DNA of 64,000 nt from Methylobacter sp. S3L5C (GTDB lineage: Bacteria > Pseudomonadota > Gammaproteobacteria > Methylococcales > Methylomonadaceae). The notes under the pieces were generated by a model, which ran no database searches, had not been told where the DNA came from, and saw nothing but the letters and a program-made list of their open reading frames with translations. The translations under genes were made by a program, and so were the position numbers. The DNA lies in assembly GCF_022788635.1 (NCBI RefSeq), contig NZ_CP076024.1, positions 3,410,001 to 3,474,000 on the forward strand, in the 5' to 3' direction. Each line of letters starts with the position of its first letter. Position 1 is the stretch's first letter. Shown piece by piece: positions 1 to 64,000 of this stretch.

Positions 1-97
1 TAGTACTCAGTCAATCTGATAATGTCGGATACCATGTCAGTAATTTCGTTATTACAGGGCTACTTTTATCCGACATATCAACGCTGACTGAGTACTA
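1..97. repeat. cruciform-forming palindromic element
   Basis: The first 13 bases (TAGTACTCAGTCA) are the exact reverse complement of bases 85-97. A second inner pair (22-31 with 67-76, ATGTCGGATA) is also exact, giving a long imperfect hairpin. It abuts the remnant of an IS4-type transposase whose N-terminus is missing, so it may be a small non-autonomous element (MITE-like) that inserted there, or an IS end. No target duplication can be judged because it starts at the window edge. Confidence 0.6.
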
Positions 98-105
98 GGT
101 GTTGA

Positions 106-1379
106 GGATTTTTTTCAGCCGACAGCATTACCAACATTATCGCCAATACCCCGCATAAACGCTCCTCGGTGTTCTTGCCCTTAGTCACGCTTAAAGCTTT
201 CATTTTCCAAGTATTAAGTGATGACGGTTCCTGTAAACAGGCAGTGGCAGGCGTATTGATTGATCGTATCGTCGATGGACAATCAGCTAATAAGGTCAAC
301 ACGGGACCTTACTGTAAAGCCCGCAACGCTCGCCACTAAAGGAACTCAGAGCAGCCACCACAGCTGCTGGTTTGCGTCTTCATAACCAGTCTCTGACCGC
401 GTGGCGATGGAAGGGTTATAACGTTGTCCTTACTGATGGAGCAACGGTACAAATGCCAGATACACCAAAGAATCAGGCAGACTTTCCTCAGCTGGATAGT
501 CAAAAGCCTGACTTAGGCTTTCCGATTGCTCGCATGGCTGTGTTGATTTCTTTGGCTGCAGGAACCGTGCTCGACTATAGCTTGGGAGCCTATTAAGGCA
601 AGGGAACTGGCTAAACATCTTTACTCAGTCAACTGTTTGGCAGCTTGTCAGCTGGCGACTTGCTGATGGCAGACCGCTATTGCTGTACCTTCGCCATTAT
701 TGCGCTCTTGCAGGCTCGTGAAATTCCTGTGCTATTTCCACTACATGCCCGGAAAAAAGTAGATTTCAGCTTGGGTGTCTACCTGGGTGCAAGAGATCAT
801 TTGATTGACTGGACGAAACCCAAACGGAAACCGGTGTGGATGTCCAAGCAGGACTATAGCGACTTGCCGGAATCGATTACCGTCCGAGAGTTTGCGGTAA
901 ACGGCAGAATCTATTTGACCACCTTACTAAATGCAAAGGGCTTTCATAAGCAAGAGCTGGCTATGCTTTATAAGCAGCGCTGGAAAATTGAGCTGGATTT
1001 TCGTTTAATCAAAACCAATATGGGCATGGAAATATTACGGTGCAAAAAACCTGACATGTTAAACAAGGAGATAGCTATCCACTTATTGGCATACAACATC
1101 ATTCGTGGCAATTTGGCACAGGCAGCCAGCCTGCATGAGAAGATACCCCGCCAACTGAGTTTCAGGTCAGCAGTGCAACTGGTCATTCAAGCCGCCAAGC
1201 AGATGGTAGGCTTGACAGGGAACCAACTCATAAGCGCCTTGCGTGAATTATTAAAAGCGATGGCATCAACGGCCATTGGAAAACAAAAACGTAAGAGCCA
1301 GCCAAGGGCAGTCAAACGCCGACCAAAACCCTTTCCTTTGCTGATGGTGCCAAGAAACGAGGCATGTTTAAGCCTCTGA
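106..1379 (+). pseudogene. degenerate IS4-family transposase
   Basis: The readable protein runs in one frame from about 106 (GFFSADSITNIIAN...) to about 338 and then shifts frame. It continues from about 372 with two in-frame TAA stops (594-596 and 612-614) before the long C-terminal part at 645-1379. Visible IS4/DDE landmarks are DGATVQMPDTPKNQ (first catalytic D), LLMADRYCC (second D region) and YKQRWKIELDFRLIK, the Y-(2)-R-(3)-E-(6)-K signature with the third acidic residue. The N-terminus is absent, and position 1-97 is a palindromic element. With a frameshift and two stops the gene cannot make a full transposase. Confidence 0.85.
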
Positions 1380-2473
1380 CTTTGTTTTTTATATTTGCGG
1401 TAGCAGTATTGAGGGCCTGACCTAGCCATTTTCGACCAGCGTTATAAAAACTTGCCATAATATATTTTTTATATACTGAGTAGCAGTTTACCTAAACTGA
1501 CTATCGTGCGATTAACTAAGGATAAGCGTAATTATATGCAAAACTTTATTCACCGGTAAAAGTGTATCTCCATAAAAGGCTTCATACTGAAATTTTTCTC
1601 AAGGCCGATATTAGCGAATTAGGAGCGAATAGCGGGATAAACAAATCAGCAAGTTTCCTCGGCACTTTTATGGTTAAGATTAAACCTTAATAAAACCAGA
1701 CAGTTAAGAAAAATTTAGGTTGATTATAATTGACATTAATGACTTTTTTGATAATTAATGAATTTTTATCATTAATGAAGTATTATTGGTAATTATAATG
1801 CTCAAGCAAAATTAAATTTGCACTATATAATATTTATGATACCTTTGATTTAGTAAAATTATTATTTTAATAAGATTAACTTATCACTGTTAATTTAAAA
1901 ATCAAGATTTATAAATAAATGATCACTGTATAAACTAAACATTCAATGACTAACAGAAATTGGCAGGAAAAGACTGGCACCGTTTTTTGGTTGACGGCTG
2001 GTTGACTTTGAAAAATAGTCATTTAGTAACAGGCACTGTTGTCGCTGACCAGTCATGCTGGAAAAAGAACTTAAAGCGGCAAAAATTGAGTGCAATTCAA
2101 TAAATAAGCAACGATATTTTCAGTTTTAAAACATCAAAAATACATAAAAAAGAAATAAATATCTTATTTTTGCATTATAAAAATATATAATATATTATAT
2201 CGCATAATATACCCATAAAATATCTCATTTATGTAAAAAGCTCCAGAGTGACTATAGAACAAACCTTAGGTTAAATACTCACCCTTTTGGCAATTTCTCA
2301 TCAATATTAATTGATTAATACCAGCAAAAATTAGATGGCTCTTAAAGGTCGTTTTTTTATTTATTTAATCTTTTAGAAATTAATTTTTCATTACACATCG
2401 CTTCCAAAACTTTCTTAAATAACACGACTATAAGATTCAAATTTTCATTTGCCAATCCTATCCAAGGTCTAAC
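1380..2473. other. AT-rich intergenic region upstream of the Kai operon
   Basis: About 1.1 kb with frequent stops in all frames and long A/T runs, especially 1690-1930 and 2100-2240. I find no convincing gene, RNA or terminator in it. It probably contains the promoter of the kaiC operon, but no unambiguous -35/-10 pair can be chosen by eye. Confidence 0.5.
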
Positions 2474-4213
2474 ATGTCCAACACGCAACAGACTGAACTT
2501 AACAAAATCCAGACAGGTATTCGCGGGTTGGATGATATTACCAACGGTGGCTTGCCCAGAGGTCGGGGCACTTTGCTCGCCGGTGGCCCAGGTTGTGGCA
2601 AGACGGTAATAGCCTTACAAATACTGGTTTATGGAGCGAAGCATGGTGAGCCGGGCATTTTTGTCACCTTCGAAGAAGATTCCTCACATATTATTAACAA
2701 CGCCAGTGCCTTTGGTTGGAGTTTGCCTGAACTGGAAGGACATAAACTCTTTTTTCTTGATGCCAAACCGAGACCTGACATTGTTTGTGCCGGACAGTTC
2801 GATCTCTCTAGCCTACTCGCTTCGCTCAAGGTCAAAGCCGATCAGATGACGGCCAAGCGTATCGTTTTTGATTCCATTGACGTACTATTGTCGCTACTTG
2901 ATGATCCGCTAGCCGAACGTCGCGAGTTATTCCGCTTGAATGACTGGCTGATATCAAGTGGATTAACCGGTATTATTACCTGTAAGAATAATGACTCCTG
3001 TCAGTCAAGGCTCGACTATCAGGATTTTATGCAGTATATGGTTGATTGCATGATCTTCCTGCGTCATGATGTGGATAACCGACTTGCCCACCGCACCATG
3101 CGTATTATCAAATATCGTGGCTCCAGCTTTAATTCTAGGGAAGCAGCCTTATTGTTGGGTGATACCGGTGCCGAGGTTATCGCTTTCACGCTATCGTTAC
3201 CCCAACTAAGCGCCAGTACCGAGCGTATCTCCTCCGGCATAGATCGGCTCGACAGTATGCTGGGAAGCGGTTACTATCGGGGTTCTGCCGTGGTGCTAAG
3301 CGGCGCTCCCGGCACAGCAAAGACTACCCTCTGCGGTTGTTTCCTGCTTGCCGCATGCGAGCGCGGAGAACGCTCTCTTTTTATCGGATTTGACGAACCG
3401 GCGCAGGAAATTGTTCGTAATCTGCGTTCGGTAGGCATTGATTTGGGACCGTATGTCGATAGCGGTTTACTGCATATTCAATCGCTTCGTAGTAGCGTGA
3501 GCGGAACAGAAGAGCATATGGGAATGGTACGTAGGCTTATCGAAACCTATCAACCACGTTGCCTTGTGATTGATCCACTATCCGCCATCGTCAATAGTCA
3601 TAGCAATGACGAGGCTCTCAGACGCATGCCTGAACAATTGCTGGCGTTGACCAAGTCAACCGGCATTACCATGGTATGTACCAGTTTACTGGCTTCTAAT
3701 AACGACGCGCTGAACGAAGATACCAATATTCATATATCTACGGTGGCAGATACCTGGATACATATCAGTTACGCCATGCTCGCCGGCGAACGAAACCGGG
3801 CTCTAACCATTGTTAAATCACGCGGTACAGAACATTCCAATCAGGTACGGGAGCTAATCTTAAATTCGAGTGGCGTATCTTTGGCCGACGTCTATCAGGC
3901 AGGCGGTGAGGTATTGATGGGCACAGCCCGCTGGCAAAAAGAGACTGCTGAAAAAGCGACCGAAGATCTGTTATTGGCAAGCGTCGTTCACAAACGTCGG
4001 GCCATCGAACTGGCTCAAGCGGAGGTTAACGCACGCGTCGAAGTCTTGCAGGTTGAATTGGCCGTCAAGGAAGCGGAGTTAAAGTTGTTATTGGCGACTG
4101 AAGATACCCGTGTCAAACTATCTAATCTATCGCGCGATGAATTGTGGAGCAAACGCAGTGGCGATGACTTGAAGCCCTCATCGGAAAACTGGCACATCGA
4201 CCAGGAGTTCTAG
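2474..4213 (+). CDS. kaiC: KaiC-family double-RecA ATPase/kinase
   Basis: A 579-residue KaiC homologue with two RecA-like domains. CI (about 10-240) has Walker A GGPGCGKT at 37-44 and the paired glutamates at 67-68 (FEED). CII (about 245-475) has a variant Walker A GAPGTAKT at 277-284. The cyanobacterial phosphosites are preserved: T417, S422 and T423 in TNIHIST align with T426, S431 and T432 of Synechococcus KaiC. The first CII glutamate is Asp here (D307-E308), which may alter kinase or ATPase chemistry. A charged, probably coiled-coil tail (about 485-560) extends the protein beyond the 519 residues typical of cyanobacteria. ATG at 2474 follows an AAGG motif. It is the first gene of a kaiC-kaiB-GGDEF/EAL operon, 3 bp before kaiB. 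Clock function is not implied, since no kaiA is seen. Confidence 0.93.
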   Translation: MSNTQQTELNKIQTGIRGLDDITNGGLPRGRGTLLAGGPGCGKTVIALQILVYGAKHGEPGIFVTFEEDSSHIINNASAFGWSLPELEGHKLFFLDAKPRPDIVCAGQFDLSSLLASLKVKADQMTAKRIVFDSIDVLLSLLDDPLAERRELFRLNDWLISSGLTGIITCKNNDSCQSRLDYQDFMQYMVDCMIFLRHDVDNRLAHRTMRIIKYRGSSFNSREAALLLGDTGAEVIAFTLSLPQLSASTERISSGIDRLDSMLGSGYYRGSAVVLSGAPGTAKTTLCGCFLLAACERGERSLFIGFDEPAQEIVRNLRSVGIDLGPYVDSGLLHIQSLRSSVSGTEEHMGMVRRLIETYQPRCLVIDPLSAIVNSHSNDEALRRMPEQLLALTKSTGITMVCTSLLASNNDALNEDTNIHISTVADTWIHISYAMLAGERNRALTIVKSRGTEHSNQVRELILNSSGVSLADVYQAGGEVLMGTARWQKETAEKATEDLLLASVVHKRRAIELAQAEVNARVEVLQVELAVKEAELKLLLATEDTRVKLSNLSRDELWSKRSGDDLKPSSENWHIDQEF

Positions 4214-4216
4214 CGC

Positions 4217-4546
4217 ATGCCTAACATTTCACTTATACCAAAACATACTTCAGAAATCAGTACGGCGACTCATGTTTTCCGTCTTTATGTTGCAGGAGAA
4301 GCACCTAACTCAATTCTTGCCCTTCATAATCTCAAGGCGCTCTGTCTTAGGCTGTACCGTGATGATTACCGAATTGATGTCGTCGATGTCTTGCTGTCAC
4401 CTGAACGAGCGTGGGCTGAGGGCGTTATAGTTACTCCCATGGTCTTGCGTATTTCTCCAGAGCCGGTAGTTAAAATCATTGGTAATCTAAACAATACTGA
4501 TCAGGTACTGCGAGCTCTGGGTCTTGTGATCAACGACAATGACTAA
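4217..4546 (+). CDS. kaiB: KaiB family protein
   Basis: A 109-residue protein covering the whole KaiB fold, with the family landmarks LYVAGEAPNS near residue 30, a DVVDVL strand, a VTP motif and KIIGNL near the C-terminus. In cyanobacteria KaiB switches fold and binds the CI ring of phosphorylated KaiC. The N-terminus carries about 18 extra residues compared with a minimal KaiB. The start lies 3 bp after the kaiC stop and the end overlaps the next gene by 8 bp, so the three genes are probably co-transcribed and translationally coupled. Confidence 0.93.
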   Translation: MPNISLIPKHTSEISTATHVFRLYVAGEAPNSILALHNLKALCLRLYRDDYRIDVVDVLLSPERAWAEGVIVTPMVLRISPEPVVKIIGNLNNTDQVLRALGLVINDND

Positions 4547-6749
4547 GAACATAATGTTAATTGATACCCTGAATCGGGAAAGTTTCGAAAAGCAGTTAAC
4601 CAGGATCGAAAATTCTCCTGCTGATCTGATGATGAATGGTATCGATGCAGTGCTAACCCACGAAGGGCCGGTATTGAGTTGTGATGCACATTTAGCCATA
4701 ACCAAATCTGAAGCTCGTTATCGCCATCTCATCAACCGGATAGCAGCTCTTATTGTAGAGCTTACTCCGACCGGTGAGATTCTCTATACCAACGAGGCCA
4801 TAACGCTTATTACCGGATTTTCAACCGAGGAGTTAATATTCTGCAACTGGTTAGATCTGCTGTTGCCACTTCAGGAATCGACACACCTCAATTTATTGCC
4901 CCAACAATTTCTTGAAAATGGTGAATTGAATGCTTTCAAAACCCGCATCCTGACAGGAGATGGAAGTCGGAAAATTATTTCCTGGAATTCGGCTCATGTT
5001 CTTGGCACCAATGAGCTTGTTGAACGGATAATTTATTTCGGTATTGATGTTACCGAGCAGGTGCTCGCTGAGCAGGAATTAAGTATTGCGGCTATCGCCT
5101 TTGAATCACAGGAAGGCATGATGGTCGCTGATGCCAATGGCCTGATTTTGCGGGTAAACAACGCCTTCGTTACTATCACCGGCTATAGCGCTGAAGAGGT
5201 CATAGGTAAGCATACACGAACACTCCAATCTGGACACCATAATGTGGACTTTTATGCCGAGATGTGGCGGATTATTACTAGTACCAGTATGTGGTTTGGC
5301 GAAATATGGAATCGGCGCAAAAATGGTGAAAGCTATACGAGTTATCAGTCCATTACTGCAGTGAAAGACACCAACGGTATCGTCTCCCATTACGTTTCAA
5401 CACTCACCGATATCACTGCAAGTCATCTGGCTGCAGAGGAAATTAAGAATCTGGCATTCTATGATCCGCTTACCCACCTGCCCAACAGGCGGTTACTTAT
5501 CGATCGGCTAAAACAAGCATTAATTTCTAGCACGCGTACCGACCTTGAAGGGGCTGTACTATTTATCGACTTGGACTATTTTAAGGCTCTCAACGATACT
5601 CACGGTCATGCCATAGGTGACTTGCTGCTAAAACAAGTTGCACAACGTTTAACCTCTTGTGTGCGCGAATGCGACACCGTATCCCGCCTGAGTGGTGATG
5701 AGTATGTGGTAGTTTTGGTAAATCTGAATAAAAATAGTGTAGTAGCTGCGGCCCAGACCGAAAGCATAGGCAGAAAAATTCTGGCCGCTCTTACACGGCC
5801 CTACCAACTTGACAAGCATCACTATCACTGCACCGCCAGCATTGGCGCAACATTATTCAATGTTACCCATTCCGACACAGAGGAACTGCTGCAACAAGCC
5901 GACATTGCCATGTATGAAGGCAAAAGAACCGGCCGCAACAAACTGTGTTTCTTCGACCAGCAAATGCAGGATACTATTAGCGCTCGTGTGGCGCTAGAAA
6001 ATGAATTACACCTCGCCATTAAGCGCGGACAATTTCAATTATACTACCAAATCCAAGTGGACAGTTCGGGATGTCCATTAGGGGCAGAGGCGCTTATCCG
6101 TTGGCTACATCCTGAACATGGCTTGGTCTCTCCCCAACAATTTATTCCGTTAGCGGAAGAAAAAGGCTTGATCCTGCTCATTGGACAATGGGTACTGGAA
6201 ACGGCTTGCGCCCAACTTAAGGCATGGCAGCAAGAGTGCAACACCAGCAATCTTACACTGTCCGTGAACGTCAGTGCTCACCAGTTCCGTCAGGCTAATT
6301 TTGTCAATCAAGTACTGGCGACTATAAATCGATATGCTATTAATCCTGGCTTGCTCAAACTGGAACTAACAGAAAGCATTTTTCTGTCAGAAATTAACGA
6401 TACGGTTATCGTTATGGACACATTAAGAAAAATCGGTATCCGGTTCTCATTAGACGACTTTGGTACCGGCTATTCATGCTTGCAATACCTTAAGCAGTTG
6501 CCATTTGATCAATTGAAAATTGACCGGTCCTTTGTACGTGATATTACTGCCAATAGCAGTGATAAAACGATTGTGAGCACCATCATTGCCATGGCACACA
6601 GTTTGGAACTGGATGTTATTGCCGAAGGGGTGGAGACTGAAGAACAGCAACAAATTCTCTTGGAAAAAGGCTGCGTCTATTATCAAGGCTATTTATTTGG
6701 CAAGCCGTTACCCATTGAGCAGTTTAATGTATTACTGCTGAAGACTTGA
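4539..6749 (+). CDS. PAS-PAS-GGDEF-EAL c-di-GMP signalling protein
   Basis: A 736-residue soluble protein with two PAS domains (about 55-175 and 180-295), a GGDEF domain (about 300-475) and an EAL domain (about 485-736). The EAL catalytic set looks intact: E517-A-L, the LELTES motif at about 608-613, and DDFGTGYS at 639-646. The GGDEF signature is altered to SGDEY (385-389), so cyclase activity may be weak and the domain may act as a GTP sensor. The net activity is therefore more likely c-di-GMP phosphodiesterase. No membrane segment is seen. It overlaps kaiB by 8 bp, placing c-di-GMP turnover directly downstream of the KaiBC pair. Confidence 0.93.
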   Translation: MTKNIMLIDTLNRESFEKQLTRIENSPADLMMNGIDAVLTHEGPVLSCDAHLAITKSEARYRHLINRIAALIVELTPTGEILYTNEAITLITGFSTEELIFCNWLDLLLPLQESTHLNLLPQQFLENGELNAFKTRILTGDGSRKIISWNSAHVLGTNELVERIIYFGIDVTEQVLAEQELSIAAIAFESQEGMMVADANGLILRVNNAFVTITGYSAEEVIGKHTRTLQSGHHNVDFYAEMWRIITSTSMWFGEIWNRRKNGESYTSYQSITAVKDTNGIVSHYVSTLTDITASHLAAEEIKNLAFYDPLTHLPNRRLLIDRLKQALISSTRTDLEGAVLFIDLDYFKALNDTHGHAIGDLLLKQVAQRLTSCVRECDTVSRLSGDEYVVVLVNLNKNSVVAAAQTESIGRKILAALTRPYQLDKHHYHCTASIGATLFNVTHSDTEELLQQADIAMYEGKRTGRNKLCFFDQQMQDTISARVALENELHLAIKRGQFQLYYQIQVDSSGCPLGAEALIRWLHPEHGLVSPQQFIPLAEEKGLILLIGQWVLETACAQLKAWQQECNTSNLTLSVNVSAHQFRQANFVNQVLATINRYAINPGLLKLELTESIFLSEINDTVIVMDTLRKIGIRFSLDDFGTGYSCLQYLKQLPFDQLKIDRSFVRDITANSSDKTIVSTIIAMAHSLELDVIAEGVETEEQQQILLEKGCVYYQGYLFGKPLPIEQFNVLLLKT

Positions 6750-6903
6750 TTATTTTTGAAGTAGGCTATTTTGGATTTTAATAAACAAAAGACTATATGT
6801 TGTAACTAAGTTATATGATCTAAAATCATCTATTTTCTTTCCATGCAAAGTCTAACTGTTATCCGGTAAAAAAGTGGCGGTGACACTCGAAAAACCATAC
6901 TAC

Positions 6904-7250
6904 TTACCTTTACCCATCAGCACGGAGAGGATAGCCATCGTCAATAGGCAGATCACGAATTGAATTTCGATTTTGTAGCGTTTTTTTTCTGAAAAATACA
7001 CTTTCTGGTTTTTAACAGCACGCTCAATAGGCTGTTCAGAAACATCGATGACCACGGTAACTGCAGGATTTTTTAACAGAGCCTTGCGGTTGGGGAGTTT
7101 TTCGATTCTGACCAATAACCTTGCTGTGCGGGTATAAATTTTATGGCAATACGATTTGCTGATGTCGAAGATCGCAGCTAAATTTATCAATGTTGGATAG
7201 TGGTGTAGGCAATAGAGCGTCAGTAACAAACGGTCTTCCAAAGCCAGCGA
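6904..7250 (-). pseudogene. internal fragment of an IS5-family transposase
   Basis: The minus-strand reading (ALEDRLLLTLYCLHHYPTL ... LTMAILSVLMGKGK) is a clear diverged copy of the central part of the IS5-family transposase at 17057-17894. Both ends are missing. On the 5' side the homology stops at about 7250, exactly where a 140-bp interspersed repeat starts; on the 3' side it stops near 6904. The homopolymer that shifts frame in the other copy is in frame here (a G plus eight A). It is non-functional debris. Confidence 0.85.
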
Positions 7251-7251
7251 A

Positions 7252-7391
7252 GGAAGTCGCTATTTCTGCGAAATATTTTTCCGGGCTTCCTGCTCGAAAA
7301 ATCAGCAAAAAATCACGCGACCGCCAATGCCTTCGGCTGCCCCGATTCGTCTTCGTCACCTCGTTTCGACCCAACAAGGGGTCGAAAAATA
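7252..7391 (-). repeat. 140-bp interspersed repeat, copy 1
   Basis: This stretch matches the reverse complement of 47697-47838 with scattered mismatches. At its right edge it holds a hairpin with a 9-bp stem (TTTCGACCC, loop AACAAG, GGGTCGAAA). One frame reads a short repetitive peptide (RGSRRHWRSRDFLLIFRAG). That both copies share this reading reflects the repeat and is not evidence of a gene. The two copies lie in opposite orientation about 40 kb apart, outside the two sides of the prophage. Confidence 0.8.
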
Positions 7392-7522
7392 GGATCCAGA
7401 TGACTTGTCGCCCGATACGAGTAGACGAACGACAGCAATTGCAAATATTGCAGACGTTGGTTGGGAATAGCCGTCAGGCAGTGTTGGCCGTAATGCATAG
7501 CTATACATAGTGAAGAGGGTTC

Positions 7523-7591
7523 TTAGTCTGGCGGTAGCGGAGCACGGAACAGGATAACTGTATGGGACGATCACCGCGACCGGTAGACTAA
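7523..7591. repeat. short inverted-repeat element
   Basis: TTAGTCTGGCGGT at 7523-7535 is nearly the reverse complement of 7579-7591 (11 of 13 positions). The 69-bp span may be a MITE-like remnant in a stretch of IS debris. Nothing else in 7392-7884 looks like an intact gene. Confidence 0.35.
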
Positions 7592-7884
7592 AAATCCTGT
7601 TGTACTGAACCGCTGCACTGGCCGAAGTTTTATGGGAATTGAATCAGAGCGGCATCATCGAGGTGGGCGACTGCCAGAGGAAAAAGGCATACAGTCACGT
7701 TTGCACATTAATTTCTGGCAGGGTGTCCGAATATTGAACAGCCACAATTCGTAATTTAATGAACAAACTAGCCGAGACATAAGCCTATTAGCGCAGACTT
7801 TGCCTGCTCTGACCAAAGCAAGCCTACCGTTCCGCTTGCTTATTCCGGAAACGTTCAGCAACGTTATTAAGAGGGCTATCATGA

Positions 7885-8008
7885 CTACGCTCCCGGAGAT
7901 CCGCGTGGTAGGGTTCCCGGAAGGAAGGTTTCGATACAAATCATGTGTCCATGGCCACACTTTGGGCAATCACCGGTCATCGACAGCATGGCTTCAATAA
8001 GCAGGGTC
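7885..8008 (-). pseudogene. C-terminal remnant of an IS91-like transposase
   Basis: The minus strand reads TLLIEAMLSMTGDCPKCGHG and continues HMICIETFLPGTLPR before a TAG at 7885-7887. The CxxCGxGHM-IETF-PG-PR pattern resembles the C-terminus of IS91-type transposases. The upstream part is missing because the IS3-family element starts at about 8009. The assignment rests on a short motif only. Confidence 0.4.
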
Positions 8009-8070
8009 CCCCCTGCGTCAGAATAGTTGTCGCCTCAACTTTTAAGAAAAAATAAAATTTGAGAGTAGAA

Positions 8071-8571
8071 ATGAAAAAATATAAAAGGTATTCAGTAGGC
8101 TTCAGAGAGCAGGCCCTGGTAAAAGTATACAATCGTAGTAATGACCAATCAGTTCAGTCCGTCGCAAACGAATTGAATATCCATTTAACAACCTTGAAGG
8201 CTTGGATGAAACAGAAGGAACAGGACGTCAAACTTGCACCGCTAAAATCAAAGCGTCCCGAAGATTGGAGCTCTGAAGAACGCTTTACTGCTTTACAAAA
8301 AACCTATAATTTGATCGGTGAAGACTTAAATGCCTGGTGTCGTGAACGCGGCGTTTTTATTCATCAGTTGGAACAATGGAAAGCTGATTTCTGCCGCCAG
8401 GATGACTTAGTAGACAAGCGTGAAGAAGCGCGGGTCCTGCGTATATTGAAAGAAGAAGTCCAAAGCCTTGAGCGCAATTTATTGCGTAAAGACAAAGCCT
8501 TAGCAGAAGCCGCAGCGCTGTTGGTACTGCAAAAAAAGTTCCGGGCGCTCTTGGGGGGAGAGGTCGAATGA
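8071..8571 (+). CDS. IS3-family transposase OrfA
   Basis: A 166-residue DNA-binding subunit. The N-terminus (YSVGFREQALVKVYN ... SVANELNIHLTTLKAW) is the helix-turn-helix typical of IS3 OrfA proteins, and a heptad-rich C-terminus (about 120-160) could form the leucine-zipper-like coil. ATG at 8071 is preferred over an upstream TTG because GAGAG lies before it. The stop codon overlaps the orfB start (ATGA), suggesting coupled translation. An identical copy lies at 12777-13277 on the other strand. Confidence 0.85.
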   Translation: MKKYKRYSVGFREQALVKVYNRSNDQSVQSVANELNIHLTTLKAWMKQKEQDVKLAPLKSKRPEDWSSEERFTALQKTYNLIGEDLNAWCRERGVFIHQLEQWKADFCRQDDLVDKREEARVLRILKEEVQSLERNLLRKDKALAEAAALLVLQKKFRALLGGEVE

Positions 8572-9596
8572 CTGGCCACGAAGAGCGCGAACAAGTGATT
8601 GCTTTACTTAATGAATCAGTAACTGCGGGAGCACGTCAAGCTAAAGCCTGTGAAGTATTAGGACTTAGTGAGCGTACCTTACAACGCTGGCAGACAGGTG
8701 AGACGATTCACTGCGATCAACGCCCCTTGCGTGACTATCAACCGCCACACAAACTAACAGCAATCGAGCGTGCCGAGGTGCTGATCGTCGCTAATTCAGA
8801 TGAATTTGGTCATCTGCCACCGAGTCAGATCGTGCCACGACTGGCCGACCAAGGTAGCTATCTGGCGTCTGAGTCGACCTTCTATCGCATCCTGCGCGAG
8901 GAAAAACAGCTTACCCATCGGCGTAGCGAACGTCCGGCTCAAACACGAACAAAGCCACGCGCGGCATGTGCTACAGCACCTAATCAACTGTACAGTTGGG
9001 ACATTACTTATCTGCCATCACTGATCCGTGGACAGTTTTTCTATCTGTATCTATTTGTTGATATTTTCAGCCGAAAGATCGTCGGTTGGCAGGTGTATGA
9101 AGAAGAAAACAGCGCCTTGGCTGGCGAATTGTTACGTGATCTCTGTCATCGTGAAGGGATACAGGCAGAACAGCTTATCCTGCATTCTGACAACGGCAGT
9201 CCGATGAAGGGATCGACTATGCTGGCGACCTTGCAACAACTGGGTGTCATGCCTTCGTTTAGTCGGCCATCGGTTAGCAACGATAATCCGTACTCAGAAT
9301 CGTTGTTTAAGACCTTGAAATATCGTCCTAACTATCCGCTAAAGCCGTTCGCCGATGTTACGGAAGCGCGTCAGTGGGTCACAAGCTTAGTGGAATGGTA
9401 CAACCATGAGCATCGTCACAGCGCTATTCGGTTTATTACTCCAGCGCAACGCCATGAAGGCTTGGACGACAAGCTTCTGGATAACCGTAAAGTCGTCTAC
9501 GAAGCAGCACGTGCTAAACATCCGCAACGCTGGACTGGAAGTTCCCGTAATTGGGAAAAAATCCAGACAGCCCACCTTAACCCAGACAAGGTCTAA
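8568..9596 (+). CDS. IS3-family transposase OrfB (DDE integrase core)
   Basis: A 342-residue DDE recombinase. An N-terminal HTH (ACEVLGLSERTLQRW, about 28-42) is followed by an HTH_21-like region and an rve core with catalytic residues in WDITYLP (D), HSDNGSP (D) and NPYSESLFK (E). It starts inside the orfA stop (ATGA). The copy on the minus strand at 11752-12780 has the same length and sequence, which points to recent activity. Confidence 0.9.
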   Translation: MTGHEEREQVIALLNESVTAGARQAKACEVLGLSERTLQRWQTGETIHCDQRPLRDYQPPHKLTAIERAEVLIVANSDEFGHLPPSQIVPRLADQGSYLASESTFYRILREEKQLTHRRSERPAQTRTKPRAACATAPNQLYSWDITYLPSLIRGQFFYLYLFVDIFSRKIVGWQVYEEENSALAGELLRDLCHREGIQAEQLILHSDNGSPMKGSTMLATLQQLGVMPSFSRPSVSNDNPYSESLFKTLKYRPNYPLKPFADVTEARQWVTSLVEWYNHEHRHSAIRFITPAQRHEGLDDKLLDNRKVVYEAARAKHPQRWTGSSRNWEKIQTAHLNPDKV

Positions 9597-9689
9597 ACAA
9601 AAAAATGCTACCAAGGAAGTGATTATTTAGAAAACAAACCAGAGTAAGATTTAACCGTCGAGGCGACAACTACATTGACAATTACCGCA

Positions 9690-10589
9690 GGTGAGACGAT
9701 TCACTGCGATCAACGCCCCTTGCGTGACTATCAACCGCCACACAAACTAACAGCAATCGAGCGTGCCGAGGTGCTGATCGTCGCTAATTCAGATGAATTT
9801 GGTCATCTGCCACCGAGTCAGATCGTGCCACGACTGGCCGACCAAGGTAGCTATCTGGCGTCTGAGTCGACCTTCTATCGCATCCTGCGCGAGGAAAAAC
9901 AGCTTACCCATCGGCGTAGCGAACGTCCGGCTCAAACACGAACAAAGCCACGCGCGGCATGTGCTACAGCACCTAATCAACTGTACAGTTGGGACATTAC
10001 TTATCTGCCATCACTGATCCGTGGACAGTTTTTCTATCTGTATCTATTTGTTGATATTTTCAGCCGAAAGATCGTCGGTTGGCAGGTGTATGAAGAAGAA
10101 AACAGCGCCTTGGCTGGCGAATTGTTACGTGATCTCTGTCATCGTGAAGGGATACAGGCAGAACAGCTTATCCTGCATTCTGACAACGGCAGTCCGATGA
10201 AGGGATCGACTATGCTGGCGACCTTGCAACAACTGGGTGTCATGCCTTCGTTTAGTCGGCCATCGGTTAGCAACGATAATCCGTACTCAGAATCGTTGTT
10301 TAAGACCTTGAAATATCGTCCTAACTATCCGCTAAAGCCGTTCGCCGATGTTACGGAAGCGCGTCAGTGGGTCACAAGCTTAGTGGAATGGTACAACCAT
10401 GAGCATCGTCACAGCGCTATTCGGTTTATTACTCCAGCGCAACGCCATGAAGGCTTGGACGACAAGCTTCTGGATAACCGTAAAGTCGTCTACGAAGCAG
10501 CACGTGCTAAACATCCGCAACGCTGGACTGGAAGTTCCCGTAATTGGGAAAAAATCCAGACAGCCCACCTTAACCCAGACAAGGTCTAA
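9690..10589 (+). pseudogene. 5'-truncated IS3 OrfB (copy B)
   Basis: This reading frame is identical to orfB of copy A from the ETIHCDQRPLRDYQ region to its stop, but the first HTH is missing and replaced by MTITAG-type residues encoded by the duplicated flank. The catalytic D, D and E are all present. Without the N-terminal HTH and the OrfA start-stop coupling it is unlikely to be functional. Confidence 0.85.
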
Positions 10590-10681
10590 ACAAAAAAATG
10601 CTACCAAGGAAGTGATTATTTAGAAAACAAACCAGAGTAAGATTTAACCGTCGAGGCGACAACTACATTGACAATTACCGC
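9690..10681 (+). mobile_element. partial tandem duplicate of the IS3 element, copy B
   Basis: The segment from GGTGAGACG inside orfB through the right IS end and its flank is repeated directly after copy A with a 993-bp offset. The join falls at a short shared CAG. Copy B therefore has a right end but no left end and cannot transpose alone. Its right edge is the present border with the prophage tape-measure gene. Confidence 0.85.
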
Positions 10682-11659
10682 AGATACAGCTATTACTGAA
10701 TTATCGATACCTTTTAATACTTCTACTTGTGAAGTACCTACTTTAAGCAAAAAGTCCAACCCAGCATTTGAAGCGGTAAAGGAATCAGTTAATATCTGAT
10801 TACTTAAATCATACTGTGTCTGAGCAGAAGTAGACATAGCTGTGATAGCATCTACTGTTGCCTGAGCTACGGATACTTGGGCAGTTGTTCTACTTGATAG
10901 CTCGCTTATAATATTACCCGCTTTTGCCTGCTCTAAAGCATAGGTAGCGAAGTCAGAAAATAGTTGCTCACTTGGTTTAGCTATATTTGCCAGGGCACTT
11001 GTTATAGCAGGGGTTAAGGCTAAAGAGCCACCAGACCTAGAGGTATTTAATGCACTAGACAGAGTAGCTTGGGCATTACTACGTTGTTGCCTTAAAGTAG
11101 CATCGCTCTCTATAGTTGTCGAGCCTATGGCTGACTTTAAAGCATCAGCCATAGCCGTAGCGGATGACAAAGTATCACCAGCGGCTTTCTGTAACGTAGC
11201 ATGATACGCTAACGTCGTATCTAACTGTGTTTTTAGCAGGGCCCCATCAGAGGCATACTTATCAGATAATACTTTTTTCTCTGCTGTTATAGCCCTATTT
11301 AAGGTAGCCAATGAAGCATCCAGAACTGCTGTACTATCTTTTATGGAGTTAGCTATAGCAGCAGCTAGATTCTTTTGCGCAGCTGTATAGTCATTATTTA
11401 CATTTATAAGGGCTTGCAACCCTTGCAATGTCGCGTCAATAGCCAGAATCTCATCTTTACGCTTTATAGCTAAGGCAGCTATAGAGTTGCCTTGGGCTCC
11501 TAGTAATGCTATTTCAAGCGCATGCTTTTGGCCAGCTAATTGTTTGGCACTATCCAGGGCAGCTTGGGCATTAGCCTCTAAATTTGTGTAGTATTGGTCA
11601 GCAGAGCTACTAAGTTTTAATAGGACCGAGTATAGAGCCTGCCCTGAGTTAGTTGTTAG
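10682..11659 (-). pseudogene. tape measure protein, third fragment (3' end lost)
   Basis: Ala/Ser/Thr-rich helical sequence continuing the tail tape-measure gene. Removing IS copy C with one TTAG copy restores the frame exactly: ...EALDLT from the middle fragment joins TNSGQALYSVLLKLSS here. The fragment ends at the IS copy B boundary after DNSVIAVSA, where IS-derived codons add a short false tail. The native C-terminus and all genes downstream of it are missing. Confidence 0.85.
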
Positions 11660-11751
11660 GCGGTAATTGTCAATGTAGTTGTCGCCTCGACGGTTAAATC
11701 TTACTCTGGTTTGTTTTCTAAATAATCACTTCCTTGGTAGCATTTTTTTGT

Positions 11752-12780
11752 TTAGACCTTGTCTGGGTTAAGGTGGGCTGTCTGGATTTTTTCCCAATTA
11801 CGGGAACTTCCAGTCCAGCGTTGCGGATGTTTAGCACGTGCTGCTTCGTAGACGACTTTACGGTTATCCAGAAGCTTGTCGTCCAAGCCTTCATGGCGTT
11901 GCGCTGGAGTAATAAACCGAATAGCGCTGTGACGATGCTCATGGTTGTACCATTCCACTAAGCTTGTGACCCACTGACGCGCTTCCGTAACATCGGCGAA
12001 CGGCTTTAGCGGATAGTTAGGACGATATTTCAAGGTCTTAAACAACGATTCTGAGTACGGATTATCGTTGCTAACCGATGGCCGACTAAACGAAGGCATG
12101 ACACCCAGTTGTTGCAAGGTCGCCAGCATAGTCGATCCCTTCATCGGACTGCCGTTGTCAGAATGCAGGATAAGCTGTTCTGCCTGTATCCCTTCACGAT
12201 GACAGAGATCACGTAACAATTCGCCAGCCAAGGCGCTGTTTTCTTCTTCATACACCTGCCAACCGACGATCTTTCGGCTGAAAATATCAACAAATAGATA
12301 CAGATAGAAAAACTGTCCACGGATCAGTGATGGCAGATAAGTAATGTCCCAACTGTACAGTTGATTAGGTGCTGTAGCACATGCCGCGCGTGGCTTTGTT
12401 CGTGTTTGAGCCGGACGTTCGCTACGCCGATGGGTAAGCTGTTTTTCCTCGCGCAGGATGCGATAGAAGGTCGACTCAGACGCCAGATAGCTACCTTGGT
12501 CGGCCAGTCGTGGCACGATCTGACTCGGTGGCAGATGACCAAATTCATCTGAATTAGCGACGATCAGCACCTCGGCACGCTCGATTGCTGTTAGTTTGTG
12601 TGGCGGTTGATAGTCACGCAAGGGGCGTTGATCGCAGTGAATCGTCTCACCTGTCTGCCAGCGTTGTAAGGTACGCTCACTAAGTCCTAATACTTCACAG
12701 GCTTTAGCTTGACGTGCTCCCGCAGTTACTGATTCATTAAGTAAAGCAATCACTTGTTCGCGCTCTTCGTGGCCAGTCAT
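11752..12780 (-). CDS. IS3-family transposase OrfB (copy C)
   Basis: A 342-residue DDE transposase identical in translation to the copy at 8568-9596, with an N-terminal HTH and rve core (WDITYL, HSDNGS, SESLFK). It overlaps orfA by ATGA. It is intact and probably the functional unit of copy C. Confidence 0.9.
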   Translation of the reverse strand: MTGHEEREQVIALLNESVTAGARQAKACEVLGLSERTLQRWQTGETIHCDQRPLRDYQPPHKLTAIERAEVLIVANSDEFGHLPPSQIVPRLADQGSYLASESTFYRILREEKQLTHRRSERPAQTRTKPRAACATAPNQLYSWDITYLPSLIRGQFFYLYLFVDIFSRKIVGWQVYEEENSALAGELLRDLCHREGIQAEQLILHSDNGSPMKGSTMLATLQQLGVMPSFSRPSVSNDNPYSESLFKTLKYRPNYPLKPFADVTEARQWVTSLVEWYNHEHRHSAIRFITPAQRHEGLDDKLLDNRKVVYEAARAKHPQRWTGSSRNWEKIQTAHLNPDKV

Positions 12781-13277
12781 TCGACCTCTCCCCCCAAGAG
12801 CGCCCGGAACTTTTTTTGCAGTACCAACAGCGCTGCGGCTTCTGCTAAGGCTTTGTCTTTACGCAATAAATTGCGCTCAAGGCTTTGGACTTCTTCTTTC
12901 AATATACGCAGGACCCGCGCTTCTTCACGCTTGTCTACTAAGTCATCCTGGCGGCAGAAATCAGCTTTCCATTGTTCCAACTGATGAATAAAAACGCCGC
13001 GTTCACGACACCAGGCATTTAAGTCTTCACCGATCAAATTATAGGTTTTTTGTAAAGCAGTAAAGCGTTCTTCAGAGCTCCAATCTTCGGGACGCTTTGA
13101 TTTTAGCGGTGCAAGTTTGACGTCCTGTTCCTTCTGTTTCATCCAAGCCTTCAAGGTTGTTAAATGGATATTCAATTCGTTTGCGACGGACTGAACTGAT
13201 TGGTCATTACTACGATTGTATACTTTTACCAGGGCCTGCTCTCTGAAGCCTACTGAATACCTTTTATATTTTTTCAT
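12777..13277 (-). CDS. IS3-family transposase OrfA (copy C)
   Basis: A 166-residue HTH protein identical in translation to 8071-8571. The start ATG at 13277 was chosen as for copy A. It is transcribed in the same direction as the disrupted phage tail operon. Confidence 0.85.
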   Translation of the reverse strand: MKKYKRYSVGFREQALVKVYNRSNDQSVQSVANELNIHLTTLKAWMKQKEQDVKLAPLKSKRPEDWSSEERFTALQKTYNLIGEDLNAWCRERGVFIHQLEQWKADFCRQDDLVDKREEARVLRILKEEVQSLERNLLRKDKALAEAAALLVLQKKFRALLGGEVE

Positions 13278-13339
13278 TTCTACTCTCAAATTTTATTTTT
13301 TCTTAAAAGTTGAGGCGACAACTATTCTGACGCAGGGGG

Positions 13340-16300
13340 TTAGGTCTAGTGCCTCTATGAATTGTCTATACTCTACTCTTGAAGCTGGCAAATAGGCATT
13401 AGGATTAACGGTAGCTAACTGGCTCTGTATATTGGTTTTTAATCTCGATTGCTTTTCAGCACCGGTGTAAAACTTGTCGTAAAAAGATTCAAATTGTTTT
13501 TGAAATTCAGCAAGGCCACCCGCAGCTTGCACCAGTGCGTCACTGATTGCAATGGCATTAGTTGCGAGGCTTAAACCGGATGTTGCGAGAGCATCTTTTA
13601 CTACTGCAACTTCGGAAACTATCCGCACCGCTGTTTCGAGCATACCCTCACCGAGTTTTTGGTATTGTCCGATTATGTCGCCAAAGACGGCGGTTGACAT
13701 AGTATCGAGAGCCGTACTGATTACGCCGTTCAGCTTTTTTGCTGCGTCTTCTCCCGACAAGCCCTTTAACTCAACTGTGAACGCTGGAATAACATAATCT
13801 TTGACTCGTGTTGCCAAGTCACCGCCAAGGTTATCAGCCAAGCCAAGCATAGTAGATCCCATACTAGAAAACATATCATTCATGGCGGCTTGGGTAGCTT
13901 TATCAATAGCCTGATATTGTGTAGAGTTTTTATATTTGTTTGAGGTGAACCAGCCACCTGCTGTTTTCGTCTCGATGTTTGTGTATTGTTGAGCGCCAAT
14001 ATTCCCGCCATTCATTACATCATTTAATGATGTCGCCCCAGTTGATATGCCTTGGCCGGTTACTGTGTTGGTTTTTTTACCACCAAACATAGAGTTAATA
14101 ATCCAGGTGCCCATCAAATAGTTAGCCCAAGGCGGTATTGCATTTAGCCCTGTTTGCTGTGCCTTTGGTGCGGTCACGTTAGCTAGTCCTCCACCCTGAT
14201 ATAATCTTGTAATTACATTAGTGATACTACTGGATAGTGCCGCTACGCCTGAGTTGATGCCGCGTAATTCAGAGTATTCGTCAGCATGTATTGATTTAAG
14301 AAGATCGTAAGTTTTATCTATTGATTCGGATTTTGCTGTGCTATCGCCTAAAACCGTGCCAGTGTCAGGGGATGTTGGCATGACTGGAGCCACTGATGTG
14401 CTGCCGCCTCCAACGCCAAATCCTATGGCGGCCATAGCAACTGCCATTGCTGCCATAAGAGCAAAGCCTATATAAGGGCCTGCTGCTGCTTGTGTTGCCA
14501 CACCTGTTGCGGCCGCCGCCTGGCCTTTAACCATTTCACCTGCCACGAACGGGACTACTGCTGCAGTATGTGCTGCCGATACTGCACCAATGCCAAATAA
14601 CTTGATCAATGTTTGCGCCATTTGAGCGCCTGCTATACCCATCTCAATAGCATGAGCAGCTCGCTGCTCTGTTGACCCCTTGGTTAGCATGGCGCTTACT
14701 GCACCTGCTATTTGCCGTGTACCAGATAATTTATCAGATAATATCTTGCCGTTTAGGTCGCTTTCTTCTTTGGCATACTTTGCCGCATTAGATGCCTTGG
14801 CCGCTTGATCTACAGTTGACTCATTAAGCACTTGCATCTTGGCATTTTCATCCAGCGCTAATGATGACTTGTTAATAGAGTTAACCATGTTGTCAAATGC
14901 TCCAGCCATGGCGTTAATGCCACCTAAAGCCCCGTCAAATATTGCCGATGTCACCGCACCAAGATCACTGGTTTTAACGTGAGCATCATCCAGGGTTTTG
15001 TTGTAGGCCTCAAGCGCTACCCTTGCTGTTTCAGTAGTTTCTTTCTGTATAATTCCGCTGCCTTTCGCTGGCAGATTTCCACCTTGACTTGTTAGCGACG
15101 ATAGCTGCTGATCTGCTGAGTTTTTAGTGTCTGTATATCCAGCAACTACATCCTTTGGCAAATAAAAGTTTGCTTCAATTGCGGCCTTTTTTTGTTTTTC
15201 AAGGTCTATCTGCTCTTTTATTGCTGCGTTGCTAAAACCTTGTAACTGTAGTGATTTGGCCATATTTGCCAGTTCTACGGCATAACGAGAATCATCTTTT
15301 AGCTTATCGAGCTCATTTGCCTGGCTTATAGTTTCATCCCACATAGATTGCTGGATTCTTCTGGTCTCGGTTTCTGCGGCTATTTGCTTGGTAATTAACT
15401 CAATCTCTACTCGTTCATCACCAATGGCATCTTTCAAGTTGGTTCTTAAGGCTATTTGCAATGCCTTGTCTTTGGCTGAAAGCGTATTTATATAAAGCTC
15501 GCTAGATAATGACTGAAGCAATTCCAGTATTTTTTTATTATGAGTATCTGAGGCAGTCGCGGCTTTTTTGGTTGCCGTTTCTTCATCACTACTGGCTTTT
15601 TCAGTCGCTTTTTTGCTGACTGTCAGTGTGTCTATTTGGTTTTTCAGAGCGACGTACTGCTCAAGTTCCTGACCAGTGAGCTTTAATGCCTCACCCTGGG
15701 TTCGGTTATAGTCCCCACTGGTCATCGTTAATTTATTTTTATCATCATTAAGCTTGGCCATAGCCTTTGAAAATTCGGTAACGGCAGTCGACGATAGAGC
15801 GATATCTAAAGCACCCTGGTATTTTGCCATGGCCTTGGTATAGGTTTCAAAGCTGATCTGCCCGGAATCAAGCAAGGCCTTGGTCGTTTTTAACTGATCA
15901 TTAAAGACTTCCTGAGGACTTCGAAACGCCATTACCAAAGCTTTGGCTTCGTCTGTCACTGCGTTGGTTGTCGATAATGCATTACGATAGGCAATAGTGC
16001 CGTTGATATTGTCATCAATGGCTGCAATGTTTTTTTGATGCTCGGCAGTTAATGCAGAAATAGCGCTGGTATCAGTGATATCTGTGGTAAATAATTTGCT
16101 CCAGTAGCTTAATGTTTCAAACTTTTTAGCCCATTCACCCATGGCATAACTTGCCTGGTTAGCAACAGCAGTAAAAGAGTTTAACCAGGTACCGATTTCC
16201 CAACCAATCAAAGCCGCAAAGCCGATATTTAATAGATTTAATGGGTTTAGTAGTAACCTAAAGCTTGCTGCCAAGCCTGTTGACGCAACAATTCCCGCCT

Positions 16301-16973
16301 CTTGCTCAAGCTTTAGTTTGGCAGCCGCTACAGCTGCCGCATCTGTTGCAGCAGTAATTCGATTTGTTGTTATCGCATAAAACTCGCCCATTTGCGTAAG
16401 CTTTGCCAAGATTATCGTGCGCTCAGCTTCTGCTATACCCAGTGCTTGCTCGGCCTGCCTTTGAATGTAAAGTGTGGATGTAGTTTGTATAGTTGCTGAC
16501 GTTGCCGCTATTGTTGCCCGTGACTGCGCGATTGTTATGTCAATTAGTGCTAATTTAGCTCTACCCGCGACTGATTCCACAGATACTGTCGACAATTGCG
16601 CAACCTCATAGGCCAATAGATAGGCAGTTGTAGCTACTGTCGATTCAGCCCGGGCAATGTTGACTTGTAAATTCTGCATGATTGCTGCTGAATGTGCTGA
16701 TTCAACAGAAATAGCGGTTTTTGTTGCCGCAATATAGGCCGCGATACTACCAGCCATTTGCGCAACAAAAACAGTGACGGCAATTTTGCCAAGAGTAACC
16801 AGACCCTCAATAATTGGCGTTAAATTCATCGCCAGCGAATTTACGGATTGCGCCAATCCCGCTGTTGCTCCAGAGCCTTTGTTAACCTCCAAAACATATT
16901 GCCCAAAGGCCGTGTTGATATTCTCCATGGCCGAGCCTACGGTCAGCGGGATTTTGGCAAACTCCTCATTAAT
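13340..16973 (-). pseudogene. tape measure protein, middle fragment
   Basis: About 1,210 codons of the tail tape-measure gene between the IS5 insertion (16974) and IS copy C (13339). It begins (A)TTAATGAGGAG, reading INEEFAKIPLTVGSAMEN, and contains long Ala/Lys/Glu helices. A hydrophobic Gly/Ala-rich stretch (around IGFALMAAMAVAMAAIGFGV, near 14410-14480) resembles the membrane-active segment of many tape measures. The fragment ends EALDLT at copy C. An apparent start further right reads into IS5 DNA and is artificial. Confidence 0.88.
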
Positions 16974-17905
16974 AGACATCTTTCCTAAATAATTGACATA
17001 GAATTTGGCTTTGATAGGGTTAAAATAGCGATCTACCTCTGAAAACACGGATAGCCATGACTCCTTATGCCCAATTGCCAAGACACAAGCCTGAAGAATT
17101 TTTAAGGACTGTCGGCCTGTCACCAGAAGATTTTCTGCATCTTCACGGTAAGCTGGTGACTTACCTGGACGAACAAAAAGTCCTTAATCCACTGACTAGA
17201 CGGGGACGAAAAGACTCCAAGATGGCTTTGGAAGACCGCTTGTTACTGACACTCTATTATCTTCGTCACTATCCGACGTTGATAAATCTGGCTGCGGTCT
17301 TCGACATCAGCGAATCGTATTGCCATAAAATCTATACTCGCACTGTAAGACTATTGATCAAAATCGAAAAACTGCCCAACCGCAAAGCACTGTTGGAAGA
17401 TCCCGCAGCTACCGTGGTCATTGATGTTTCGGAGCAGCCTATCGAGCGCCCTGTTAAAAACCAGAAAGCGTACTTTTCAGGAAAAAAAACGCCACACGAT
17501 CAAAGTCCAACTCGTGATCTGCCTATTGACGATGACTATACTCTCCGTAGTGATAGGTAAAGGTCAACAGCATGATTTTTCGATCTTCAAAGATAGCCGT
17601 CTATTGTTACATCCTGATGCCCTGTTGTTGGCGGATTCCGGATACCAAGGGATAAAGAAACACCATCAGAACTCGACTCTACCGGTTAAAAAGAAAAAAG
17701 GCCAACCGCTTTCGGCAGAAGACAAAGCCGATAATAAGGCACTATCAAAACAGCGTATTTTTATTGAGCATGTTAATCGCCGATGCAAAATTTTCAGGAT
17801 TGCCAAAGATGTTTATCGGGGCAAACACAAGCATTACTCCTTGACATGGAATTTAGTGGCTGCTCTTGTTAACTTACGCTATGGCTGTATTTAGGAAAGA
17901 TGTCT
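16974..17905 (+). mobile_element. IS5-family insertion sequence
   Basis: A 932-bp element with perfect 17-bp terminal inverted repeats (AGACATCTTTCCTAAAT at 16974-16990, its complement at 17889-17905). It is flanked by a 3-bp AAT duplication (16971-16973 and 17906-17908). Removing the element and one AAT restores the tape-measure frame on the minus strand (IQSQSSV joined to INEEFA). It carries one transposase split by a frameshift. Confidence 0.93.
17057..17894 (+). CDS. IS5-family transposase, two overlapping frames
   Basis: The first frame (17057-17560) encodes the N-terminal HTH region and first catalytic Asp (VVIDVSEQPIERP). The second (in frame to 17894) encodes LLLADSGYQGIKKHH (second Asp) and the IEHVNRRCKIFRIAKDVYRG region (third acidic residue). 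The switch lies at GGAAAAAAAACG (about 17480-17490). The related remnant at 6904-7250 stays in one frame at the same spot. The A8 run may therefore be a programmed slippage site, as in some two-ORF IS5 elements, or a one-base insertion that inactivates this copy. Confidence 0.85.
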
Positions 17906-18610
17906 AATGACTGAGGACTGACTTTGTATCGCCGTGATAACGCGTTTTGATGTTAATTCACCGGCTTCAGCCATCGCTCTTAACGCACCAATGCTGACAT
18001 GCATACCGTCAGCTAAAGCTTGTGACAAACGTGGCGAGTTTTCCATCAGACTGTTAAATTCATCGCCACGCAATACCCCTGAGGCTAATGCCTGTGACAT
18101 TTGCCGAATAACTGACGCGGCTTCTCCAGCACTGGCGCCGGATATCCGTAATGATTGCGCCAAGGTTTCAGTAAGCGCTGTCGTGTTGCGAGTGGTACCA
18201 CCCATCTGCTCCATGGCTTTATTGATTCGGGAGAAGATAGTCGCGTTAGCTTCAAAACTGGTGCCGGTGCGCAAGCTGATAGCGACCAGCTCTTTTGATG
18301 AAGACAAGTAATCGGCTTGGCTGCCGGTGGCGATTTTTATCCGCGAATCTAACAGCGTCATGGTATCTGCCAGGCGAATGAGCTCTTTTGTAGACTGGTA
18401 AATTGCCAGTACTGACAAGCCTGCTGCCAAGCCCTTCAAGGCACTGCCCAACCCCAAGGTTTCCCGTGCCATTGCGGCAAAGGATCTATTAGCATTTTGG
18501 GCTGCGCTGTCAGCACCATTGATACTACCGCGCACCCGATCCAACTCGCCGGTTACTTGAGCAGAACCGTTAGCCCGGATAGTAATGCCTAAAACAATCG
18601 GTGCAGCCAT
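17906..18610 (-). pseudogene. tape measure protein, N-terminal fragment
   Basis: About 235 residues starting MAAPIVLGITIRANG, with the TapeMeas_N-type domain (MSQALASGVLRGDEFNSLME ... SPRLSQALADG...). The IS5 element interrupts it after AIQSQSSV; the following VIRHLS is read through the IS end. The native protein continued into 13340-16973 and 10682-11659, for well over 1,700 residues. It starts right at the end of the GT chaperone frame (18610). Confidence 0.9.
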
Positions 18611-18900
18611 TATTTATCTTTCCTTTTGTTTAGCTCATTAACAATGGTGCGGGTAAAAAGCATCAATCCCATAAAGATATCTTTGTTAGGCTTAATGCCC
18701 GCATAGCCCCAAATAACCTGTGCTGCCTGATAATTAAGACCAATCAGGTCGCCCATGCTGGCATATTGCCAGGCACAGCCGTCGAGGACAAAAAAAGCTT
18801 CCAGCACTGGCCAGTTGCCTTTCATCACTTCAAAATTAATCTCTTCCGGCTCTTCAATTTCCGGTAGTACCAAGCCAAACAGGGCGGCATCCTCATCCAT
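18610..18900 (-). CDS. tail assembly chaperone, T part (DUF1799-like)
   Basis: A 96-residue stretch with the DUF1799-type composition (WPVLEAFFVLDGCAWQ ... GLNYQAAQVIWGYAG). It is probably not mainly translated alone. The open frame extends upstream to 18957, where a slippery AAAAAAC in the preceding gene allows -1 entry, giving a G-T fusion. In siphophages such G/GT proteins chaperone the tape measure before tail assembly. The gene sits directly upstream of the tape measure, as expected. Confidence 0.8.
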   Translation of the reverse strand: MDEDAALFGLVLPEIEEPEEINFEVMKGNWPVLEAFFVLDGCAWQYASMGDLIGLNYQAAQVIWGYAGIKPNKDIFMGLMLFTRTIVNELNKRKDK

Positions 18901-18953
18901 GAGCTCGGTACTTAAATCTTGCGGCTGACTACAATAGTATTCAGCCGCCTCAA

Positions 18954-19301
18954 TTAGTTTTTTCTTCTAAGTGCCTTGCCGGCAATAGATTCAAAAAAGC
19001 CCTTAACCAGTGCGCCACGAACAAAGGGCACCGACAGAATCAAGTCCTTGTTATCCTCGTTAAAGGCCAAGTCTGCACCTGCCTCATCTTTAAAGGTACC
19101 GTCATCCCAACCGATCAATACATCGTTCAAAATATCGGCATCTTCTTCCGCTTCATTTTTAACGATTTCATCAATGCGGCCTTGCGATAGCATCTTAAAT
19201 TTAACACGGACCTTTTGGTCATTAAACTGGCCTCCGTCAACGGGCTCGCTGATAGTAATAGGCCAGGTATAACTTTTGTCTTTCTTGATAACGAATGCCA
19301 T
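18954..19301 (-). CDS. tail assembly chaperone, G part
   Basis: A 115-residue acidic protein (MAFVIKKDKSYTWPITISEP...) between the tail tube and tape measure, the fixed position of the lambda-G-like chaperone. Its last codons are AGA AGA AAA AAC TAA, so a slippery heptamer sits immediately before the stop. A -1 slip would replace the stop with LIEAAEYYCSQPQ and fuse it to the DUF1799 part. Confidence 0.85.
   Translation of the reverse strand: MAFVIKKDKSYTWPITISEPVDGGQFNDQKVRVKFKMLSQGRIDEIVKNEAEEDADILNDVLIGWDDGTFKDEAGADLAFNEDNKDLILSVPFVRGALVKGFFESIAGKALRRKN
18957..18963 (-). promoter_or_regulatory. -1 programmed ribosomal frameshift site (A AAA AAC)
   Basis: On the minus strand the heptamer AAAAAAC lies in the correct phase (xxA AAA AAC) one codon before the G stop. 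After a -1 slip the frame is open for 19 codons into the ATG of the downstream T frame and on to 18610. This reproduces the G/GT arrangement conserved in long-tailed phages. Confidence 0.85.
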
Positions 19302-19369
19302 GGTGATTCCTTTATATATAGAGTGGGTTGGGCGTGAGTTCTACTGTTTTTGTCACGCCCTGGTTACGG

Positions 19370-20545
19370 TTATTTACTGCAAATTCTTATTTCATCATTG
19401 CCACTGACACCATACGGCAATAGTGCCATACTCAAATCCAGCATCGCGACACCATTAGAGTCAGAATACTTGGGGGCCGATAACTGCACTTTCGGGCAGG
19501 TAAAGCCAACGATATTACCGGCCGTTTGGCCGTGCTTAATAGCAAAGGCACCGGTGGTACTATCTTTAACAGCCGTCCACCAATCTTTGGTCGCAATAAG
19601 GCCCGCCTCCAATGAAATAGACCCGGAAGGCTTTCTGTCAGTAATCAATACCGACTCAGAGCCGAGTGTTTGACGGTAAGTGACGGTATTAGCGATATCA
19701 AAACTTAACTTTTCAATCGCTGCGCCGTTATAGCCCAGCAAATGGATATCGGTCGTATTGGCTGTTGATACCGGTATAGGTGTTTGCCAGCCTGTAAAAT
19801 CCGAACTAGGAACCGCTTGCGGACTGTCGGTAATAGTGCCCAGCAAACCGTCAAATTTCCATTTCATTTTTGGAATGGCTTTAGGTGACAAATCAAAACT
19901 CATCGTGCCGCGAGCGCCCAGCAATACATGTCGAACACCATCAAGATTGAAATAAATGGTTGCCGAAGTGTTAGGCTGTCCAGATCCAAAATTGCTATTG
20001 GGCAGGTAGATAACATTGGGGCTAATTGAAAAAGGCGATGATGCGGTTACCGCTGCTTTCAATGGTTTACTAAGGGTTGCTATTTTAGTGGATGCAACGT
20101 ACTTAATAATCTCATACTGTGCTGGCAGCGCATTAAAAGAAATAGACATGCCGGTATAAATATCATCTGTTGCTCCCACTGATAATGTAACTGTCGTCGT
20201 GTCAATTGCGCCAATAGCCGTAGTTGTTCCGACGATAGCAGTAGGGGTAATATTTTCTGAAAAATTCGACGCTTTTAATAGCGATCCCCATTCTGGCGCG
20301 GTTGCTGCCGTTCCGGATCCCGCAACTTCAGTTTCAAACGATACTGAAGCATAGCCTTCTACACGAATAGAGCCGGAATTACCAAAATAGGGCCGGATAA
20401 AGTCGCGCTCGACTGATGAGCCTTCCAATGGTGAAATATCCAGCGCGGTACAAAGCACCGCGTCAGCAATAGCAGGCGCTGAATCAGTGCTGTATGCAGC
20501 TTCCAGCTTAATGAGAATAAGCCGCTTTTTTTGTGATAATGCCAT
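19370..20545 (-). CDS. major tail tube protein
   Basis: A 391-residue phage structural protein (MALSQKKRLILIKLEAAYS ... NDEIRICSK) like the tail tube proteins of transposable siphophages. Residues about 95-170 (TAIVGTTTAIGAIDTT...) look like an inserted Ig-like beta domain, with the tube fold around it. The next gene downstream is the G chaperone. It is separated from gp38 only by an overlapping stop/start (20545). Confidence 0.8.
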   Translation of the reverse strand: MALSQKKRLILIKLEAAYSTDSAPAIADAVLCTALDISPLEGSSVERDFIRPYFGNSGSIRVEGYASVSFETEVAGSGTAATAPEWGSLLKASNFSENITPTAIVGTTTAIGAIDTTTVTLSVGATDDIYTGMSISFNALPAQYEIIKYVASTKIATLSKPLKAAVTASSPFSISPNVIYLPNSNFGSGQPNTSATIYFNLDGVRHVLLGARGTMSFDLSPKAIPKMKWKFDGLLGTITDSPQAVPSSDFTGWQTPIPVSTANTTDIHLLGYNGAAIEKLSFDIANTVTYRQTLGSESVLITDRKPSGSISLEAGLIATKDWWTAVKDSTTGAFAIKHGQTAGNIVGFTCPKVQLSAPKYSDSNGVAMLDLSMALLPYGVSGNDEIRICSK

Positions 20546-20709
20546 TAGACGGCCTCGTTAGTGGGTGATTTGGTGGCTTTTGCAACAGAAACCTTTGCAG
20601 CGGCAGCTTTAGCGGCTTGCTCGGCTTGGTATTGCTCCAGCGGGATTCTGATCCCTAAGTCGGGATCAACAATAAATGTCCCCGCGTGTCCAGTGTATTG
20701 ATCTTGCAT
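20545..20709 (-). CDS. small gp38-like phage protein
   Basis: A 54-residue protein (MQDQYTGHAGTFIVDPDLGI..., then an Ala/Lys-rich tail). The start at 20709 follows an AGGAGT motif and is preferred over a longer in-frame extension that only overlaps gp37. Its position between gp37 and the tube matches the small gp38 proteins of Mu-like phages. Function unknown. Confidence 0.6.
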   Translation of the reverse strand: MQDQYTGHAGTFIVDPDLGIRIPLEQYQAEQAAKAAAAKVSVAKATKSPTNEAV

Positions 20710-20711
20710 AA

Positions 20712-21155
20712 TTAAACTCCTGACCGGATAAATTGATGGGTTATAAAAGACTCTTTCCAGATAAAAAAGCCGTTGGCGAAAGAGACCAGCGCGCCACCAC
20801 TGTATTCCAAGGGATCGGCACTGGCATCGGGACACCAGCCCAGCAAGGCCGACTTAACGCTGTCTTGCAATAGATAACTGGCATCTGCTGCGTCACCTCC
20901 ACGTGCATCACGGACATTACGAACGGCAATCAATATGGCAAATGACACTGCCAAGCGCTGCATGGTGGCACCAATCAAGTCACTTTCAGTCGCCGTTACA
21001 CGCTCATGAAAGATATAACAACCGGCATCGCTTAAGCGTCCCGCCATAACATTGGTTAAATCAGCGGCACCGGCCACTTCTTTAAAGGCCGGTATTTGTG
21101 TCCGAATACGAGCTTCGATAAGGGGGCGTAAATTAGTAGCCACTTTCACGCCCAA
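20712..21155 (-). CDS. gp37-like protein (DUF1834)
   Basis: A 147-residue protein (MGVKVATNLRPLIEARIRTQ ... ESFITHQFIRSGV) of the Mu gp37/DUF1834 type, thought to act at the head-tail junction. Its start overlaps the end of gp36 by 23 bp, a common packing in these head-completion genes. Confidence 0.8.
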   Translation of the reverse strand: MGVKVATNLRPLIEARIRTQIPAFKEVAGAADLTNVMAGRLSDAGCYIFHERVTATESDLIGATMQRLAVSFAILIAVRNVRDARGGDAADASYLLQDSVKSALLGWCPDASADPLEYSGGALVSFANGFFIWKESFITHQFIRSGV

Positions 21156-21543
21156 AGAGTGAAGCGCTTGAAGTAAAGCTGGCTGACTGTGTTGTCACCG
21201 CATCGGCAATGCCAGCAATGTCGGGCGCAATAGCCACCTTCCCCTGTCCAACCAGCTTTAAATAAGCAATCGCCTGAGAATAAAGAAACTCAACTTTCTC
21301 GATTTTCTGATCTTCATATAAATAATACCGGGTAATATCGCAGGCAATCCGCACCAGATTGGCAGGTATGTTGGTCAGCGGCAGATAAGCGACTAAATAG
21401 CCGTTAATTTCTGCTGTGGCATCACCGATCGCTTGGTCAAGTACCGTGGTATTAATAGTGCCGACATTATCCCGATCAGTGAGATGGATTATTTCCCGCT
21501 CACCGTAGCGATTGATTAAGTCTTGTTGGGTGCAGTAGGTCAT
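21133..21543 (-). CDS. gp36-like head completion protein (DUF1320)
   Basis: A 136-residue protein starting MTYCTQQDLINRYGEREI, with the DUF1320 signature (tDrd...D.aIadAtaeIdgYL, here LDQAIGDATAEINGYLVAYL). Family members are head-tail connector proteins. The C-terminus overlaps gp37. It is preceded by about 125 bp without a gene, after the SGNH accessory gene. Confidence 0.85.
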   Translation of the reverse strand: MTYCTQQDLINRYGEREIIHLTDRDNVGTINTTVLDQAIGDATAEINGYLVAYLPLTNIPANLVRIACDITRYYLYEDQKIEKVEFLYSQAIAYLKLVGQGKVAIAPDIAGIADAVTTQSASFTSSASLFGRESGY

Positions 21544-21669
21544 ATCATATTTTCACTGATTTAAAGTCACATCACCAGACCGCACCGACCATGGCGCATT
21601 ACCACGCGATGAGTGTTTGGGTTTGGGTTTGGGTTGTCATGTTAATATCTGTTTTGGTCTTGTGGATTA

Positions 21670-23283
21670 TTACAGTTTATTTATAAAATCTGCAAACAAC
21701 CCACCCAGGTAAGTTGTACAATCAAGATTCCAGTGAGTATTGTTATCCTGATCGTAAATAGCTTTAATGCCAACACCATTTGGATTGCTAATATAAGTTG
21801 CAATGTCAAAAACAGGTAGACCTAACGATTTTATAAAATCGTTATAAGAAGCAGCCATAGCTTGCTCACCAGCAGTTAGATAACTGTTTAACGGTTGTGT
21901 ACCTAAAATTATCTGTATATTATTGTCGCAACACTTATTAATAATATTTAAGGTTTGCTGTTTGCCCAAGTTAAAAGCTGGAATTGACCCTTTAACGTTA
22001 TTAATGCTCCACGTTTGCCACAATAAAAAACTAGGCTTTTGGGCGATTACGTAATTTACAGTGTTATTGTAATATTCCGTTTGTGTCCTACTTGCTTGAG
22101 CACAATTCCATGCTGTCACATTCCTATTCTTATTGCTTGCTAGTTTTGCGCCTAGACTAGCAAAACTAAGACCACCTAACACCTGCGCTGTAACATTAGA
22201 TACACCAGCGTCCCCTTGCAGTCCTGCATAAGTGCTGTCTCCGCAAATTGCTACGTCAACCGCATTTTTTTTGTAAAAAAACTTTATAGTTGGAATGGCA
22301 ACAAATATACCACTGGATGTATCGGTAGGAACATAAGCTACAGTGGTTGCATTTGTTGTTCCATCGGTTGCGCCTGATGTATTCTTAATCTCCCGCCCTG
22401 TACTGGTATTAAAAACACCAGTACCATTTGGATTTATTGAAATCATTCTCCAAATTGTCGCTCCATTTCTAACCCTTATATGTACTAGCGGATTAGCGTC
22501 AAGCACATCTGTGCGCGGTATAGATTCTAAATAAATAATATCAGATACCAATTGCCCAGGGATAGGTCTGACTGTACCAGAATCAGTAGCGGCTGGTATT
22601 TCACCTGTAGTTAGCCCATTAAATGTAATTGGTACAAAAGACATACCCAAGCCACTATGCCCATTTGTAGGTATTGCACATGCTGTAGCTGCTAGAATGG
22701 GCTGTACAGCCGCAGTATCATAATTTTCTAGGATTATTTGAATACCAAAAAAACCACCCATTGCATCACGCTGTTCTACCCATGTTCTATTTGCATAGGT
22801 TGATGCACCAGCATGGGCAAACACTTTATCTATTGCCGAGCGTTTTGATTTACCACCAGCCTCAGCCCCCTCCAAAAACATCCTTTTTCCGATCCTCTCC
22901 GCACCAGAATTGGACAGTTCCGCTATGGATGTACGTGGGGTAATTGTTTCCGTACCCGCATACGCCTTTTCCGGTATCGAAAACCCCGCCGAACTCCCGG
23001 CCGAATAATTCCCCCGCGCATCAAATGCTCTAACAGATATACTATGCGTACCAGCCGGAATGCCCGACAAGTTAATTATTGTCGTATTGCTACGTCCCAC
23101 CTCATTTACCGCACCATTCAAAAATGCTGCATAGCCAATTACACCAACAGCATCCGTCGAGGCTGCGACAGTAACGGTTGCTGTTCCGTTTTCCAGCGCA
23201 TTGGTAATGACTGGCGTACCAGGTGCTGTGGGTGCAGCTGTATCGGGCGCCGGGTAAGTACCATTAAATGGAGCAGTAGCCAT
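21670..23283 (-). CDS. fibronectin-like plus SGNH-hydrolase accessory protein
   Basis: A 537-residue protein. Residues about 15-110 form an FN3/Ig-like module (VTVAASTDAVGVIGYAAFLN ... AGTHSISVRAFDARGNYS). The C-terminal half looks like an SGNH/GDSL hydrolase: nucleophile motif G348-D-S, a WQTWSINN segment, and a DxxxxxHWN motif with H517. Such enzymes deacetylate or cleave surface glycans. No signal peptide is seen. It sits between gp35 and gp36, where Mu-like phages have no such gene, and its DNA seems more AT-rich than the neighbours, so it is probably an acquired accessory gene. It could decorate the capsid or modify a host glycan. Confidence 0.65.
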   Translation of the reverse strand: MATAPFNGTYPAPDTAAPTAPGTPVITNALENGTATVTVAASTDAVGVIGYAAFLNGAVNEVGRSNTTIINLSGIPAGTHSISVRAFDARGNYSAGSSAGFSIPEKAYAGTETITPRTSIAELSNSGAERIGKRMFLEGAEAGGKSKRSAIDKVFAHAGASTYANRTWVEQRDAMGGFFGIQIILENYDTAAVQPILAATACAIPTNGHSGLGMSFVPITFNGLTTGEIPAATDSGTVRPIPGQLVSDIIYLESIPRTDVLDANPLVHIRVRNGATIWRMISINPNGTGVFNTSTGREIKNTSGATDGTTNATTVAYVPTDTSSGIFVAIPTIKFFYKKNAVDVAICGDSTYAGLQGDAGVSNVTAQVLGGLSFASLGAKLASNKNRNVTAWNCAQASRTQTEYYNNTVNYVIAQKPSFLLWQTWSINNVKGSIPAFNLGKQQTLNIINKCCDNNIQIILGTQPLNSYLTAGEQAMAASYNDFIKSLGLPVFDIATYISNPNGVGIKAIYDQDNNTHWNLDCTTYLGGLFADFINKL

Positions 23284-23285
23284 AA

Positions 23286-23489
23286 TTATTCCTTGGTTTT
23301 TCTAATAGGCTTACTGGTTGCTTTGATAGCCTCATCAGTGACTATCTCAACAATCAACATTGGCTCGGCTTGCAATACAGCCAGCTCGTCTGCCGTGAAG
23401 TGCTCATCTGAGTATTCCACCGGAATACTTGAATGAGCAGTCCCACAGCGCCGAAAACCATCTGCCCTTGACGTGATTATGACAGCCAT
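23286..23489 (-). CDS. gp35-like protein (HI1506 type)
   Basis: A 67-residue protein (MAVIITSRADGFRRCGTAHS ... EAIKATSKPIRKTKE). Its place after the major head protein and its basic C-terminal tail resemble the small HI1506/gp35 proteins of Mu-like prophages. It lies 3 bp after the head gene's stop. Function unknown. Confidence 0.7.
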   Translation of the reverse strand: MAVIITSRADGFRRCGTAHSSIPVEYSDEHFTADELAVLQAEPMLIVEIVTDEAIKATSKPIRKTKE

Positions 23490-23492
23490 AAA

Positions 23493-24386
23493 TCAGCCTA
23501 AAGCCGGAACAATGACCAGCTCTACCGAGTTGTACCAGGGGTTAGTTGTGCCGCCGATATTTTCCAGCCTAATCAACTGGCGAGCTGCTGCTTCGTTGGA
23601 AGGTCCAACCAACAGATGGGTCGGCATAACATTCATGCTACTGCCATCCGGTTTGCGCTGGGTGCCGATAGCGACACGAGCAGCCGCGTAAGCGGCGACA
23701 TCAAGGGCAGTCTTGCCCATATACGCCAACTGATGAAAGCCAAAGCCCACGTTATAACGCGCATCTGCGCCGTACATAAATTGGCGCTTTAAAAACACAT
23801 TGTCGTCAGTTTCTCTGTCCAAATTGACAAACTTCACGTCTTGACGTTTTTGCATGACTAACGGCTTCATGTAAGTGCGAGACAAGTCCATCAGAAACCA
23901 GGGCGCCGCCGCACCAGCCGCATAGTTGCTATAAACCGCTTCAACACCGGCAGCATCATAACCAACGTGATCAGTATCAAAAAAATACTGCCCATCAAGA
24001 CCGATAGTTGAATTACCCAGCAATAGTGATGACCACACCAGCGTATCGCCATGCTGGGCTGCTACCTCACCTTGCATGGCAAAGCGATTTCGATACAAGC
24101 CAAGCTGGTCATCTTCAATATCATTGCGATCAACACCGATGGTGTGCTCCCAATTTTTATTGATCAACTGGTAATTAGTCGCTTCAAGGTTATGGATAAC
24201 CCTGTCACCAACCCACTCACGCATACCCGGCAAATCCCGCATCCACCCATAGTTTTCAATTTTTGCAGTAGACTGCACTTCCATGGCAACTAAAGGCCAT
24301 TGCGGCTTGACCGACTCAATACCTTGTAAAAACGCAGCCTGAAAGCCTTGTCCCAGGGCACGTAAAACACCTTGTGTAATTTGCAT
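23493..24386 (-). CDS. major head subunit (Mu gpT-like)
   Basis: A 297-residue capsid protein (MQITQGVLRALGQGFQAAFL ... VELVIVPALG) with gpT family features: an MREWVGDRVIHNLE stretch, YFDTDHV, and HLLVGPSNEAAARQL near the C-terminus. It is encoded after the protease and a small decoration-like protein, as in Mu-type head modules. It is intact. Confidence 0.9.
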   Translation of the reverse strand: MQITQGVLRALGQGFQAAFLQGIESVKPQWPLVAMEVQSTAKIENYGWMRDLPGMREWVGDRVIHNLEATNYQLINKNWEHTIGVDRNDIEDDQLGLYRNRFAMQGEVAAQHGDTLVWSSLLLGNSTIGLDGQYFFDTDHVGYDAAGVEAVYSNYAAGAAAPWFLMDLSRTYMKPLVMQKRQDVKFVNLDRETDDNVFLKRQFMYGADARYNVGFGFHQLAYMGKTALDVAAYAAARVAIGTQRKPDGSSMNVMPTHLLVGPSNEAAARQLIRLENIGGTTNPWYNSVELVIVPALG

Positions 24387-24402
24387 GATGATCCTTAATT
24401 AA

Positions 24403-24819
24403 TTAAACGCCCAAACCGAGCAATACCCAAACGCCGGCCGATTCAACAGCAACGATTTTACCGGCACGAGAGCGGGTAGATGTGCCGCTGGTTTTAGCGA
24501 CAGTTTGATCGTCAACCAGGTAACAATCCGAACCAACATCAGCCTGGGCAATCAAATCGGTTGATGCTGAATTGCCAAACAAGAAGGTTCCGCGACCTAC
24601 GCGCGCCTTAATCGCCCCTGCACCACCCGCTGAATTGTCAGCCGTATCTTCAAAGCGGCCAATGGCAATCAGTCCGGTTGCTGTTGTTGCGGGAGCTGCA
24701 TAGCCACCACTTAAAACAGCCAGTCCACCCTGCAGGCATTTAACGGCGGCTTTTACAGGAAACTCGCCGATATCACCGGTGCGCTGTTTGGTATTTCTTT
24801 CTACTACTAATGCGGTCAT
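24403..24819 (-). CDS. probable capsid decoration/cement protein
   Basis: A 138-residue beta-rich protein (MTALVVERNTKQRTGDIGEF ... VWVLLGLGV) with many Gly/Ala/Thr and a DUF2190-like look. Its position between protease and major head protein suggests a capsid-stabilising protein. The assignment is from position and composition. Confidence 0.6.
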   Translation of the reverse strand: MTALVVERNTKQRTGDIGEFPVKAAVKCLQGGLAVLSGGYAAPATTATGLIAIGRFEDTADNSAGGAGAIKARVGRGTFLFGNSASTDLIAQADVGSDCYLVDDQTVAKTSGTSTRSRAGKIVAVESAGVWVLLGLGV

Positions 24820-25887
24820 TTATTCGCTCCGGTATTTAATCATTTGCTCATCGGTTAAGCCGAGCTGTGACGCTACAGCCTGCTCATCGACAGAAAGTGC
24901 AGCGGTGAGCGTGTCTTCTGGCGCCTTACCTTTGGTTTGCATACCAGACAAGGCAGCAATGGGTTGTGCCGAGCCCAGATAAGCCGATAACGATTCCAGG
25001 TTAGATTCACCTAACTTTTGTGCCCAGCCTTTTTGCGCAGCCAGCAAGCGCCCATCAGCCAGCGCCGGTTCAATCAGCTTATTTATCTTGTCAGCGTTAA
25101 CGACAACGGATAGTGCGGCAAAATCAGCTTGCAATGCCGTCATCACCTCAACTGAGACAAATAAAGCAGGATCTGGCGTTTGTGCAGACAGTGCTGTCAA
25201 CTGATCAGTCTTGGCGGCCAAGAAAGCCGATAGTCCGGTTGTTGTCCCCTCCGGCGTGGAAATAGCGACTTTCAGCTTATCCAGTTCCGCAAGGATTTCG
25301 TCGAGCGTTGCCAGGGTGGGCAGGTTGAGCATATAGCGCAACCGCTCCAATAGTTCATCTTGATCCATAATCGAGCCTTGTAGTGATAAATCAAAGTGTG
25401 CCGCAGCCAGATCGGTTAGGCCGTCCAGTGCGGGGTAATTTACGAGTGCCGCCATTAGCAGGCCGGTAATTTCGCCGGTGCTTGGGTTGTATTTCAAGAC
25501 GGGAGAGATATAGCGGTATTCTTTGGCCTCAATTGCGGCTTTCGCTGATTCATTCCAGCCCACATCAGTCGCGTAAAGCCCATCATCAGGCCGCCAAGAC
25601 AACGCAGAAAACCACCCGGCTGCCGGTGCTTTTTGGCCATTGGTTTTGCTGTGTAAGGTTTGGTGGTCGTAATCAATAAGATACTCGTCAGCTTGTTGCG
25701 CTGACGCACTTAACAGGGCGCTAGCGTTGGCCTCGGTCATCACCCAACCTGACAAGCCCAATGGCCTTCCGTCTTTGGCGCGAAATCTACCGGCCGGCAA
25801 TAACCTAAATTCAGTCGGCGCAGTACCGCTTAGCTCGATTAATTGAGCAGAAAGAGCAATGGTTTCGGTATTGGGTGTTTTTTTCAT
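24820..25887 (-). CDS. Mu gpI-like head protease/scaffold
   Basis: A 355-residue protein of the Mu-like prophage I family. The N-terminal half carries the protease domain (DYDHQTLHS ... KAAIEAKEYRYISPVL), and the C-terminal half is helical and charged like an internal scaffold. In Mu the gene also contains the scaffold protein gpZ as an in-frame internal product, and an internal ATG (25368, MDQDELLERL) could serve that purpose here. It lies one base upstream of the decoration gene. Confidence 0.85.
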   Translation of the reverse strand: MKKTPNTETIALSAQLIELSGTAPTEFRLLPAGRFRAKDGRPLGLSGWVMTEANASALLSASAQQADEYLIDYDHQTLHSKTNGQKAPAAGWFSALSWRPDDGLYATDVGWNESAKAAIEAKEYRYISPVLKYNPSTGEITGLLMAALVNYPALDGLTDLAAAHFDLSLQGSIMDQDELLERLRYMLNLPTLATLDEILAELDKLKVAISTPEGTTTGLSAFLAAKTDQLTALSAQTPDPALFVSVEVMTALQADFAALSVVVNADKINKLIEPALADGRLLAAQKGWAQKLGESNLESLSAYLGSAQPIAALSGMQTKGKAPEDTLTAALSVDEQAVASQLGLTDEQMIKYRSE

Positions 25888-26065
25888 GGCTGTAGAATAA
25901 AACAGCCGGGGAGTTTTTAGCTTAGGGAGGTGTTCGTAATCAACTATAAGCCCATAGCATGTGATTAGTCGCTTTAAAATAGCGCTAAAACTGCATTTAA
26001 CGCCTATTTAACGGGGGTAAAAACAAAAAGTCTGATACTGATATAGATAGCAATAAAAGTAGGGC
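25888..26065. other. short gap between gp31 and the protease gene
   Basis: 178 bp with stops in all frames and no clear terminator or palindrome. It may contain the late promoter or processing site for the head operon, but no motif is convincing. Confidence 0.3.
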
Positions 26066-26518
26066 TTAAAACGTAGATTCCAAGTGGTCGCGAATAATGG
26101 CCAATATGGCTGATTCATCCTCGGTCGATATCCCTAAAAACGGCCGAGCAGGAATATCACCCCATAGATGAGGAAATTCGGCGGTGGCGCCACCGAACTG
26201 TTGCATGGCAGCGTATTCCATCGGACTACCAATTTGCACACTATCATTGCCCAGCAACTGATAATTAATAGTATCGCCCAGGATACCTCTATCAGTTAAT
26301 GGCCGGTCGCCCTGCTTATCGCCTAACAAAGTAGATAATACCGAATTGAGCGCCCAGCGCTCACCATCCGGACCGGTTGTTGTTACAAAGCGTTTTTTGG
26401 TTGATTCGCTTAACGTCTCGCCGATCTCTTTAAGTGCCGGGCGCAAATTAGTGACCGAGCTTTGCAGGTTGCGCAAAGCGGCCATGATAGCTTGGTCATT
26501 GATAGTGATATCAATCAT
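26066..26518 (-). CDS. virion morphogenesis protein (Mu gp31/gpG-like)
   Basis: A 150-residue protein of the phage_tail_S/virion morphogenesis family: SSVTNLRPALKEIGETLSES near the N-terminus and IPARPFLGIS near the C-terminus, a hallmark of this family. It follows gp30 but is separated from it by a 166-bp stretch with a strongly structured element. Confidence 0.85.
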   Translation of the reverse strand: MIDITINDQAIMAALRNLQSSVTNLRPALKEIGETLSESTKKRFVTTTGPDGERWALNSVLSTLLGDKQGDRPLTDRGILGDTINYQLLGNDSVQIGSPMEYAAMQQFGGATAEFPHLWGDIPARPFLGISTEDESAILAIIRDHLESTF

Positions 26519-26593
26519 GACTGTACATACTGTAGATCAGGTATAAATCAGGGGTTTTCATCGTTTATTGTTTAGCCTATACTGATTATTAAT

Positions 26594-26680
26594 CGAAGGT
26601 GACGACCGGAAAATCGGCGTCCGGTCAACTGGCGGGGTATACCAACCAGGGATAGAGGAACTGCCGACCTCTCACCTTCG
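26594..26680. ncRNA. candidate structured RNA: junction of hairpins with kissing loops
   Basis: An 87-nt element in the gp30-gp31 gap. A closing stem of 9 bp (26594-26602 with 26672-26680, CGAAGGTGA/TCACCTTCG) encloses three hairpins: a perfect 7-bp stem (604-610/620-626, GACCGGA/TCCGGTC), a weaker one (629-632/646-649, CTGG/CCAG) and GAGG/CCTC (655-658/668-671). The loops of the first and third contain TCGGC (614-618) and GCCGA (663-667), which can pair. Either strand could fold; the phage operon would transcribe the minus strand. It matches no ribozyme or riboswitch core I know. A DNA cruciform is an alternative. Confidence 0.5.
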
Positions 26681-26684
26681 AGCC

Positions 26685-27956
26685 TCAATTTAAGGGGATA
26701 TATCTGCGCCTATCCTGCAACGCATTAACATTTATTTTAAACGTAGAACGAGCGAGATTAAGCTGCGCCTTCATTTTCCCCTGCAAAAAATCCATCTCTA
26801 ATACAATCTTTATATCACGCGAATCAGTTAGCCCGGGCAATACATACAAAAGATTTCCCGTATCACTATCTAGCAACACGCGTGGATTATCGGCCAAGGC
26901 AGAGGGCATCGACTTCCACTCATCAACGCTTAGGGCGTCGCCATCGCGACTATGGCGGTCAGCCTTTTTACCAACCAACAACCTGTCTTCGGTATAAATT
27001 TCAGCAGTGATCGGTACCTTACCTTGTTTGGCGAGACCACTTAAAACACCGGAATCCATCCACCCCATTAGCTGCGCCGAGTTTTTTGACACGCCATCCG
27101 CTAAAGTAATATCTACCCACGCCGAAAAGCTTGCGTCTATCTCTGCCAACAATACCGGCTTTAATAAACTCATCATCGCCGCACCCACGGGCGCAGGCAA
27201 GCGGATTAGCTTGTCATCAATCAGGCTCTTAAAAGACTGGGTAACCGATGCTCCCGGCGCATAGTCCCACCCGTAATCAACACCCTGCGGCAAGGTATGC
27301 ACTGTGCCATTCCGGTCAGTCTTAGTATAGGTTCCGTCATCCGGTGCCGGATGCCCCTTATACTCGGTGGCTCGTACTGCCGTTATTCGGCACCGGCAAC
27401 CAAAGCCATTCGGGGCAAAATGCGCCTGCCACCACGGATCGTCATACCTCAATACCGTGCCATTCCAGCTTTGATGTAATGGCCGTGGGTGCGCCACCGT
27501 GTCATTGTGGATATACTTCCAGTAAGGCCGTGACTGCAATAACTCAGGGTCGGTCAATTGCGCATAGCGCCCAGCCGCATAACTGGCGCGCATGTTGGTG
27601 TTGTAAATCACCCTCGCTCGCCAATCCCGACCCGTCACGGTATCACTGCCGGTCCAGCCTTCCCAACCATGCTTCTTGACGATGCTTTCAAATTCTTGCT
27701 TAAACGCGCCTATCGACTTGCCGTCAGCGACCGCTTTATTAATCGCGTCATGAAAATCCGTTAATAAATCCGCCTTGGCTGCACCAGCAACTATAAATGC
27801 CCGATCATGCGCACTACTTCGAATATCGTCCCAGTGCGCCGTTGGCAGGTTCAGCTTTTGCTTTAAAAAATCGACCTGTTCCTGGAACGGCCGGTTAAAT
27901 TTGCCATCGCCCCGCGCGTTAAATGCCAGTTGGGTAGGCGATAGATTTAGCGGCAT
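26685..27956 (-). CDS. phage head morphogenesis protein (Mu gp30/MuF-like)
   Basis: A 423-residue minor head protein with the SPP1 gp7/MuF domain in its first about 220 residues. WRARVIYNTNMRASYAAGRY and the downstream Cys-rich PNGFGCRCRI motif are typical. The C-terminal part (about 300-423) resembles barnase-EndoU-colicin-type or phage-toxin additions seen on MuF proteins (RHSRDGDALSVDEWKSMP ... LLYVLPGL), but no catalytic set can be fixed by eye. It starts 58 bp after the portal stop, with a REP palindrome between. Confidence 0.85.
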   Translation of the reverse strand: MPLNLSPTQLAFNARGDGKFNRPFQEQVDFLKQKLNLPTAHWDDIRSSAHDRAFIVAGAAKADLLTDFHDAINKAVADGKSIGAFKQEFESIVKKHGWEGWTGSDTVTGRDWRARVIYNTNMRASYAAGRYAQLTDPELLQSRPYWKYIHNDTVAHPRPLHQSWNGTVLRYDDPWWQAHFAPNGFGCRCRITAVRATEYKGHPAPDDGTYTKTDRNGTVHTLPQGVDYGWDYAPGASVTQSFKSLIDDKLIRLPAPVGAAMMSLLKPVLLAEIDASFSAWVDITLADGVSKNSAQLMGWMDSGVLSGLAKQGKVPITAEIYTEDRLLVGKKADRHSRDGDALSVDEWKSMPSALADNPRVLLDSDTGNLLYVLPGLTDSRDIKIVLEMDFLQGKMKAQLNLARSTFKINVNALQDRRRYIPLN

Positions 27957-27984
27957 AACAACCTACAGATGCGATTAATCACCG

Positions 27985-28011
27985 TACAGACGCGATTAAT
28001 CGCGTCTCTAC
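27985..28011. repeat. REP-like palindrome between portal and gp30
   Basis: The core GACGCGATTAATCGCGTC (27989-28006) is a perfect 18-bp palindrome, flanked by TACA and TCTAC as in the copies at 28264 and 41056. A diverged half copy (GATGCGATTAATCACC) lies just to its left at 27968-27983. Confidence 0.8.
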
Positions 28012-28014
28012 CCT

Positions 28015-29592
28015 TCATGCACCCTCCTTAACATCAAAACGCCCCGACAAATCCGAACAAGCAAAAGCCAGTGCCATTACCTTGACCAGCTCGGTACTGT
28101 TCAGATCACCGTAACTGTTGAGCAAGTCATCACGCAGACTATCCAGACTATCAGCCGCATCAACCTTGCTACGAATGGTTTCCACCCAGCTTTTCAGCAC
28201 CGGTGCTGCCTCTTGTGCCAGTAAATCAGCCTGCGCGGTAACCGGTGAGTTATCAATGTCGGGTACAGACGCGATTAATCGCGTCTCTACTGCCAACATT
28301 GCGGCACCATTCCCTGGTGGTAAAGGGGCGACCTGTGCAGGCATACCTAATATCGCTTCACCGGCTTCCGGTTCCGGTATCTTTAATTTCAAATTAACAT
28401 AACTTACCGGTATCTTGGCCCCGGCAGCCGCCAGCGCGGGCAAGGCAGTAGCAAACAAGGCTAGATCACTCGGCTCCTGGGTATCACTGACCCATGTCGG
28501 ACAGCGGTTATCAGCAAACAGGCCATTAAGCATCGCCATCGGATACACCAGATAGGCGCTTAAGGTTTGATCCAGCTGCGTTACATCATCATCGCGGATA
28601 TCCAGGCGCACTTCGTTATGAACTTCGCCCAAGCTACGATTACCACTTGCCCCGGTAGAGCTGGTCAGCGTGCCACCTAAAATCGCTTTACTGACACTGC
28701 CTTCACACCAGTCGATCATGACCTTAAAAGCATCGGCACTGCCGGTCGCCATCACCTGCTGTAACTCCAGCTTCATCGAGTCAGGGATAATCCCGGCGGC
28801 GTTATGGCCAATACTCAACACGGCATTCATCAAGGCGCGTTTTTCATCATCAGAAGCCCCCGGGGGATATTGCCCGACCCGAATCGGCAAGCCATAAACT
28901 TCCAGGAACTCGGCCAGATCACGTACTGAAAAATTCTTATACAGGTATGGCCAGGCTAATACCCGATGCAAACCAGAACGGGCCAGATAGCCGGAGCGGG
29001 AGCTATGGATATGGACAATCCAGCCAAACGGCTGCAAGGGCACGCCGTAAGTCGAGCGATTATCCCGCAAATGCAGGGTATTGCGGTTTTCTTGCGGACA
29101 GGTAAACCAAGTCGGCGGGCGGTGCTCGACTTGATCGGGAAACCATAAGCCGGCAGCGGTACGGCCCCACCCTAACTCAATACAAGAAAAGCCATGCCCG
29201 ATAGCATCCAGCAAGCTCATTCGCAAGGCACCGGCATCCAGCTCATCACGAATCAAGGCCTCCAGCAGCTTGGTCGCCTTTTTCTCGGCAGCAGTGGCAT
29301 CACGCGGCGGTACCAACTTCCAGTCCAGCTTTTTGGCAGCCATCTTGCGCTTGCTTAATTCAGCGGCAATATGGGCATCCTTCTCTTCCATATCCATAAA
29401 CAACTCGGCCTGGGCAAGCATATTGCCCTGTTCGGCCTGTACCAGTATTTGGGCCAGCTTTGCCGGTGTCAGCCCTCGGGAAGGGTGCGAATCGAACTCA
29501 CGATGCAATAGCGCCGCTTGTGGCGAGTCTGTTTGTCGCTCTGCGACCAGCGCCGGGGTTAACTTTTGTTTAAACCAATCAGCAAAGCTCAT
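28015..29592 (-). CDS. portal protein (Mu gp29, DUF935)
   Basis: A 525-residue portal protein starting MSFADWFKQKLTPALVAERQ. DUF935 landmarks include LELFMDMEEKDAHIAAELSKR-like text near residue 60 and GHGFSCIELGW near 150. About 60 residues from the domain end, the segment LAVETRLIASVPD is encoded by a REP palindrome (28264-28290) that lies in frame, so the repeat has added about nine residues in a likely tolerant C-terminal region. The start overlaps the terminase stop. Confidence 0.9.
   Translation of the reverse strand: MSFADWFKQKLTPALVAERQTDSPQAALLHREFDSHPSRGLTPAKLAQILVQAEQGNMLAQAELFMDMEEKDAHIAAELSKRKMAAKKLDWKLVPPRDATAAEKKATKLLEALIRDELDAGALRMSLLDAIGHGFSCIELGWGRTAAGLWFPDQVEHRPPTWFTCPQENRNTLHLRDNRSTYGVPLQPFGWIVHIHSSRSGYLARSGLHRVLAWPYLYKNFSVRDLAEFLEVYGLPIRVGQYPPGASDDEKRALMNAVLSIGHNAAGIIPDSMKLELQQVMATGSADAFKVMIDWCEGSVSKAILGGTLTSSTGASGNRSLGEVHNEVRLDIRDDDVTQLDQTLSAYLVYPMAMLNGLFADNRCPTWVSDTQEPSDLALFATALPALAAAGAKIPVSYVNLKLKIPEPEAGEAILGMPAQVAPLPPGNGAAMLAVETRLIASVPDIDNSPVTAQADLLAQEAAPVLKSWVETIRSKVDAADSLDSLRDDLLNSYGDLNSTELVKVMALAFACSDLSGRFDVKEGA
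28264..28290. repeat. REP-like palindrome inside the portal gene
   Basis: The same palindrome as at 27985-28011 and 41056-41082 (core GACGCGATTAATCGCGTC, 28268-28285), but in a coding region. Its 27-bp length keeps the frame and its minus-strand translation is VETRLIASV. Confidence 0.9.
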
Positions 29593-31166
29593 TACCAGGC
29601 ACCTGTTGTAGAGTGTTCAAAATCGTCAGTTCCCCAGTAACGCGCATCTTTACTGGGCAGAGGGTTATATTCAATAATTTGCGCTTCGGTCAAACTGGCA
29701 AAATAGGCCAGTGCTTTCGAGATCGCGCTGTCACCATGGCGCTGATTAGGGCCGGTTTCGGTCTTGGTTTTGGGCAAGCGGATAATGCCGTTAATCACCT
29801 GCAAGGCGCGTAGATCGTTCATTTGGTCAGCATCGGCCGGAATCGTCAGCTTGCCATCTTCAAAAGCCGCTTTCAGCTTGGGCATGTTTTCCAGATACCA
29901 GCTTTCCGATAACTTGATTTCCTGAATACGCCCGGAACCATAACGGTGCCGTGCCTGCTCGGCCAGATACATGCCGTTTCCTCCCGCATCTAGCGCCCCA
30001 CCAATTAATTTAGGTAGGCGATCAACGATATAAAACAATACCTGTTCTTGCTGTTTAAAGGGGATGTTGCGCAGCTCCACGCTAAACGGCACGGTTCTAT
30101 CCAGATTCTGCTCGATAGTCATCGGGTCAATGACCGATAGATCACCCAAACGACCAAAGTCCATGCCAAAAGCATGCATAAGCTTGGGGTTAATCTTATC
30201 AAGCTCCGGACGCAGCAGCCCATCACACCAATCCCTTATTTCCGCCTGGCGCAAATGCTCCGGCCACTCGTTAAAGCTATTATCTTTACTTAATCGAAGC
30301 ACGGGATAGCGCTTATCCATCCGTGCTTCAATCAATACCCGACTTAAAGCCGCGCCACCAGACTGACTGGGCACACAAAAATATTCTTCGTCGGCAGCTT
30401 CTTTGCTGGGCGCATTGGCAATGGTCTTGGTGCGCCATGCCAGCTCGGCTTCGGGGCTCCAGACTTGGCCAGTGACATAGCAAATACGCTTAAAGACGCC
30501 ATCGGCCAGCGCATCATCCAGGGTAATCCGGTGCACACTGTAGGGCTTACGGCCAGCCCTGGCATCCTGAACGTACTGGTTGTATTCGTTATCGACGCCG
30601 TTATGGGTGCTGATAATCCGCACCCGCGCACCCCACATGGTCAATGCCATCGCGGCTTTTAACAGGCCATGCAAGGAGTCATGAAAGGCCGCTTCGTCAA
30701 TAACGACATCGCCCTGCATACCTCTTAAATTCGAGGGGCGCGACGACAACGCGGTAATTTTAAAACCCGAGTTCGGGAAGCGAATGGTATAAGCAAGGAT
30801 CTCCTTACTGCCTTCTTCGTCTTTGAATAAGGACTGGTCCACGCTGCCTGCCAACTGGTTGAAGGCCTTGGCAAACAATGCACAGGCGGCAATATATTCC
30901 AAAGCCATCTCTTGACGACTACCCACATAATAAACATTGTGTCCTCCGCGTTTTTTAGGTTTTGAAGCAGTGATAACGTTACAAGCGGCTTCCGCCCAGG
31001 TTAAGCCGGTACGCCTAGACTTTTCGGCAATTTTGACTTCCGACTCGTCTTCAAACCAGCGCGCCTGATAGCCCAACAAGACCGGCTCGTTGGCGGGAAA
31101 ATAGTCGCCGGTTTGCAGCTCTTCAACCAGCTCGACGGGGACTGAAACAACCGTGTTAGTCATCAC
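29592..31166 (-). CDS. terminase large subunit (Mu gp28-like)
   Basis: A 524-residue packaging motor. ATPase landmarks are EKSRRTGLTWAEA (Walker A-like, about 45-57), VVIDEAAF (Walker B, about 155) and IISTHNG (coupling motif). The nuclease domain begins near GMDFGRLGDLSV (about 313). No small subunit with cos-type features is next to it; Mu-like phages package by headful after transposition. It overlaps gp27 by 4 bp. Confidence 0.92.
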   Translation of the reverse strand: MMTNTVVSVPVELVEELQTGDYFPANEPVLLGYQARWFEDESEVKIAEKSRRTGLTWAEAACNVITASKPKKRGGHNVYYVGSRQEMALEYIAACALFAKAFNQLAGSVDQSLFKDEEGSKEILAYTIRFPNSGFKITALSSRPSNLRGMQGDVVIDEAAFHDSLHGLLKAAMALTMWGARVRIISTHNGVDNEYNQYVQDARAGRKPYSVHRITLDDALADGVFKRICYVTGQVWSPEAELAWRTKTIANAPSKEAADEEYFCVPSQSGGAALSRVLIEARMDKRYPVLRLSKDNSFNEWPEHLRQAEIRDWCDGLLRPELDKINPKLMHAFGMDFGRLGDLSVIDPMTIEQNLDRTVPFSVELRNIPFKQQEQVLFYIVDRLPKLIGGALDAGGNGMYLAEQARHRYGSGRIQEIKLSESWYLENMPKLKAAFEDGKLTIPADADQMNDLRALQVINGIIRLPKTKTETGPNQRHGDSAISKALAYFASLTEAQIIEYNPLPSKDARYWGTDDFEHSTTGAW

Positions 31167-31711
31167 TTGCCCAGTAAAATGCGTTTAATGGACGCTTCCA
31201 GCTCAACACTGATGCCGTCGCTTTTAAGGCCTGCCGTCAGCTCTTCAGCGGCTTCAGCGCGCGCTTCCTGCCTAATTCTGGCGTCGCGTTTTGATTGCGA
31301 CTCTTTTTGTAAGGTGCTGGCACGGGTTGTATCCAGTACAGACTTGGCCGCCTCTTTCAGCAGCGCCATGCGTTCGGCAGGTTCTGCATATTCCAGATCC
31401 TGCAAACTGACCATCACATCAAACAATTCAGATTGCACCAGGCTTATGACCGCCGCCGAGCGCAAGTCGGAATCATCCGGGGCTGCTTCGGCAATCATCC
31501 GCGCCGCTTCAGTGCTATTACGTACCGCTTGGATGCGGCGCTTGAGCTTGGAGGCATGGCGGTAAGCCGCACTGCGTGACAGTTCAAAGCCGTTTTCTGA
31601 AAGCCAAACAACCAGGCCGTCATAATCGGCAAAGTTGCGGCGAATCAGCTCGCGCTCAAAGTCGGCGCGCTGTTCCGGTGTCCAGCCATCGACCTGCGCA
31701 GGACTAGACAT
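31163..31711 (-). CDS. gp27-like protein (DUF3486)
   Basis: A 182-residue helical protein of the Mu gp27/DUF3486 family (LIRRNFADYDGLVVWLSENG, then an HTH-like SRSAAYRHASKLKRR). It may be a small terminase-like subunit. The ATG at 31711 (MSSPAQVDG) overlaps the gp26 stop and fits better than a longer upstream start. Confidence 0.85.
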   Translation of the reverse strand: MSSPAQVDGWTPEQRADFERELIRRNFADYDGLVVWLSENGFELSRSAAYRHASKLKRRIQAVRNSTEAARMIAEAAPDDSDLRSAAVISLVQSELFDVMVSLQDLEYAEPAERMALLKEAAKSVLDTTRASTLQKESQSKRDARIRQEARAEAAEELTAGLKSDGISVELEASIKRILLGK

Positions 31712-32015
31712 CGAAATACTTCTCGGGCCGGGCAATGCCGGGCTCTAAAACGACCGTGTACTCGACGATATCAACCCCGTAGCGAGCAATTTCGATAAAC
31801 CAGCGTCCATCGGGGCGCTTGTCGACCTTAATCAGATCCCTGTCGTGCAAATACTCGCACTCGCGCCGAATCTCGTTTTGGGTAGCATCGGTGTATTCAG
31901 CCTGAATAACCGATAAGACAATGCGCTCGTAAGTCCCGATGGGCCGGGCATTGTTCAGTGTTAACAAGATTTGCCAGCGAATGTTCTCGCGGCGTATTTT
32001 CGGCATATCAGCCAT
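31704..32015 (-). CDS. gp26-like winged-helix protein
   Basis: A 103-residue protein (MADMPKIRRENIRWQILLTL ... RPEKYFDV) with a winged-helix pattern (VIQAEYTDATQNEIRRECEY, DRDLIKVDKRPDGRWFIEI). It corresponds by position and sequence to the small Mu gp26-type proteins. It overlaps both neighbours by 8 bp. Confidence 0.75.
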   Translation of the reverse strand: MADMPKIRRENIRWQILLTLNNARPIGTYERIVLSVIQAEYTDATQNEIRRECEYLHDRDLIKVDKRPDGRWFIEIARYGVDIVEYTVVLEPGIARPEKYFDV

Positions 32016-32397
32016 ATCGATCCCCTTTTAAAAAAGCATTTTCAAGTCGTACTGCCAAGCCATCGATCTTGGCTTCGATAACACTCTGATTGCGGATATA
32101 GTCGTCACGACGAACATAGTGGATCGGCAAATCGGCTTTCATCTGCATAATGTCCCGCTCTACCCGCTGCCACTCCCGTGCCTCATTGGCCGCCGCCAAC
32201 TCCAGCGCCGCAAATTTAACGTCCCAGTGCCGCTGTGCCGAACTACGCGCTTCTTCCTGGGTAGAAAACTTCTCATCCAATCGCGCTTCAAACTGTCCTA
32301 CCAGCAATTTACCGGCAGTGATAATCACGGATACCAACGTACCCAGCAAAGCACCGGCAACGCCCAATAACTGCCAGATATCAACCGCAACAGTCAT
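32008..32397 (-). CDS. gp25-like membrane protein (DUF2730)
   Basis: A 129-residue protein with one N-terminal membrane segment (about 8-30, LLGVAGALLGTLVSVIITAG) and a long charged helix, the layout of DUF2730/Mu gp25. Role unknown, possibly lysis or head-related. Confidence 0.75.
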   Translation of the reverse strand: MTVAVDIWQLLGVAGALLGTLVSVIITAGKLLVGQFEARLDEKFSTQEEARSSAQRHWDVKFAALELAAANEAREWQRVERDIMQMKADLPIHYVRRDDYIRNQSVIEAKIDGLAVRLENAFLKGDRYG

Positions 32398-32630
32398 AAG
32401 CTTCTCCCGGTTTTTAGTTGTTCATAAGCCGTTTGGCACTGAATACAGCGAATACATAACGGTAGCGCTGCCAGCCGGTTTGCCGGTATCGCTTTATCAC
32501 AATCCAGACACAGCACACTCTCGGCAACAATACGTTGAAGGGTCAAGCGATGCCGGGCCAATTCCTGCTGCACCGCCCTGTTGATATCAAACAGCATCCG
32601 ATCATTGGCACGATCAATATCATCACTCAT
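32394..32630 (-). CDS. TraR/DksA-type zinc finger protein
   Basis: A 78-residue protein from ATG 32630 (MSDDIDRANDRML). A helical first half precedes a four-cysteine finger, CLDCDKAIPANRLAALPLC followed by IRC. Phage TraR-like proteins bind RNA polymerase through the secondary channel and alter promoter choice. The start overlaps the end of the Rz1 gene; a longer upstream reading only duplicates that overlap in another frame. Confidence 0.8.
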   Translation of the reverse strand: MSDDIDRANDRMLFDINRAVQQELARHRLTLQRIVAESVLCLDCDKAIPANRLAALPLCIRCIQCQTAYEQLKTGRSL

Positions 32631-32937
32631 CAGGCACCGAGACTTTCCCGATGACAGCACCGGACTCCCCAAGCGACGGTCGTGTCGATTTGACAATGAC
32701 CTCAAGGCGCTCGGCATACTGGCGCTGTAAGCGGTTGCGGGCAGCAAGACGCAGATAAGTGTCGTCAGACAGGCACGCCAATTCATCGGCTTTAATCGCC
32801 GGTAGTACCGGACGTACCGGCAGCGGCAGAACTACCTGTGTGATAATTGGTGCCGGCAGGGTCGTACAGCCCAGCTGTAGCAGCCCAATCATTATCCAGG
32901 CCATCGCGCCTGGCCAGCGTTGTTGCGGTTGTTTCAT
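32623..32937 (-). CDS. outer-membrane spanin lipoprotein (Rz1-like)
   Basis: A 104-residue protein with a lipobox at the end of its signal sequence (IGLLQLGC, Cys about 24), followed by a Pro-rich stretch (LPAPIITQVVLPLPVRPVLP) typical of o-spanins. It starts inside the coding region of the inner spanin in another frame, the nested Rz/Rz1 layout. It bridges the periplasm with its partner to disrupt the outer membrane at lysis. Confidence 0.8.
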   Translation of the reverse strand: MKQPQQRWPGAMAWIMIGLLQLGCTTLPAPIITQVVLPLPVRPVLPAIKADELACLSDDTYLRLAARNRLQRQYAERLEVIVKSTRPSLGESGAVIGKVSVPDE

Positions 32938-33148
32938 TGAGTGTCTCTTGACGTTGTTGGTGTTCTACCGTTGTTAAAGCCTGATCCAGCGTGGCTCGGT
33001 GTTGGGTTTGATTAAGTGCCGCCTCGGCAATAGTGCTTTGGATAGCGGCATAATGCTCGGCCTGTTTGGCTTTGCTGCGATAAGCCAGGGCAATAACCAC
33101 TAACAGCAAGCCGATGGCGACAAGGATTAAAAACAGGGTTAGCGACAC
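32792..33148 (-). CDS. inner-membrane spanin (Rz-like)
   Basis: A 118-residue protein with an N-terminal membrane anchor (LTLFLILVAIGLLLVVIALAY, 3-23) and a long periplasmic coiled-coil region (about 28-85), as in i-spanins. The C-terminus is Gly/Ser/Thr-rich. The last 146 bp overlap the o-spanin gene in a different frame. Confidence 0.75.
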   Translation of the reverse strand: MSLTLFLILVAIGLLLVVIALAYRSKAKQAEHYAAIQSTIAEAALNQTQHRATLDQALTTVEHQQRQETLNETTATTLARRDGLDNDWAATAGLYDPAGTNYHTGSSAAAGTSGTTGD

Positions 33149-33393
33149 AGGCCCACCTTGTCGCTGGTCGCAACGGTTAAATAGCTGTTAATAAGACCGC
33201 CTATTAACGCAATGCTGGAGGCGATAGCATCCAGATCATCAGGCGCCAACTCCACCGGTAAAAACTTAACCAGCAAATACAAAATGGCCAGAATGGCGTT
33301 TAGGCGTAACTGTTTATTTTTCCAGGCAGCAGGATCAGCCAGCGACTCACCAGCCTGTAGGGCACGACATAACAACAAAAAACCGGCTAACAT
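33139..33393 (-). CDS. small membrane protein, probable holin
   Basis: An 84-residue protein with two or three hydrophobic segments (about 1-13, 31-47, 58-76). Its place between lysozyme and spanins in a lysis cassette suggests a holin, but sequence alone does not prove it. It overlaps both neighbours by 7-10 bp. Confidence 0.5.
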   Translation of the reverse strand: MLAGFLLLCRALQAGESLADPAAWKNKQLRLNAILAILYLLVKFLPVELAPDDLDAIASSIALIGGLINSYLTVATSDKVGLCR

Positions 33394-33635
33394 TGGCCAC
33401 GCTCCTGTAAAAATTTGATAAAACTGCGGTGGGATGAGCTTAGCAGCAACTCGAATAGCGCTGCCTTGCCTTGGGCTATTAATGCATCCAGCTCAGCCTG
33501 CAAGGCAGTAATAACCGCCTCGTGACTTTCACTGTAATTTAAGTAATACAAACGCATAGCCAATTGCTCAGCGCGCTCATTTGCCAAAATCGTCAAGCTA
33601 TCTATGCGCCGTATTAAGGCTTTATTTTTACTCAT
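33387..33635 (-). CDS. hypothetical phage lysis-cassette protein
   Basis: An 82-residue, mostly helical, soluble protein (MSKNKALIRRIDSLTILANE ... FLQERGQC). It overlaps the lysozyme stop by ATGA. I do not recognise its family. Its position suggests a lysis accessory role. Confidence 0.6.
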   Translation of the reverse strand: MSKNKALIRRIDSLTILANERAEQLAMRLYYLNYSESHEAVITALQAELDALIAQGKAALFELLLSSSHRSFIKFLQERGQC

Positions 33636-34183
33636 ACACCCTCAAATAAGGCGCGTTCTGCCGCACGTCGCGTGACCAGACCTGCCAGCTTGATCTTTTT
33701 ACCGTCTACCGTAGCAAACACCCAACGATCAAACTCGGCAGCAGCACCGGAAAAATCACCGGCTTTTAGTTTTTTACGTAAGGTTGAATCGCAGTAATTA
33801 CCCTGGCCAATGTTAAAGACCAGGCTTACCAACGCATCAAACTGGTTAGGGGTTAAATCAGGACGGGTAATAGAGCTGATAAACTCGGCCACTTGCTGGG
33901 TATCTTTACGCAGTAGGGTATCGGCTTGGGCAGGACTGATAAATAAACCGGCGGCTTCACGCGTTAACTTGCGGATACTCCGACAGGTATAAATAATGCG
34001 CTGCAAAGCCGTGGCATCAAAAGCCTTAAACAGTACGTAATCACGAGTCGGCAAAATAACATGACCATAACCAATAGTGAGCTTGTTGGCCGGGCATAGA
34101 TACGCCTTTAGCTTTAAGCTTTCACTGGTTTTGATGATATTTAGCCCGGCTGTGCCGAGAATGTAGTGGGGTTGTGTTTTCAT
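33632..34183 (-). CDS. phage lysozyme (GH24 endolysin)
   Basis: A 183-residue T4-type lysozyme. The catalytic Glu lies in TSESLKLKAYLCPANKLTIG (about residue 21) followed by the conserved GYGH. The DALVSLVFNIGQGNY and RRAAERALF motifs are typical of the family. No cleaved signal or SAR anchor is obvious, so release would need a holin. It cleaves peptidoglycan at lysis. Confidence 0.88.
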   Translation of the reverse strand: MKTQPHYILGTAGLNIIKTSESLKLKAYLCPANKLTIGYGHVILPTRDYVLFKAFDATALQRIIYTCRSIRKLTREAAGLFISPAQADTLLRKDTQQVAEFISSITRPDLTPNQFDALVSLVFNIGQGNYCDSTLRKKLKAGDFSGAAAEFDRWVFATVDGKKIKLAGLVTRRAAERALFEGV

Positions 34184-34240
34184 GGTGCCAGTGTAAAGAC
34201 TGACACGACTGGGGGGATTCAGCAGGGATTCGTACGCGCG

Positions 34241-34336
34241 GTAGAGACGCGCTTTATCGCGTCTAAATGTACGGTAATTAGTATAGGTGTGATAAATCAG
34301 GCGCGATAAATCAGACGCGATAAAGCGCGTCTCTAC
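34241..34336. repeat. REPIN-like inverted pair of REP palindromes
   Basis: A 24-bp sequence starting GTAGAGACGCGCTTTATCGC (34241-34264) is repeated as an exact inverted complement at 34313-34336, with a 48-bp spacer holding a diverged copy. The paired, inverted form is that of a REPIN. It lies downstream of mor; the mor stop TAG falls inside the right arm. Confidence 0.85.
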
Positions 34337-34737
34337 AACGAAAAAATATCCAGCTGCCTATCCAGCCTGACAGTATTGCAAATCTTGTTAACCTGTCGCT
34401 CGGTAATGCCGTGCTCCAACGCCATTGTTGATTGAAATATACCCTGGGCAAAGCCCTTAAGAATCTTCTGATTACGTAGCGCCCTAATAGCGACGGCTGC
34501 TCGTGGTATCTGAATAACCTCATTGCCATACAGCTCACACAGCTGCACGAAGGCAGCAAAGCCCAACAACTCGGCTAGCCTATGAGTCGGCAGGGGATTT
34601 TTTGGAATGGCGACATGCACGCCGGGGTAATGCAATAACAAAACCATGGCAGTTTGCTGGCCACAGTAGCTGGCTATTTCCTGCATTCGCTCGGGAATTA
34701 ATTCGGGGGGCAGATCAAACAAGGGCAAGGATGGCAT
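34333..34737 (-). CDS. mor: Mor-family transcription activator of middle/late genes
   Basis: A 134-residue Mor/C-type activator. The N-terminal dimerisation part has LPPELIPERMQEIASYCGQQ, and the C-terminal HTH has ALRNQKILKGFAQG ... HGITERQVNKIC. The start ATG 34737 (MPSLPLFDL) is chosen because GGAG lies 6 nt upstream; an extra N-terminal reading up to 34857 would cross a terminator hairpin. It probably switches on the lysis and morphogenesis genes to its left. Confidence 0.88.
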   Translation of the reverse strand: MPSLPLFDLPPELIPERMQEIASYCGQQTAMVLLLHYPGVHVAIPKNPLPTHRLAELLGFAAFVQLCELYGNEVIQIPRAAVAIRALRNQKILKGFAQGIFQSTMALEHGITERQVNKICNTVRLDRQLDIFSL

Positions 34738-34804
34738 GGCAAGCTCCAATAAAATAAAGGTAACCGCCACCATTATAAATAATGTTCCTCTATTGAGCGT
34801 ACAT

Positions 34805-34828
34805 AAAAAACCCCGCGTTAGCAGGGTT
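34805..34828 (-). terminator. Rho-independent terminator upstream of mor
   Basis: On the minus strand AACCCTGC TAAC GCGGGGTT forms a stem of 8 pairs (one G-T) followed by six T. It would end early transcription coming from the lipoprotein gene, leaving mor with its own promoter between the hairpin and 34737. Confidence 0.8.
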
Positions 34829-34924
34829 AGTGTGGACATTACTGAGAATAGGCTCATATAAGCCAGTCCTGAGTATATTTTTTGTCAAATCTAAACTTTT
34901 TTGTGCCTTTCGTCGATATCTAAT

Positions 34925-35341
34925 TTAACAACTTTGGGTCGTATTGCGCTTATCTGCTACTGCCCATGATTCAACCTTAAACTTAGCATCATAGGTAGCG
35001 ATTCCGGTACATGTGGCACTATCCAGTGCCGTCATCTCCAACGGCCATAAGACAATCTCAGCCAATCCCAATGTAAAGACATCAGCCGCTACATAAAAAA
35101 CGGCCCTCACTTTGCTGGCTTGATTAAATCCAGACTGGAATTCAAAGATATCCTGCTTATTGCCATTCGCCGCAGTATCGATCATTTTGGGCGCACCTAA
35201 CTGGATAATTAATGATTGCCGAGAACTCCCTATACCTATGCCTGATAAATCCGCAGGGCCTGGCTGCGATATTGCTTTATAGGCTGAACAGCCTGCTAAT
35301 TGCATAGATAGCGCTACCATAATGATTATCTTATTTCTCAT
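34925..35341 (-). CDS. putative lipoprotein accessory gene
   Basis: A 138-residue protein with a signal peptide and lipobox (MRNKIIIMVALSMQLAGCSA, Cys 18). The mature part has SGIGIGSSRQSLIIQLGAP, the repeat-like pattern of SmpA/OmlA-fold lipoproteins, then a hydrophobic stretch (YVAADVFTLGLAEIVLWPL). It has gaps on both sides and a terminator downstream, so it looks like an independently transcribed cargo gene that might alter the lysogen's envelope. Confidence 0.6.
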   Translation of the reverse strand: MRNKIIIMVALSMQLAGCSAYKAISQPGPADLSGIGIGSSRQSLIIQLGAPKMIDTAANGNKQDIFEFQSGFNQASKVRAVFYVAADVFTLGLAEIVLWPLEMTALDSATCTGIATYDAKFKVESWAVADKRNTTQSC

Positions 35342-35412
35342 GCTTTAGCCTGTTTTATGTTGAAAAAGTAAAGGGTGCACAGTATGGCACCATTTTATTA
35401 ATCATTATGTTT

Positions 35413-35850
35413 TTATCGTTTAAACACCCCTTTCATCATCGCTTTAATCCTTACCCGATTAGCTGCTGCCTTCTCTGGCGGATATTCCGGCGCTGACAGT
35501 TCCGGCAAGGGGTAAACCCGTGGCGGCAAGTCCTGCCTTAGCTGTCCGGGACTTGGCCAGCGCGTTGACCGGCCTGCCAAGGTTAAAAACGCTATCGTTA
35601 ACCGTGGTCGGTCCAGCGCCTCATCCCAGACTATCGGCCAGCCCTTAATCACCCGATACCAAACATCGGCAGTCTGGGTGACGGTTTCACTGCTTGGGCT
35701 GCCGTCCAGATGTAATACCACCAGCGCCGATAAGCCCTTGCCTACCTCGCTCTTTAGCCAGTTAAGCAGCGCTTTGGGTGGCTCACTATCCGACTGTATA
35801 GGCCCATCATAAATAGTGCCCTCAATAACTATCTTTGCTACTTTATTCAT
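35413..35850 (-). CDS. hypothetical early phage protein
   Basis: A 145-residue protein (MNKVAKIVIEGTIYDGPIQS ... KAMMKGVFKR). It has a predicted alpha/beta first half and a Pro-rich stretch (LRQDLPPRVYPLPELSAPEYPPE). Its start overlaps the end of the zinc-finger gene. I do not recognise its family; such genes in this position of B3-like phages are uncharacterised. Confidence 0.65.
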   Translation of the reverse strand: MNKVAKIVIEGTIYDGPIQSDSEPPKALLNWLKSEVGKGLSALVVLHLDGSPSSETVTQTADVWYRVIKGWPIVWDEALDRPRLTIAFLTLAGRSTRWPSPGQLRQDLPPRVYPLPELSAPEYPPEKAAANRVRIKAMMKGVFKR

Positions 35851-36286
35851 TACCGAACCCCTCTAAGGCTGCTAAAGCCTGTGCTGTTTTTGACCGACCG
35901 ATAATCTGACCAGGCATGGCCCGAGACTCTTTCATCGGTAATGGAAAAGGCGTCAACAAAAGCGCCTCTAAGACTTTCTTTAAATAATTATGATTGGTTA
36001 ATGCCCTGCCACCTTTGCCTTGCAAGCTCTCCACGGTTTGTTGCATAGCCGCCGCAACCATTTCCCAAGGCGCCAAAGCTAGCGCAGACTTAGCCAACCT
36101 TAGCGCCTTATCGTTAGCCAGATCACGTGTTGTCGAGCGAAACAAACCCAGATAAGCCACCAAGGCGCTACCGGCCTCGGTGTTTAGTTTGCACAATAAA
36201 CCCAACAGCTCTCGCCCTGACTCGTCTTGCACCAGGGCATCCACGCCAATACGGGCATGACAGATCGGGCATCTATTCAGTTGCAT
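35843..36286 (-). CDS. small zinc-finger early phage protein
   Basis: A 147-residue protein from ATG 36286, preceded by a strong AGGAGG. The N-terminus MQLNRCPICHARIGVDALVQ carries a CxxCH motif, probably half of a zinc site, and the rest is helical. A longer upstream frame antisense to nothing useful is rejected because of the ribosome binding site. Function unknown. Confidence 0.7.
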   Translation of the reverse strand: MQLNRCPICHARIGVDALVQDESGRELLGLLCKLNTEAGSALVAYLGLFRSTTRDLANDKALRLAKSALALAPWEMVAAAMQQTVESLQGKGGRALTNHNYLKKVLEALLLTPFPLPMKESRAMPGQIIGRSKTAQALAALEGFGNE

Positions 36287-36749
36287 TGATAACCTCCTCT
36301 GGCTGTGCGGCACGTAATTTAGCAAACGTCTCATAGTCCAACAGCTCAATCGATGGGTTATGTTTTTTAATGTGCGCAATAAAGGCACCGGGGGTTCTAA
36401 ATTCCGGCCAGACATAGCAGCTCCTCTCAAGATAGCCGCCTTCCCGACAACCCTTCTTGCCATAAATGTTCACGAGTAGTGCCGCTCGCTTCGCTGGCTG
36501 CCCCTTACTGTGTAGGCAATAGAAGCGCCTGGCGATATTGCTCATTTCCGCCAGCTTGCTCTCTTTGCCACACCAAACGTCTCTACCTCTAAAGTAGCCG
36601 TCGACATAAACCATGATAACCAACCGCATATTCCGCTGAACAACTCGCGGCGAAAGCAAATAATCATCACACTTCAAATAAACAGCGCTACCGTAAGTCG
36701 ACGACAACTTGACCTTTACATCCGCCCACTCCCCTTTAGATAAACTCAT
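36273..36749 (-). CDS. hypothetical early phage protein
   Basis: A 158-residue protein from ATG 36749 (MSLSKGEWADVKVKLSSTYG). It has several Cys and aromatic residues (VWCGKESKLAEMSNIARRFY, YVWPEFRTPGAF). It overlaps gemA at its start and the zinc-finger gene at its end. Family not recognised. Confidence 0.65.
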   Translation of the reverse strand: MSLSKGEWADVKVKLSSTYGSAVYLKCDDYLLSPRVVQRNMRLVIMVYVDGYFRGRDVWCGKESKLAEMSNIARRFYCLHSKGQPAKRAALLVNIYGKKGCREGGYLERSCYVWPEFRTPGAFIAHIKKHNPSIELLDYETFAKLRAAQPEEVINATE

Positions 36750-37249
36750 CGTTCCCGCCTCCCTTCGCGTGCGGCATTTTTGGTTAACGCAGCAATAAGC
36801 CCTGCCAGCTCCTGACTGTTGCAAAACTCCAGCTTACTTTTTTTATACATTTGCACAGCCATTGCTGTTGCATAAGCCCACGGCCTGCCAGCCTCAGCCA
36901 GTAAAGCCTCAAGCTTTTTAAGCTGTTTGGCGGTAGTAGCAGCACTGTCAATGTTGTGCGGCCTGCCTGGATAAGCGGTTTTTCCGGTAAAGCCTGCCTG
37001 CTTCAACTGCTCCAGCACGGCCGCACGACCCAATGCCGTTAAATACTTTGCTGAAATAACACCTTCAAAGGCTTTGGTTTTACCTATGGCCGTCAAGTAT
37101 CTGGCATCCAGCGCATTAACCTTCCTCAATAAATCCCGATAGGTATCATCATCCAACCCCAAATCTTTCTTGGCAATGTGGATCTTGGCCAGCTCTGCCA
37201 GTTTTATTTTGTCAGACGCTGACTTAGGCTTTTCAGTTTTTAGACTCAT
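36746..37249 (-). CDS. GemA/gp16-like regulatory protein (DUF1018)
   Basis: A 167-residue protein with the DUF1018 signature: KLAELAKIHIAKKDLGLDDD followed by TYRDLLRKV, then PHNID and KLEALLAEAGRPWAYATAMA. Mu gp16 (GemA) belongs to this family, is linked to modulation of host gene expression, and is encoded in the early/semi-essential region as here. Confidence 0.85.
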   Translation of the reverse strand: MSLKTEKPKSASDKIKLAELAKIHIAKKDLGLDDDTYRDLLRKVNALDARYLTAIGKTKAFEGVISAKYLTALGRAAVLEQLKQAGFTGKTAYPGRPHNIDSAATTAKQLKKLEALLAEAGRPWAYATAMAVQMYKKSKLEFCNSQELAGLIAALTKNAAREGRRER

Positions 37250-37938
37250 TGCTGATGCTCCACTGCCAATTTGGCATCATCTCTACTCATGCCCCGATCA
37301 AGCGTGGCATTTTTGCCGGCCAACTGACCTTTATAGCCATCAAAAGTAGCCGCCTTAGCTTTGCTGGTTCGTGCATTTGTACTGTTAACGTTACTGTGAT
37401 TTTTATCCATATAGGCAGTAATCGCCTGCTCATCGGCCTGACTGGTAGCAATAGCGACCAGCTTATCGACGGCAGTAACCACCCAACCCCGACAATAAGC
37501 ATCTGCACGTACGGTTTTAGTCGCCGCAGACCTACAGCGCTTCAGCTCGGTTTTGATGTAATCAGTACGGCTACGCCTGACTTGACGCAGCAACACCTCA
37601 AACGCATACCCTGATAACTCAGGGGCGGGGCTAATGCCAATAAACGACCAGGCGGCATGCGATGCCCAGCTACTGGTCATAAAAATCAGCTTGCAACCAA
37701 AAGCCGTGGCGGACTTGTTGGCCAAAAAGGCTTCCCAGTCGGTAGGCTTGGTCTTTACCGTAGACTTGGCATGGGTACTGGAAGCCTCAGCCGCCAGAAT
37801 ATCTGACCGGCTCAGGTTGTACTTGGCCATTAGCGCCTGCGCCTGCCGAAGTGCGGTTTCCGCCTCGTTGGCATTGGCACTACCAGCCAGCCGCAAGCAT
37901 TTTCTTATCTTGCCGACTATCTTGGCTTGCTCAGTCAT
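37246..37938 (-). CDS. DUF2786 protein
   Basis: A 230-residue protein. The N-terminus (KIVGKIRKCLRLAGSANANE followed by AETALRQAQALMAKYNL) is the DUF2786 domain common in transposable phages; the middle (FMTSSWASHAAWSFIGI) resembles the metallopeptidase-like DUF7168 extension. Function unknown. It overlaps both neighbours by 4 bp in the early operon. Confidence 0.8.
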   Translation of the reverse strand: MTEQAKIVGKIRKCLRLAGSANANEAETALRQAQALMAKYNLSRSDILAAEASSTHAKSTVKTKPTDWEAFLANKSATAFGCKLIFMTSSWASHAAWSFIGISPAPELSGYAFEVLLRQVRRSRTDYIKTELKRCRSAATKTVRADAYCRGWVVTAVDKLVAIATSQADEQAITAYMDKNHSNVNSTNARTSKAKAATFDGYKGQLAGKNATLDRGMSRDDAKLAVEHQQ

Positions 37939-38273
37939 AACGCACCTCCGGCCCTGACAGCCCTTTCCAAGATAGCGCGACCGATTGCCTTGCTGCCCCG
38001 CTTCCAGCCGCGACGGATAACTTGCTGTGCCATCGCATCATCAAGGCTTTGCAATTTATTCATTGCTGAGGAGCCTTTCTTGGGGTTCTGATAGGTGACC
38101 AAAAAGTCAATAATATCGGCTTGCCGCCATAATGAGCGCCCCATACCCACGCCACCCTGCACTGAAGCAGGAAAGGTTGGCTGCTCCCGCTGCATTTTTA
38201 GCGTCCAATTCTTATCAATATGACCGGCCAGCTTGGCAACGCCTTCAATACCGATTAATTTATTTGCGCTCAT
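37935..38273 (-). CDS. hypothetical early protein with AlpA-like start
   Basis: A 112-residue protein. IGIEGVAKLAGHIDKNWTLK ... GVGMGRSLWRQADIIDFL resembles the helix-turn-helix and wing of AlpA-type excisionase/regulators. The C-terminus is basic (RRGWKRGSKAIGRAILERAV). Possible DNA-binding regulator. Confidence 0.55.
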   Translation of the reverse strand: MSANKLIGIEGVAKLAGHIDKNWTLKMQREQPTFPASVQGGVGMGRSLWRQADIIDFLVTYQNPKKGSSAMNKLQSLDDAMAQQVIRRGWKRGSKAIGRAILERAVRAGGAL

Positions 38274-38887
38274 AACGCCGCCAAGTCTAACGATAACTGC
38301 TCATACTTGCCGCCGGGCTTGTCGCGTCGGTAAATCCGTAAATACGCCTTGGTGCTGACGACTTGCATGGATTCACGCAAAGCTTTCATGGCCTGCTGCC
38401 ACTGCTCGTCGGCAATATCCAGCTGCAACAAGGAATAAATACGGCCGATAGAGATATTGCCTTCCTTATCAGTCTGAAAGGCGTGTTCGACCAGTGCTTT
38501 GATTTCAATGCGACTGCCTTCTGTCCACTTATGGATGCAGATATCGACCAGCTCTTTGGCGGCGTGGATCCTTTCATCAAAAATTTTGACATCAGCCTGG
38601 GACAGCTTTAATTGATACTGACCATCAAAACTGCATAAGGTCACGTTACCTTTAACCCCACCTAATTTAACGCCGTACTTTTCTGCCGACAATTCAACAA
38701 AGGCACCGATATCGCCCAAGGTATCCACCTTAAAATCGGCCATAATTGCACGTAAATCCAGCACCTTCTCGACAATCTCCAGTACCAGTGCATCGCGGGT
38801 TTTATCGATTTCACTGATGAGCTCAGACGGCACTAAATGGCCGGCGGTATTGCGTAAATAACCCAAAGGAATGCTATTCGTAGTCAT
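38270..38887 (-). CDS. DUF3164 protein
   Basis: A 205-residue protein with DUF3164 features (YLRNTAGHLVPSELISEIDK near the start; LRIYRRDKPGGKYEQLSLDL at the end). The family is found in the early regions of Mu/B3/D3112-like phages. Function unknown; an effect on recombination or host nucleases has been suggested by position only. Confidence 0.85.
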   Translation of the reverse strand: MTTNSIPLGYLRNTAGHLVPSELISEIDKTRDALVLEIVEKVLDLRAIMADFKVDTLGDIGAFVELSAEKYGVKLGGVKGNVTLCSFDGQYQLKLSQADVKIFDERIHAAKELVDICIHKWTEGSRIEIKALVEHAFQTDKEGNISIGRIYSLLQLDIADEQWQQAMKALRESMQVVSTKAYLRIYRRDKPGGKYEQLSLDLAAL

Positions 38888-38911
38888 AAAGTTCTCTCTT
38901 ATCTATAAAGG

Positions 38912-38937
38912 GTAGAGACGCACGGGCGTGCGCCTCG
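38912..38937. repeat. diverged REP-like palindrome
   Basis: GTAGAGACGCACGGGCGTGC followed by GCCTCG keeps the GTAGAGACGC arm of the REP family with another core. It sits in the 57-bp gap just upstream (minus strand) of the DUF3164 gene. Confidence 0.6.
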
Positions 38938-38944
38938 TTAACAA

Positions 38945-39112
38945 TTAATCTTTCAGCGTTAGCAATGCCGACCATAGCCGACTAGCCAAGCGGAGCAAGC
39001 TATAAAGCGCCGCAATGCTCCATAACAAACATAGCGATAGGATTATGCTTAAGCCCAGCAGCTGATAGCCGGTAAGTTGGCAGCCATAATCAGCCAGCAA
39101 AGCAACATTCAT
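38945..39112 (-). CDS. small membrane protein
   Basis: A 55-residue protein (MNVALLADYGCQLTGYQLLG, then a strongly hydrophobic LSIILSLCLLWSIAALYSLL). The ATG overlaps the stop of the preceding 49-residue gene (ATGA). One or two membrane segments. Not previously recognisable; it may be a small early membrane protein. Confidence 0.55.
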   Translation of the reverse strand: MNVALLADYGCQLTGYQLLGLSIILSLCLLWSIAALYSLLRLASRLWSALLTLKD

Positions 39113-39258
39113 AACACCCCCCGACGTTCCAGCTCTTTGGCAGTGCGGCGATTGCGCCGAATCACCCGGGCCAGCGCCAAGGCCGACAAAGCCTCATTGA
39201 TACGGTCCCAGAACAAATTACGATTAATTTCCTTTAACAAATCACATTTACGACTCAT
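39109..39258 (-). CDS. small basic early protein
   Basis: A 49-residue protein (MSRKCDLLKEINRNLFWDRI ... RNRRTAKELERRGVL). It starts in an ATGA overlap with the upstream gene and ends in an ATGA overlap with the next, so it is part of a coupled chain of small early genes. Helical and very basic; it may bind nucleic acid. Confidence 0.6.
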   Translation of the reverse strand: MSRKCDLLKEINRNLFWDRINEALSALALARVIRRNRRTAKELERRGVL

Positions 39259-39530
39259 AGCACTAACTCCTCATTGCCGGTAGCAACCCGACAGGTATCC
39301 AGTAATAAACGAATAAAACCCATGCATTCATCGGCGGTCATCACCGTTAAAATATCCGTCGCACCGGCGATGGTTCTAAACTCTGATACCCCGGAAATAC
39401 GCAAGGCGATATCGCCCCGGCCATAATTTTGTACGGTTAACGTGTGGGCGGGGCTTGCGCCACCACTATTGACCTGGTCATCAATGACCATGCTTTTATT
39501 GGTTAACATGTGCAGCTCCACGCTCTTCAC
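39255..39530 (-). CDS. hypothetical early protein
   Basis: A 91-residue protein (MKSVELHMLTNKSMVIDDQV ... DTCRVATGNEELVL). It looks like a single small alpha/beta domain. It overlaps the gene on each side. Family not recognised. Confidence 0.6.
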   Translation of the reverse strand: MKSVELHMLTNKSMVIDDQVNSGGASPAHTLTVQNYGRGDIALRISGVSEFRTIAGATDILTVMTADECMGFIRLLLDTCRVATGNEELVL

Positions 39531-39816
39531 AAAATTGACAGGCTTCCCACCAAATTAACTTGGATAGGCCACCAAACGGGCGGGGTGCGCTTGAGCGAGC
39601 ATTACACTGCACGCGTTCAATAACGCGCCCAACATGCGGGCAGGCCACCACATTGATATATTGCCGGGCAAACTGGTTTAAAATCGCCGTGGGATTGGGA
39701 TAGTGGCCGGTGCCGATCATGCGCACCGCACTGTCTTTAATCCCCAAGGCATCGGCCAGCGCCTTGGTGCCGATCTCAGTGCGCTTAGCGTTAAAAGCGA
39801 TTAATAACTCACTCAT
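39496..39816 (-). CDS. HTH-containing early protein
   Basis: A 106-residue protein from ATG 39816 (MSELLIAFNAKRTEIGTKAL). TKALADALGIKDSAVRMIGT looks like a helix-turn-helix, followed by VACPHVGRV and a later WEACQFCEE with two more Cys. It overlaps the preceding gene by 8 bp. Possibly a small regulator. Confidence 0.6.
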   Translation of the reverse strand: MSELLIAFNAKRTEIGTKALADALGIKDSAVRMIGTGHYPNPTAILNQFARQYINVVACPHVGRVIERVQCNARSSAPRPFGGLSKLIWWEACQFCEERGAAHVNQ

Positions 39817-40168
39817 GATCGCCGCCCTCAATAATGGCATTACTATTGGGATCAAAGACCTGCCCGCCTTGCGCTCTGACTATAGGGGCTTTAGGGCCGA
39901 GGTCTTTAACCACGGTATAGCTATAACTACCATTGCTGGTCAGCTTGCCATCATCCACCCGTTCAATAACGACCACTCCGGCGGCAGCCAGCTTGGTTAG
40001 CCATTTGCGTAGATTGGCAACCGGATCTTTCTCGGAGCCGGTACACAGGCTACTTTGTAAATCAATTAAGGTCATGCTGCGGTTTTTACGTAAAACCCAC
40101 CAGGCCCGTGCGCGTAGTCCGCCGGTTCTGGTTCGTGGTGCTTGTTGTCCTTGGCGCATGGCGCTCAC
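39809..40168 (-). CDS. winged-helix-like early protein
   Basis: A 119-residue protein with RARAWWVLRKNRSMTLIDLQ ... VANLRKWLTKLAAAGVVVIE, a winged-helix pattern. It lies 37 bp after mu B. Role unknown, perhaps a regulator of early genes. Confidence 0.6.
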   Translation of the reverse strand: MSAMRQGQQAPRTRTGGLRARAWWVLRKNRSMTLIDLQSSLCTGSEKDPVANLRKWLTKLAAAGVVVIERVDDGKLTSNGSYSYTVVKDLGPKAPIVRAQGGQVFDPNSNAIIEGGDHE

Positions 40169-40205
40169 TCCTGACTGTTTCTAATGTTATCGGATTGGTT
40201 ACTCA

Positions 40206-40937
40206 TTATTTGGAACTTTTACGTAAAGACTTCATGGCGTCCTCACAGAGCATCATGCCCTTGGTATCAGCCGCCGTAAGTTGGGTCTTGCCGGTAGCCG
40301 TAGCAAAGTCTTCCAGATTTCGACAGGCCACCGCCAGCAGTCGATAACGGCCACGCGACTGGGTTAAGGCTTGCTGGGCAATACCGACATCAATGCCAAC
40401 TTCGCACAACTCAGCCAGATACAACTGACAATCGGCTAAGGTAGCGGGTACAAAATCCACCAGAGCGCTGATGCGCGTGGCGATATGTGCCAGCCGATGT
40501 TCACCAAAGCGGTGTTTTTCACTGTTATGACAGACCAGAATCAATACGCTACCGGCCTGCTCACAGATACGCCGTAAATACTCAATACAATCGGCTTTTT
40601 TGTCCAGACCATGCTGGGCTTCGTCCAGTATCACCATGGGTTTGCGCACGGCAAAGGTATCGGCAATCGCTTTTTGTTGTAAAAACTTGGAGCCTCCAGA
40701 ACAACTCAACTCATAGGCCAATAAGTCCCGTAAATAGGTCACGTTCATACTGGGAATACCTTCGATGTGAATGGCATTGTGTTCGGCGCCAATGTTATCG
40801 ACACAGCGACTTTTGCCGGTGCCCGGCTCACCTGCCAATAACAAAATACGGGCCTCGCGTGGGGTGCGCGCTTCCAGGGCGCTTAACATCGCCACAAATA
40901 ACTGATGGTTACTGGTTTTTACATAATGGTATTTCAT
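40206..40937 (-). CDS. MuB-like transposition ATPase
   Basis: A 243-residue AAA+ ATPase with Walker A GEPGTGKS at 36-43 and Walker B MVILDEAQHG near 100. It corresponds to Mu B, which coats target DNA, activates the transposase and gives target immunity. It is shorter than Mu B (312 residues) and lacks the N-terminal HTH region, as in B3/D3112-type relatives. It lies 158 bp downstream of muA with a REP palindrome in the gap. Confidence 0.88.
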   Translation of the reverse strand: MKYHYVKTSNHQLFVAMLSALEARTPREARILLLAGEPGTGKSRCVDNIGAEHNAIHIEGIPSMNVTYLRDLLAYELSCSGGSKFLQQKAIADTFAVRKPMVILDEAQHGLDKKADCIEYLRRICEQAGSVLILVCHNSEKHRFGEHRLAHIATRISALVDFVPATLADCQLYLAELCEVGIDVGIAQQALTQSRGRYRLLAVACRNLEDFATATGKTQLTAADTKGMMLCEDAMKSLRKSSK

Positions 40938-41055
40938 GGTTATAATCCTGTTTCATGGTTGTAAAAAGTGCCTTCCGGCTGTAACCGAAAGGATGGTGAG
41001 GGCGGTTTATCCGCCCTTATTCATGCCTGCCATAGAGCCTGTCTCGTTGGGTTAG

Positions 41056-41082
41056 TACAGACGCGATTAATCGCGTCTCTAC
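41056..41082. repeat. REP-like palindrome between muA and muB
   Basis: Identical core GACGCGATTAATCGCGTC (41060-41077) with TACA and TCTAC flanks, in the same form as 27985 and 28264. It lies between the stop of muA and the start of muB. Confidence 0.85.
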
Positions 41083-41095
41083 CTATATGAACCCA

Positions 41096-43477
41096 CTATT
41101 CCTCCGCTGCTTTATCAGCCATTAACTTGGCTAGCCACAAGGTTTGCTCTTGGTAATTCCTCATCATGGCAACCTCGGGTTCCTTGTTAAAATTACCCTC
41201 AACTACCGTATTTTTTAACGGCTCGTCAACCGCTTGCAGTATGTCCTGCATCGATATCAAGGGCGCCTCAAGCTCTCGCATAATCACCGGAATACGCTGC
41301 AAAACCTCACCCTCAATAATATTTCCGTCTACCAGTCCGGCACGCTTACTGACTACCACCTTCTTTTTGTCCAGATTCTTCAAGTTGGCAACTGCCCGTT
41401 TTTCATCCGCTGCTTCCGATCCGGTCACTGATCGATAACCTGTAGCTTCCAGGAAAGGTGCAATACAAATCAGCTCACCCTTCATATCCTTCACGATGAC
41501 CTCGTCATAGTTCATGCTGTCATAAGCCACGACCACTTTGTCGCCTTCGTAGGCATCCAGCTCAGGCGAGCGAAACAACATGCCACCGTAAGGTTTGACC
41601 ATACCGCGACTGACCCGTAACGTTATATGCACCATAAACAAATCTGCCAGGATAGATTCATCCATAAAGATCGGTTGCCAGCCATGCGCCTTATGCTCAT
41701 CCAAACACTCTTGCGGGGTTTGGTGGCGCATCTTGCCGCTGTTGGCACAGCGCACCTTCGGCAAGGCACTATGGGGCTTGTTATTCCACTTCCGGCGCAA
41801 GTTGGTTTCTATCCATTCCAGCGCCTCGGCATAACTACCAAAGACAATCCCGCCGCCCACTTTGGCCGCCCGCGCTCTTAGCTTATCGCGTAGTTCCAGA
41901 TCCCCTTTATCGGCAGCCTTGACCATTTGCGCGGTAATTTTCTTCACATTGCGTAGCGTTACACTGTCCTGCCCCTTGGCCTGATAGGTTGCCAAGACCC
42001 GACACTGCTTATCAGCCCAGGCATGCCAGTTTTCAGCGATGCCGTTGGCCTGTGCATTCCCGACCGTCTTGGGATGCACAATGGTAATGCCCGCCTTATC
42101 ACTGATAGACTTAACCGGATCGCCGGTAAAATTCTTGTTAGCCTTAATGATATTGGTCGAGTCAGTTTGCAAAATAGCCATAACACCTTGATCCCGTATG
42201 GCGTTCTCAATACCCTTGGCAATTACTTCAAAGTTTTCCGTTAAACCAATACCAAACGGCGGGATATAACGGGTAGCCACATCATGAAAATCCCATAACT
42301 CATAGGTGACAAAATCACCGGTACGCGGGTGCGGTGCGGTAAAGTGCGTATTCCAGCCATCGGCATGGACTTCATCCCAGGGCAACATACCGGCGTTGGT
42401 TCGTGGCTGGTAAGCCTGCCGTCCCCGTAACTGCATCCCGGTATGGCGACCCTTCAAGACATCCATCCGGCTGTACTTCTCATTAATCCAGTTGAGCATG
42501 GCGGTATAACCCACTTCGGGATGGCGCTCCTGCAATTGCTCATGGATCAAGGCATAGGTACATTTTTGCCGGTTGTTATCCAGGCGTGTTCTCAGATCAA
42601 CATGCCACGCCTTGATTTCAAAGTCTTTTTGCCTGACTCCCGGGGTGTAATTACCCTGTTCTTTAAGGCGGGCCTGCCATTTAGCGACTGTGGAAGTCGT
42701 TAAAATGTCCGTGGTTTTGGTAACCCCGGAGGCTTTCTGCCGACACCGCCCCAAAGCCGAGACCAAGGCACTGGATAATCGCCCGTCCTGATAACCCTGA
42801 TTAAGCTCGCGCAAGGCCAGGGATTTGTTGTTACTTGGGTAGGTATCCAGCCAGCGCATGACGATCTGTATCGCTAAGTGGGTGTCTCGCTGTCCGGCTG
42901 TATAACCGCTAAGGTCGCTGCCTGAATCTCGACATGCAACTGGGCCATCCACAACCGGATGGCTAACAAGCCCTTTTGTGTCAGGCTCCACCGGTTTTCC
43001 CACTCGTCCAACTGGGCCAAGCCCTGCTCCTGTAGCTGTACTTGATCGTTGTGCCATTTCAGTACGATCCCTTGTAGTGGTGGATTGCTCCCCGCCATCG
43101 AGAAGGTGGCTTCGCCCGCCATTATCTGCAACATCCACTGCAACTGGTACAGGCTCAGGTTTCGCTCTATTTGAAACAGCTCCTCCCACAGCTCCGGCAT
43201 AATTAAGGGTACTTCTGGTGTTAAATTGCTCATGTTGTTGCTCCATTTGTTGGCTATATAAAGTGATGTGCGCATCTTGCCGATGTTTCATCACCGCAAA
43301 CTGAATGTCTTGCGGTAAGTCTTTCAGGGCATACAATTGTTTTTTATGTCGGCTGTGGCTTTTTTCAAAGCTGCATTTCCAGTCCTCTTTTTTTGACCAC
43401 CGCTCAATAGATCGCTTGCTTTTACCCATCGCTGTCGCTATTTCGACCAGTGTGGCCAGGTCGTTAAGCGTACTCAT
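41096..43477 (-). CDS. MuA-like DDE transposase
   Basis: A 793-residue phage transposase. An N-terminal HTH (ATLVEIATAMGKSKRSIERW, about 8-27) is followed by a Gly/Ser/Thr/Pro-rich linker (about 85-200), further DNA-binding helices, and the rve core with D373 (HADGW), D439 (LQTDST) and E482 (GIAEN). The C-terminal beta-barrel and tail contact MuB. It is longer than Mu A (663) mainly because of the linker, which coincides with a second protein-like reading frame (42874-43233). It appears intact, so transposition in trans may still be possible. Confidence 0.93.
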   Translation of the reverse strand: MSTLNDLATLVEIATAMGKSKRSIERWSKKEDWKCSFEKSHSRHKKQLYALKDLPQDIQFAVMKHRQDAHITLYSQQMEQQHEQFNTRSTLNYAGAVGGAVSNRAKPEPVPVAVDVADNGGRSHLLDGGEQSTTTRDRTEMAQRSSTATGAGLGPVGRVGKPVEPDTKGLVSHPVVDGPVACRDSGSDLSGYTAGQRDTHLAIQIVMRWLDTYPSNNKSLALRELNQGYQDGRLSSALVSALGRCRQKASGVTKTTDILTTSTVAKWQARLKEQGNYTPGVRQKDFEIKAWHVDLRTRLDNNRQKCTYALIHEQLQERHPEVGYTAMLNWINEKYSRMDVLKGRHTGMQLRGRQAYQPRTNAGMLPWDEVHADGWNTHFTAPHPRTGDFVTYELWDFHDVATRYIPPFGIGLTENFEVIAKGIENAIRDQGVMAILQTDSTNIIKANKNFTGDPVKSISDKAGITIVHPKTVGNAQANGIAENWHAWADKQCRVLATYQAKGQDSVTLRNVKKITAQMVKAADKGDLELRDKLRARAAKVGGGIVFGSYAEALEWIETNLRRKWNNKPHSALPKVRCANSGKMRHQTPQECLDEHKAHGWQPIFMDESILADLFMVHITLRVSRGMVKPYGGMLFRSPELDAYEGDKVVVAYDSMNYDEVIVKDMKGELICIAPFLEATGYRSVTGSEAADEKRAVANLKNLDKKKVVVSKRAGLVDGNIIEGEVLQRIPVIMRELEAPLISMQDILQAVDEPLKNTVVEGNFNKEPEVAMMRNYQEQTLWLAKLMADKAAEE
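42874..43233 (-). CDS. candidate overprinted gene inside the transposase linker
   Basis: A 119-residue frame (MSNLTPEVPLIMPELWEELF ... QPDSETPT) lying wholly within muA codons 82-201 in another frame on the same strand. A GGAG motif lies 7 nt before its ATG (43233). The product has balanced composition with amphipathic helices (ERNLSLYQLQWMLQIMAGEA; LTQKGLLAIRLWMAQLHVEI), whereas the transposase frame here is low-complexity (GGEQSTTTRDRTEMAQRSST). This suggests a genuine small protein, perhaps a regulator of transposition. A chance open frame is not excluded. Confidence 0.5.
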   Translation of the reverse strand: MSNLTPEVPLIMPELWEELFQIERNLSLYQLQWMLQIMAGEATFSMAGSNPPLQGIVLKWHNDQVQLQEQGLAQLDEWENRWSLTQKGLLAIRLWMAQLHVEIQAATLAVIQPDSETPT

Positions 43478-43494
43478 GGCCTTCCCCCGATAAT

Positions 43495-43563
43495 TGGGCG
43501 GCGGTCTGTCCCCGTGTTAAGCTTGGTTTTCCACAACGACACTTAAAAGAGAAGACCACCATG
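43495..43563. repeat. 69-bp divergent leader, copy 1
   Basis: Matches 43945-44013 at 65 of 69 positions without gaps. On the plus strand it ends AGAGAAGACCACCATG, a ribosome binding site and start for a plus-strand ORF. On the minus side it is followed after 17 bp by the muA start. It is probably a duplicated regulatory segment. Confidence 0.75.
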
Positions 43564-43824
43564 ACTGAATAAATTGATCTTAACGTCCAAGAACGACTGC
43601 GCGATCTTGAAGCGCAACAGCAAATCATTACCGCTTTTCTTTATGCTGTAATCGAAACGCACCCATCACCCGCCGCGTTAAAAAACAGCTTCGCGTTAGC
43701 AAGCGAGCATATAATTGCGTCAAGTATTGATAAGCCGTTACCTGATTCTTGGCTTCGTCAACTAAGTACCTACCGTAATGTGCTCGATCAATGGCTTGAC
43801 CAACGTATTCGTCGAGCAAAGTAA
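43561..43824 (+). pseudogene. small plus-strand phage ORF with a stop at codon 4
   Basis: After the leader ATG the frame reads MTE, a TAA at 43570-43572, then 83 sense codons (IDLNVQERLRDLEAQQQIIT ... DQWLDQRIRRAK) to TAA. The sequence is strongly protein-like, with a helical N-terminus. The stop is most simply a point mutation of a Gln/Glu codon; restart at the ATT next to it is possible but weak. It is antisense to most of the frame at 43628-43918, so at most one of the two is likely to matter. Confidence 0.5.
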
Positions 43825-43918
43825 AGGGACTTTCTGATCCAACTTTCCAACCTTCTGGCGGATTAACGGTCTGCCAGGAGTTATTTCTTTCCACTTCTTT
43901 ACGATCTTGATGGCTCAT
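43628..43918 (-). CDS. hypothetical early phage protein
   Basis: A 96-residue frame (MSHQDRKEVERNNSWQTVNP ... LQHKEKR) preceded by AAGAGGAATATCCT, a good ribosome binding site. It lies in the expected direction between ner and muA. The first 60 residues look like a soluble protein and the end is basic. Its 3' two-thirds are antisense to the broken plus-strand ORF at 43561-43824. Confidence 0.5.
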   Translation of the reverse strand: MSHQDRKEVERNNSWQTVNPPEGWKVGSESPFTLLDEYVGQAIDRAHYGRYLVDEAKNQVTAYQYLTQLYARLLTRSCFLTRRVMGAFRLQHKEKR

Positions 43919-43944
43919 AGGATATTCCTCTTAAAATTACGTTT

Positions 43945-44013
43945 TGGGCGGCGGTCTGTCCCCGTGCTAAGCTTCGTTTCCCACAACTACACTTAAAAGA
44001 GAAGACCACCATG
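43945..44013. repeat. 69-bp divergent leader, copy 2
   Basis: Second copy of the leader, four substitutions from copy 1. Again it sits between a minus-strand start (43918) and a plus-strand start (44011), so the duplicated unit is a divergent regulatory region. Confidence 0.75.
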
Positions 44014-44304
44014 ATAGAAAAACAATTACCACCACCAACACTGGAACAGATGGATAAAGACTTGCTCTTTGTTGCAGATGAAATGGCCGATGCCCGTGAC
44101 CTGGGTATCGCCCTGCATGTCTTGCTTTTAAACCTAATCATCGCGCTTGATAAAAGCCAGGTGATTGATGGTAAGGCACTCTGTTACAAGCTGATAGCCC
44201 AAGCTTATAAAGTTGAGCCGGGTGGCGCTAAAATAGCGCTAGAGCAGGTGGCAAATGAGATAATTATTCATCTTGCCGGCGGCGAGCCAGACGCAACGCA
44301 GTAA
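44011..44304 (+). CDS. small plus-strand prophage protein
   Basis: A 97-residue acidic, helical protein (MIEKQLPPPTLEQMDKDLLF ... HLAGGEPDATQ) with AGAGAAG upstream in the duplicated leader. It runs against the early operon and its last 41 bp overlap the end of the converging 91-residue gene. It could be expressed in the lysogen like the repressor. Family not recognised. Confidence 0.65.
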   Translation: MIEKQLPPPTLEQMDKDLLFVADEMADARDLGIALHVLLLNLIIALDKSQVIDGKALCYKLIAQAYKVEPGGAKIALEQVANEIIIHLAGGEPDATQ

Positions 44305-44539
44305 GTTCCTTATTTCTCGCTGCTACATAAGCGGGATTGCTGGATAACTTCCTGGGAATATAAGCACGATCTTCAGCCTTGGCAGCGTTTATCTCCGCGA
44401 CCATAATTTGATAAAACGGGTCTAAACAGGGCTTATTAACCTGAATTTTCTTTAACCCTCCCAATAAGTGGCGCCGCATAAGTAGCGCCGCTTTCTTCAC
44501 CTTGCTAAACCCTGTTGTGATGTTGATTAATTGGCTCAT
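44264..44539 (-). CDS. hypothetical early phage protein
   Basis: A 91-residue basic protein (MSQLINITTGFSKVKKAALL ... TALRLARRRQDE). The start overlaps the ner stop (ATGA), so the two are coupled. Probably a small early regulator; no family recognised. Confidence 0.6.
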   Translation of the reverse strand: MSQLINITTGFSKVKKAALLMRRHLLGGLKKIQVNKPCLDPFYQIMVAEINAAKAEDRAYIPRKLSSNPAYVAARNKELTALRLARRRQDE

Positions 44540-44880
44540 GCTTGCGCTCCTTCGGCCAAGGCTTGTAGACGCTTGGTTCTGCGACTAGACTCTAACTTCT
44601 GGAAGCCCTGCAACTTGCGGGCGCCATCCAATTCATAACGACTGGGCCAAATGATTTGCGGCAACACACCGATAGCTTCGGCAATACCGCGTTCTGATTT
44701 GGGGTAGCTAAGCGTTAAGGCTTTTGATAGCATCGAGCCGCTTCTTAAGCCCAGTTCTTCAGCCAAAGATGACAGCGTATAACCGGCTTTATTAAGGGCG
44801 GCTTTGATGTCGGCGGGATGCCAATCTTGCGCGGTATCTTCCACGCCAAGATCGGCTTTTTTGGTAATTTTTTTAATCAT
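44536..44880 (-). CDS. ner: Ner-like early regulator
   Basis: A 114-residue DNA-binding protein of the Ner/Nlp/SfsB type. DWHPADIKAALNKAGYTLSS is the diagnostic start, followed by LAEELGLRSGSMLSKALTLS (recognition helix) and ERGIAEAIGVLPQIIWPSRY. In Mu, Ner turns down the early promoter and the repressor promoter. It is divergent from the repressor gene at 45100 across a 219-bp operator region. Confidence 0.9.
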   Translation of the reverse strand: MIKKITKKADLGVEDTAQDWHPADIKAALNKAGYTLSSLAEELGLRSGSMLSKALTLSYPKSERGIAEAIGVLPQIIWPSRYELDGARKLQGFQKLESSRRTKRLQALAEGAQA

Positions 44881-44889
44881 GATTTATAC

Positions 44890-45099
44890 TCCAAGCTGTT
44901 CAATTAACGAATGATCATTAAACTCCTAATAAGGATTTATGTCAAAGCAATTTAAATCCTAATAAGGATTGTCGCAACAGAAGTATAGGAATAATTTAGT
45001 GATTACTTCATTTTTATATATAAATCAGATGGTTATTGTTGCGTCATGTGTCGCAATAATATTTATTGATGTGTCGCAACAGACGGCATCGGTTGCGAC
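44890..45099. promoter_or_regulatory. repressor/early operator region
   Basis: Between ner and the repressor lie at least five copies of GTCGCAA or its complement: 44971-44977, 45039-45045 (TTGCGTC), 45050-45056, 45073-45079 and 45093-45099. Two pairs face each other as inverted repeats. A second motif, TCCTAATAAGGATT, occurs at about 44924-44937 and 44957-44970. These are probable binding sites of the repressor and of Ner. Promoters must lie here but are not called individually. Confidence 0.7.
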
Positions 45100-45585
45100 A
45101 TGACTATCGGGGCAAGATTAAAGCAATGGCGCGAATATAGAAATCTTAATCAGGAAGAAGCCAGCTCCTTATTAGGAACTCCATTTAGCACGCTACAAAA
45201 ATATGAGATGAATATTAGCAAGCCTGGAGCAGATGCCATCATCCGTTTTATAGATGCGGGTATCAATGCTACTTGGCTATTGAAAGGTGTAGGCCCAATG
45301 CTGGTCGCTGACTACGACACAAAGCCTACTAATGAGCCGGTAGCGCCCTCAGCAGCGCCTGCCGAGCCAGTTGAGTCAGTCATTGACGCTAAGTGCTTAC
45401 AAACGGCTATTGAAGAGATAGAGCTAGAGCTGATTAAACGGCGGCGCACTATGCGTCCGGACGTTAAAACCAGAGTGTTTATTATGGCGTATCACGTACT
45501 GGTGGATGAAAAGAAAGAAAAAGAGCTGGCATCGCATGAATATGCCAAACAAATTGTAACTAAACTAATGAATTCAGTTACCTAA
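45100..45585 (+). CDS. XRE-type phage repressor
   Basis: A 161-residue protein with an N-terminal HTH (MTIGARLKQWREYRNLNQEE ... SLLGTPFSTLQKYE) and a separate C-terminal helical part (about 105-161), with a Pro/Ala-rich hinge. It lacks a LexA-type S24 protease domain. It is the only strong plus-strand gene in the regulatory part of the prophage and is divergent from ner, so it is most likely the lysogeny repressor. Confidence 0.82.
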   Translation: MTIGARLKQWREYRNLNQEEASSLLGTPFSTLQKYEMNISKPGADAIIRFIDAGINATWLLKGVGPMLVADYDTKPTNEPVAPSAAPAEPVESVIDAKCLQTAIEEIELELIKRRRTMRPDVKTRVFIMAYHVLVDEKKEKELASHEYAKQIVTKLMNSVT

Positions 45586-45683
45586 ACAACTAATGGGGAA
45601 ATGTTTGAAATTTACGAATAAAATAGAAGATGAATTTAAGTATAATACGGGGGAGGTTCCAGGCAGCTCCTTCACACTAAATT

Positions 45684-45716
45684 TCTCGCTGTATATCGGC
45701 GAGACTTTTATTTTTT
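45684..45716 (+). terminator. terminator after the repressor gene
   Basis: TCTCGC (45684-45689) pairs with GCGAGA (45699-45704) and is followed by CTTTTATTTTTT. It lies 99 bp downstream of the repressor stop. Confidence 0.8.
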
Positions 45717-45718
45717 AC

Positions 45719-45770
45719 CAAAAGGAGGGTTTTACTGAAGAATTTAAGGAGGATGCCGTTAAAAACGGTT
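45719..45770 (+). pseudogene. trace of an IS3-type OrfA start
   Basis: The plus strand reads KEGFTEEFKEDAVKNG before a TGA (45769-45771). The TEEFKEDAVK motif is typical of the first residues of IS3-family OrfA proteins. Only this short piece is visible, so it is a remnant or chance. Confidence 0.35.
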
Positions 45771-45907
45771 GAATCTAAAAAAAATTAACGCAAATTAAAA
45801 AAAACATGCCAAATGTCGCGCGAAATATTTCGTAACCGTTAAAAAGTACTACCAAATATCCCACAAATCAAAAAACGACTAAAACGGCCTAAAGCCTTAT
45901 TCCGTAT

Positions 45908-46029
45908 AGTCCCGCTTCATTCTGCTTCATTCTGCTATTACATACCAAATAACCCAGCTCTTCACAATAGTCCCGCTTCATTCTGCTTCATTCTGCTATT
46001 ACATACCAAATAACCCAGCTCTTCACATT
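45908..46029. repeat. two tandem 61-bp repeats at the prophage edge
   Basis: A 61-bp unit starting TAGTCCCGCTTCATTCTGC occurs twice (45908-45968 and 45969-46029) with almost no change. Each unit itself contains CTTCATTCTG twice. The location, just outside the repressor gene, is where a transposable phage would carry its terminal transposase-binding sites. Confidence 0.7.
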
Positions 46030-46112
46030 TTTTATGCCTGAAATACTGGAAAGCATTGCGGTCGTTTGTTTTAGAATTGCGCATTCAGTGCGCCTTTTTA
46101 AATTTCAGGCAC

Positions 46113-46144
46113 AAAAAAAGGACTTGGTATACACCTAAGTCCTT
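46113..46144 (-). terminator. terminator downstream of tRNA-Met
   Basis: The stem AAGGACTT/AAGTCCTT (46118-46125 with 46137-46144) is followed on the minus strand by seven T. It starts 8 bp after the tRNA 3' end. The flanking A/T runs on both sides could make it work in both directions. Confidence 0.85.
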
Positions 46145-46152
46145 GATTTTTT

Positions 46153-46229
46153 TGGTGGCGATAGGTGGACTTGAACCACCGACCCCGGGGTTATGAATCC
46201 CGTGCTCTAACCAGCTGAGCTACATCGCC
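46153..46229 (-). tRNA. tRNA-Met (anticodon CAT)
   Basis: A 77-nt cloverleaf on the minus strand: acceptor GGCGATG pairs with the 3' part of TATCGCC, D arm AGCTCAGCTGGTTAGAGC, anticodon stem-loop CGGGATTCATAACCCCG with CAT, and T arm GGTGGTTCAAGTCCACC. The 3' CCA is encoded. The Ile2-type CAT alternative (lysidine) cannot be fully excluded, but the sequence looks like elongator Met. Confidence 0.92.
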
Positions 46230-46283
46230 ATTTAAATTGGTCTTTGTAAAGAACCGGAATTATAGATATCCCCGGTTAATTTG

Positions 46284-47375
46284 TCAAACGTTGAATCGAA
46301 AATGCACCACATCACCATCTTTTACAATGTAATCTTTACCTTCAAGTCGCCATTTTCCAGCATCTTTCGCACCCTGCTCACCTTTATAGGTAATAAAATC
46401 TTCATAGGCAATGACTTCGGCACGAATAAAGCCTTTTTCAAAATCGCTATGAATAACGCCGGCAGCTTGGGGTGCAGTCGCGCCAACAGGAATAGTCCAA
46501 GCTCTGACTTCTTTAACACCAGCAGTAAAATACGTGGCCAAATTCAACAAATCATAACCCGCCCTGACTACACGATTTAAGCCGGGCTCTTCCAGCCCCA
46601 GATCATCCAGAAACTCTTTCTTTTCTTCGTCATCCAACTGGGCTATTTCTGCCTCTATGGCTGCGCAAATTGGTACAACGACTGCGCCTTCTTTTTTGGC
46701 AAGTGCCAGTACTTTATCCAATAAAGGATTATTTTCGAAGCCATCATCCTGGACATTAGCTATATACATGGTTGGTTTTAGCGTCATTAAACAAAGATCT
46801 CTAATGAATAATTTTTCATCATCTGTTAACGGTAATGTACGGGCTGGTTCGCCTTCATTCAGTTGATTTAAAACCCGCTCTAAAACCAGCTTTTTAACCA
46901 GTTCTTCTTTATTACCAGTTCTGGCAATTTTACTTGCCCGTATTAACGCTTTTTCAACCGAAGCCATATCGGCAAGGGCCAATTCAGTATTAATCACTTC
47001 AATATCTGAAATTGGATCAATTTTTCCGGCAACATGAACAACGTTATCATCGTGAAAGCAACGGACAACATGTGCTATCGCATCGGTTTCCCGAATATTA
47101 GCCAAAAACTTGTTACCCAAGCCTTCGCCTTTTGATGCACCGGCAACCAGACCGGCTATATCAACAAATTCGATAGTTGTAGGCAATGTGCGCTGAGGTT
47201 TCACTATTTCTGCCAATTTTTCCATTCTGATGTCTGGCACAGGTACAACACCGACATTAGGATCAATGGTACAGAATGGATAATTTTCAGCAGCAATCTT
47301 TGCTTTAGTTAAGGCATTAAACAGGGTCGACTTACCAACATTGGGTAAACCAACGATTCCACAATAAAGCGCCAT
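46284..47375 (-). CDS. ychF: ribosome-binding ATPase YchF
   Basis: A 363-residue Obg-family P-loop protein with G1 [14 protein letters not shown] near residue 8 and G3 [20 protein letters not shown]. The G4 is NVQDD instead of NKxD, which is why this family prefers ATP. A coiled-coil insertion and a C-terminal TGS domain ([15 protein letters not shown]...) complete the usual length. It binds the 70S ribosome and is linked to stress responses. The peptidyl-tRNA hydrolase gene often found beside it is absent here. Confidence 0.95.
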
Positions 47376-48056
47376 AGGTTCCTCTTGAGAGTTTTGAGTT
47401 AAAAAATGAAGACAGGTACAGCAAGATTATCAAGCCGAAACAACGGTAATTATACTAGCTATCGCTCCGATCTAAACACTTAAAACACTAATTTAGCTGT
47501 TATTGGTTCTGATTGACTCTGGATAAGAAGACTCTTTGTAGTCAAAAAATGACAATCGCTCGCTGAAAATCTTGGAAACGGAGCGACAGCGAAGTGAAGA
47601 TTTTTAGTCCGCGATAGCCGTAGGGCATGTGTTTTCACGAAGCGTAGCGTAGTGAAAATGCAGGCTTTACGAGACGGTGTCAAGTCATTTGGAACCTATG
47701 TTTCGACCCCTTGTTGGGTCGAAACATAGGTGACGAGGACGAATCGGGGCAGCCGAAGGCATTGGCGGTCGCGTAATTTTTTGCTGATTTTTCGAGCAGG
47801 AAGCCCGGAAAAATCTTTCGCAAAAATAACGACTCCCTTAATGCTTGTGAAGACTATCATTTTACTGACTTTTATCCATCTAATAACTATCAGTATCTCC
47901 AGATTTTATAGCCAAGTTTGCTTTGATACCGTCAGTATTTCTACGACTCAACAAAGCCCTATGCTACCATATGCAAGATAGTTTAATGCTGAAACTAAGC
48001 ACAAATACAGATATAATTGCAATTAAAACAGTATCTTAACGAGATTAAAGATTTTT
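47376..48056. other. repeat-containing intergenic region
   Basis: 681 bp between the divergent ychF and dedA-like genes. It contains the repeat at 47697-47838 and further palindromic, G/C-patchy sequence at about 47540-47680 (for example CGAAGCGTAGCGTAGTG) that looks like interspersed repeat DNA. No gene is supported. Confidence 0.5.
47697..47838 (+). repeat. 140-bp interspersed repeat, copy 2
   Basis: Reverse-complement match of 7252-7391. Its left edge holds a 12-bp perfect stem (ATGTTTCGACCC, loop CTTGTT, GGGTCGAAACAT). Seeing the same unit in two unrelated intergenic spots points to a dispersed family in this genome. Confidence 0.8.
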
Positions 48057-48653
48057 ATGGAAGAACTATTTATTGGCTGGCTTAAGGAATACGGTTACGT
48101 TATTTTGTTCCTGTGGAGCATAGTAGAAGGAGAAATGGGCCTGATCATGGGTGGAATCATGTCCCATACCGGCGACATGGATTACTTCGTAACGGTGTTT
48201 GTGGCAGGTCTGGGTGGTTTTACTGGCGATCAAATCTATTTTTATATAGGCCGTTTTAACAAAGGCTTTATTCAACGCAAACTGCATAAACAGCGGCGTA
48301 AGTTTGCAATCGCACATTTACTGTTAAAAAAATACGGCTGGCCCATTATTTTTATGCAGCGCTATATGTATGGCTTGCGTACAGTCATTCCGATGTCGAT
48401 TGGTATCACCAAATATTCGGCAAAAAAGTTTGCCTTCATTAATCTTATCAGCGCATGGGTTTGGGCTGCGATTACTGTAACGCCGGCTTATTACTATGGC
48501 GCAGAAATATTAACCTTATTGACCACTGCCAAAGAACACTGGTATTTGGCGCTGCCAATAGCGGCAGGCTTTTCTTATGGGATTTATGCTTATTTTCAAA
48601 AGCTGGAGCAGCATTTCTTACAAAAACGCAACGGTCGTTTGTCGAAAAAATAG
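48057..48653 (+). CDS. DedA-family membrane protein (VTT domain)
   Basis: A 198-residue integral membrane protein with the DedA/VTT pattern: E-GE near residue 20 (WSIVEGEMGLIMGG), GDQIYFYIGR near 60, and FMQRYMYGLRTVIPMSIG near 110, including the conserved Arg pair. Such proteins are proposed lipid or undecaprenyl-phosphate flippases. About 40 bp separate it from the pyrophosphatase gene, so they may be co-transcribed. Confidence 0.88.
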   Translation: MEELFIGWLKEYGYVILFLWSIVEGEMGLIMGGIMSHTGDMDYFVTVFVAGLGGFTGDQIYFYIGRFNKGFIQRKLHKQRRKFAIAHLLLKKYGWPIIFMQRYMYGLRTVIPMSIGITKYSAKKFAFINLISAWVWAAITVTPAYYYGAEILTLLTTAKEHWYLALPIAAGFSYGIYAYFQKLEQHFLQKRNGRLSKK

Positions 48654-48692
48654 CATTTTTTGACAAACTAACCAGTAATGAATTGAATAAAC

Positions 48693-49145
48693 ATGCATAA
48701 AGAAGCCCCTTTAGTTGAAGTGATCATTGAGATACCCCGAGGCAGTTTTTTAAAGCGGGGTTCAACAGGAGAAGTGGATTTTATTTCTCCCTTACCTTGC
48801 CCGTTTAACTATGGCTCAATTCCGGCATTTATTGGAATGGATGGTGATTTTCTGGATGCAGTAGTGCTTGGTCCGCACCTTGCATTGGGTACAACGATAA
48901 AAATCCATGCTTTGGGTGCGATTAGAATGATCGACAACGGCTTGTATGACGACAAACTAATATGTAGTCGCTTACCAGTTTCGCCATGGAAAAAACGTCT
49001 GATTCTGCTGTTTTTTATGCTCTATGCCAAAGCCAAAAGCCTGATTAATATGACAAGAGGCTATCGAGGATGCAACAGCTGCGAAGGCTGGCATGAGGCC
49101 GATGATGCCTTGGCAAAGGCAACTCCCTGTGCCCATACTGACTGA
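48693..49145 (+). CDS. inorganic pyrophosphatase family protein
   Basis: A 150-residue soluble protein of the family I pyrophosphatase fold. It has EIPRGSFLKR, the FNYGSIPAF strand and the metal motif D-G-D-F-L-D in MDGDFLDAVVLG, followed by DDKLI. The usual DxDPxD has Phe-Leu instead of Pro-x, and the C-terminus is short and Cys-rich (YRGCNSCEGW), so it is a divergent member. It may hydrolyse PPi or a related phosphate compound. Confidence 0.82.
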   Translation: MHKEAPLVEVIIEIPRGSFLKRGSTGEVDFISPLPCPFNYGSIPAFIGMDGDFLDAVVLGPHLALGTTIKIHALGAIRMIDNGLYDDKLICSRLPVSPWKKRLILLFFMLYAKAKSLINMTRGYRGCNSCEGWHEADDALAKATPCAHTD

Positions 49146-49294
49146 AAAGACACGACAATCCTTTAGTCAGCATCTCCATGTCGTAGCGCATTAATTATGT
49201 TACCGTTAAAATGATAAGGATAATGTTGCTGCATTAAACAGATGCAACTTTATTAACCTAATAAAATAATTTTTCTGGGAAATTATATAGCAAC

Positions 49295-50467
49295 TTAACT
49301 TAAACAGGATGAATGTAGCATTACCCGATTACGACCCTCCTGTTTGGCAATATACATTGCCTGGTCTGCTGCCGCTATTAACAAGGTAAATTCCACGCCG
49401 ACATGTAGTGAATCAGAAACACCGATGCTAATGGTACTGTGCAGACTTTTCCCATCGAACTTCATCAACATGTCAGCATATGTTTGACGAAGACGTTCAG
49501 CTAATATCCAGGCATCTTTCTCACTGGTGGACGGTAGCAGAATACAAAATTCTTCACCACCGTAACGAGCGAAATAGTCATCTCTACGAATGATTTTTTG
49601 CGCCACCTCAGCCAGATTTATCAATACCGCGTCGCCAACTGGATGGCCGTAGCGGTCATTAATGGACTTGAAATCATCCAGATCAATCATCATGACTGCC
49701 ATTATATCTCCGGTACGGGTGCAGCGCGCGGACAGACGATCTGCTTCTTGTTCAAGACTTCGTCTGTTCAGGGCTCCGGTCAGCGGATCAAGCAATGCCA
49801 GTTTTTGTAGCTCTGCGGCCAGTCGGGAATTTAGCATCAATACAAAGCCGAAGGTTACGCACATTTCCGACATAATTCCGATAAAAACCGATGCAGTATT
49901 AAAGGCTGCCGGCGAGTAAAGGCTATAGGTTTCGGGTTGTGCGTTAAAAATCGTTATCGCTCTGGCCAACAATAATGTCGCAAATATTGCAAACGACGTA
50001 CCAGTAAACCAATATGCAGTACGCAATGGTTGCTCTATCCGGATAAACAAAGCTTGAGCGCAAGCGGCGTTACCCAATCCGTAAAGTAGTGAATTAGCGA
50101 TAACTCTGGAATGAATATCGGGATCAATGACAACGAACCAGATGTTTTGAATAAACATCAATCCAGCCAGTAACCATGGAATATACTTATTATAGCGACC
50201 AGTCTTGAAAACCTGTATCCCATTGAATTGTAAGCCCAGCCCCCCCGCCAATAAGGTTGCGGCAAATACCAAAAGCCATGTATTGTAAATTGGCCCTTGC
50301 TGAATATAAGCAGAACCAAGACCCAAGCCGATATATAAACTACCCAGTGCCCACTGCTGAACTCCACGGGCGTTACCGACATGCAATCCAGCCAGTATGA
50401 GCAGACCGGAAAATAGCAAAGTCAGCAAGGACATTGTCATCAACATGGTGCGTATATCAAAAATCAA
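49295..50467 (-). CDS. membrane-bound GGDEF diguanylate cyclase
   Basis: A 390-residue protein with six or seven membrane helices in the first about 205 residues and a C-terminal GGDEF domain (about 215-385). The active site is GGEEF (near residues 303-307) in RYGGEEFCILL, and no RxxD inhibitory site is obvious before it. It should make c-di-GMP at the inner membrane in response to an unknown signal. Monocistronic, with AT-rich DNA upstream. Confidence 0.9.
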   Translation of the reverse strand: MIFDIRTMLMTMSLLTLLFSGLLILAGLHVGNARGVQQWALGSLYIGLGLGSAYIQQGPIYNTWLLVFAATLLAGGLGLQFNGIQVFKTGRYNKYIPWLLAGLMFIQNIWFVVIDPDIHSRVIANSLLYGLGNAACAQALFIRIEQPLRTAYWFTGTSFAIFATLLLARAITIFNAQPETYSLYSPAAFNTASVFIGIMSEMCVTFGFVLMLNSRLAAELQKLALLDPLTGALNRRSLEQEADRLSARCTRTGDIMAVMMIDLDDFKSINDRYGHPVGDAVLINLAEVAQKIIRRDDYFARYGGEEFCILLPSTSEKDAWILAERLRQTYADMLMKFDGKSLHSTISIGVSDSLHVGVEFTLLIAAADQAMYIAKQEGRNRVMLHSSCLS

Positions 50468-52342
<1,875 letters not shown>

Positions 52343-52628
52343 TTATTTTTATGAAGTGATCAGTGGTGTAATGTAGTTGAGGAATGCCGCTTTTCTGTTA
52401 AGTTAAGTGGCGACTTGAATGCAGATAATTGCTCCTGAAAACTCGGCATTCAGTAAATTCCATGCCGTCCCAAGATCTATAATTATAAATTATTGGGGAT
52501 ATTTCAAGTAAAACCATCCCCCCTAAATACCTTATCTAAGCAACCATTGTAATCTGAAGTAGCAATAGTACTTTTAGTATTGTTACTGCCTGCCCCGTAA
52601 AAAATACTAGACTTCCCAGAGAATTGCA

Positions 52629-54377
52629 GTGATCGGAATAGACAATAAGCAGTCGGTAAAAGATAGCTCAGATACAAGTGAGAACATTTACCGCATCCTT
52701 TTTGAAAAAGTAAATGATCCGATGCTTTTACTCAAAAATGGTCGTTTTATAGACTGTAATGCTGCAACCTTGAAACTGCTAGCCTATCCAACCAAGTCTG
52801 ATTTTCTTAATCAGCGGCCCGGTGATATTTCTCCCGCGTTTCAAGCGGATGGTCGATCTTCGGAGGAGAAAGCCGAGGAAATGATTGCCATTGCCGTACA
52901 AACGGGGTTTCACTGTTTTGAATGGCATCACCAACGCCACGATGGCTTGACTGTTGCTGTTGAAGTAATGCTGACACCGGTAATAATGAATGATGAATTA
53001 ATTTTGTACGCAGTGTGGCGTGATCTCACCGAGCGTATAAAAGCTTATGAAGAGTTGCGTAGATCAGAGACAAAACTTCGGACTCTCTATGATTCCACCA
53101 GCGATGCGGTAATATTGCTAAATGAACAAGGCTTGTTTGATTGCAACAAAGCCGCGTTGGCAATGTTTGGCTGTACTGATCAGAAACACTTTTGCTCTTT
53201 GCATCTCGCTGACTTATCGCCAGCCAAACAGCCATGCGGAAAAAACTCCACCGAACTGGCCAATCGATACATCATGATAACGATGGCCAAAGGCAGTTAT
53301 CGTTTTGAATGGATGCACAAACGAGTAGATACCGGTCAGAGCTTTCCAGCCGAAATATTGCTTTGCGCTATGAAAATTGATGGCAGCCCTGTCATACAAG
53401 GCGTTGTACGTGATATTACCAAACGTAAACAGAGTGAAAATGCCTTGAGGGAAAGCGAATTTCGCTGGAAATTTGCCATCGAAGGTTCTGGTGACGGGGT
53501 TTGGGATTGGAATATTCAGACCGACGAGGCAAAGTATTCCAAGCGCTGGAAAGAAATGTTGGGCTATACGGAAGACGATATCCTACCGACTAACGATGAA
53601 TGGATAACGCGTATTCATCCAGATGACCGATTAACTGTGGCAGAAACAATGCAGGCATATCTGAGTAGAAAGACCGATGTCTATGTCGTTGAATATCGCT
53701 TGAGATGTAAGGACAACAGCTACAAATGGATTCTTGGTCGCGGCATGATTGTAAGTTACGACGCAGATGGTAAACCACTGCGCATGATTGGTACCCACAC
53801 CGACATTACTGAACGCAAGCAGATGGAAAAGCAAGTCCGCCAATTGGCCTTTTATGACCCGCTGACCAAATTGGCTAACCGCCTCCTGCTTCGTGACCGC
53901 TTAACCCAGGCGATATCTGCCGGTAAACGCACTTATTGTCATATCGCCGTAATGTTTATTGATTTGGATAACTTTAAGCCACTTAATGATAATCACGGAC
54001 ATGTGATTGGTGATTTACTGTTGATTGAAGTTGCCAGCCGGCTGGAAAGTTGTGTGCGTAAGCATGATACGGTAGCACGATTTGGTGGTGACGAGTTTGT
54101 CGTGATGCTTAATGAGTTGGATGTAGATAAATCCAAGTCTGTATTACAAACCACTATTGTTGCGGAAAAAATACGCAATATTTTATCAAAACCGTATCGA
54201 TTAACTGTCAGTCACCACGGTCAGTCAGATATAACAGTCGCACATGACTGCACTGCAAGCATTGGCGTAGCGCTTATCAACCATGAAGGCAATCAGGATG
54301 ACATCATGGAGTGGGCAGATGCTGCAATGTATGAAGCTAAAGAGGCCGGGCGAAATTCAATCCGGTTTTATAATTAA
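52629..54377 (+). CDS. triple PAS-GGDEF diguanylate cyclase
   Basis: A 582-residue soluble protein with three PAS/PAC units (about 20-138, 145-268, 275-400) and a C-terminal GGDEF domain (about 405-582). The active site is intact GGDEF near residue 486 (VARFGGDEFVVML). No membrane segment is seen, so it senses an internal signal, perhaps redox or oxygen through a PAS cofactor. The start is GTG at 52629. Its GGDEF domain is close in style to that of the Kai-operon protein. Confidence 0.9.
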   Translation: MIGIDNKQSVKDSSDTSENIYRILFEKVNDPMLLLKNGRFIDCNAATLKLLAYPTKSDFLNQRPGDISPAFQADGRSSEEKAEEMIAIAVQTGFHCFEWHHQRHDGLTVAVEVMLTPVIMNDELILYAVWRDLTERIKAYEELRRSETKLRTLYDSTSDAVILLNEQGLFDCNKAALAMFGCTDQKHFCSLHLADLSPAKQPCGKNSTELANRYIMITMAKGSYRFEWMHKRVDTGQSFPAEILLCAMKIDGSPVIQGVVRDITKRKQSENALRESEFRWKFAIEGSGDGVWDWNIQTDEAKYSKRWKEMLGYTEDDILPTNDEWITRIHPDDRLTVAETMQAYLSRKTDVYVVEYRLRCKDNSYKWILGRGMIVSYDADGKPLRMIGTHTDITERKQMEKQVRQLAFYDPLTKLANRLLLRDRLTQAISAGKRTYCHIAVMFIDLDNFKPLNDNHGHVIGDLLLIEVASRLESCVRKHDTVARFGGDEFVVMLNELDVDKSKSVLQTTIVAEKIRNILSKPYRLTVSHHGQSDITVAHDCTASIGVALINHEGNQDDIMEWADAAMYEAKEAGRNSIRFYN

Positions 54378-54466
54378 AAATATCAGGCATTCAGTCGATA
54401 TGGCAATAAAATATTGACGCCAATTAAAAGCAAAATATTGCGCCAGGGTGATTGATTCTGTAAAAG

Positions 54467-55582
54467 CTACTCAGACCAAATTATCACTGCCGTCCGTAAC
54501 CTGTTTTTACCAAAACAGGACATCCGATCAAAATCCTCGCGGGCAATCGGAATAAACTGGCAGTCGATCTCACTCTGACGCCCATCGTCAGGATCTGGAT
54601 CATGCATATACAGGCAATCATCATCAAAGCCGCTCATAACCACCCAATGCGGCGCTTTTTTTCTATCCAATAAAAAAGTACTAATCAGTATCACTGGAAT
54701 GGCCCCGGCTTTAAATGCAGCAATCAATTCATTTTGGGTAATATTGGCAAAATGCAGGGTAATGCCCTGCTCTGCTGCCTGACGCTTAAAGCAATTATCA
54801 ACCAATTCAACGATCTGTTTTTTTTCTTCATGTCGCACGCCATCAATAAATAACGTACCGGTTTGGTTTATCCACACTTCAACAGAAAATTGCCGGCGCT
54901 TGGCCGCTAATGCCAAACCAATCGGATGACAGCCCCCGTGCCCTGAGGTCATAAAAATAGTAGTCGCTTCACGCCATAAATTAATTTCCTCCTCCTGTGA
55001 AGGCTGATATGACTTGTTAATGGCATGCATAGCCATCATCAATGCTGTCGGCCCACAAGTAAAAGGGGTCGTTTGTCTTAACCAATGTACTGATCGGTAT
55101 TGCAGGGTATCTCGATAACGCCGAATACGTTTTTGATAACGCAAGGCATCTTTATGATCTTGATAATAATCACGATATATCCCGAATTTTTGATACCCCA
55201 GCGTTTCGTAGAGTTTTATGGCCGGATTATTATCCGCACTGACTTCAAGACGCAGATATAACCGCCCATCCTCATTAGCTGCCTGCTCGCCTGCAGTCAT
55301 CAGTTGTTTGGCAAGACCCAAGCCTCTATATTGGGAAGCCACCGCTATCGAATATATTCTGGCCAGTCTTGTACCGGGATGATAAATAATCAGAATATAA
55401 CCGGCAAGGGCTTTGGCTACTTCCGCAACCAGTAAAGCCCGGTGGTCTGCTGCCAACCAGTGTTTAAAGCTGCGCCGACTCAATCTATCGGTTTCAAAAC
55501 AAGCGGCTTCCAGAGCTACCAGCTCATTAAGATCGGTAAATTGGGCATTACGAATTAAAACCGTCAAGTAGAGATTCCCCAC
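54467..55582 (-). CDS. GNAT acetyltransferase fused to a C39-like peptidase domain
   Basis: A 371-residue fusion. Residues about 8-150 form a RimI-like GNAT domain with the acetyl-CoA loop QYRGLGLAKQL. Residues about 163-371 form a papain-like C39 domain with Cys176 (TPFTCGPTALMMAM), His312 (PHWVVMSGF) and a following Asp (MHDPD). Such fusions are known in Gammaproteobacteria beside peptide-modifying enzymes; the substrate is unknown. GTG at 55582 overlaps the upstream stop; TTG at 55567 is another possible start. Last gene of the orn-crcB operon. Confidence 0.82.
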   Translation of the reverse strand: MGNLYLTVLIRNAQFTDLNELVALEAACFETDRLSRRSFKHWLAADHRALLVAEVAKALAGYILIIYHPGTRLARIYSIAVASQYRGLGLAKQLMTAGEQAANEDGRLYLRLEVSADNNPAIKLYETLGYQKFGIYRDYYQDHKDALRYQKRIRRYRDTLQYRSVHWLRQTTPFTCGPTALMMAMHAINKSYQPSQEEEINLWREATTIFMTSGHGGCHPIGLALAAKRRQFSVEVWINQTGTLFIDGVRHEEKKQIVELVDNCFKRQAAEQGITLHFANITQNELIAAFKAGAIPVILISTFLLDRKKAPHWVVMSGFDDDCLYMHDPDPDDGRQSEIDCQFIPIAREDFDRMSCFGKNRLRTAVIIWSE

Positions 55583-56652
55583 AATGCCTGATTAATGACT
55601 TGTCTGGCCCGAAACAACACCATTTCCTGCCAGGCTTTATCTTGCGGGAAAAAGTGCTGTCGCATCAATTGACTATGCTCCTGACGAGCCAAAGCATTAC
55701 CCGGTTGCGCCCAGAGTTGATGATCGCGCAGCAATACTTCAAATAATTGATCGGTTCGGTAAGTGCCAAATTCAAGCGTGATGTAGCAACTACGTTCATT
55801 CATAATGGCATGCCAAGCATAATCGAGTAAGCCCAGTTTAGGCACCGAACTGGACGTACCCAACCAAGGTAAGGTCACGGAATCGCCATACCACTGACGC
55901 GCCACTTTTATTGCCGGACTGTCCGGTTGATGGTCACAAATAATTTCACCGTAACCAAAAGAACCCAGCCCGGTATGTATATCAATAACGGCTAGATCGC
56001 GTTGTTGCAAAAAATACTTGGACAGTAAATCATCAATAACCAATCGGCCATGTGCAGGAGCTTGGCCCCCATAAAAAGGACCAGCCGGATCGGTATATTG
56101 CCCTCCGCTGATGGCTTTTTCCAGTGCCTCACGACCATGCGTCTGTGCAAATTCAGTAAAAACACGCTGGCGTTGCTGTGTATCGTTTAATAACAAGGTC
56201 GGTTTAAGTATTTCATAACCGCTATTTTCAGGTAAAGGCCCCGAGAAATCGACTACATTGCGATTAAGATCAACCCCATCGGCATCACAGCGGCGCAGCC
56301 AGGCATAACCCCACGGCGTTAAGGCATGTATCATTAACAGCGCAGTATCAGTCGGTATAACAAGTTGCCCGCCAGCCAGTAACCGCAGTATATCCGTTTC
56401 TATCGCACTGCCTGCAAAACCTTCAACACCATGCGTACCGCCAATTAATATCACAACTTTGGTAGCGGTTTCGGGGCCAATCCAGACGGTATCGGTAAAC
56501 AGCGCGTCGCCTTGTGGGCTGCTACCCGCACAAGGATAAGAATAACAGCGCATGGTATTGCTCAACTCGGCTAACCAACGTTGCCGGCCCGATGCGTAGT
56601 TTGCCGGAAATAACGAGGTATCAATAGCAGTAAAAGGCAGAGAGCAAGACAT
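55564..56652 (-). CDS. DUF2817 zinc carboxypeptidase-like protein
   Basis: A 362-residue M14-like enzyme. IGGTHGVEGFAGSAIETDIL (about 70-89) holds the HxxE zinc pair, DLNRN lies near 130, and VIDIHTGLGSFGYGE near 225 supplies the third ligand. The DUF2817 family is related to succinylglutamate desuccinylase and carboxypeptidases. Being directly before the GNAT-C39 gene, it probably shares a pathway on an amino-acylated or peptide substrate. Confidence 0.83.
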   Translation of the reverse strand: MSCSLPFTAIDTSLFPANYASGRQRWLAELSNTMRCYSYPCAGSSPQGDALFTDTVWIGPETATKVVILIGGTHGVEGFAGSAIETDILRLLAGGQLVIPTDTALLMIHALTPWGYAWLRRCDADGVDLNRNVVDFSGPLPENSGYEILKPTLLLNDTQQRQRVFTEFAQTHGREALEKAISGGQYTDPAGPFYGGQAPAHGRLVIDDLLSKYFLQQRDLAVIDIHTGLGSFGYGEIICDHQPDSPAIKVARQWYGDSVTLPWLGTSSSVPKLGLLDYAWHAIMNERSCYITLEFGTYRTDQLFEVLLRDHQLWAQPGNALARQEHSQLMRQHFFPQDKAWQEMVLFRARQVINQALWGIST

Positions 56653-56657
56653 AAAGA

Positions 56658-56975
56658 TTAAACGGCACTATCGCTATAAGCTGTCGCCTGCCAGCTAATG
56701 ATATGTTTAAGATCAAGCCGGGAGGTTAGCGTTTTTATGGCTTTAGCCACTTTTTCCGGCTCATCATAAAACTCTATAATCAACGGCAGTTCCAGTGACA
56801 AGGTCAGCAGCGATGAAGTATGTACCTCGCGGTTTTCACCAAAACCGGCAATACCACGAATGATGGTGACACCAAAAATTTTTTCTTCATCGCGCAGAAT
56901 ATCTAACGCCTTGTTTAACTGGTCCTGCCCTTCCAGGGTATAAATTCTGGCAATGGTAACGACTTTTGTGTTCAT
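56658..56975 (-). CDS. DUF190 protein
   Basis: A 105-residue GlnB-like small protein (ARIYTLEGQDQLNKALDILR ... HIISWQATAYSDSAV). DUF190 members are often next to crcB genes, as here (4-bp overlap with crcB). It may be a regulatory or accessory subunit of fluoride export. It keeps the GxxGFG element (RGIAGFGENREVHT). Confidence 0.85.
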   Translation of the reverse strand: MNTKVVTIARIYTLEGQDQLNKALDILRDEEKIFGVTIIRGIAGFGENREVHTSSLLTLSLELPLIIEFYDEPEKVAKAIKTLTSRLDLKHIISWQATAYSDSAV

Positions 56976-57679
56976 ATCTGCTTACCCACTAATAAACCCA
57001 GCCAAATAACTAAAAGGCAGCCAAGACCGTTACCGACAAAAGTACCCAACATTAAGTTGGTGTGGGTCTCAAAGGAATAGCCGTGCTCGATCAAAAACAA
57101 AACTAAATACAAACCTGACAAGGTTAAATAAGCGCCGATCATGATTACCATCATAGCGGCGCGATATTCCATGGACAGCGCAACTTTCTGTAACAAAATA
57201 GTCGCCACAATGCCTATTAAAAAAGCACCTATGGCATTGACGATCAATAACGCGAAAGGAATAACACCACCACTCCAGTGAAACATGCCCCCCGAATAAA
57301 GAAATAACGTTCTGCCGCACAACAAACCAATCCATACCGCCAATAGACAGCCCACCAAACTGACGATTACATTTAAGGCCGCTTTGTTTAAGCTGCCCTG
57401 CTCCAACAGATAAATAGTTTCCAGGGAAAAAGTGGAAAAGGTGGTAAACGCACCAATAAAACCAACCAGTATTGCCGCCCTATATTCCAGTGTCATGGGG
57501 ATGCGTTGCAGAATAAGGGCTTCGGTAAGTAAGCCGATTAAAAAAGAACCCAATACATTAACAACCAGAGTGCCATAAGGAAAGCCTCTGCCCAGCCACT
57601 GATAAAGTCCCGAAGATATTAAAAAGCGCATTACCGCACCACTGGCTCCGCCCAAGGCAACTGCTATTATTTGATTCAT
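56972..57679 (-). CDS. crcB: tandem-fused CrcB/Fluc fluoride channel
   Basis: A 235-residue protein made of two CrcB units in one chain, where typical bacterial CrcB has about 125 residues and dimerises. Half 1 (about 1-125) keeps the pore signature: GFPYGTLVVNVLGSF with N41, and GFIGAFTTFSTFS with the Phe-box and Na-site residues. Half 2 (about 135-235) has N148 (LLIVNAIGAF) but its TTFSTF is replaced by LTLSGL, so one pore face is degenerate. This is the state seen in eukaryotic FEX proteins. It follows orn by 2 bp; no fluoride riboswitch is seen. Confidence 0.88.
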   Translation of the reverse strand: MNQIIAVALGGASGAVMRFLISSGLYQWLGRGFPYGTLVVNVLGSFLIGLLTEALILQRIPMTLEYRAAILVGFIGAFTTFSTFSLETIYLLEQGSLNKAALNVIVSLVGCLLAVWIGLLCGRTLFLYSGGMFHWSGGVIPFALLIVNAIGAFLIGIVATILLQKVALSMEYRAAMMVIMIGAYLTLSGLYLVLFLIEHGYSFETHTNLMLGTFVGNGLGCLLVIWLGLLVGKQI

Positions 57680-57681
57680 GG

Positions 57682-58227
57682 CTAAAACTTGATGAAATGT
57701 TCCCGGTAGTAGCGTAACTCTTCAATGGATTCAATAATATCATCCAGTGCCTGATGTTTGGATTCTTTATTAAAACCGTCTTTTACTGCGGGCGCCCATC
57801 TTGCTGCCAACTCTTTAAGCGTTGATACGTCAATATTTCGGTAATGAAAATAGGCTTCCAGTTTAGGCATATAACGATATAGAAAGCGTCTATCCTGACC
57901 AATACTGTTACCGCAAATAGGTGAGGTATTTTCGGGCACCCAAAGCTTTAGAAATTCAATCGTTAGTTGCTCTGCTTCCCGGTCATTAATCGTAGAAGCT
58001 TTAACGCGATCAATTAAACCGGATTGACCGTGATGTTTTTGATTCCATTCATCCATTGCCGCCAGTGCTTTATCAGACTGATGCACCGCCAGGACCGGAC
58101 CATGCGCAAGAATATTTAAATCTTTATCGGTAACAATCGTGGCAATTTCAATGATCAAATCAGTGTCAGGATTAAGCCCTGTCATTTCAAGATCTATCCA
58201 GATAAGGTGCTGTAAATCCTGCGCCAT
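57682..58227 (-). CDS. orn: oligoribonuclease
   Basis: A 181-residue DEDDh 3'-5' exonuclease that degrades short oligoribonucleotides, including pGpG from c-di-GMP breakdown. Visible motifs are [16 protein letters not shown] (first D and E), [16 protein letters not shown] (second D) and [16 protein letters not shown] (H and last D). First gene of the orn-crcB-DUF190-DUF2817-GNAT/C39 cluster. Its role in pGpG removal fits a genome with many c-di-GMP enzymes. Confidence 0.95.
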
Positions 58228-58314
58228 TTGTTGATTCCATTGTGTTAAAGGTGAGGGTTAGTGTAGCATTGGGTAATCTGTACGTCTAACTCTTAAACTT
58301 AATATACCCGGCCT

Positions 58315-59562
58315 ATGAATACCTTTACTATTATCTTTTTAATCGCACTGATTATTTCTTCTTCGATACAATTTTGGCTGGCTAAACGCCAGGCTGATTA
58401 TGTCGCCGCTCATCGTCCTGCCGTGCCTTTAGCGTTCAAAGACAAAGTGTCTTTAGCTGCCCACCAAAAAGCCGCTGATTACACCCTTGAAAAAGTCAAC
58501 CTGGGCAATATAGATGGCGTACTGGGCATTATGGTTTTGTTGTTGTTAACCGTCGGTGGCGGTATCAATGCAGCTTTTGAGTATTGGACTGATATTGTCT
58601 CAACCCCATTATTAGCCGGTGTTGCCGCAACAGCGACCATTTTTCTGATTTTGACCGTGATAGAAATACCCACCAGTATTTATCAGACGTTTGTCATTGA
58701 AGAAAAATTTGGCTTTAACAAAAGTACGGTTAACCAATTTATCAAAGACCAGTTCCTGCACTTGGGGTTGGGCGCAGCAATCGGCTTGCCTTTACTGGCA
58801 TTAATCCTGTGGATTATGGATAACGTTGGTCCGTTATGGTGGTTATGGGCGTGGGCTATCATCATGGGCTTTTCTTTATTGATGAGCTGGCTTTATCCTA
58901 CCGTTATTGCGCCTTTGTTTAATAAATTCACGCCGATGGACGAAGGCTCCTTAAAAGAGCGTATTCAAGGCCTGCTAACGCGTTGCGGCTTTAACAGCCA
59001 GGGTATTTTTATCATGGATGGTTCCAAACGCTCCGGTCACGGTAATGCTTATTTTACCGGTCTTGGCAATAACAAGCGTATCGTATTTTTCGACAATCTG
59101 GTTAATTCGCTGGAAGATGAAGAACTGGAAGCGGTACTGGCCCATGAACTGGGTCATTTTAAATGCAAACACGTAATCAAAATGCTGATTGCCACCGCCA
59201 TTATGAGCTTAATCAGCTTGGGAGTTCTAGGTTGGCTGATTGATCAGGATTGGTTTTACACAGGACTAGGCGTTGCTTTGGAACAAAAATCCCATGCCGC
59301 CGCTTTATTATTATTCCTGATGGTTTCATCGACCTTTACTTTTTTTATGCAACCTGTCAGCGCCTACTTTCAACGTAAATTTGAATTTGAAGCCGATGAC
59401 TTTGCTGCCAACAATGCCAAAGCCTCAAAAATGATTAGCGGACTGGTTAAGCTGTATGAAGAAAATGCCAATACCTTAACGCCTGATCCTTTGTATTCGG
59501 CCTTTCATTACAGTCATCCGCCGGCAGCGATTCGCATCGCCCACTTGGAAACCAAAAGTTAA
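58315..59562 (+). CDS. M48 family peptidase (Ste24-like)
   Basis: A 415-residue membrane zinc protease related to yeast Ste24/CAAX protease 1. It has several membrane helices, the HELGH site (H277, H281) in LAHELGHFKCKH, and the third ligand in FEFEADDFA near residue 358. It ends in YSAFHYSHPPAAIRI, a family signature. It may do membrane protein quality control. The stop overlaps the rsgA start (TAATG). Confidence 0.92.
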   Translation: MNTFTIIFLIALIISSSIQFWLAKRQADYVAAHRPAVPLAFKDKVSLAAHQKAADYTLEKVNLGNIDGVLGIMVLLLLTVGGGINAAFEYWTDIVSTPLLAGVAATATIFLILTVIEIPTSIYQTFVIEEKFGFNKSTVNQFIKDQFLHLGLGAAIGLPLLALILWIMDNVGPLWWLWAWAIIMGFSLLMSWLYPTVIAPLFNKFTPMDEGSLKERIQGLLTRCGFNSQGIFIMDGSKRSGHGNAYFTGLGNNKRIVFFDNLVNSLEDEELEAVLAHELGHFKCKHVIKMLIATAIMSLISLGVLGWLIDQDWFYTGLGVALEQKSHAAALLLFLMVSSTFTFFMQPVSAYFQRKFEFEADDFAANNAKASKMISGLVKLYEENANTLTPDPLYSAFHYSHPPAAIRIAHLETKS

Positions 59563-60449
59563 TGGCTGAGTTACTGGAAGGTTTGGTTATTTCCCATTTG
59601 GGCCAGGGTATTGCAGTTGAATACAACCATGAAATTATTCTCTGCCAAACCCTAAGGCGACTGGAAACTGTCGCCGTTGGCGACAGGGTTTCATGGACAC
59701 TGTCTTCACCCGGCCAGGGCCGTATTGAAGCAATACTGCCCCGGCGTTCATTACTGGAGCGCCCTTCCAGAAACGGTAAAACCCGACCGGTTGCGGCTAA
59801 TATTGATACCATTTTTGTCGTTTTTGCGGTCGAACCCCATTGTGATTTCTTATTGATAGACCAATATCTGGCGGTCTGTGAAAATCATAATATCGACGCC
59901 GCTTTAATACTCAATAAAACCGACCTTCCACAAACCGATATTATAGAAAAAGAACTGCTGGATTATATCAATCTGGGTTATTCCCTGTATCGGGTCAGTG
60001 CCTGGGGAAACTCAGGCATGGCTGAATTAAAAAGCGCCTTAAAAGATCAGGTTAGTATGCTGGCCGGGCAATCGGGGGTTGGCAAATCTTCGTTAACCAA
60101 TGCCATCATTCCCGATAAAGACCTGAAAACCAACACCGTCTCGGCAACCACTAAACATGGCCGCCATACCACCACAGCTGCAACACTGTATCATTTAAAT
60201 GACGGCGGAGATTTAATCGATAGTCCCGGCGTTGCCATTTTTGGCTTGGCGGGACTTACAGAACAACGCTTGGCTTATGGCTACCGGGAGTTTCAACCAT
60301 TTATTGATCAGTGCCAGTTTAATGACTGCCGGCACTTAAAAGACAAAGGTTGTGCAGTATTGATGGCCTTAGAAAGTGGAGATATCTCCAGAACCCGCTA
60401 TGAGCGATTTTTAAAACTGAGAGAAAAAATGCCCAAAGCATTTATTTAG
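59562..60449 (+). CDS. rsgA: ribosome small-subunit-dependent GTPase RsgA
   Basis: A 295-residue circularly permuted GTPase acting in 30S maturation. An N-terminal OB fold is followed by G4 NKTD (near 117), G1 GQSGVGKSS (near 168), G3 DSPG (near 220) and a C-terminal zinc motif CQFNDCRHLKDKGC. It overlaps the M48 gene by one base. An rsgA-M48-orn neighbourhood is common in Gammaproteobacteria. Confidence 0.95.
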   Translation: MAELLEGLVISHLGQGIAVEYNHEIILCQTLRRLETVAVGDRVSWTLSSPGQGRIEAILPRRSLLERPSRNGKTRPVAANIDTIFVVFAVEPHCDFLLIDQYLAVCENHNIDAALILNKTDLPQTDIIEKELLDYINLGYSLYRVSAWGNSGMAELKSALKDQVSMLAGQSGVGKSSLTNAIIPDKDLKTNTVSATTKHGRHTTTAATLYHLNDGGDLIDSPGVAIFGLAGLTEQRLAYGYREFQPFIDQCQFNDCRHLKDKGCAVLMALESGDISRTRYERFLKLREKMPKAFI

Positions 60450-60477
60450 GAATGAAGATTTACCTACGCAAACAACG

Positions 60478-60511
60478 GTAGGATGTGCCGAGGTTATCGA
60501 ACGCATCCTAC
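60478..60511. repeat. interspersed palindromic repeat
   Basis: GTAGGATG (60478-60485) and its complement CATCCTAC (60504-60511) enclose TGCCGAGGTTATCGAACG, the form of a dispersed repeat known from several gammaproteobacterial genomes. It lacks a following T-run, so it is not a convincing terminator for rsgA. The rest of 60450-60770 shows no gene. Confidence 0.6.
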
Positions 60512-60770
60512 AGAATATTTTGGATAATTAACATTGTTTGATACCCCCGCGCTAATACCTGATTTGCAAGGTTTTTCTCATCATTTAAAGACATTTAAAT
60601 CATTTGTGATGAATAATTTCACTGAACACTATTCGACGCCGCTAGGCAAGTACTTATTAATCTCAAATGACATTTATAGCATATCAATTGCTTAATAGTT
60701 GAGCAGCAGGTAATCGTGTTTACTGCTATTTTCTTTTCAGATTTGAAAATACTCACTGAGTGGATATTTC

Positions 60771-61154
60771 ATGATCAACTATAAAAAATATTCTAAAACG
60801 TTGTTTCTTCGAGTATTACTTGGCACTTTAATGGCCGGAAATGCAATCGCTGAATCTGTTTTGGCACCGGTATATCTTGGCAGTGTCGATACTTTTGCGA
60901 TTCTTAGCCAAAGTGGAATCACTGATGTTTATCGCTCTGCTATTGTTGGCGATATTGGTGTGAGCCCCATCGCCGGTGCAGCGCTGCTGCTCGTTTGCAA
61001 GGAAGTGACGGGCAATATATACTCTGTCGATGCAGAAGGCACTCTGACCTGCGCGACGACCAACGCTGTTTTATTGACCTCTGAGGCTGTCCGAGAATGG
61101 CGACTTTACGATGGTTTTTCTTTCATTAAAATAATGGCCTATGAAATAACTTAA
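60771..61154 (+). pseudogene. truncated DUF3494 (ice-binding-like) secreted protein
   Basis: 127 residues with a signal peptide ending near AIAES (residue 28). It then has the start of the DUF3494 domain: APVYLGSVDTFAILSQSGIT followed by DVYRSAIVGDIGVSPIAGAA. Intact members continue for about 200 residues of beta-helix. Here the sequence departs after LLTSEAVREWR and stops, so the gene is cut and probably inactive. A short perfect palindrome, TTCCTCCAGGAGGAA, lies 37 bp beyond the stop. Confidence 0.7.
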
Positions 61155-61340
61155 ACCATGTGTTGGCTGGCAGGACATAGGTAAAACATTACTTCCTCCA
61201 GGAGGAAATCCTTTAGGCAGAATGCTGTTGATAAGTTAAAGTACTCAGTATAAGTTTCTACCCATGAAGTGATGTGAAAAACAAATAATGTTGTATTGTA
61301 AGAACAGCCCCCCCCCGCGATTTAAGCATCTTCTACAGGA

Positions 61341-63053
61341 ATGGCGGTGGGATGTTCAGTGTTAGCTGCCAAATTACGGGTGATGCCGGTTTTTTTGCGT
61401 AAAGCGAATTTATCCCGTAAACATAGGTTTCCGCGATTGGCACTCTGGGTGATTGCTTGTGCAATCTCATGTTTCATGGTGTGGCCATCTGCTTGTATGG
61501 CTGATGTGCGTGAGCTTGCAGGACTCTGGTATCAGGTTTCAGAGGACTGGAGCTATCAGGGACAGACAGATCTTGCTGTTGCAGGACTCAAGCCGGTAGC
61601 CAAGGTGGAATTGACCGGAGGCCATTTTTGGCAACAGGTGGATTTCGACATCAAGACTGCCGGTCGCCAGGTACTGGATTTTAAGAATACCAGTACCATT
61701 GGCTATTTTCGCCATATCATTCTTGATGCGCAGCAACATCCGGTTGCCGATTTGCAAGGCGGCATCCAGAGCAGCGAGCCCAATCCGTTTTTCTTGCGGC
61801 ATGGTCGTGAGGTCGACCTTCCCTCTGGCCATTATCGCCTATTGACCGAACTGAATTCCCCTTTCTTTCTGGCTGAGCCGCAACCTTATCTGGATATGCT
61901 GGATACTTACCGACAGGCGATCAAGCAGGGTAACGCCCTGACGCTGATATGTCTGGGGATGTTTATGGGCTTGATTGTTTATTACGCGGCACTGGCGATG
62001 GTTCGCCAACGCTTGGCAGAAGCGTCGTACTCGACCTTCATCTTGGGTAATTTGCTGTTTAATGGCACGGCACTGCTGGTGTTCCCAGAACTGTTCAACA
62101 TACACTGGATTTATCTGGTTAGCTATCCCATCGTGTTTTCCAATTGCGCTTATATCCTGTTCGTAATGTCCTTATTGAAAATTCGGCATAACAATTATCC
62201 TCGCCTTTACACGGCTGGAATAATTCTATTGGCACTGCTGGTCGGACTGATTATACTGGCGGTGCTCAAACCGCACTGGTCGCTGGAGATTGCTCGTTAT
62301 GGTGTCGGAGTGTTCCTGATTTACGGTTTAACTGCTGGGATAGTGCGCTCGCTTAAAGGTAGCATTACTGCGCGTCTTTATCTATGTGCCATTGGAACGT
62401 TTTTTGTGTTGGGAATTACCACAATCTCGGTTAACAATCTCAGTTTCTTTACCCTATACGTCGAACATATGGGCCTTTTTTCTGTGTCGGTAGAGATCCT
62501 GCTGCTGGCTCTGCTACAATCTTATCAGTTTGCCCAGCTTTATCGCGAAAAGGAGTATGCGGTAGAACGAATGGAGCTGAGTAATCGCATTTCCCATACA
62601 GATGCCCTGACCGGTCTGCCCAACCGTTTGGCGCTGGATCTCGCGCTGGAAAACTTGCCGCAGCATGGCAGCCTGACCTTTATCGATATGGACGGTCTCA
62701 AGTATTACAATGACCGGTTCGGGCATGAACGTGGCGATGGATTGCTGTGCACTTTCGCTATACACTTAAGTCAGCGTTTGGGAGACGCTGCCCAGGCACA
62801 CCGTCTGGGCGGCGACGAGTTTGCCATTACCTGCGAGCAAGGGGATGTGCCATGGGTCGAAAGAATGCTGACGCAGGCAGTTGATGACTTACGTGCCAAT
62901 GGGTTTGAGTCTGCCGGCGCGAGTTCCGGTTCGGCGCATATCCACGAAATTCAAGGCAAAGAAGATATTAAGCATATGGCTGATTGCCGAATGTACGTAA
63001 ATAAGCGTTTGCGCAAGCGGAGTCGCTATGGAGATCATGAAAATCAGATCTAA
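61341..63053 (+). CDS. 7TMR-DISM GGDEF diguanylate cyclase
   Basis: A 570-residue membrane receptor. A hydrophobic N-terminal signal (about 28-50) precedes an extracytoplasmic 7TMR-DISMED2-like beta domain (about 55-185, LAGLWYQVSEDWSYQG ... SGHYRLLTELNSPFFLAEPQ). Seven membrane helices follow (about 195-400), then a cytoplasmic GGDEF domain (about 415-570) with intact GGDEF near 490 (RLGGDEFAI). The domain probably binds a small external ligand, perhaps a carbohydrate. The end overlaps the start of the next gene. Confidence 0.9.
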   Translation: MAVGCSVLAAKLRVMPVFLRKANLSRKHRFPRLALWVIACAISCFMVWPSACMADVRELAGLWYQVSEDWSYQGQTDLAVAGLKPVAKVELTGGHFWQQVDFDIKTAGRQVLDFKNTSTIGYFRHIILDAQQHPVADLQGGIQSSEPNPFFLRHGREVDLPSGHYRLLTELNSPFFLAEPQPYLDMLDTYRQAIKQGNALTLICLGMFMGLIVYYAALAMVRQRLAEASYSTFILGNLLFNGTALLVFPELFNIHWIYLVSYPIVFSNCAYILFVMSLLKIRHNNYPRLYTAGIILLALLVGLIILAVLKPHWSLEIARYGVGVFLIYGLTAGIVRSLKGSITARLYLCAIGTFFVLGITTISVNNLSFFTLYVEHMGLFSVSVEILLLALLQSYQFAQLYREKEYAVERMELSNRISHTDALTGLPNRLALDLALENLPQHGSLTFIDMDGLKYYNDRFGHERGDGLLCTFAIHLSQRLGDAAQAHRLGGDEFAITCEQGDVPWVERMLTQAVDDLRANGFESAGASSGSAHIHEIQGKEDIKHMADCRMYVNKRLRKRSRYGDHENQI

Positions 63054-64000
63054 CATAACTAGCAGGAAAAATGTAATGCAGCGCTTTTGTGGCTTGGTTT
63101 GGCCGATCGTTTTGTCGATAACATTACCGCTTGTGGCTGCATGGTTTGCATATCCTGAAACGCATTTACCGCCTGGCTTCGGGATTTTTCCGCCGCTGGT
63201 TGTGGACAACCCTCCCGGTTTCAATTTGGTAATCTTCGTTGCGTTGGCGCTAATTGAAGCTGCCATCGTCTTCTTTCTGTTGTTTCCTCAATGGTTCGGC
63301 TTTAATATCCCGACCCCGCCGCCCAAGCCTGTCTCGGCGCGATTCCCTGTGTGGTTTTGGATAGGCACGGTGCTAACGCTATTTTTTTGGTGGCTGATGT
63401 GGAAACGGGTCACGCCTTTTGGCGACCTAGTGTATTATGCCTTTACGCCCATGTGGTGGGGCTTTATTTTGGCGCTTGACGGGCTGGTATATCATCGTAA
63501 CGACGGTTATTCGCTGCTGGCGGCGCGCCCCAAAACCTTGCTTATCAGTGCAGTCGTCTCTCTGACCGGTTGGTTTTATTTCGAATATTTCGATTATTTC
63601 GCGTTAGGCAATTGGTACTACCCCAACAGTACGATGCCGGAACTCAGTCATACATCTGTCGTACTGCTGTACTTGACTGCCTATACCACAGTCTGGCCTG
63701 CCATTTTCGAGTGGTATACCTTGTTAAATACCTTTCCCCGTTTGGCTAGCCGTTATAGTAACGGCCCAAAAGTAGCTTTACCTGGCGGGTTGCTGTTATG
63801 GGGCGGCTTATTTCTTATCTTTATCGTGGTGTTCTTTCCCTACCCGTTGTTTTGGGTAATGTGGATCGGGCCTTTGGCGATCTTCTCCGGACAACTGATC
63901 AGGAAGAACATATGGAACCCGTTTACTGCGATGGCAGAAGGCAACTGGGGGCCTGCCTTGCTGATGGCGCTTAGCGCCATGTTAAACGGTTTTTTCTGGG
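63028..64000 (+). CDS. multi-pass membrane protein, C-terminus beyond window
   Basis: An open frame of more than 300 codons that runs off the window. The most likely start is ATG 63076 (MQRFCGLVWPIVLSITLPLV) with AGGAAAAA upstream; in-frame ATGs at 63037 and 63028 would overlap the cyclase gene. It contains about eight very hydrophobic, Trp/Phe/Tyr-rich segments (FPVWFWIGTVLTLFFWWLMW, LPGGLLLWGGLFLIFIVVFF). I do not recognise the family. Coupling to the diguanylate cyclase suggests a shared function. Confidence 0.75.
   Translation, partial: MEIMKIRSNITSRKNVMQRFCGLVWPIVLSITLPLVAAWFAYPETHLPPGFGIFPPLVVDNPPGFNLVIFVALALIEAAIVFFLLFPQWFGFNIPTPPPKPVSARFPVWFWIGTVLTLFFWWLMWKRVTPFGDLVYYAFTPMWWGFILALDGLVYHRNDGYSLLAARPKTLLISAVVSLTGWFYFEYFDYFALGNWYYPNSTMPELSHTSVVLLYLTAYTTVWPAIFEWYTLLNTFPRLASRYSNGPKVALPGGLLLWGGLFLIFIVVFFPYPLFWVMWIGPLAIFSGQLIRKNIWNPFTAMAEGNWGPALLMALSAMLNGFFW

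Follow-up and report, generated by a model that had tools for sequence, protein, structure and literature searches.

How does a KaiBC system that has neither KaiA nor SasA relay its state to other proteins? This question is raised by a locus of Methylobacter sp. S3L5C in which kaiC and kaiB are followed by a gene for a PAS-PAS-GGDEF-EAL protein. The locus lies in a window of 64,000 nucleotides, the whole stretch of DNA that was analyzed; positions below count from its first letter, and all genes, domains, and motifs are on the forward (+) strand.

Layout, conservation, and third protein of the locus

According to the ORF list, kaiC occupies positions 2474 to 4213 (579 aa), kaiB positions 4217 to 4546 (109 aa), and the third gene positions 4539 to 6749 (736 aa), with a 3-bp gap between the first two genes and an 8-bp overlap between the last two. 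These coordinates bear out the tight packing described in an earlier interpretation of this DNA (referred to here as the sequence-only reading), and the spacing suggests that the three genes are cotranscribed. Scans gave 16 sites for sigma-70 promoters, versus 13.9 expected in shuffled sequences, and 8 for terminators, versus 5.7 expected. The lack of KaiA noted in the same reading also holds: PF07688 had no match across the 4.8-Mb, one-contig genome, and the same search was positive in the S. elongatus control.

The triplet is present with the same architecture in M. psychrophilus (L012/L112), in which the DNA is 92% identical to window positions 2400 to 6797, and in Methylobacter FW305 (L010). 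A Gallionellaceae MAG (L011) carries the same triplet on a contig that ends after the GGDEF domain. Given this presence in relatives, the triplet is not a product of chance, the explanation that the sequence-only reading had reserved for a lack of conservation combined with a third protein independent of KaiBC. Ahead of kaiC, a block (1429 to 2130) is 73% similar to one that precedes the M. psychrophilus operon.

Pfam recovered the domain architecture that had been read from the third gene, with GGDEF at 2.3e-46, EAL at 1e-71, and PAS in two stretches. PAS 1 spans positions 4737 to 5078 and PAS 2 positions 5085 to 5438 (Pfam and structure model); the GGDEF domain, with an SGDEY motif and a RECD I-site, spans 5454 to 5942, and the EAL domain spans 6000 to 6707 (both from Pfam and alignment). 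The EAL catalytic residues, which we take to be E, N, E, DD, K, E, and Q, are complete in the third protein and in all 27 aligned rows. GGDEF varies across rows; at the signature position, the third protein has SGDEY versus GGDEF in five aligned unboxed paralogues. As predicted from its sequence, the third protein is most probably a phosphodiesterase for c-di-GMP turnover. A SasA-type kinase was also considered and rejected, as neither a KaiB-like N-terminal domain nor a kinase domain was detected in the third protein at E values of ≤0.001.

The GEVDA box and the exchange of outputs

Ahead of PAS 1, the third protein carries a Kai-linked N-terminal module, the GEVDA box (here GIDAVLTHEGPVL...; 4611 to 4709), delineated by profile searches and a structure model. 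No Pfam model was found for it, and no solved relative in the PDB was significant (best E value of 0.021, prefoldin). The model of residues 1 to 300 contains two confident PAS folds and renders the box as a helix plus a beta-hairpin at low confidence (pLDDT of 51 to 60 for residues 21 to 60). The box was searched for in two overlapping genome samples (369 genomes for the class and 398 for the phylum), with at most 16 to 17 candidates per genome scored, and in 72,556 plasmids. Among the candidates scored in the phylum sample, all nine held-out places with E values of ≤2e-7 lay directly behind kaiB; among those scored in the class sample, 14 of 15 box places lay behind kaiB or kaiC, 7 of these 14 being absent from the profile. 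On plasmids, the boxes of 13 of 13 records lay behind Kai genes, judged by coordinates. The box is lacking at 9 of 60 Kai loci. These include a branch of five rows next to the other members of the window's KaiC lineage; in four of the five, an ORF for GGDEF-EAL or EAL lies upstream instead. Among the 18 plasmid records with KaiB, 5 had no match to the box.

Among relatives, the third gene keeps its N terminus, and its output is a histidine kinase, an HD domain, or GGDEF-EAL. The closest sister loci carry a histidine kinase in place of the c-di-GMP module, and Kai-linked GGDEF-EAL proteins do not form one clade; these observations rule out a single conserved c-di-GMP triplet. The tree places the window's GGDEF-EAL together with unboxed paralogues, which argues for its separate recruitment. 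The link between a Kai switch and c-di-GMP proposed in the sequence-only reading is favored in part: the genes stay linked in relatives, the box occurs nearly exclusively behind kaiBC, and the EAL residue set is intact, but the c-di-GMP module is one among several outputs behind kaiBC. The GEVDA box may be a plug that joins Kai switches to these interchangeable outputs.

On balance, we consider it somewhat more probable than not that the locus encodes, in one operon, a KaiA-less KaiBC switch acting on a c-di-GMP phosphodiesterase, probably by contact with the box. The three genes would then supply both the switch and its effector, and the complex of KaiB with KaiC, in which the CI ATPase site is canonical and CII is altered, would change with the energy or nucleotide state of the cell. 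This complex would bind the third protein at its N-terminal GEVDA box, and KaiBC and the PAS sensors together would set c-di-GMP turnover, most probably the phosphodiesterase activity. In many bacteria, breakdown of c-di-GMP governs attachment and motility; if the proposal is true, this breakdown would be under a Kai switch in methane oxidizers, possibly with an effect on behavior.

An alternative that we regard as unlikely, though still to be reckoned with, is that a gene has long been located behind kaiB and the box is simply its inherited 5′ end, that outputs were swapped downstream of it by recombination, and that the effector makes no contact with Kai proteins. Short overlaps or gaps with kaiB anchor the effector 5′ end in most loci, in line with this account, and box distances correlate with KaiC distances (r of 0.84), a correlation that common descent alone would produce. 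What speaks against mere inheritance is that conservation of the box exceeds that of the adjoining PAS 1 within each of three groups (likeness of 0.60 versus 0.50, 0.58 versus 0.36, and 0.50 versus 0.30) and that no match to the box core was found away from Kai genes, either among the scored candidates (at most 16 to 17 per genome) of the two genome samples or on plasmids. When the window's group is compared with the canonical one, the box (0.21) and PAS 1 (0.18) are about equally divergent. The reverse direction, in which the PAS-GGDEF-EAL protein is an input that sets the KaiBC state via contact, c-di-GMP, or GTP, seems improbable to us: the kinase of the R. sphaeroides kaiBC operon has been suggested, in the part of the source available, to relay a redox signal to KaiBC (PMC5520375), but swappable effector domains suit outputs better.

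KaiC and KaiB of the window's lineage

The ORF, Pfam, and alignments define the kaiC product as two RecA/KaiC domains followed by a C-terminal extension of ∼95 residues. The Pfam KaiC ATPase family matches it in two stretches (5e-90), and it passes one NCBIfam KaiC model (492.1 bits versus a cutoff of 408) and falls short of the TIGR02655 circ_KaiC cutoff (290.5 versus 546.25 bits). Among solved KaiC structures, the closest is 8DBA, from the KaiA-less R. sphaeroides system, in which the extension is a coiled coil; the window's extension (3926 to 4210) aligns with that extension to residue 557. In the KaiC alignment, the CI Walker A motif, GPGCGKTV (2585 to 2608), is canonical. The CII Walker A motif, GAPGTAKTT (3302 to 3328), has Ala before the Lys, and Asp307-Glu308 (3392 to 3397) replaces the catalytic Glu-Glu pair. 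Across the KaiC table, which has 56 rows of at least 450 aa and leaves out fragments (e.g., L090, L091, and L118) and the split KaiC of L117, the residue before the CII Walker A Lys is Gly in 32 rows, Ala in 15, and Ser in 9. L101 and L121 are one locus; both are in this table, and one was dropped for the 55-row tree. The altered Walker A motif and first catalytic Glu of CII recur in 24 of 24 rows of the window's KaiC lineage.

The phosphosite stretch (3722 to 3742) contains T417, S422, and T423 in the same alignment. S422 and T423 align with S413 and S414 of R. sphaeroides KaiC, and the T423 position is Ala in all six sister KaiCs. KaiB, identified by its ORF, Pfam (6.2e-16), and alignments to solved structures, scores below two NCBIfam clock-KaiB cutoffs (66.9 versus 110 and 62.1 versus 145.3 bits). 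It has Gly69 (4421 to 4423) at the K57 position in the KaiB alignment and Ala100-Leu-Gly102 (4514 to 4522) at the G88 and D90 positions in alignments to 2qke and 5jwo. K57, G88, and D90, in S. elongatus KaiB numbering, are presumably the suggested fold-switch positions; with Gly, Ala, and Gly, the window's KaiB keeps none of the three residues. The KaiB table excludes three KaiBs in open frames of at least 135 aa (L106, L123, and L143). In this table, L090 and L091, whose CII is unread, are placed in the altered lineage on the basis of kinship.

The earlier statement that KaiC keeps the T-S-T sites is thus right as to the residues themselves, but the adjoining CII site is altered; with the changed KaiB, the statement overstates kinship to a clock, and clock or hourglass behavior should not be assumed. 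An hourglass or clock of the R. sphaeroides type that truly runs on KaiC phosphorylation, to which the T-S-T sites and the C-terminal extension would point, is very improbable given the lineage-wide CII changes, the Ala of the sister KaiCs, and the substitutions in KaiB. A broader version of the favored KaiBC-effector switch is conceivable, and we offer it tentatively and with some doubt: the GEVDA box could be a dedicated KaiBC-docking module of proteobacterial Kai systems, including that of R. sphaeroides, driving interchangeable kinases, HD-domain proteins, and GGDEF-EAL enzymes. For the window's lineage, this version would mean that the kinase cycle of CII has disappeared or been modified and that KaiB favors its binding fold; the system would then be an energy switch, driven by the ATPase, that acts on c-di-GMP breakdown, and not a clock.

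Comparison with known systems

The cyanobacterial KaiABC clock shares the T-S-T sites with the window's system and differs from it in having KaiA, in its canonical CII Walker A motif and Glu-Glu pair (GAPGTAK and Asp-Glu here) and in K57, G88, and D90 of KaiB (Gly, Ala, and Gly here). The solved GGDEF-EAL relatives 5m3c (E value of 8.8e-114) and 4rnh (3e-113) ("Motility regulator") share the GGDEF-EAL tandem with the third protein and match it just from residue 304/308 onward; we know of no GEVDA box or Kai linkage in these proteins. Legionella pneumophila reportedly has a KaiA-less stress operon, kaiBC-lpp1114, which resembles the window's locus in having kaiBC with a gene downstream. A Kai cluster with a downstream gene is likewise described in M. 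extorquens AM1 (kaiC1-kaiB2-kaiB1-kaiR1), whose KaiC proteins have roles in temperature and UV responses according to the text available (PMC8069551).

R. sphaeroides (Cereibacter) 2.4.1 has the same kaiC-kaiB-effector order on plasmid pB. Its KaiC, the same protein as 8DBA, has a C-terminal extension like that of the window's KaiC, and the effector behind its kaiB, a kinase, starts with the GEVDA box, as in the window. R. sphaeroides KaiC has a canonical CII and T-S-S sites, whereas the window's has an altered CII and T-S-T, and the effector is an HWE histidine kinase there and GGDEF-EAL here. R. sphaeroides KaiBC is KaiA-less, as far as the available text describes it (PMC10076222), and the window's genome likewise has no KaiA match. 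The terms "histidine kinase," "operon," and "downstream" are absent from the available text of that paper, a structural study of the R. sphaeroides system from 2023 (PMC10076222). The accessible portions of the literature searched, with subscription journals thinly covered, contain no description of the box (PMC3164672, PMC5520375, PMC6627678, PMC4794148, PMC10359499, PMC10076222, PMC8069551, PMC13001216, and PMC3899966). Because it is nearly confined to positions behind kaiBC and also occurs in R. sphaeroides, the box offers a concrete segment for experiments.

The kaiC-kaiB-GGDEF/EAL gene order is already published and not new: the 2011 Ramlibacter genome paper, in its available part, reports kaiC-kaiB clusters followed by histidine kinase or GGDEF/EAL genes (PMC3164672). 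The N-terminal module proposed in that part is one of kinases that follow kaiC where kaiB is missing, and the same text has no account of the box, of an output swap between close relatives, or of an altered CII (PMC3164672). Beyond the published gene order, the present analysis adds the linkage of the box to Kai genes, the output swap, the separate recruitment of GGDEF-EAL, and the lineage with an altered CII.

Layout of the Kai operon

In the window, kaiC (2474-4213; two KaiC ATPase domains) is followed after a 3-bp gap by kaiB (4217-4546; one KaiB domain), which overlaps by 8 bp the third gene (4539-6749), encoding PAS, PAS, GGDEF, and EAL domains. These open reading frames (ORFs) and their spacing, the c-di-GMP enzyme type of the third protein, and the retained T-S-T phosphosites of KaiC (T417, S422, and T423) are as the sequence-only reading described them. 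The absence of KaiA, also claimed there, was borne out: no KaiA family match was obtained anywhere in the 4.8-Mb genome (one contig, with the window at 3410001-3474000), and the positive control, S. elongatus, matched. The accompanying interpretation, that a Kai switch may set c-di-GMP levels directly, is supported in part: the layout stands, and the function of the operon, together with contact between the third protein and the Kai proteins, is what we infer.

The GEVDA box and its distribution

The part of the third proteins that stays constant is the GEVDA box, an N-terminal stretch ahead of PAS1 (window 4611-4709, residues about 25-57) with the core GEVDA[VL], present in the window as GIDAVL. 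The core Asp is the sole invariant column in a 25-row alignment. No Pfam model matches the box, and the PDB holds no significant relative of it.

A profile built from these 25 rows was run on a class sample (369 genomes) and an overlapping phylum sample (398 genomes), with at most the best 16-17 candidates per genome being scored. At E <= 1e-3, the class sample gave at least 15 places, spread over 13 genomes; 14 of the 15 listed lie behind kaiB or kaiC, and the remaining one (genome G362) is matched in the PAS cap alone. Of the 14 Kai-linked places, seven were in the profile and the other seven were not, although that in G159 resembles profile rows. The phylum sample gave at least 19 places in 18 genomes, two of them within the window's own genome. 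Among the 17 held-out places listed, all nine with E <= 2e-7 sit behind kaiB; the other eight do not, and comprise one without the box core (G771, 1.8e-6), one matching only the PAS cap (G704, 2.5e-4), and six that are RibF-like by eye (4e-4 to 8e-4). Across 72,556 plasmid records, a 60-residue box query retrieved 13 and a KaiB query 18. All 13 are also KaiB records, with the box just behind KaiB by coordinates in each, and the other five gave no match to the box query. Cereibacter accounts for nine of the 13, so that independent cases number about five; the five boxed regions inspected all read kaiC-kaiB-effector. The box is present at 9 of the 15 class-sample KaiC places with E <= 1e-80 and at 51 of the 60 Kai loci compared, a set partly selected by the box.

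In each of three groups of third proteins, similarity is higher in the box than in PAS1 (box/PAS1 of 0.60/0.50, 0.58/0.36, and 0.50/0.30). Comparing the window's group with the canonical one leaves little difference (0.21/0.18). Box and KaiC distances are correlated across 46 loci (r = 0.84; 0 of 2000 permutations), a correlation for which shared descent alone would suffice. AlphaFold (residues 1-300, 21 rows) modeled both PAS domains with confidence; the box came out as a putative helix and beta-hairpin with a pLDDT of 51-60, too low to carry weight.

Swapped outputs, recruitment, and mobility

The output of the Kai-linked third gene is interchangeable. In a 55-row KaiC tree, built by a quick method and with several long branches flagged, the window's KaiC falls within a starred 11-row group, in which box-PAS-PAS-GGDEF-EAL proteins also occur in Methylobacter psychrophilus (locus L012) and Methylobacter FW305 (L010). 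The same operon layout runs up to the contig end in another member of the group, a Gallionellaceae MAG (L011), reflecting either misbinning or transfer between distant lineages. At L009 (genome G015, 3693-6148), also of this group, KaiC is shortened to 516 aa and followed by a transposase-like ORF, and neither kaiB nor box was found on that contig. In the group's sister branch of six rows (L074-L078 and L080; KaiC 66-71% identical to the window's), the third proteins keep the N-terminus and PAS and end in a histidine kinase, with a receiver in five of the six (the contig end cuts the gene in L075); L090, with a KaiC fragment only, has the same kinase type. Outputs at other Kai loci are HisKA, HisKA_2, or HWE kinases and, in one case (L106), an HD_5 domain, which we take to be of the HD-GYP type and which is perhaps a further c-di-GMP-type output. 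The boxed HD_5 protein (L106 6378-8486) sits between KaiB genes. A boxed PAS protein at L119 (110-2518) has a C-terminal half with no Pfam or NCBIfam match at the cutoffs used.

The starred 8-row group that holds the window's GGDEF-EAL module also contains the M. psychrophilus orthologue and six paralogues: four encoded elsewhere in the window's genome (62-64% identity), one in G012, which has no KaiC match at E <= 1e-30, and one, unboxed, 1.5 kb from M. psychrophilus kaiC on the opposite strand. Kai-locus GGDEF-EALs of other genera of the family (G113, G115, G128, G158, G159, and G176) are distant from it (GGDEF 26-36%, EAL 45-46% identity). Recruitment of a c-di-GMP module has therefore happened more than once, in the window perhaps from a neighbor. 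The window and all 27 of 27 aligned rows retain the full set of EAL catalytic residues. At the GGDEF motif, the window and M. psychrophilus read SGDEY, six rows from the six genomes just listed GADHF, and five aligned unboxed paralogues GGDEF. Phosphodiesterase is the activity more likely to have been conserved; SGDEY may have a role as a cyclase or in GTP sensing.

Among the loci compared, the closest relative with a name is M. psychrophilus Z-0021 (KaiC 97%; 92% DNA identity between its operon and window 2400-6797). About 700 bp upstream of the operon is still 73% similar between the two, and the sequence that flanks the M. psychrophilus operon downstream is found 2.57 Mb away in the window's genome (836702-840248, 95%): operon and flank have become separated since the divergence of the two, and either could have moved. 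A second Kai locus (L086 8452-13818; 4.476-4.482 Mb of the window's genome, G000) comprises kaiC-kaiB-kaiB, the tandem pair being the genome's two further KaiB genes, then a boxed multi-PAS ORF, an IS transposase gene, and a GGDEF-EAL ORF, which clusters with boxed proteins from L095, L110 (as L168), and L111. From this order and grouping, the locus appears to hold a second Kai-linked c-di-GMP gene, interrupted by an IS. Its 342-aa transposase is identical to the window's, where a two-gene IS occupies 8009-9688, 9688-10683, and 11660-13339 as two perfect inverted copies (1680 bp) and a partial third. Separately, a perfect 61-bp tandem duplication lies near a tRNA-Met gene (window 45906-46027).

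Altered KaiC and KaiB, and comparison with known systems

The window and 23 other rows form one starred KaiC lineage (99), 24 of 56 rows from 55 loci. The residue before the Walker A Lys of CII, the second ATPase domain, is Ala (15/24) or Ser (9/24) in place of Gly; the first CII catalytic residue is Asp in all 24, and the second is Ser in seven. CII is canonical in all 32 rows outside the lineage, and CI has a Glu-Glu pair in 54 of 55 readable rows, the window's included. Six kinase-type sister KaiCs read T-S-A, against T-S-T in the window. In four rows of this lineage that lack a box (L093, L097, L098, and L105), a GGDEF-EAL or EAL ORF instead lies upstream of kaiC, either adjacent or close by.

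At the positions of S. elongatus K57, G88, and D90, suggested as fold-switch residues in PMC5520375, the window's KaiB has Gly, Ala, and Gly. Ala at the G88 position also occurs in the 5jwo chain, and 2qke has Gly there. G88 and D90 are both kept in 0 of 25 KaiBs of the altered lineage versus 24 of 45 others, and K57 is seldom or never found in either set. We infer a KaiB that would be biased toward the binding fold and a CII phosphocycle that would be changed or absent. ORFs of about 235-240 aa with KaiB-like domains occur in many same-family genomes (e.g., G128, G115, and G102).

One of the five boxed plasmid regions inspected, with kaiC-kaiB-effector order, is that of R. sphaeroides 2.4.1 pB; its KaiC and the protein in structure 8DBA are the same. 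The Ramlibacter genome paper (PMC3164672) describes kaiC-kaiB clusters with HK or GGDEF/EAL genes behind them, and PMC4794148 and PMC3899966 report kaiC-kaiB-PAS/HK units from R. palustris, R. sphaeroides, and Bradyrhizobium; the gene order is therefore already known, and the triplet itself is not new. KaiBC with a signaling gene is a known kind of unit, and what is new comes from the box, the output swap, and the altered KaiC and KaiB.
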